The translations under genes were made by a program, and so were the position numbers. Below, in pieces: positions 1-22,019 of a stretch of DNA of 22,019 nt. The stretch is from a virus. The stretch spans positions 1-22,019 of the IMG/VR virus record IMGVR_UViG_3300027759_000471; one strand, 5' to 3'. Within the stretch, counting starts at the first letter, position 1; each line of letters begins with the position of its first letter. The notes beneath the pieces are model-generated. The model was not told where the DNA came from. It searched no databases and worked only from the letters and a program-made list of their open reading frames with translations.

Positions 1-623
1 TCATCTCGGCTGACGGGCAAACGCTTGTGGAAGTCAAAAACTACAACGCTGCTGTACGAAACAAGTTCGATAGTGAAGCCAACATCATCCCTGCGGCTGA
101 TATGGCGCAACTCATCCATGAAGCGGCAGTCCACAATATCCAAGACATTGTGCTGGCTGTTTTATTTGGGGGACAAAACTTTGAAGTGTTTAAGTTCACC
201 ATTGAAGAAGCGCAGAAAGAGCAGCTCGTCAAGGATATGGCGCGGTACTGGGGACACGTTGCGTCTAAGCAGTACCCTGAACCTGAGACTACCGAGCAAG
301 CGAAGCTAATCTATTCTGTCTCCGCACCCACAAGCATTACCGCGCCACAGTCCCTAGAGCAGATGTGCCAAGCCTTGAACTACACCAAGGAACAGCTCAA
401 GAAGTGGGAAGACGAGGAAGAGAAGCTCAAGGTGGAAATACAGAAATTTATGGGGGTCAACAGCGAATTGGTAACCCTAGACGGGCGAGTTCTGGTCACT
501 TGGAAATCAGCCAAGCCAAGCCTGAGTTTTGATAAGAAACTCTTTGAGCAGTCCATGCCAGATGTCTACAAGTCCTATGTGCGTGAGGTAGCTGGTAGCC
601 GTAGATTCTTAGTGAAAGGGTAA
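1..623 (+). CDS. YqaJ-like phage exonuclease, C-terminal part (5' end outside window)
   Basis: The frame is open from base 3, and the first codons read ISADGQTLVEVKNYNA, so the gene begins upstream of the window. The GTG at 27 is an internal valine. The DG...VEVK segment is the acid-x-lysine half of a PD-(D/E)XK nuclease active site as in YqaJ viral recombinases. These are 5'-3' exonucleases that resect double-strand ends and feed 3' single strands to an annealing protein. A helical segment around residues 115-145 (counted from the GTG; rich in K, E and L) follows, and the C-terminus is basic. A RecT-like gene, an SSB-like gene and rusA lie just downstream, which supports a recombination role. 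The N-terminal catalytic Asp cannot be seen, so the assignment rests on one motif plus context. Confidence 0.75.
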   Translation, partial: ISADGQTLVEVKNYNAAVRNKFDSEANIIPAADMAQLIHEAAVHNIQDIVLAVLFGGQNFEVFKFTIEEAQKEQLVKDMARYWGHVASKQYPEPETTEQAKLIYSVSAPTSITAPQSLEQMCQALNYTKEQLKKWEDEEEKLKVEIQKFMGVNSELVTLDGRVLVTWKSAKPSLSFDKKLFEQSMPDVYKSYVREVAGSRRFLVKG

Positions 624-625
624 TC

Positions 626-808
626 ATGCTGCTATTCAAAACAAAACGATTAGAACGCCTAGAGCGTGAAGTTGTCATGCTAGAAGACTTGTTTGCTCAA
701 GCTCTACAACGCATATCCAATCTAGAAGAGGCTCGGTGGGGTCTGAAGGTTGACGGTACTCCTAGAGCCAAGCCCGGCAGGAAGGTCAAAGATGAACGCA
801 TTTCCTAG
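626..808 (+). CDS. Small coiled-coil protein of unknown function
   Basis: This 60-residue protein starts two bases after the exonuclease stop. A good ribosome binding site (AAAGGG) lies inside the end of that gene, so the pair is probably co-translated. Residues 5-37 form a charged heptad-like helix (RLERLEREVVMLEDLFAQAL and on), followed by a basic tail (KPGRKVKDER). I do not recognise a family. The helix suggests a small oligomeric or partner-binding protein, but nothing points to a specific function. It overlaps the next gene by 17 bases. Confidence 0.7.
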   Translation: MLLFKTKRLERLEREVVMLEDLFAQALQRISNLEEARWGLKVDGTPRAKPGRKVKDERIS

Positions 809-986
809 CCCCCGTGACCCTAAGACCGGCTCTGATGACAAGGGCATGAGTCTTAGAGATTACTTTGCTGCCAAGGCTATGCAGTCCCTCATCATTCGAG
901 ATGGGGAACACGTTGACTTCCTTGAAGTAATCACAGCAACCGCCTATCAATATGCTGACGATATGTTGAGAGAGAGGGACTTGTGA
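792..986 (+). CDS. Small phage protein with GMSLRDYFAAKAMQ motif
   Basis: This is a 64-residue protein. I chose the ATG at 792 because it follows an AGGAAGG ribosome binding site; an in-frame upstream extension to 750 would lie within the previous gene. The sequence GMSLRDYFAAKAMQ (residues 18-31), followed by a helical acidic end (YADDMLRERDL), is a layout seen in many small hypothetical proteins of phages. No enzymatic motif is visible. Its stop overlaps a GTG start in a GTGA junction, so it belongs to the same translational string as the recT-like gene. Confidence 0.72.
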   Translation: MNAFPSPRDPKTGSDDKGMSLRDYFAAKAMQSLIIRDGEHVDFLEVITATAYQYADDMLRERDL

Positions 987-1069
987 CCACGCAAGATGTC
1001 GCTATATATGTGATGGCTGCATCAACAGTCATAGAAACATTCCTAACTATTTTGGAGAAATTTACATGA
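983..1069 (+). CDS. Possible 28-residue peptide coupled to both neighbours
   Basis: A GTG at 983 overlaps the previous stop (GTGA) and the frame ends in a TGA at 1067 that overlaps the recT-like start (ATGA). An AGAGAGGG ribosome binding site precedes it at about five bases. The peptide reads MTTQDVAIYVMAASTVIETF, then LTILEKFT. It is hydrophobic enough for a short amphipathic or membrane helix. It fills exactly the gap between two real genes, which favours a real coupled leader or microprotein. It is very short, so it could instead be a leader that only passes ribosomes on. Confidence 0.42.
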   Translation: MTTQDVAIYVMAASTVIETFLTILEKFT

Positions 1070-1917
1070 GTAATATCGTTGCAGTTCAAGACATGGCGGT
1101 CATGGCTGACAGTATTGTCAAGTCAGGCTTCTACGGCTTTAAGACTAAAGAACAAGTCATGGCTGTAATGCTTGTAGCCCAAGCAGAAAACAAGCACCCT
1201 GCCTCTGTCGTGCAAGAGTACGACATCATTCAAGGCAAGCCAGCTCTGAAGTCTCAAGCTATCCTTGCCCGTTTCCAACTCTCTGGTGGCTCAGTTCAAT
1301 GGGATGAGGTAACCCCTAAGAAGGTCAAGGGGACATTTAAGCACCCACAAGGGGGCAGCCTGACAGTCGAGTGGACTATCGAAATGGCAAAGCAAGCCGG
1401 TATCTACCGTGACGGTAGTGGCTGGTCTAAGTACCCTGAAGATATGCTCAGAGCTAGGGTTATTTCTAGAGCTGTGCGCTCTATCTATCCCGCTTGTATC
1501 TTGGGACACTACGCCACAGAAGAGGTCATGGACTTTGATAGCCCTATGCCAAAGCACATGGGCGTTGTAGAAGACGTTAAACAGCCCGTAGAGGTTATAG
1601 AAGACACCGGTGGTGACTACTCCCTTATCTTGCCTGATGGTCAAATCTATGCCTCTTTCCACACGCCTGAAGGATGGATTGCAGGATATGGGGAACTTGT
1701 AGGCAAAGTTATGGCTTCATCAAAGCTGTCTGATGAGCAGCGTACAGAGAAAGTAGCCAAGTTAGCCGAAGCTAATATGACTGTAACTGAGAAGTTCAGC
1801 AGTTTTGACAAAATCAAAATCAGAGCAGAGCTTGCTAATCAAGGGGTAAACCAACACCCAAAGTCACCAGCGTCCCAGTTCGTAGCCGACATGGAACACA
1901 GCGACAAAATATTCTGA
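1066..1917 (+). CDS. RecT-like single-strand DNA annealing protein
   Basis: This 283-residue protein is of usual size for RecT-type annealing proteins. Residues 30-70 contain the helical segment MAVMLVAQAENKHPASVVQE and a following ALKSQAILARF. Residues about 80-105 are beta-rich with a basic TPKKVKGTFKH stretch. Residues 118-157 carry the segment SGWSKYPEDMLRARVISRAV with a downstream GHYATEEV, which matches the RecT pattern of Trp, Pro, Met-Leu and Arg before a G-x-Y-x-x-E-E end. Such proteins coat 3' tails made by the phage exonuclease and anneal homologous strands. The ribosome binding site (TTGGAG) lies nine bases before the ATG. Placement between an exonuclease and an SSB-like gene supports the call; the ERF family is an alternative annealing-protein class. 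Confidence 0.76.
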   Translation: MSNIVAVQDMAVMADSIVKSGFYGFKTKEQVMAVMLVAQAENKHPASVVQEYDIIQGKPALKSQAILARFQLSGGSVQWDEVTPKKVKGTFKHPQGGSLTVEWTIEMAKQAGIYRDGSGWSKYPEDMLRARVISRAVRSIYPACILGHYATEEVMDFDSPMPKHMGVVEDVKQPVEVIEDTGGDYSLILPDGQIYASFHTPEGWIAGYGELVGKVMASSKLSDEQRTEKVAKLAEANMTVTEKFSSFDKIKIRAELANQGVNQHPKSPASQFVADMEHSDKIF

Positions 1918-2084
1918 ACCATTTGCAAAACGTAGGCTCACTAACTCCAATGGACGCATTACAAAACTATGGCTCATTTAGGCTTGCAGCCCATATCGAA
2001 TATCTTAGGAAGCAAGGACATCCAATCCTTACAACTATGGTTAAAGAGGGTGGGCGCGAGTATGCCCGATATATCTACCGTTGA
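1914..2084 (+). CDS. Small helix-turn-helix protein (HTH_39-like), non-ATG start
   Basis: In this frame the product reads LNHLQNVGSLTPMDALQNYG, then SFRLAAHIEYLRKQGHPILT and EGGREYARYIYR. This is the pattern of small phage winged-helix proteins (LTP-x-x-AL, RLAA-x-I-x-x-LR-x-x-GH, terminal ARY). The first ATG (1950) would cut away the first helix, which is clearly encoded upstream in the same frame. The best start is the CTG at 1914, which overlaps the recT-like stop as CTGA; a TTG at 1923 is the alternative. Neither has a strong ribosome binding site, so coupling to the upstream gene is likely. The role is probably DNA-binding regulation of the early module (inference). The fold call is solid, the exact start is not. 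Confidence 0.66.
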   Translation: MNHLQNVGSLTPMDALQNYGSFRLAAHIEYLRKQGHPILTTMVKEGGREYARYIYR

Positions 2085-2094
2085 AAGGAAAATC

Positions 2095-2382
2095 ATGGAA
2101 AACCAAAAAAAACCCCCGTTTGTCCCGCTTGAGATGAAAGGGCGAATGACAAAGAACACCTACAAAAAACAGGGTTCTTCCGAGCCAGACTGGAAAGGCA
2201 CGTTCATGTACGAAGGGCAAGTCATTACCTTTGGCGCATGGGAGAACGATGCTGGCTACGGTGTCTACTACAACATCAAAATCAACGACCCTAACTGGAA
2301 CAAACAACAGCAGCAGTACCCTAAAGAGGTAACTGACAAACCGGTCAAGTCTTATCCAAAAGATAGTGACGTGCCATTTTGA
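2095..2382 (+). CDS. SSB-like single-strand DNA binding protein with acidic C-terminal tip
   Basis: This 95-residue protein starts at an ATG preceded by AAAGGA. The same frame is open further upstream, but that part overlaps the HTH gene and is not needed. Residues 33-68 (WKGTFMYEGQVITFGAWEND and following YYNIKIN) look like beta strands of a small nucleic-acid-binding fold. A Q/K-rich linker follows, and the last six residues are DSDVPF. That end mimics the DDDIPF tip by which bacterial SSB recruits recombination and replication partners. Being between a RecT-like gene and rusA fits ssDNA handling. The body is shorter than a full OB-fold SSB, so it may be a distinct small family. Confidence 0.7.
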   Translation: MENQKKPPFVPLEMKGRMTKNTYKKQGSSEPDWKGTFMYEGQVITFGAWENDAGYGVYYNIKINDPNWNKQQQQYPKEVTDKPVKSYPKDSDVPF

Positions 2383-2768
2383 CGGCTAGCTTCTCTCTTC
2401 CGTTTCCCCCAAGCGTTAACACCTATTACCGTAACTTTCGCGGTCACATGGTGATGAGCGCCAAGGGAAGGGAGTTCAGAGAGGCTGTCCAAGTATTTGT
2501 AATTGAGAACAACATTCCTAAGTTTGGGGACAAAAAATTGAAACTAACACTAATTCTGCGTCCTAGAGACAAGAGAAAAATAGACATTGACAACCGTATC
2601 AAAGCGGTACTTGATGCACTAGAACACGCTGGAGTGTTTGACAACGACTTCCAAGTTGACCACATTGAGATGATTCGAGGAGAGCAAATCAAAGGTGGGC
2701 TGCTTCATGTGGTCATAGAAGAAATAACCCCCCGCCATCCCGAAGGTGAGTCCCTAGAGGACAGTTAG
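2379..2768 (+). CDS. rusA: RusA-family Holliday junction resolvase
   Basis: This 129-residue protein has the usual RusA size. It cuts four-way DNA junctions as a metal-dependent dimer. The N-terminus SLPFPPSVNTYYR (residues 6-18) and the segment KIDIDNRIKAVLDALEHAGV (67-86), with NDFQVD after it, give Asp69, Asp71 and Asp90. These match the catalytic Asp70, Asp72 and Asp91 of the E. coli enzyme, and Lys75 matches its conserved Lys76. The start is a TTG overlapping the SSB-like stop (TTGA). The next ATG would remove the NTYYR motif, so TTG is well supported. It resolves recombination intermediates made by the upstream exonuclease and annealing protein. Confidence 0.92.
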   Translation: MTASFSLPFPPSVNTYYRNFRGHMVMSAKGREFREAVQVFVIENNIPKFGDKKLKLTLILRPRDKRKIDIDNRIKAVLDALEHAGVFDNDFQVDHIEMIRGEQIKGGLLHVVIEEITPRHPEGESLEDS

Positions 2769-2777
2769 GAACGTGAC

Positions 2778-2800
2778 GGGGCAGCGTTTCGGGTAGCCCC
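2778..2800 (+). promoter_or_regulatory. Possible intercistronic hairpin
   Basis: The only sizeable gap in the plus block (2769-2824) contains GGGGC (2778-2782) and GCCCC (2796-2800), able to form a five-pair stem over a 13-base loop. No U-run follows, so it is not a standard terminator. It could protect a processed mRNA end or be chance. Confidence 0.22.
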
Positions 2801-2824
2801 ACTAATTCATAAACAAAGGAAATC

Positions 2825-3613
2825 ATGGAATCAATCCCAATCCCAGAAGTCGGCAACATGGAAATACCGCCAGAGAAGAACCACATCTTTGTAGCGACAC
2901 CAATGTACGGTGGTCAATGCTTTGGCTTCTTTACCCAAGGCTGCTTACAGTTTCAAAAGCTGGCTATGAATAACAACATAGACCTGACGTTCTCTTTCCT
3001 CTTTAATGAGTCTCTGATTCAGCGAGGACGCAACCTATTGGCTAACGCTTTTCTGAAGTCTAAATGCACCCACATGCTCTTCATTGACTCAGACATACGG
3101 TTCATTCCAGAACACATCTTGCCAATGATTGCTGCTGACAAGGACATCATCTGCGGTATCTATCCTAAGAAGGAAATCAACTGGCAGACAGTCAGAAACG
3201 CTATGGCAGCCGGTGTGCCTGATGGCGAACTAAAGAACCATACAGGCAACTTTGTTGTGAACCTTGTGAACTATGAGGAAACAGTCACAGTTCCAATCGG
3301 TGAACCCTTGGAAATCTGGAATGGTGGCACAGGCTTTATGCTCATCAAGCGCGAGGTCTATGAAGGTCTAGTAGGGAAACTACCTACATACCTCAACAAT
3401 GTGATGGACATACAGAACCCACAGAACGGGGAAAGAATCAATGAGTTCTTTGCTACTTGCATAGAAGAGGAATCAGGACTCTTACTCTCTGAGGACTACT
3501 ACTTCTGTAAGAAAGCTAGAGAGCATGGCTTTACAGTATGGGCAGCGCCTTGGGTAGACCTAGCCCATGTCGGCACATACGCCTTTGAGGGTCAGCTTCT
3601 CAAGACTCCATGA
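2825..3613 (+). CDS. GT-A-fold glycosyltransferase
   Basis: This 262-residue protein starts at an ATG after AAAGGA. It opens with a strand HIFVATPMYGG (20-30). It carries the metal/nucleotide-sugar DxD signature as FIDSD (86-90), preceded by LIQRGRNLLANAFL. Residues 166-176 (NGGTGFMLIKR) match the glycine-rich acceptor-side strand. SEDYYFCKKAREHGF (222-236) gives the family 2 ED motif, and His248 in AHVG may complete the metal site. The enzyme should move a sugar from a nucleotide donor. The target could be DNA, virion protein or host surface glycan, and the sequence does not say which. Its stop overlaps the next glycosyltransferase (ATGA), so the two act together or in sequence. Confidence 0.82.
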   Translation: MESIPIPEVGNMEIPPEKNHIFVATPMYGGQCFGFFTQGCLQFQKLAMNNNIDLTFSFLFNESLIQRGRNLLANAFLKSKCTHMLFIDSDIRFIPEHILPMIAADKDIICGIYPKKEINWQTVRNAMAAGVPDGELKNHTGNFVVNLVNYEETVTVPIGEPLEIWNGGTGFMLIKREVYEGLVGKLPTYLNNVMDIQNPQNGERINEFFATCIEEESGLLLSEDYYFCKKAREHGFTVWAAPWVDLAHVGTYAFEGQLLKTP

Positions 3614-4395
3614 GGTTTGTAGTTACCGCACCCCCGTATAGCGATAAGTCTGCGGGGATTGTGATGCTCTACACCCTACGAGATGAGCTAAAAGGCTTGG
3701 GCTATGACGCTGAAATCATGCCGTTTGAAAAGCCTATCACTATCCCTGATGACGCAATAGTTGTTTATCCTGAAGTGGTTGATGGCAACCCTTTAGGGGC
3801 TAAGAATGTGGTGCGGTACTACTTAAACAAGGAAGGCATGGCTTCTGGCAACAAAGTCAATGCCTCTCCCAATGACTTCATATTAGCGTTTAACAAGCTC
3901 TATTATGAAAATCCTCATGCAGTTATTCGATACGAAAATTTCAATCCTCATTGCTATTTTGGGAATAAGTTAACTTTCAACAGAAAACTAGACTGCACCT
4001 ATATTGGCAAGGGAAGTATGTACTCAGATGAGTGCAAGGTTATAGAGGGAACTATTGAGATAACTAGAACAGCGCCATCAGAGAAGGAAGGATTAGCCGA
4101 CTTGCTGAGACAGACTCGGTTTTTTTTTACTTACGATATTTGCACCGCCTTAGTTTCAGAAGCAATAATTTCGGGAGCTATTGCAGTTCCTTTATTATTT
4201 CACCCCTATAAGGCTGAAGAACTAGAGTATCCATTTGGCTCTATTGTTGGAAACTCTATCCACATACCGCAAGACTATGAGCAAAGGCGCGGAGCATTTA
4301 TTGCTACAGCTACAGGATATGACCTAGCCAAGCAAACAAAATACTTTGCTCAGAAGGCTATTGCTCACTTTAGCGGCAGCCCCAACGCTTCCTAG
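3610..4395 (+). CDS. GT-B-like glycosyltransferase
   Basis: This 261-residue protein is translated from an ATG overlapping the stop of the GT-A enzyme. The N-terminus MRFVVTAPPYSDKSAGIVML resembles the first strand and glycine loop of GT-B enzymes. A second half from about residue 128 begins CTYIGKGS and includes LADLLRQTRFFFTYD (162-176), then ALVSEAIISGAIAVPL (180-195). That is the usual donor-site pattern of a sheet end followed by an SEA-x-x-x-G-x-x-P helix. A run of nine T (4120-4128) encodes the three Phe residues at 171-173 and is a possible slippage site, but the frame is intact. The enzyme is shorter than typical GT-B proteins (350 or more residues), so the N-terminal domain is reduced. 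Its 3' end overlaps a minus-strand gene by 26 bases. Confidence 0.62.
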   Translation: MRFVVTAPPYSDKSAGIVMLYTLRDELKGLGYDAEIMPFEKPITIPDDAIVVYPEVVDGNPLGAKNVVRYYLNKEGMASGNKVNASPNDFILAFNKLYYENPHAVIRYENFNPHCYFGNKLTFNRKLDCTYIGKGSMYSDECKVIEGTIEITRTAPSEKEGLADLLRQTRFFFTYDICTALVSEAIISGAIAVPLLFHPYKAEELEYPFGSIVGNSIHIPQDYEQRRGAFIATATGYDLAKQTKYFAQKAIAHFSGSPNAS

Positions 4396-4594
4396 CAGCC
4401 TTGCCTCGCTCACCTTTCCAGTTCTTAGAACGGGCGCAGAAAGACTTGTGGCGAGGTCCTGACTTAGTTGGTGCTTTGAGCTTGCTGCCGGTAGCTTTGT
4501 TGTACTTAGCCCGACCTTTAGCAGTCAAGCCACCACCAGCCTTGACAGATAACTTCTCGCCTCTGCCGACAGAGAGATTAGTTTTTCTAGTCAT
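4370..4594 (-). CDS. Small basic DUF6321-like phage protein
   Basis: This 74-residue, strongly basic protein has only two acidic residues. The segment RGEKLSVKAGGGLTAKGRAK (11-30), followed by YN (31-32) and later KSFCARSKNWKGERGKAA (50-67), matches my memory of a phage family of unknown function (DUF6321). Two Cys (53 and 73) sit in the basic C-terminal half. The ATG at 4594 shares one base with the stop of the upstream 48-residue gene (TAATG). The gene ends inside the convergent glycosyltransferase gene. A nucleic-acid-binding or packaged role is possible from its charge, but that is inference. Confidence 0.8.
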   Translation of the reverse strand: MTRKTNLSVGRGEKLSVKAGGGLTAKGRAKYNKATGSKLKAPTKSGPRHKSFCARSKNWKGERGKAARKRWGCR

Positions 4595-4740
4595 TAGCGT
4601 TTGGACTTTCTCTTAGCGGTCTTTGCAGAGCGCTTAAATGCTGCCGCAGTAGGGTAGCCCTTTTGACCGGGCTTCTTAGCAGGAAGACCCGCTTTCCTAC
4701 GCTTGTTGATGTTGTAGTACAGACCTTTTTTAGCTGGCAT
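4594..4740 (-). CDS. 48-residue highly basic protein (MPAKKGLY type)
   Basis: This short gene encodes MPAKKGLYYNINKRRKAGLP, AKKPGQKGYPTAAAF and KRSAKTAKRKSKR. It has 17 Lys/Arg and no acidic residue. Small proteins starting MPAKKGLY and ending in an AFKxSAKTAK tail are common in phages and lack a known function. The start overlaps the end of the endolysin gene by 11 bases, and the stop overlaps the next ATG by one base. It was identified by reading the gap on the minus strand, and the overlap pattern matches the rest of the block. It may bind nucleic acid, but this rests on charge alone. Confidence 0.77.
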   Translation of the reverse strand: MPAKKGLYYNINKRRKAGLPAKKPGQKGYPTAAAFKRSAKTAKRKSKR

Positions 4741-5182
4741 GGTATTGCTCCTCTGTCAATATACCTATCTTGTATTTTCCTTCAGGCTTGTAAATTGTCA
4801 ATCCTTGCTGGCGCATCTCAGGGGCAAAGGAGAGGTGCATCCACCGACCGTATTCGTGTATGAGTTGGTCAAATTTGATGTTGTTTTTTAGAACAAGCTG
4901 ACATAGCGCGTAAGGAGTGTGAGCAGTAGAAGAGCAGTCAATAGCCCAACCATCCATGTGGCTGGATACTTTAGAACCGCCAACAGCCACATTGACATCA
5001 GGCAAGCGTAGCCAAGAATTAACACGAAGAGCGCCTGTGACATTTCGGACTGCCTCCAACTGATTCGCAGCCGACTTCATGTTTTCTAGTTGTCTCTCGT
5101 CTGGCTGATTGTTAATGTGCATCCGAATAGCTGTCTCGCTATACGTTGCCTCATCAAGACTGAAGTGTTCGCTTAGATTCAT
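4730..5182 (-). CDS. Endolysin, M15-family zinc peptidase
   Basis: This 150-residue protein is a single-domain peptidase of the Peptidase_M15 type, which cuts peptide cross-links or stems in peptidoglycan. The N-terminus SEHFSLDEATYSETA is the usual opening of these phage enzymes. The core reads LRVNSWLRLPDVNVAVGGSK (52-71), then SSHMDGWAIDCSS (73-85), and RWMHLSF (113-119). His75, Asp82 and His116 are the expected zinc ligands, and Glu110 is a candidate catalytic residue. There is no signal peptide or transmembrane helix, so release should depend on the holin encoded just upstream. Its ATG overlaps the holin stop (ATGA). Confidence 0.87.
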   Translation of the reverse strand: MNLSEHFSLDEATYSETAIRMHINNQPDERQLENMKSAANQLEAVRNVTGALRVNSWLRLPDVNVAVGGSKVSSHMDGWAIDCSSTAHTPYALCQLVLKNNIKFDQLIHEYGRWMHLSFAPEMRQQGLTIYKPEGKYKIGILTEEQYHAS

Positions 5183-5574
5183 TTCTTTACCTTGTCGGCT
5201 ATCTTCTCAAAAGTACGACCACCGAAATAAAACGACATCACTACCATGCCCCAATTTCCTAGCAACTCTACATAGTTACCCCTAGTTTCAAAATCAAACA
5301 TGGAAGCAATAGCAAACCCTGTATATGCCAACAAAAGGAATATTAGAACCATTGGGCGTATGTTCTTAGACAACCAAGAATCAGAACCCATGTCTGCTTT
5401 GAGTCGTTCAGTCAACTCATGTTGCTCAGACACATCTGCATTGAGTTTGGCTAACTCGCCATTTTGTTGCATCTCAAGTAGCTTGAGTTTGGCTTGCTCT
5501 GCTTGTGCTGGGTCTGGAAATACCTTGTCTAGTATCTTCCCACCAATGTCTATAAGTGCGCCTATTGGAATCAT
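5179..5574 (-). CDS. Holin, 3TM (GTA-holin-like) type
   Basis: The protein has 131 residues. Residues 5-19 form an amphipathic helix, followed by a charged coiled segment (24-60) and two clear membrane helices at about 74-93 (PMVLIFLLLAYTGFAIASMF) and 101-117. The C-terminus FYFGGRTFEKIADKVKK is typical of the three-TM holin family first described in gene transfer agents. Holins open the inner membrane on schedule and let endolysin out. The gene sits directly before the M15 endolysin with an ATGA overlap and directly after a small membrane gene with another ATGA overlap. Confidence 0.82.
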   Translation of the reverse strand: MIPIGALIDIGGKILDKVFPDPAQAEQAKLKLLEMQQNGELAKLNADVSEQHELTERLKADMGSDSWLSKNIRPMVLIFLLLAYTGFAIASMFDFETRGNYVELLGNWGMVVMSFYFGGRTFEKIADKVKK

Positions 5575-5738
5575 TTGTTTTCCTTTAGTTCCTGTTTAAG
5601 TTTACGAAGTTCCTTAATCTCTCGCTTGAGCTGCGCCTTCATGTATAGCGTTTCTATGTAGGCAATGCTTGTTGTTGCAACAATAATACATAACGCTAAT
5701 ACGCTCAGAATCCATCCGATAAGACGCGCAGTTGCCAC
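5571..5738 (-). CDS. 55-residue membrane/coiled-coil protein of the lysis cassette
   Basis: A GTG at 5738 opens a frame that ends in a TGA overlapping the holin ATG (ATGA). The start lies within the 3' end of the upstream gene (34-base overlap). A GGGTGG stretch lies about five bases before it; another GTG at 5747 is possible. The product has a single membrane helix at about residues 6-29 (LIGWILSVLALCIIVATTSI) and a basic, heptad-like tail (MKAQLKREIKELRKLKQELK). This is an inner-membrane protein with a short coiled coil, as in spanin-like or antiholin-like accessories. It is too short to cross the periplasm alone. The function is unknown; the coupling strongly suggests a lysis role. Confidence 0.62.
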   Translation of the reverse strand: MATARLIGWILSVLALCIIVATTSIAYIETLYMKAQLKREIKELRKLKQELKENK

Positions 5739-6415
5739 ATTAGCCACCCAAATAGTAAAGACATAAACGCCACAGCAATTACCCCACTTATGAGTTCAAT
5801 GAACCTAATCTCTTCTTGTTCTTTCTCCCACCTTGCCCGTCTAGCTCTACGAATCATCTCTGACCTAGCCCACTCTTGCTCACGCTCAATCTTGCCGTGC
5901 ATCACCAAGAATCTACTGTACAAGTCTTTCAACTCAGGCGGTGCATACACCATCGATTCCCTAGTCTGCTCAAGCAACTTCTCCATCTGCAACTCAATCA
6001 AAGCCCTCTCAATGGCTTTCTTGCTTGTGTTTTGTTCTGGATTAAAGTTGGTCTTGGACTCCTCTTCTAGTTCACGATAGTAGTTTGTAATCTGTTGTTG
6101 CGTATCAAAGAGGACACCGAGGTTCTCTCCAATGTCGCTAATGAGCTTGAGTTCAAGTTGTTCGTATGACTGTTGCTTAGCAGCAATCTTTGTCTTGGTA
6201 ACCGGCTTGGGTGACTCAACAGAAGTTGGCTTCTTGACAAAGAAACCAATGAACCAATCCCAGATACCTTTGATTGCTTTGACATCTGCAATAGCGCCTT
6301 CAACGGTCTTCTTTGCGCCTTCAAGCTCCATCCTCCCTTGGTGGAGCATTTCGCAACCGCTTTTAATAAAACTAAAAGCCGTCTGCGCTGCCAACAAGAG
6401 AGAGAACGGGTCAAT
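5705..6415 (-). CDS. Conserved phage protein with C-terminal membrane helix; probable ATT start
   Basis: The family is not recognised by function. From an ATT at 6415 the protein has 236 residues and starts (I)DPFSLLLAAQTAFSFIKSG, which fits the MDP-x-S start of similar phage proteins. An AAGAGGT ribosome binding site lies five bases before the ATT. The first standard in-frame start is a TTG at 6397, which would remove six residues and sits too far from that site. The middle is helical and charged. The segment LVMHGKIEREQEWARSEMIR and following RARRARWEKEQEE form a basic/acidic coiled helix. Residues about 208-229 form a membrane helix close to the C-terminus. It precedes the lysis genes and may be a membrane-anchored late protein. 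Confidence 0.72.
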   Translation of the reverse strand: MDPFSLLLAAQTAFSFIKSGCEMLHQGRMELEGAKKTVEGAIADVKAIKGIWDWFIGFFVKKPTSVESPKPVTKTKIAAKQQSYEQLELKLISDIGENLGVLFDTQQQITNYYRELEEESKTNFNPEQNTSKKAIERALIELQMEKLLEQTRESMVYAPPELKDLYSRFLVMHGKIEREQEWARSEMIRRARRARWEKEQEEIRFIELISGVIAVAFMSLLFGWLMWQLRVLSDGF

Positions 6416-6420
6416 GACTT

Positions 6421-6427
6421 ACCTCTT
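6421..6427 (-). promoter_or_regulatory. Ribosome binding site that places the ATT start at 6415
   Basis: On the minus strand AAGAGGT lies five bases upstream of ATT (6415-6413) and overlaps the stop of the previous gene. It is 23 bases from the first in-frame TTG. A TTG one base downstream of the ATT start, in another frame, opens only a low-quality Ser/Arg-rich frame inside this gene. Confidence 0.6.
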
Positions 6428-6782
6428 ATGTCATGCCCTCACCGGGCGTGATGTAGCACTCAGGTGTTCCAGACTCAGCAATAAAGGTTACATAGACATT
6501 AGAAGTTGAACTAACTTGTGGTCCAGTAACAACCATAACAACATCAGGCGGGACAACTGTGCAATATTGTGCCGAGCCGTTTGTCGGCAACGCTACATTG
6601 GACGTAGAGCTTGTAGAAATACGAACATACACAGGCTGACCAGTACCACCAGTAGGCTCATGGCTAACAAGCATATATTGGTTTACAGGACTGTCTGCGG
6701 TCATTTGAAACTGCTGGACAGCCGTAGTCGCATTTGCCTTATAGGTCTTTCCCATAGGCTGAAAAGCAATGTTATTAGCCAT
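6426..6782 (-). CDS. Small beta-rich virion-type protein ending YITPGEGM
   Basis: This 118-residue protein is rich in Thr, Ser and Val with predicted strands throughout and no membrane segment. It is similar from end to end to the 109-residue protein at 14906-15235: both have an AF-x-x-x-G-x-T start, an NQY core motif and the terminal YITPG(E/D)GM. Such compact beta proteins are often virion decoration or tail-surface proteins, which is inference here. The ATG shares a base with the upstream stop (TAATG). Confidence 0.72.
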   Translation of the reverse strand: MANNIAFQPMGKTYKANATTAVQQFQMTADSPVNQYMLVSHEPTGGTGQPVYVRISTSSTSNVALPTNGSAQYCTVVPPDVVMVVTGPQVSSTSNVYVTFIAESGTPECYITPGEGMT

Positions 6783-7018
6783 TAGTACACCTTCTTGCCG
6801 CCACCAGAAGTCGATGAAGTCTTGGTGTTTAACGGTCCAGTAGTGGGAAACTTGTTGCCAGACATATCAATGACTGAACGAAAGCCACCAGTCGGTAATT
6901 CACCGGGCTGCCAGCGCTGTAGTCCTGCGCTACCGTCACGGGGTAACTGTGGACGAACCGATTTAGCAACTTGTTGGTTAAGGCTGCTATCCCGTTGTTG
7001 TGGTCTGTTCTTGCTCAT
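6782..7018 (-). CDS. Small basic, Pro/Gly-rich protein of unknown function
   Basis: The protein has 78 residues. It starts MSKNRPQQRDSSLNQQVAKS and ends in a Ser/Gly stretch plus GGGKKVY. The middle has PRDGSAGLQRWQPGELPTGG. The composition suggests an intrinsically disordered protein, and no known family is recognised. An AAAGGA ribosome binding site precedes the ATG. The gene overlaps the end of the small membrane gene upstream by 32 bases and is joined to the following gene by TAATG. Confidence 0.62.
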   Translation of the reverse strand: MSKNRPQQRDSSLNQQVAKSVRPQLPRDGSAGLQRWQPGELPTGGFRSVIDMSGNKFPTTGPLNTKTSSTSGGGKKVY

Positions 7019-7211
7019 TTGAAGTCCTTTCTTTGACTCTTACTAGAAGATAACTGAAAACTGTAAATATCGCTAGTGTGGTCACACGCTCCCATGTTGG
7101 ATTCCACATTGTCCACCCACACATGATGCTGGTCGAAATTAGAACCAAAATCGTGATGAGCCTGTCTGTAATGACCCCTAACGCTAGGCGTACCAAAGCA
7201 ATACCGTCCAT
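6987..7211 (-). CDS. Small two-helix membrane protein
   Basis: This is a 74-residue protein. The ATG at 7211 is chosen because a GGGG site lies seven bases upstream; longer in-frame readings run into the upstream gene. Residues about 13-33 (DRLITILVLISTSIMCGWTM) and 40-56 (RVTTLAIFTVFSYLLVR) are hydrophobic and form two membrane helices. A charged, Thr-rich tail follows (KERTSNEQEQTTTT). Small proteins of this layout (MDGIALVRLALG-type start) occur in phage late regions, and some are annotated as holin-like. The real holin lies 1.4 kb away, so I leave the function open. Confidence 0.68.
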   Translation of the reverse strand: MDGIALVRLALGVITDRLITILVLISTSIMCGWTMWNPTWERVTTLAIFTVFSYLLVRVKERTSNEQEQTTTTG

Positions 7212-7251
7212 GTTTATCCCCTTTGTGATTGACGAAAACCATAGTCTAACC

Positions 7252-7458
7252 CTATTCGTCTTCTTCATCAACATTAGCAAAGCCAGCGCCCCACTCATCA
7301 TCCGACATCTTGAGCTTGATAGCTTCGAGTTTTAGGGCGCGGTCAATCACTTTGGTCTTGTCTGTAATGCTTGCCGTTGGGTCAACCATCACCGCTTTGA
7401 GCATATCGGAGATGGCTTGCTCTAGGTCAGGGTTTATGCCTTTTTGTTTTTTAGCCAT
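7252..7458 (-). CDS. Small acidic helical phage protein
   Basis: The protein has 68 residues. The N-terminus MAKKQKGINPDLEQAISDML is followed by a helix (TASITDKTKVIDRALKLEAI) and an acidic tail (NVDEEDE). It resembles small hypothetical proteins found beside virion genes of phages. No catalytic or DNA-binding motif is clear, although the short helical body resembles the N-terminal part of small regulators. The ATG overlaps the stop of the 776-residue gene by one base (TAATG). The 40 bases that follow hold only the next ribosome binding site. Confidence 0.65.
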   Translation of the reverse strand: MAKKQKGINPDLEQAISDMLKAVMVDPTASITDKTKVIDRALKLEAIKLKMSDDEWGAGFANVDEEDE

Positions 7459-9788
7459 TACTCTTCTTCCAATAGTTCGCCACCAACTCGACCCACAGGA
7501 GCGCCCATCAATGTTGCCGGCACAACAGCAAACAAATTTCTTGTAAGTTTTTGCAACATCGTCATTTTTTGTTCTGGGCTAATAGTCAAACTGCTTATGT
7601 AATCTAAATCATCTTGCATCTGGTCTAACTTGGAAGCAGGGACGAGCTTGGTTGTTTCTAAGCGTTGGCGCACGTTGTCTCTAAAGACATCGCCCATGCT
7701 ACGGGGACTGACGCGAGACATGACCTGGCGAACCGCCTGTTCCATGTTTGCCTTACCAACCTCACTTCTAGCCAGGATAGGCGCAACTTCTGCCCAGCGA
7801 CCAAGGTCACCAGATAACATAAGTTTTTCAATTTCTTCATTAGGAAATTGAGAACCAAGAATAGTTTTGACGCGCTGTTCTGCTTCTTTGGTTATTTTCT
7901 CGCCAGCAGCCCGTGCTGCATCTAGGGCGCGTTCACCTTCTCGAATGGTTGCTTTTTCCATTGGAACAAGTTGTGCAGCCGCTTTCTTGCTCTTGTCAGC
8001 AATCCGCTCGGCTCTCTCTAGACCGGCAACATAGGCGCTGACCTTGGCTTTAACTTCTGGCAACTCATTGAGCCAACTCTCGTTCTTGTAAGCCCAATCT
8101 TTTGCTGCCTTGGCAGTTTGCCGGCTAGATGTACCAAGTTGCCTAGCAGCGTAATCAGAGGCTTCCTTGACCACAAATGCTTTGTCATTGCCCGTCAACT
8201 CAAGCAAATCTTTTACAGACTGCTTGCTAGAGAAGTAATCTCTTGGCAGGGAAGCAGGGTCGGTGCTAAACCTGGCAGGGTCAAATCGGTCAATAGCTGT
8301 GGCTTTTTGTCCTGCTTTAGACTTAAATTTGTCAATCAGGCGAGAAGCCATTTCATAGCTAGATTGCAACGTATCGTGCGACTCACCAGCAAATTTGGAC
8401 TGAATCTCGCTAATCTTTTTGTAATACTGCTCGGCAATGTTCTTACCAATAGCGGTATAGCCTTCTACTTCTTTGCCAAATGCCACATCGCCCAAGCGTC
8501 TGCGTACATCGTCTAGCGCTTCAAATGAGGTTGGGAAAGTTTTAAATGCCGTAGGCTTTCCTGTTTCATCAAAAGCAGTAGCAACTCTACGAGAAGAGAC
8601 AGCATCGTAAATGTTTCTGTAAGCGTCAAGCACACCCTTTTCAGTAACAGGAGCAGTCTTTTGTGTTTGTGCGGCTGCCCCAATAAGCAACTTGTCTTTC
8701 AAGTTTTGAACTAAATCTTTGTATTCTTGAGTGGCGGCAACAAGTTGACCAGCAGCCTCTTTCTGGTTAACTATGTCATCTCTAATCTTCTTTTGAGCCA
8801 GGTAATCTGCGGAGCGCTTGCCAGCAATATCGCCATACAAGTTAACAATCTTGTCTCTCAAAGTAGAACCAATGTTGGATTCATCTCTAGGCGAGCCAAT
8901 GCTAGACCTGGCTTGTTTTGCTTCAGCCAAAGCCTTGTCAGAAATATCTTTTGTTCGCTCGGCAGCAGTTCCCATCTTCCCTGCTCTGCGTTCTGCCTCA
9001 GTCATAGCAGCAGCGCCTTGTCCTTGAGCTTGTCTAGCCGCTTGAGCAGCCGTCTCAGTAATGTCTGTTGTGCCAGTTCTTAAAGCATCATACAAAGCCT
9101 CTTGAGGGTCTTTACCCTTTGGAGCTTTGCGAAACTCATTAACTTTTCTTTCAATCAACTCGGCAACTTTAGGAGCAACCTTAACGCCTTGAGATGCTAA
9201 ATCTTGCATGATGGCGCTTGTCATACCTTGCGTACCAAACACAACGCTTCCCGCCTTAACAACTAACTTTTCAATTGCTTTTTCAAGTTCAGGAGTAATA
9301 GCACCAGTAGTAAAACCAATTGGAATAGAAAGAGCCTTGGGAGCGCCAAGGACTTCTGCCGTTTGTTCAGCAGTAGAGCCAGTTCCACCAGCTATTCCCC
9401 CACCAATCACTCTTTTTGAGATTGGCACTTTCCCCGCTAGTTGACCCGCTGTTTCTAAAAAAGTTCCCGCAGCGCGTGTAGGCACGGTAGGAATCATTTT
9501 GAGTCCTTTACCCGCGTACTTCATAACTTTAGGGGCGATAACTCCGGCTGTCGCTCCATACCCTGTTGCGCCAGCAATCTCTGACCCTGAAATCTCTTCT
9601 CTCTCAGGCTCACCAAAAAGGTACTCACCCATTTTTTCAGACATAGAACGCACTTGTTCCTTCATCTCTGGCGTGGATGGAGTAGCGCGTTGTTTAGGCG
9701 TAACAAGAGCAGCACCGCCACCGGTTTCAGTAGCGTATTCCCGCTTCTTTTGTACGGGTTGGTCAGGAGCGTATTCTCTATCTGCCAT
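7458..9788 (-). CDS. Large internal virion / DNA ejection protein candidate (776 aa)
   Basis: This is the largest gene of the window. Residues about 70-190 are rich in Gly and Ala with small-residue patterns (GATGYGATAGVIAPKV, GGGIAGGTGSTAE), as found in proteins that insert into or cross membranes. Residues about 200-680 are long charged Ala-rich helices with coiled-coil character (EAARQAQGQGAAAMTEAERR and similar). A hydrophobic/Gly stretch (FAVVPATLMGAPVGRVGG) ends the protein. This layout resembles the internal core proteins of short-tailed phages, which are ejected with the DNA and build a channel across the cell envelope. The assignment is by layout and position only; no transglycosylase motif was seen. 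Confidence 0.58.
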   Translation of the reverse strand: MADREYAPDQPVQKKREYATETGGGAALVTPKQRATPSTPEMKEQVRSMSEKMGEYLFGEPEREEISGSEIAGATGYGATAGVIAPKVMKYAGKGLKMIPTVPTRAAGTFLETAGQLAGKVPISKRVIGGGIAGGTGSTAEQTAEVLGAPKALSIPIGFTTGAITPELEKAIEKLVVKAGSVVFGTQGMTSAIMQDLASQGVKVAPKVAELIERKVNEFRKAPKGKDPQEALYDALRTGTTDITETAAQAARQAQGQGAAAMTEAERRAGKMGTAAERTKDISDKALAEAKQARSSIGSPRDESNIGSTLRDKIVNLYGDIAGKRSADYLAQKKIRDDIVNQKEAAGQLVAATQEYKDLVQNLKDKLLIGAAAQTQKTAPVTEKGVLDAYRNIYDAVSSRRVATAFDETGKPTAFKTFPTSFEALDDVRRRLGDVAFGKEVEGYTAIGKNIAEQYYKKISEIQSKFAGESHDTLQSSYEMASRLIDKFKSKAGQKATAIDRFDPARFSTDPASLPRDYFSSKQSVKDLLELTGNDKAFVVKEASDYAARQLGTSSRQTAKAAKDWAYKNESWLNELPEVKAKVSAYVAGLERAERIADKSKKAAAQLVPMEKATIREGERALDAARAAGEKITKEAEQRVKTILGSQFPNEEIEKLMLSGDLGRWAEVAPILARSEVGKANMEQAVRQVMSRVSPRSMGDVFRDNVRQRLETTKLVPASKLDQMQDDLDYISSLTISPEQKMTMLQKLTRNLFAVVPATLMGAPVGRVGGELLEEE

Positions 9789-11500
9789 TACTTTTCCTCT
9801 CGGAACAGTCTATTGTTCTCGTACCCATACTTATATTTATTTGGTTCGTAAGCGCCAAAAGCAGCTATTGTTGGACCTTCAAAGATTGCTCTATCTGAAG
9901 CTGATGTATCTTGAGAACCGCCTTGTCCACCGCCCTGAACTACGCTTTCTAAAGGCGTTGGCTTGGCAAGACCATACTTCTGTATGTATTGAGTAAATGT
10001 AAGGTTTCTATCCTCTTTTGCAACTTTAGGAGACTTTCCTTTACTAGCAATAGTTGCTTGAGCAACATCCTCTAAAGTAAATGGAATTGCATTTTCAACA
10101 ATTGCAAGATTTTCACGAATGAGTTGTTTTTGGTCTTCGGTGTATTTAGAACTTGCCAAAGCGCCCCTAGAAGCATCTTCAACAATTCTTCGCATCTCAG
10201 CCAGGCGGTCAAGAGCAACGTGCAACTTAGCCCCTGCTGGAATAGAAATACCAGCCTGGATGCTGTCTGTCAGTCCTGCAAGTCCTGTGGCTGCTCCACC
10301 GGTTTCTAGTGAAGCCAAGTTTCTTGCCACACCCACCATACGACCCGCCATCATCTGAGAGGTTTCAGCAGACATCTTTTGGTTTAGCACAGACAAAGGC
10401 GCAACAAACAATCCTTTGAATTCCTTTTGACCAAACACAGGAGAAGTTGTTGTAACAGGCAACTCAGAAATGGCTTTAATAGCACCGCTTACTTGAGTCA
10501 TGGCGTTTGTCATGCGCTCAATCTGACCGGCAGCAGCGCCAGCGCCTTGAGTTTTTGGAGGAGTTCCAAGCTTAATAGCGCTAGCAAGTTCTTTATTTGT
10601 TACCTCTTTTATGTCTGATGGGTCTTTAGTATTTACTGCTATAACCTTGTCACCAGAAGCATAGAATTGATAATTCGGTTTAGCCTGTGACTCGCGGTGT
10701 CTACGCTCAACACCAGACTCTTTAATTGCCGAATCAGCGTCTTTAGCCAAACTTTCCAACATTTTAAAAGTTGGCACAAAACCTTGAACTCTATTTTTCT
10801 CTTTTAGTAAATCACTTCCCATAGAAGTAATTACTTCATTTAACTTTGACTCTGCTTCTGCTCTGTTGTAGGGCAAGATTTTGTATGCAGCTTCAGCTTT
10901 CTTCATTGCATCGTCTAATTTAGATTTCCAAGAAAGCATATTCTTGTCAAACTCTTGTACTTCTTTCTTCCACAAGTCAGCACGACCTTGTTGCCAGCCC
11001 TTCATCATGCCACCCATAGCGTTCAATGATGCGGTTGCAGATTGTTTTCCAGACCCACCCATAGCCATGCCAATAACACCAATCAAACCAAACAAAGTAG
11101 ATAGAGACTGAATGTTGTCTTTTGTTGGAGCAAGTTCTGGCGCAGGATTCTTTTCTCTAAAAGTTTCTACTGATTGATAAATTCCTTTTGCTCGTCCGGC
11201 TTCTTGAGCAGTTATGTCAGCTTGACCCGCAGTCTTAAATTCAGCAATTCTTTGTTCACCTTCAGCTACTTTTTGTTTTGCTTGTGACTCTTGTTGCAGT
11301 AAATCAATCTCTTTTTGTCTAATATTTTGTAAGCTCTCTCTGCTTCCAGGCTTGCCAAACGCTTTAACATCAATTTTTTGCGTATCAACACCTGGCACAC
11401 CAGCGCCCATTTGCGTTTGCAAACGATAAGGGTCTGAAGCTGGAAGCGTGTATGGCTTACTTAATTCAGCCAACTCTGGAACGATTTCAGGTGTAGCCAT
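9788..11500 (-). CDS. Internal virion protein candidate (570 aa)
   Basis: The protein is mainly helical. Residues 53-90 form a charged coiled coil, and residues 131-168 form a Gly/Met-rich hydrophobic segment (FGLIGVIGMAMGGSG) that could contact a membrane. Residues 170-260 are again charged helices. The C-terminal part carries a disordered Gly/Gln stretch (VVQGGGQGGSQDTSA). It lies between two other candidates of the same kind with TAATG overlaps at both ends, so the proteins are made in step. A role as ejected core protein is inferred from position, size and composition. Confidence 0.55.
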   Translation of the reverse strand: MATPEIVPELAELSKPYTLPASDPYRLQTQMGAGVPGVDTQKIDVKAFGKPGSRESLQNIRQKEIDLLQQESQAKQKVAEGEQRIAEFKTAGQADITAQEAGRAKGIYQSVETFREKNPAPELAPTKDNIQSLSTLFGLIGVIGMAMGGSGKQSATASLNAMGGMMKGWQQGRADLWKKEVQEFDKNMLSWKSKLDDAMKKAEAAYKILPYNRAEAESKLNEVITSMGSDLLKEKNRVQGFVPTFKMLESLAKDADSAIKESGVERRHRESQAKPNYQFYASGDKVIAVNTKDPSDIKEVTNKELASAIKLGTPPKTQGAGAAAGQIERMTNAMTQVSGAIKAISELPVTTTSPVFGQKEFKGLFVAPLSVLNQKMSAETSQMMAGRMVGVARNLASLETGGAATGLAGLTDSIQAGISIPAGAKLHVALDRLAEMRRIVEDASRGALASSKYTEDQKQLIRENLAIVENAIPFTLEDVAQATIASKGKSPKVAKEDRNLTFTQYIQKYGLAKPTPLESVVQGGGQGGSQDTSASDRAIFEGPTIAAFGAYEPNKYKYGYENNRLFREEK

Positions 11501-12624
11501 TACGCAGTCCTTGTCTGAGTTATCGGAATACCAGCGCCTATTGCAGCCAAGTTAGTATAGAAGTTTGTACTTGCTTGGTTCAATGCTTGGTCTGCTGCAA
11601 GTCCTGTTTTAATAGCGCCCAAAGCAATTTGGTCACCAATATTACTAACTTGTAATCCAAGGTTGTACTGCTGAGACAGTAATTGATTGCGGTAGGCTTC
11701 TACTTGTGCTGCTGTTTGGGCAGCGCCTACACCACCGCGAGACTCTGCGCCCTGTGCTAAACGGGCTTGCAAGGCTTGCAATTGTTGTTGTCCTGTTGGA
11801 GTTAATTCGCCTGACTCTGCGGCACGAATCAACTCTTGACCTTTGGCTTGGTAAGGAGCGCCAATAGCCTTTTGTTCTGCGGCTGATTGCTGTGCTTGCT
11901 GTGCGCCCTTCTTAGCTTGAGATGCGCCATAGATTCCTAGTCCACCAGCCAATCCAAGGCGCACCATGTCTTGAGTAGACAATTTATCAAAAAACGATTT
12001 TTCTTGGGGCGGTGTAGTGCCAGTTGGTTTAAATTGTTGTTCAGGCGTTTGCCCAACAGAAATTCTATTTAAGTCCATTGGGCTTAATGGACTAGGGGCG
12101 TAAACAGTCTGACCAGTCAAAGGACCAGCCGTAATTGTTTGTCCTGCGGGGACAGCACCAGCGTATTGACCTCCTACCAAGTCTTCTGCGGCTTGTGTTT
12201 CAGCTATGGTATTGGGTCTTCCAGCGTATGCTTTACCGCTAACGGGAAATGTTGTTGTTGTATCTGCACCCGGTTGTATTGTTCTGTCTTCTCCGGGATA
12301 GAGCCGACCAAATGCTTTGCTTGCTTCTGGTGTTTGTGTCTCAACTGCCCCACCAGTACCTACAAAACCATATTCATCAGTATTCCCACCGCCTCCAGAA
12401 TCGTAACCAGACGCAGTTTCATCTTCATAGAACTCTAGCAAGCCAGTTTCAGGGTTAGTCGTGCCTGAACCACCCGCAGCCTTAAGAATTTCAGCTTCTC
12501 TAGGGGTAATGTGGGCAAGGAGGGTATCGTTTCCGCGACCTTTGCTTGTCAACATAGCTGCTATTTCAGCTAAGTCGCTAGTACCGTTGAGGTCTGCTTT
12601 AAGCAGTTTTGCAATCTTTTTCAT
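11500..12624 (-). CDS. Internal virion protein candidate with Ala/Gln coiled-coil C-terminus (374 aa)
   Basis: The N-terminal 70 residues are mixed helical (MKKIAKLLKADLNGTSDLAE). Residues about 70-210 are Gly/Thr/Pro-rich and probably disordered. A short hydrophobic segment (RLGLAGGLGIYGAS) then leads into a long Ala/Gln helix (KKGAQQAQQSAAEQKAIGAP, QALQARLAQGAES). Hydrophobic core plus Gln/Ala helix is frequent in podovirus-type injected proteins and in proteins sitting near the portal. It is followed at its stop by the 570-residue candidate (TAATG). No enzyme motif is visible. Confidence 0.55.
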   Translation of the reverse strand: MKKIAKLLKADLNGTSDLAEIAAMLTSKGRGNDTLLAHITPREAEILKAAGGSGTTNPETGLLEFYEDETASGYDSGGGGNTDEYGFVGTGGAVETQTPEASKAFGRLYPGEDRTIQPGADTTTTFPVSGKAYAGRPNTIAETQAAEDLVGGQYAGAVPAGQTITAGPLTGQTVYAPSPLSPMDLNRISVGQTPEQQFKPTGTTPPQEKSFFDKLSTQDMVRLGLAGGLGIYGASQAKKGAQQAQQSAAEQKAIGAPYQAKGQELIRAAESGELTPTGQQQLQALQARLAQGAESRGGVGAAQTAAQVEAYRNQLLSQQYNLGLQVSNIGDQIALGAIKTGLAADQALNQASTNFYTNLAAIGAGIPITQTRTA

Positions 12625-13419
12625 TTAACTCTCCTGACCCATGTATCTTAGGGATTCCACGTTCCAACCAGACTTCTTGCCTTCTTCTTTGTCACCAGAC
12701 CCAAGAACAGGGTCACCTATTCTTAGTGCTTGAGACAATGCTTGAGAACCGGGCGATTGTCCAGCTCCAGTAGTTGTAACGCTTGTTGTTGGAGTAGGCG
12801 TTGTGCCACCACCGACAGTTTGAGAAGACCTTGTAGGGCTTAAATAGTTGCTAATAGATGAGCCAATAACATTCTTAGTCAAAGCACTTCCTAAAGATTT
12901 TGGTTCAAAGCCAGCGTATTCGCTTGCCGCTTGCCCACCAGCTCCAGCAGCGCCACCGACAACAGCGCCAGCCACAATGTCTGAAGCAGAGCCTTTTTTA
13001 GAAGCAGCCGTTAGACCTCCTCTAGTAGCACCACTAACACCAGATTTTTCTACGGGCGTAGGAATAGATGAAGGGTCACCAGTACCCGTAGCAGGATTAA
13101 AACCGCCACCAACGTCTATGTTGTCGGGAGCAGTAGCAGAAGTTCCAACAGAAGGGGCATAAGCCTCACCCGCTTGTTGACTAGCAAAAGAAATAGCACC
13201 CGCCTTGGCAGCGTCTTCAGCAGAGCCACCATTTAGGTAAGTTACCGCAGCAGAAGCAGTTGGTCCTGCACCCGGTCCTAAAGCTGGAGTCAGCACAGCC
13301 GTTAATACCGCAGTCTCAATGACTGGCAAAGGGTTACGAACTATTGCGTCAGCCGTTTTGTTAACAGTCGAGACTGCTGCCTGAACAGGGGTTGTTCTAC
13401 TTGCAATGTAATTTGTCAT
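12625..13419 (-). CDS. Low-complexity Ala/Gly/Ser/Thr virion protein candidate (264 aa)
   Basis: Residues 1-60 contain a hydrophobic segment (AVLTAVLTPALGPGAG). The middle has a second glycine-zipper-like segment (IVAGAVVGGAAGAGGQAASE) and long Ser/Thr/Pro stretches (GGGTTPTPTTSVTTTGAG). The composition implies little folded structure away from two membrane-active regions. It is directly upstream of the three other internal virion candidates and likely belongs with them. The stop abuts the next ATG (TAA ATG), and the next ribosome binding site (GGAG) is inside its end. Confidence 0.52.
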   Translation of the reverse strand: MTNYIASRTTPVQAAVSTVNKTADAIVRNPLPVIETAVLTAVLTPALGPGAGPTASAAVTYLNGGSAEDAAKAGAISFASQQAGEAYAPSVGTSATAPDNIDVGGGFNPATGTGDPSSIPTPVEKSGVSGATRGGLTAASKKGSASDIVAGAVVGGAAGAGGQAASEYAGFEPKSLGSALTKNVIGSSISNYLSPTRSSQTVGGGTTPTPTTSVTTTGAGQSPGSQALSQALRIGDPVLGSGDKEEGKKSGWNVESLRYMGQES

Positions 13420-13881
13420 TTATAGCTCCACCACAGCAGACATCTGCTTGCCACCAACGCCACTCAACTTAGGCTCAAAGCCACCCATTTTTATGACACG
13501 AATAATGTCAGGGTTAGAAACCTCAAACCGCAAAGACTTAAATTTTGCAGACTTCATTGCTTGGCAAAACTGCTTGATGCTATCAACCAATTCTCTTGGC
13601 TTGTCAGCAGTTTCCATGATTACATCTGCACCGCCTTGTCCATCGTTGTGAATGATGAACAGGGAGTTATTTGCTCTGATAATTCTGACTTTAGGGTTTG
13701 TCCTAGCAGTCTCAGCTAACACCGCTTCAAACCGAGTAGGGTCTATCTGACCACCAACGCTCTTAGTTAGTATGTCTAGGGTAGACATCTTGGGAGAATC
13801 GCCACGTTCTTTCTTGACTTGGCTCATCACCTCAGAATCCGAAAAACCTGATTTTTTTTGGGGCGGGGGAAGTGTATTCAT
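13420..13881 (-). CDS. Conserved phage protein, possibly acetyltransferase-like fold
   Basis: The protein is 153 residues long from the ATG at 13881; a TTG at 13887 would add two residues and overlap the previous stop (TTGA). The N-terminus is disordered (PPPQKKSGFSDSEVMSQVKK). The rest alternates strands and helices: VRIIRANNSLFIIHND, VIMETADKPRELVDSIKQF, then FKSLRFEVSNPDIIRVIKMG ending in GFEPK. An N-x-x-I-x-x-x-x-x-x-GF ending resembles the last part of GNAT acetyltransferases, but the acetyl-CoA loop (R/Q-x-x-G-x-G/A) is not evident. It may be a structural relative without activity. It precedes the internal virion gene set. Confidence 0.6.
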   Translation of the reverse strand: MNTLPPPQKKSGFSDSEVMSQVKKERGDSPKMSTLDILTKSVGGQIDPTRFEAVLAETARTNPKVRIIRANNSLFIIHNDGQGGADVIMETADKPRELVDSIKQFCQAMKSAKFKSLRFEVSNPDIIRVIKMGGFEPKLSGVGGKQMSAVVEL

Positions 13882-13883
13882 GG

Positions 13884-14228
13884 TCAAGAACTTAGGTTGA
13901 GGGACGCAGCAATTTGTTGATGAATGTACAAATGACTAGCTATCCAGTCATAGAAATCTGACTCATTATTAAAGTCCACATCCAACATATTGAAGGGATT
14001 ATTCAGCCCTAAGAGGCTTGCAAATGCCTGATGTTCGACCTGATGGGCGAGTAACCAGTCATCTAAATTGTCTGTATTTGCGTCTGTAATTGGGAAAATT
14101 GGCACAGTTATGCCGCTATCCATGAATGTTTCTTGGAATAGCTTGTGTTGTAAGCCGTTCTCAAACAAAAACTCTTGCAAAGAATCATTGTTTCCATACT
14201 CAATAACAGACAGCGTGTCAAAATTCAT
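13884..14228 (-). CDS. Small acidic protein made of three helical repeats with HxxxH
   Basis: This 114-residue protein contains three copies of one pattern: SLQEFLFENGLQHKLF (16-31), NLDDWLLAHQVEHQAF (54-69) and DFYDWIASHLYIHQQI (91-106). The conserved His is at 28, 66 and 103, a spacing of 38 and 37 residues, and copies 2 and 3 have HxxxH. Each is a helix with an acidic-aromatic start. The overall charge is acidic. I know of no assigned function, and similar proteins seem to occur in other phages. The start overlaps the upstream stop (ATGA). It may be a small chaperone or assembly factor for the neighbouring virion proteins (inference). Confidence 0.7.
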   Translation of the reverse strand: MNFDTLSVIEYGNNDSLQEFLFENGLQHKLFQETFMDSGITVPIFPITDANTDNLDDWLLAHQVEHQAFASLLGLNNPFNMLDVDFNNESDFYDWIASHLYIHQQIAASLNLSS

Positions 14229-14458
14229 TTGTCAGCCTTTCCATCAAGGCGGTCAAAGATGCGCTCTAACACGTTATCAATCTTGTCTAGGCGTGAGTTA
14301 ATGTCTTGCTTGGTTGCATAGTTCTTAGCCAAGTCAACTTCAATAGATTGCAGACCATTCTTGAGACTCTTAACAGAATCCCATATCTCACGACACCACC
14401 AGCCCACACCTAGTAGTAGCGCACCACCGACTAAATTGAGTATGTCTTGGAATTGCAT
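14225..14458 (-). CDS. Small membrane-anchored coiled-coil protein
   Basis: This 77-residue protein is read from the ATG at 14458, one base after the upstream stop. A membrane helix (residues about 5-19: DILNLVGGALLLGVG) is followed by WWCREIWDSVKSLKN and a charged helix ending NVLERIFDRLDGKADK. One N-terminal membrane helix plus a coiled coil is common in a phage family sometimes labelled holin-like or tail-associated; the function is not established. It sits between tail genes and the triple-repeat protein. A longer reading from 14497 would enter the upstream gene and is not favoured. Confidence 0.68.
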   Translation of the reverse strand: MQFQDILNLVGGALLLGVGWWCREIWDSVKSLKNGLQSIEVDLAKNYATKQDINSRLDKIDNVLERIFDRLDGKADK

Positions 14459-14459
14459 C

Positions 14460-14903
14460 TTATGAGGCGTAGTAAGGGACTTTGACAACAGTAGCATTGG
14501 CTAACTGAATTTGAATGTATCCAGCAGGGACAAGAGGCAAACTAGATGTTGCAAATGTTGCACTTGCAGCAGTTGTGTTAGTCACGGTCACATTAGCCAC
14601 CACGTTGCCAGCCGTGATAGCTACCGCATTAGAGTTCTGAGTTGACATCGTGCCAAGACCAGATACCGCAGAATTAGCAATAGCAATGGCTACGTTAACA
14701 GCATTAGTGACTTGACCCTGTGCATTTATGGTGACCTGAGAGACAGTATTAGCAGAACCGTAGGTTGCAGCAGTAACAGCAGTATTAGCAAGCGAAATTG
14801 TGCCTGTCCCCGTTATAGGACCACCAGTAAGCCCAGTACCCGTTGCTATGTTCGTTACTGTGCCGTTAGTTCCACCGCTACTAATTGCTACTGTTTTTAA
14901 CAT
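14460..14903 (-). CDS. Tail fibre-like short protein (GTGLTGGPIT type)
   Basis: This 147-residue protein contains VTNIATGTGLTGGPITGTGT (16-35), a motif found many times in phage tail fibres and appendages, followed by strand-rich Ala/Val/Thr sequence and QVTINAQGQVTNAVNV. The C-terminus reads PAGYIQIQLANATVVKVPYY, a pattern of small tail-appendage proteins. It is too short to be a whole fibre and may form a trimer or attach to one. It is placed directly after another small beta protein and before the membrane gene. Confidence 0.66.
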   Translation of the reverse strand: MLKTVAISSGGTNGTVTNIATGTGLTGGPITGTGTISLANTAVTAATYGSANTVSQVTINAQGQVTNAVNVAIAIANSAVSGLGTMSTQNSNAVAITAGNVVANVTVTNTTAASATFATSSLPLVPAGYIQIQLANATVVKVPYYAS

Positions 14904-14905
14904 AA

Positions 14906-15235
14906 TTACATCCCATCTCCGGGCGTGATATAGATAGTGGCGTTTCCACTAGCTGTAATGCCCGTAAAGTAAGCGTTTGGCACAAAGGTAAGAATCTCAT
15001 CAGTTCCAGCCAATAGCGGGAATGATGGTCCTGTAGTTGATACAACCGCACAGTTGTTTCCTGCTTCACTAGCACTTGAGCCATACCCAAGAAATACAAC
15101 AACAGAGCCAGAGTTGATGATGCGGTATTGGTTTCCACCAAGCGTAGTAGATACGCATTGCACAGCAGTAGGAGCTGCCGTGTTAGCGAGAAACGCTACG
15201 GTGTTACCTAGTTTGGTAAAAGCATTAGTACTCAT
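14906..15235 (-). CDS. Small beta-rich virion-type protein ending YITPGDGM (paralogue)
   Basis: This 109-residue protein is similar to the one at 6426-6782: a short AF-x-x-x-G-x-T start, an NQY motif near the middle, alternating hydrophobic strands and the terminal YITPGDGM. The DNA of the two ends also matches closely (CCGGGCGTGATRTAG on the plus strand at 14919 and 6442). Its position between the assembly-like gene at 15247 and the tail fibre-like gene suggests a tail appendage or decoration. No membrane segment or enzyme motif is seen. Confidence 0.7.
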   Translation of the reverse strand: MSTNAFTKLGNTVAFLANTAAPTAVQCVSTTLGGNQYRIINSGSVVVFLGYGSSASEAGNNCAVVSTTGPSFPLLAGTDEILTFVPNAYFTGITASGNATIYITPGDGM

Positions 15236-15246
15236 TTATTTACCCT

Positions 15247-15534
15247 TTAACTTTGGTCAGTCTGATTAAGATTCTCGTCACGAAGTTGTATCTCTTCATC
15301 TGTCATTGGAACTTGTACATATTTAACAAACCATTGACCATCAATTGTTTCTACCCCGTCAGCAACAAATTTGTAATTTTCTTGGGGCGCTGTAAGAGTT
15401 GGGTAATGCAAAATAGCAAACCCAAATGGAGAGACATTTTGGTCTGCCAATAGCTCTGGAAAAGATGTGTTTGGATGAGCAATACGAAACCGCTCCTCCG
15501 ACATTTTTTGTTGTGTGTAGATGTTAATTAACAT
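15247..15534 (-). CDS. Possible tail fibre assembly-type accessory protein
   Basis: This 95-residue protein starts at an ATG after AGGA. After a short lead the sequence reads VSPFGFAILHYPTLTAPQEN and then KFVADGVETIDGQWFVKYVQ, ending in TDEEIQLRDENLNQTDQS. A beta sheet followed by Trp and a charged helical end is the layout of small proteins placed beside tail fibre genes, some of which help fibre folding. It sits right after the large beta-propeller gene, which is the position expected for an assembly helper. No specific family can be proven from sequence. Confidence 0.6.
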   Translation of the reverse strand: MLINIYTQQKMSEERFRIAHPNTSFPELLADQNVSPFGFAILHYPTLTAPQENYKFVADGVETIDGQWFVKYVQVPMTDEEIQLRDENLNQTDQS

Positions 15535-15541
15535 ATTTTTC

Positions 15542-17356
15542 CTATGTTTTAGTCATAAGGAACATACGACCAGACCCTGAACGACCCGTCACAACAACTC
15601 TATTGTTGAAGCAACCAAGGCTATAAAGAACGATTCCTGACGCTTGAGAAGGAACGCCCGTATCATTAGTCCAAGTAACTCCACTATCAATACTAAAATA
15701 TACTGTTCCAACAGCCGTACTAGCATAAATGATGGATGTTGATATTGCTCCTACACCATAAAACGCATCAGTTGTACCTGATGTTCTTGATGTCCAAGTA
15801 ATAGCGTCTGGTGAAGTAACGATAGCCCCATTAGCCCCAACAGCAACATATTGAGCACCAGTCCAGCACACGCCAAAAAATGTTTGAACAACACCAGTTG
15901 CTACAACCGTCCAAGAACCAGTTTGCCCTGTTGTTGAGTACGAAAGGTTACCCGCAAAACTAGCGCTTGTCATTACAAACTTACCGTTTCCAAAACAAAC
16001 ACCGTAACCAGTATTCGTAAAAGAATAGTAACTCCAAGTTATTCCATCAGCAGAATAGCCAGCGCCACCACCAGCAGTACCCATTACAAAACCTTGCCCA
16101 GCGCCCCAAGCAATTCCGAATCCTGCGGCAGAACCTTGTCCAGTTGTTGCAAAACTCCAAGTTGTTCCATCATCCGAGGAATACCAAACGCCTGTTCCAG
16201 CTTTTGTAGCAACCCATCTGTCTAGTGTTGGAGAGTATGCAATACCACCAATATTTTGGTTAGCCGCTACTGCCGTGCCTAAACTCATTAGTCTCCATGT
16301 ACTAACATTCCCAGTTGCTTTAGCGAGTAGAGCGACACTACCAACCATCGTAATGTCATTACTAGATTTATAACCAGAGTTATAAATGTAAAAACCTCGA
16401 CCACCGTCGTATCCAAGATACCAAGTTAATCCATCGGTAGACCAAATTATGTAAGCCGCAGTACCAGTAGCAGAAGTTACAACAAATCTATCATTTGACC
16501 AAGTTAGACTCTGATAAGTTGGAGTTGTAGAACCCGGAATAACAACCGACCAAGTAACACCACCATCTGTTGAAAGACAAATAGTCCCTGATGCCCCGCC
16601 TACAGCTACAGTTGTACTACTAGTTTTAAAAGCCGCGCAATTAAGAGAGGTGGCTACTCCTGAAGTTCTAGAAGTCCAAGTTGTGCCATCAGGAGAAGTC
16701 AAGATAACTCCACTAGCACCAGCAACAACATACAAAGAACCTGTCCAACAGATACCATTAAGAGTTGTAGCAACGCCAGACGTTCTAGATGTCCATGTCA
16801 CACCATCAGGTGATGTAAGAATAACTCCGGAAGCTCCGACCGTTACAAATAATGAACCACCCCAAACAATACCAATAAGATTTGTGACTACACCAGATAC
16901 TCTAGTTGTCCATGTAGTGCCATTAGACGAAGTAATAATTGTTCCTGCATTACCTACTATTGCAGTAAGATTTAAGCTGGAAGAACAACCAACAGTATAA
17001 AGATTATTAACCGTTCCACTTGTTTGTGATGTCCAAGTTACAAAGTCTGTAGATGTATATACCGTTCCAGTAGCACTACAAGCAACAACTGTGGTGGTAT
17101 TACCAAGGTAATTTAAACCTAATGGCGAGTTAGTTAACCCAGATGTAGAAGCACTTATAAAATTTCTGTAATCAGTTGTAGATTCAAGCGTGACACCTCC
17201 GCCAACGCCAATATAAAAAGTGCTATTTGATGAGTTGTATAAACCTTGATAAGCGGCAAATGAGCCTTGGCTTGGACCTGATATTTGAGAAGTCCAAACA
17301 GAAGGTGGTGGCGCAGAAGCCCCCGCAGCAGACAAAACAATGTCTCTTGATGTCAT
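15542..17356 (-). CDS. Asp-box beta-propeller tail protein, probable receptor-binding protein (604 aa)
   Basis: After an N-terminal MTSRDIVLSAAGA leader, typical of phage tail proteins and probably the virion anchor, the protein is made of about 14 repeats of 39-46 residues. Each repeat has S-x-D-G-x-T-W (Asp-box). The key Trp is at 21, 108, 149, 188, 227, 269, 312, 354, 400, 441, 482, 521 and 562, with a degenerate Phe near 66. Fourteen repeats fit two seven-bladed propellers. Asp-box propellers occur in sialidases and in carbohydrate-binding proteins, but no catalytic Arg triad or YRIP motif is visible, so a binding role is favoured. Position among tail genes supports host receptor recognition. 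The ATG overlaps the upstream stop (ATGA). Confidence 0.78.
   Translation of the reverse strand: MTSRDIVLSAAGASAPPPSVWTSQISGPSQGSFAAYQGLYNSSNSTFYIGVGGGVTLESTTDYRNFISASTSGLTNSPLGLNYLGNTTTVVACSATGTVYTSTDFVTWTSQTSGTVNNLYTVGCSSSLNLTAIVGNAGTIITSSNGTTWTTRVSGVVTNLIGIVWGGSLFVTVGASGVILTSPDGVTWTSRTSGVATTLNGICWTGSLYVVAGASGVILTSPDGTTWTSRTSGVATSLNCAAFKTSSTTVAVGGASGTICLSTDGGVTWSVVIPGSTTPTYQSLTWSNDRFVVTSATGTAAYIIWSTDGLTWYLGYDGGRGFYIYNSGYKSSNDITMVGSVALLAKATGNVSTWRLMSLGTAVAANQNIGGIAYSPTLDRWVATKAGTGVWYSSDDGTTWSFATTGQGSAAGFGIAWGAGQGFVMGTAGGGAGYSADGITWSYYSFTNTGYGVCFGNGKFVMTSASFAGNLSYSTTGQTGSWTVVATGVVQTFFGVCWTGAQYVAVGANGAIVTSPDAITWTSRTSGTTDAFYGVGAISTSIIYASTAVGTVYFSIDSGVTWTNDTGVPSQASGIVLYSLGCFNNRVVVTGRSGSGRMFLMTKT
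16640..16960 (-). repeat. Tandem 117-base repeats coding for propeller blades
   Basis: The blade sequence (GVILTSPDGVTWTSRTSG type) recurs at a strict 117-base (39-residue) spacing: the matching GTTCTA/ACTCTA positions are 16665, 16782 and 16899. Adjacent copies encode almost identical protein, but the DNA differs at many third codon positions. Confidence 0.75.
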
Positions 17357-17784
17357 TTGACATCCTTACCTAAAACTAAGCCTGTCCATGTCGTTCCACC
17401 GTCATAGGTGAAAAAACCTAAAACGTCACGACCAGAGGTTGTCAATGTAGGCGCTGTACCGCCAGCCCACTTAGTGCCAGACCACCATGTAATGTTTGAC
17501 CCTGAGTTAGTCAAATCAAGAATCATGCTGTAAGCCGTGCCTGATGTCGGCACATTGCTTACCGTGAATGTTGTAGCGCCACTAATTGTCTTGCTGTAAT
17601 AGTTTCCAAGAGAACAGTCAATATTGCTTGCAGAAATTGCAGATTGAACTTCTTTAATTGCGGCAACAGTATTGCCCAAAGCAACAGAAGTGTTACCAAG
17701 AGTCAAAGCTGTGGCAAAGTTAGAGTCAAGCTGAGAAAGCGGAATTGCCGTTGTTGCTGTTGCAAATGTATATGGAACTGCCAT
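17353..17784 (-). CDS. Small tail protein (MAVPYTFATATTAIPLSQLD type)
   Basis: The protein has 143 residues. The first 30 (start MAVPYTFATATTAIPLSQLD, then NFATAL) are a very common opening of phage tail-fibre or tail-appendage proteins. Ala/Val-rich helix follows (AAIKEVQSAISASN). The C-terminal half is beta-rich (YYSKTISGATTFTVSNVPTS), ending in FFTYDGGTTWTGLVLGK. That end carries a single GGTTW resembling the Asp-box of the following gene. It probably helps attach the propeller protein, which is made from the overlapping ATGA start, but this is inferred from position. Confidence 0.65.
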   Translation of the reverse strand: MAVPYTFATATTAIPLSQLDSNFATALTLGNTSVALGNTVAAIKEVQSAISASNIDCSLGNYYSKTISGATTFTVSNVPTSGTAYSMILDLTNSGSNITWWSGTKWAGGTAPTLTTSGRDVLGFFTYDGGTTWTGLVLGKDVK

Positions 17785-17785
17785 G

Positions 17786-19762
17786 TTAGAACCTCGTCCT
17801 TAATTCGTGTTCGTACTCGAACCCGTTGATTACAAAATTTGCGCCCGTTGATGTTACGGTCATACCCAAATACTTGCCCCATTGCTTTGCATCGGTCTTG
17901 TATAGGGTATACCCTCCACCACCAAACCAAGAAATTACTGCCGAACTGTTGTTTACCCAAGGAATTGGCGTACTCAGATTATTAATCCAATCAACCAATT
18001 CGCCAAGCACTACAGGCGTACTAGAGCCACTCTCTGAATCCACAGTCACCGTTATCTCGGCAGCATTGGTTAAGGTAGCCTCAATACCTACCTTCAAGGC
18101 TTGCTTGGTGCGTATTGGGTCTTTCATTGAGTTCAATGAAGTTTGGACATAGCTGTTAATAGCAGAAGTCGAATCCGAATACAGACGCACACAAGAGTTG
18201 CCGTTTGAACCGTAGAGATTAATCTTGCCACCTAGAGGAGCAGAGGCGATATAAGCTAAGTCGTTGCCAGCACTTGTGAAGAACCACTTTTTCTCAAAGA
18301 AAATGGCTTGTATGTACCGACTAGAACTAGAAGTGCCAAGTCCACCCGTATATTTAAAGTTGAAGGCAGCGCACAGAATGTTGTTTAGCAAGACCTGACC
18401 CGCATAGACGGGGTAGTCAAAATCAATGTAAGGGAAAACCCCATCAAGAGAATCTGAGACTTTAGTTGTTGTAGAACCGACTAGGGCATAAATACCATAG
18501 TTGTTCATAAACAAAACAGACCTGAAATAAGGGTAAATAGCGTATGGCAACTTAGAACCAACAGACGCGCTGACGTTGGTATTGGTAAACAGCGTTGTGC
18601 CAGCAGTAGTTACCCGAACATCTGAGAAGACATTAATTGAATCGTCACCAAAGATGTAGAGGAAGTTGTTAGCCGATAAGAGCTGAGTAATGTTGCCATG
18701 CAAGGTTGCATCAGTCAGAGTAACTGCACCCGCAGAAATGCTTGTAAAGTCGCTGTACGACCCCGCAGCCGAATAGGTGACTGTGCGTCCATTGGCTATC
18801 CAAACACGACCTGAAAACGACTGGATGCCTACTACCGGCTCTACATTAATGATTGCCTTGGCTGTGGCGTTAGTTCCACCACCACCAGCTATGGTCACCG
18901 TGATGTTAGAAGAGTTGGTGTAGCCGCTACCGACATTGGTCATTACGACTTGGGTAACGATTCCACCAGAAACAATGCCTTGACCAGCAGCATTAGTGCC
19001 GCCACCACCAGCGATAGTGACAGTCAGGTTAGACGCATTGGTATAACCCGTGCCACCAGCAGTCACTAAGACTGAGACTGTTCCTGTTGCAAAAGTGGTA
19101 ATCCCTGCTACTGCATTAGCACCAGAGCCACCGCCACCATTAAATGTGACGGTAGGAGAGCTTGTATAGCCTGTTCCCGCCTCTGTAATTGTGATGGAGG
19201 ACACGGTGTTAGCCGTGATGGTTGCCACAGCCGTAGCCTGTACGCCATTAGCCGAGTTAGGGGCTGAAATAATGACTGCTGGCGCAGACGTATATCCTGT
19301 ACCCCTTTGTACAAGACCGACTTGACCAACAGCGCCAATAAAGATTAGGTTTGTGCCATCCCAAGTAAAGTAACCCTTTGCAGGGTCACCAATTAAAACA
19401 CGGTCATTCTTCCATTGGGAGATGTTGACACCAGACGCGCTAAATGTTCCAGCAGCGCCAATTGTCCCCTTGGCATTTGTATCCAAGCGCACATACTCAG
19501 CCGAGCCATCTGCTTGAAACGCCAAAAGGTAATCAGTCAAACCAATGTTGGCTGAACAATAGAAAGTGACTGTATTAGAGAAAGTGACGCTACCTACATT
19601 GGAATAGGTAGGCGTAATCTTGATATTGCCATAACCAATAGGCATAGCGTTCTCAAGCCAAAAGAACTCGGAATCGTCAATAGCCGTTCTGTTCGCTTTG
19701 GTGTTTACACCCTTGAACTGTTTGACAACCTCGTAGGATTTTTTTTGCTCTGCGGCTGCCAT
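17786..19762 (-). CDS. Tail nozzle-like protein with inserted G-x-GYT repeats (658 aa)
   Basis: The N-terminus QFKGVNTKANRTAIDDSEFF, with WLENAMPIG after it, resembles the opening of podovirus tail proteins that cap the portal/adaptor (P22 gp10-like or tail nozzle). Residues about 120-145 (RVLIGDPAKGYFTWDGTNLI) and about 312-340 (VGIQSFSGRVWIANGRTVTY) look like one core split by an insert. The insert (about 150-310) has four repeats centred on GTGYT or GSGYT at 154, 196, 237 and 278, with AGGGGTNA loops. The rest is beta-rich up to the end. It follows the adaptor-like gene, as expected for a short tail. Confidence 0.68.
   Translation of the reverse strand: MAAAEQKKSYEVVKQFKGVNTKANRTAIDDSEFFWLENAMPIGYGNIKITPTYSNVGSVTFSNTVTFYCSANIGLTDYLLAFQADGSAEYVRLDTNAKGTIGAAGTFSASGVNISQWKNDRVLIGDPAKGYFTWDGTNLIFIGAVGQVGLVQRGTGYTSAPAVIISAPNSANGVQATAVATITANTVSSITITEAGTGYTSSPTVTFNGGGGSGANAVAGITTFATGTVSVLVTAGGTGYTNASNLTVTIAGGGGTNAAGQGIVSGGIVTQVVMTNVGSGYTNSSNITVTIAGGGGTNATAKAIINVEPVVGIQSFSGRVWIANGRTVTYSAAGSYSDFTSISAGAVTLTDATLHGNITQLLSANNFLYIFGDDSINVFSDVRVTTAGTTLFTNTNVSASVGSKLPYAIYPYFRSVLFMNNYGIYALVGSTTTKVSDSLDGVFPYIDFDYPVYAGQVLLNNILCAAFNFKYTGGLGTSSSSRYIQAIFFEKKWFFTSAGNDLAYIASAPLGGKINLYGSNGNSCVRLYSDSTSAINSYVQTSLNSMKDPIRTKQALKVGIEATLTNAAEITVTVDSESGSSTPVVLGELVDWINNLSTPIPWVNNSSAVISWFGGGGYTLYKTDAKQWGKYLGMTVTSTGANFVINGFEYEHELRTRF
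18835..19310 (-). repeat. Four G-x-GYT repeats (41-42 residues each) within the nozzle-like gene
   Basis: The motif occurs four times with spacings of 42, 41 and 41 residues. The last two copies share the loop TVTIAGGGGTNA exactly. These look like a small beta domain repeated as an appendage. Confidence 0.72.
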
Positions 19763-19765
19763 ATC

Positions 19766-20614
19766 TTAGAACGGTGTGGAGTACGGGGTTGGTATCCTTC
19801 TTGTAAACACAGATACCAATACCGATTGAGTTTTTTGCTTGTACTGCTGCAAATAGATTTCAGCTTCACCAAACGATTGTTCGTAGTATTTGGCAAGGTG
19901 AGCCGCATAAAACTGAACAACAGTATCGTATGGTTCATTGATGGTATCTGTATCAGTCAGATTAACCATAGTAGTTGGCAAAATAACCGTGTCCAAGTCA
20001 ATCACATAGGCTTGGTCTGGTACTGGTCCGACATAAATTTGAGATTGACCATAAATGCTAAAGCAAATAGGTCGCTGAACATTGTTCTGCCAATAACGCA
20101 ATTGAGCATTAAAGTCAGTCCAAGGCAAATACCGTAATGGGATTCTTGAGTTTCCCCAATACAAATTGATATTCAAAACATCTAGCGTCTGCACACCTGA
20201 TGGCAAAGCAGCGTAGTTAATGACTTCACATGGTCCTGCATACTGCAAAGTAGCCGTGCCGTCTGTGAAAGTTGTTGTTGGTGGGTAGACGTAAGTCCCT
20301 GATGGATACGGCGGTGCGGTTGAGCCAAGCACACCACCAGTTACAACTTTGTAAATATAGATGTTAGAGAAGACGTAACTGTTAGTTGTTACGGTCAGTC
20401 CAGCAGACCAGATGACTGGGTTGCTTCCACCAGCTACGGGAGTGCAAGGAGTTTGCGATACTTGAACAGTTCTCAGACACCCTGTGTCGCGCACGACACG
20501 CTCACGCGCACTATTGATATAGCCTATTAGCTGGTCATTAGTGTAGAAGTTAGCTTGCGCGTCATGCAACAAATATCTAACTTGCGTGAGATAGCCTTGG
20601 AGTGTTTGAGCCAT
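19766..20614 (-). CDS. Head-tail adaptor-like protein (SU10 adaptor type)
   Basis: The protein has 282 residues. The N-terminal helices (MAQTLQGYLTQVRYLLHDAQ, then FYTNDQLIGYINSARERVVR) are the known opening of podovirus adaptor proteins that attach below the portal. A strand-rich middle contains PLRYLPWTDFNAQLRYWQNN, a frequent motif of this family, followed by PDQAYVIDLDTVILP. The helical end (EPYDTVVQFYAAHLAKYYEQ, then SFGEAEIYLQQYKQKTQ) is also typical. Adaptors form a ring between portal and tail nozzle. The nozzle-like gene follows four bases downstream. Confidence 0.77.
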   Translation of the reverse strand: MAQTLQGYLTQVRYLLHDAQANFYTNDQLIGYINSARERVVRDTGCLRTVQVSQTPCTPVAGGSNPVIWSAGLTVTTNSYVFSNIYIYKVVTGGVLGSTAPPYPSGTYVYPPTTTFTDGTATLQYAGPCEVINYAALPSGVQTLDVLNINLYWGNSRIPLRYLPWTDFNAQLRYWQNNVQRPICFSIYGQSQIYVGPVPDQAYVIDLDTVILPTTMVNLTDTDTINEPYDTVVQFYAAHLAKYYEQSFGEAEIYLQQYKQKTQSVLVSVFTRRIPTPYSTPF

Positions 20615-20617
20615 GCG

Positions 20618-20956
20618 TTATCCATCGTGTTCAGAGTTGACTTTTCCCCCTACCTTCTTAGAAGGCAGAGGTACTCTTTCAACCACCGGGGATAACAAGT
20701 GGCTTTTCACAGGCGGTCTGTCAGAGATTTCAAATTTAGACAAGATTTTCAAACCTTCAGGAATGTCATTTCTTGTTTGAATTAGCGACAGCCTCGCCAT
20801 GTAATTTTCTTTATTTGGGTCACCATGACCAAATATGTGACAAACGGCATCTTCCGGAGCTTCCACCGTTTCCCCCACAGGGAAGGTATACGGTTTGAAC
20901 TCGTAGTTAAATGTTATGGGTTTTTCCCACTTGTTTGTCACATATAAGGTTTGCAT
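20618..20956 (-). CDS. Small structural-region protein of unknown function (112 aa)
   Basis: The sequence opens MQTLYVTNKWEKPITFNYEF and continues with PYTFPVGETVEAPEDAVCHI and FGHGDPNKENYMARL. This pattern of strands followed by an ED-x-x-x-HIFG-x-GDPNKE segment recurs in phage head-tail gene clusters without an assigned role. The C-terminal third is Pro/Lys-rich and probably disordered (PPVKSHLLSPVVERVPLPSK). It lies between the capsid-side beta proteins and the adaptor, so a role at the head or connector is likely but not shown. Confidence 0.68.
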   Translation of the reverse strand: MQTLYVTNKWEKPITFNYEFKPYTFPVGETVEAPEDAVCHIFGHGDPNKENYMARLSLIQTRNDIPEGLKILSKFEISDRPPVKSHLLSPVVERVPLPSKKVGGKVNSEHDG

Positions 20957-20960
20957 AGTT

Positions 20961-21419
20961 TTAGAAGTTTACGGTATCGCCATAAACACGAATATCAACC
21001 GTACCATTGGCTGATGCTGTGTTTATCTTTACAAACAATGCTTGAACGGTGAGTCCAGACAAAGATGTAGTCGTTGAGTAAGGCGTTGCAACTGTCAAAT
21101 CCTGATATGTACCAGTAGTTGTCAAGTTTGCAAGAACCACAGAAGCGACCACAGCGTTGCTAGTGTTACCGTCATTAGAGGTCAGAATGGCTACGTTAGC
21201 GGCTGCCACGTTTCCACCCGGATTCTGAACGGTAACTCTCCGAACAATTACGCTTCCCGAATTAACGACAGCATTACCTTGGGTAATACCACCGCTAAGA
21301 ATAGGAAGCGCAACAATAGCATTGCCTGTTGTAGCGAGAGACACAGCAGTAGCAGAGGCAATTGCATAATTGCCAAAATTTGCTGCCGTGTTTTGTGCGA
21401 CTGCATCAGGATTAGCCAT
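20961..21419 (-). CDS. Beta-rich virion candidate (152 aa)
   Basis: The protein is Ala/Val/Thr-rich with no charge clusters. After a helical lead (MANPDAVAQNTAANFGNYAI) it alternates strands: SGSVIVRRVTVQNPGGNVAA, NAVVASVVLANLTTTGTYQD and TVQALFVKINTASANGTVDI, ending VYGDTVNF. This fits a beta-sandwich such as a decoration or head-fibre protein. Its position two genes after the capsid gene agrees. No known family is claimed. Confidence 0.6.
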   Translation of the reverse strand: MANPDAVAQNTAANFGNYAIASATAVSLATTGNAIVALPILSGGITQGNAVVNSGSVIVRRVTVQNPGGNVAAANVAILTSNDGNTSNAVVASVVLANLTTTGTYQDLTVATPYSTTTSLSGLTVQALFVKINTASANGTVDIRVYGDTVNF

Positions 21420-21428
21420 TGTGTCTCC

Positions 21429-21755
21429 TTAACTTACAAACGTGCTGCCAACTGCCTGACCACCGTTGGTAGCCAACAGAGTCACAGTATCAGCAGCTTG
21501 CGTAGACTTAGCATATACGTTCACGCCATCAGAGATAACAACGCCACCGACGTTTGCAGCCATAACAGTTGCATTAGAAGAGCCGTTGAAAGCAAGCACA
21601 GAAGTGTTTGCCTGTGGGAACATGATATACACACCAGCAGGAATAACAGTACCGTTTCCGGTGCTAGTAGACGTGATGGTTGTAGTTAAGAAATACGCAC
21701 CAGCCGTATTGGTTTGTGCGCCAGCTAAGATGATTTTATTTGTGCTTAATGACAT
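21429..21755 (-). CDS. Beta-rich virion candidate next to the capsid gene (108 aa)
   Basis: This protein directly follows the capsid gene; a GGAG-type site lies in the 13-base gap. The sequence has repeated strands (AGAYFLTTTITSTSTGNGTV, IPAGVYIMFPQANTSVLAFN, VVISDGVNVYAKSTQAADTV) and a small-residue end (ATNGGQAVGSTFVS). Length and position fit a capsid decoration or stabilising protein, which is inference. It does not carry the YITPG motif of the two paralogous beta proteins. Confidence 0.62.
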   Translation of the reverse strand: MSLSTNKIILAGAQTNTAGAYFLTTTITSTSTGNGTVIPAGVYIMFPQANTSVLAFNGSSNATVMAANVGGVVISDGVNVYAKSTQAADTVTLLATNGGQAVGSTFVS

Positions 21756-21768
21756 GGTTTATTGCTCC

Positions 21769-22019
21769 TTATAGTGACAAAGAGTTGTAACCAGACACTA
21801 CTGCCATAGATTTTGGCTTGGTCGAAACCATTTCCGCAATCATCAGCACAGCACCAACATAACCAATTTGCCAATTGGGGAGTGTGGACTCAAATCCTGT
21901 AAACACAAACGAACCTTGCTCATGGACATAGAGCGAGAGATAGTTAGTGTTCAGGAAGTACACAGTACCTTCTGGACAGTATGGGTCTGGATAGATTGGA
22001 ACACCAGCAACCATCAAAG
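21769..22019 (-). CDS. Major capsid protein, C-terminal end (5' part outside window)
   Basis: The frame is open to the right edge. The visible 82 residues read VAGVPIYPDPYCPEGTVYFL, then YLSLYVHEQGSFVFTGFEST, then LPNWQIGYVGAVLMIAEMVS and KPKSMAVVSGYNSLSL. The sequence GIPIYPDP-x-CPEGTVYFLN, followed by the E-x-x-FTGFE segment and the GYVGAV strand, matches the end of phage major capsid proteins of podovirus-type genomes. These form the icosahedral shell. The call rests on the C-terminal third only; a very similar minor capsid protein cannot be excluded. Confidence 0.75.
   Translation of the reverse strand, partial: LMVAGVPIYPDPYCPEGTVYFLNTNYLSLYVHEQGSFVFTGFESTLPNWQIGYVGAVLMIAEMVSTKPKSMAVVSGYNSLSL

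Follow-up and report, generated by a model that had tools for sequence, protein, structure and literature searches.

A probable phage tail-fibre tip adhesin with two predicted seven-bladed Asp-box propellers

A gene on the minus strand of the window, by which we mean the whole stretch of 22,019 nucleotides analysed here, encodes a protein of 604 residues that is most probably the tip adhesin on the tail fibre of a freshwater phage. As a separate chain carrying two seven-bladed Asp-box propellers, it would be one of several interchangeable adhesin types that occupy the same genomic slot.

Results

Repeat array

15542..17356, minus strand: double Asp-box propeller adhesin, 604 residues (open reading frame, 14 blade units, AlphaFold2 and Foldseek)

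The open reading frame begins with ATG and has the coordinates reported by the first-pass annotation. Hairpins of the type S-x-D-x-G-x-T-W are present at blade spacing, as in type 3 tandem Asp-box propellers. The Trp or Phe residues of the outer strands are located at positions 21, 66 (Phe), 108, 149, 188, 227, 269, 312, 354, 400, 441, 482, 521 and 562. The regular steps of 39–46 residues described in the first-pass annotation are therefore borne out from W21 to W562 (45, 42, 41, 39, 39, 42, 43, 42, 46, 41, 41, 39 and 41; mean 41.6). The degenerate blade near residue 66, which had been invoked to complete a count of 14, is real, and a second one lies at 354. The number 14 itself holds for blades but not for Asp-boxes, since W21 has no Asp-box ahead of it and belongs to a lone N-terminal outer strand (D0), regarded here as the closing strand. 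Divided behind every outer strand, the chain falls into 13 full units and a final one (570–604) that has strands A-B-C and no box. In total the array comprises 14 ABC units and 14 D strands, with approximately 10–13 recognisable Asp-boxes that continue across blade 7 without a linker.

These repeats are far above chance. A strict Asp-box pattern matches 10 times and a loose one 13 times, compared with means of 0.35 and 1.43 and maxima of 4 and 9 in 5000 residue shuffles. A blade HMM, built from other viral contigs with the window and its two full-length relatives excluded, recognises 11 blades at 8.7–61.7 bits; the top whole-sequence score among 1000 shuffles was 3.7 bits. Median identity between blades is 33%. 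Blades 4 and 5 are 77% identical as proteins, whereas their DNA identity is only 68%; a search for DNA tandem repeats found none. Hence, the amplification of blades is not fresh.

Relatives in viral contigs

A scan of viral contigs with the single protein found one relative only; alignments were used afterwards. The full-length relatives are a protein on contig L002 (41% identical) and XLZ15464.1 of Limnohabitans phage DC31 (34% identical). Two scans of viral contigs with Asp-box patterns yielded at least 393 confirmed relatives in the first and 197 in the second. Thus, Asp-box propeller chains are common and occur in hundreds of viral contigs, and they are also found in annotated phage tail fibres, e.g. 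of Caulobacter phage Percy.

For array lengths, arrays cut by contig ends were removed and the remainder was clustered at 70% identity, giving 127 clusters among the matches listed. Exactly 7 blades were counted in 57 of these clusters, 6 or 8 in 32 and 13–15 in 16, and arrays of 21, 28 and 42 blades occurred as single or double cases each. These lengths fit rings of seven, a statistic that carries no formal null and is affected by the choice of the sampled contigs through Asp-box patterns. Many of the 6- and 8-blade arrays probably reflect split or partly missed blades. One chain has 1670 residues and 42 blades, six times seven (L016:6450-11459); its gene follows an adapter-like gene and precedes a chaperone-like gene. 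An open reading frame of 3760 residues (L018:1869-13148) contains 49 Asp-box matches over several arrays, including arrays of 28 and 21 blades.

Predicted fold

17273..17302, minus strand: strand D0 with W21, residues 19–28 (proposed closure of the last blade of propeller 2; topology inferred)
16400..17272, minus strand: propeller 1, blades 1–7, residues 29–319 (half model and Foldseek)
15545..16399, minus strand: propeller 2, blades 8–14, residues 320–604, last blade without a D strand (full model compared with 2ymu)

The first-pass annotation had proposed two seven-bladed Asp-box propellers per chain, and the structure prediction and fold search that it suggested were carried out. Blade counts were taken from strand lists and Foldseek scores. 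When residues 1–320 were modelled alone with AlphaFold2, the model (pTM 0.83) contained 28 strands, corresponding to a closed ring of seven complete four-stranded blades. The best Foldseek matches of this half model were seven-bladed designer WRAP-T structures, with 7bie on top (TMq 0.72, TMt 0.80, rmsd 3.3).

The full-length model was built from ten chains of 14 blades aligned in register. Its mean pLDDT is 78.5 and its pTM 0.71; pLDDT in blocks is mostly 56–93, falls to 46–61 across the last ~35 residues and is weak in blades 7–8. The top match in the PDB is 2ymu (TMq 0.61, TMt 0.63, 617 columns); AIP1, Utp21 and further double seven-bladed propellers come next. A TM-score of 0.61 to 2ymu leaves the angle between the rings unfixed. 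From its title, length and description we read 2ymu as the WRAP domain of PMC9218822, whose 14 blades fold as two separate seven-bladed propellers (PMC9218822). Both models thus support the proposed architecture, and two closed seven-bladed Asp-box propellers are predicted in one uninterrupted array, with propeller 2 judged from the full model only.

Residues 1–34 are disordered in the half model, in which the seven blades are already complete, whereas residues 21–23 form a strand in the full-length model. Judging from the strand lists and Foldseek, D0 is presumably part of blade 14 in propeller 2, where its pairing would close the ring.

The fibre cassette

19766..20614, minus strand: head-to-tail adaptor (Pfam SU10_adaptor PF24175, E 6e-10)
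17786..19762, minus strand: probable tail nozzle, gp10-like, upstream of the fibre cassette (inferred from its position beside the SU10_adaptor gene)
17353..17784, minus strand: short fibre adapter, 143 residues, with the anchor MAVPYTF..IPLSQLDSNFAT and a C-terminal tip domain (CSLGNYYSKTIS..) (PHROG tail fibre matches)
17303..17356, minus strand: N-terminal leader of the propeller protein, residues 1–18 (MTSRDIVLSAAGASAPPP), putative plug for the adapter tip (pLDDT below 50; inferred)
15247..15534, minus strand: probable chaperone for tail-fibre assembly, limited to the fibre-binding part, 95 residues (relatives L225–L228)

The genes are arranged in the order nozzle, short fibre adapter, propeller protein and tail-fibre-assembly-type gene. 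The anchor of the adapter is conserved in relatives, and its C-terminal part matches phages that have an adhesin or fibre gene next. Adapter, propeller and assembly-type gene occur together as a cassette in the window, L002, DC31, L016, L059 and L077. The propeller chain has 7 blades in L059 and 42 in L016, both accompanied by an adapter and a chaperone-like gene.

The 95-residue protein gave zero matches in a Pfam search and is 45% identical to L002:5378-5758. Its relatives L225–L228 combine a similar N-terminal part with an APC-like C-terminus, as in the tail assembly chaperone family PF16778, and their genes come after adhesin genes; the gene of the window is without this C-terminal domain. 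In the chaperone of phage Pam3 the N-terminal beta-sandwich binds the fibre and the C-terminal helices trimerise it (PMC9608196). Consequently, the 95-residue protein may retain only the fibre-binding part.

Other genes of the window were also inspected. A gene of 147 residues at 14460–14903 (minus strand) shares its terminal sequences with relatives (N-terminal MLKT and C-terminal ATSSLPLVPAGYIQ..VPYY), and the length of the middle part differs strongly among them, from 147 to about 360 residues in all; its product is possibly a third variable virion protein. Positions 1–5600 contain genes for a RecT-like annealing protein, a RusA resolvase, a glycosyltransferase-like protein, an M15 peptidase endolysin and a GTA-type holin.

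Exchange of adhesins at the slot

A scan with the nozzle protein identified 80 close relatives (L145–L224) with homologues 70–93% identical. Their fibre locus is hypervariable with a constant N-terminal anchor. In those with readable fibre genes, the gene after the nozzle starts with the common anchor MAVPYTF..IPLSQLDSNFAT and takes one of two forms. It encodes a long fibre, in many cases ending in Peptidase_S74, or else a short adapter, and then a separate adhesin comes next. The separate adhesins contain Gly_rich_2 or Laminin_G_3 domains; a phmmer search with the 604-residue protein found no propeller in the slot of the nozzle relatives with readable fibre genes.

The C-terminal type of the adapter and the leader type of the adhesin co-vary in all 29 typed pairs, with zero crossed combinations, according to type patterns that were written after the data had been seen. 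Type-a adapters occur with MF[AS] leaders (14 pairs) and type-b adapters with M[ST]GI.Q leaders (15 pairs). The adhesin bodies of the type-b pairs include Gly-rich as well as LamG ones. In L002 a propeller with an MFASK leader stands behind a type-a adapter, which is the matching combination. Leaders similar to MTSRDIVLSAAGASAPPP are present in L077 (MSVRNLILNAAAPG) and phage DC31 (MDSISQKMLMGAAGAS), and the adapters of both have related C-termini.

Discussion

The tail receptor-binding role already suggested by the first-pass annotation is supported by the genomic context, because the order of the genes and the exchange of occupants at this position fit an adapter-adhesin-chaperone cassette; binding itself is putative. 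In the mechanism that we infer, including docking, ligand and stoichiometry, the adhesin would be made as its own chain and its short leader would dock onto the adapter fibre encoded upstream, at the C-terminal domain of the latter. Propeller 2 would be closed by strand D0, paired with the three-stranded last blade. The product of the next gene (15247..15534) may aid folding of the adhesin, and loops of the propeller faces would attach to a ligand on the host surface, probably a glycan.

A virion-borne enzyme of the GH74 or sialidase kind, which cleaves glycans and clears capsule or slime instead of plainly binding, was considered as well. GH74 enzymes consist of tandem seven-bladed Asp-box propellers (PMC2716378) and are present in the Foldseek list. 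Escherichia phage JohannJBalmer, moreover, has an adapter domain of this kind ahead of lateral tail fibres whose annotation includes glycosidase domains. However, the GH74 structures superpose poorly on the full model (TMq 0.24–0.41), and neither a GH74 or sialidase family match nor the catalytic residues were found in Pfam, PHROG and PDB sequence searches and a motif scan. The R-[ILV]-P motif is absent, and the 604 residues include 1 Glu and 18 Asp, many of the latter at Asp-box positions. An enzymatic function is thus unlikely, and this reading was rejected on sequence. A structural spacer or tail decoration protein that does not bind a receptor is somewhat less probable still. The nozzle protein of SU10 does have a structural propeller (PMC9509320), but the gene discussed here occupies the slot after a fibre adapter, the fold of the occupant varies among otherwise close relatives and an assembly-type gene comes next.

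Concerning the fold of this adhesin, the N-terminal position of D0, the incomplete C-terminal blade and the lack of a linker at blade 7 could also be accommodated by a single large ring of 14 blades, closed by D0 and the last blade. This arrangement is very improbable, since residues 1–320, modelled by themselves, already make up a ring of seven blades with the full set of 28 strands, the best full-length fold matches are double seven-bladed structures and arrays of 7 blades predominate among relatives. The single ring was rejected on the half model.

Two seven-bladed propellers in a separate-chain adhesin can be compared with several known systems. One is the hypothetical protein XLZ15464.1 of DC31, which likewise has an N-terminal D0 strand and a last blade without D, with a related adapter upstream and a tail assembly chaperone (PF16778) downstream. 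It differs in that the downstream gene retains the APC C-terminal domain, and it is unannotated. GH74 proteins (type 3 of Quistgaard and Thirup, PMC2716378) also combine uninterrupted Asp-box blades with two seven-bladed propellers per chain, but they are enzymes without a sequence match to the 604-residue protein and with poor whole-chain superposition. WRAP (2ymu) of Nostoc punctiforme, the top full-length fold match, shares the 14 blades in two seven-bladed rings; in contrast, it is a cellular protein with WD40-type blades that are near-identical, compared with the divergent blades described above.

Among phage receptor-binding proteins, propellers have been published for phi11 (five-bladed), PRD1 P2 and PhiKZ gp131C (seven-bladed) (PMC4901313). 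They resemble the present protein in placing a propeller at the host-binding end, but each has just one propeller, with five or seven blades, and they differ from it in sequence family and in the architecture of the chain. The ring of the phi11 protein is closed by an N-terminal strand and three last strands, comparable to the closure proposed for D0. The K1F sialidase contains an Asp-box propeller (PMC2716378), and propeller receptor-binding domains are known from eCIS fibres (PMC12923769). The first-pass annotation had considered a double Asp-box propeller unusual as a receptor-binding protein; this view does not stand, given the hundreds of viral contigs with Asp-box chains, the tail fibres of Percy and the published propellers. 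The gp38 proteins of T-even phages and S16 are tip adhesins on their own chain at the end of a separate fibre, and Gly-rich adhesins fill the same slot in relatives of the window; their fold is different from that of the 604-residue protein. The protein is largely explained by parts of known kinds. Their combination, tandem Asp-box propellers in a fibre tip that forms its own chain, did not turn up in the open-access literature searched, and term searches of this literature yielded no papers on Asp-box, Ycf48 or BNR repeats together with phage tails or tail fibres.

The co-variation of adapters and leaders could be due to genetic linkage, the two ends being neighbours on the DNA. As a tentative proposal, for which we see somewhat less than an even chance, the adapter C-terminus and the adhesin leader act as a general plug and socket. 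Phages would thereby exchange whole adhesin chains whose folds are unrelated, such as propellers of 7, 14 or 42 blades and Gly-rich or LamG adhesins, on one fibre, and propeller adhesins would grow by whole seven-blade rings.

Standard family searches missed the 604-residue protein: Pfam and PHROG scans gave insignificant matches only, even at relaxed cut-offs, and phmmer found no match in the PDB. If our assignment is right, the tandem Asp-box propeller joins the folds that serve phages as fibre tips on a separate chain, and the matching of adapter type to leader type would provide a sequence rule for finding unannotated receptor-binding proteins.
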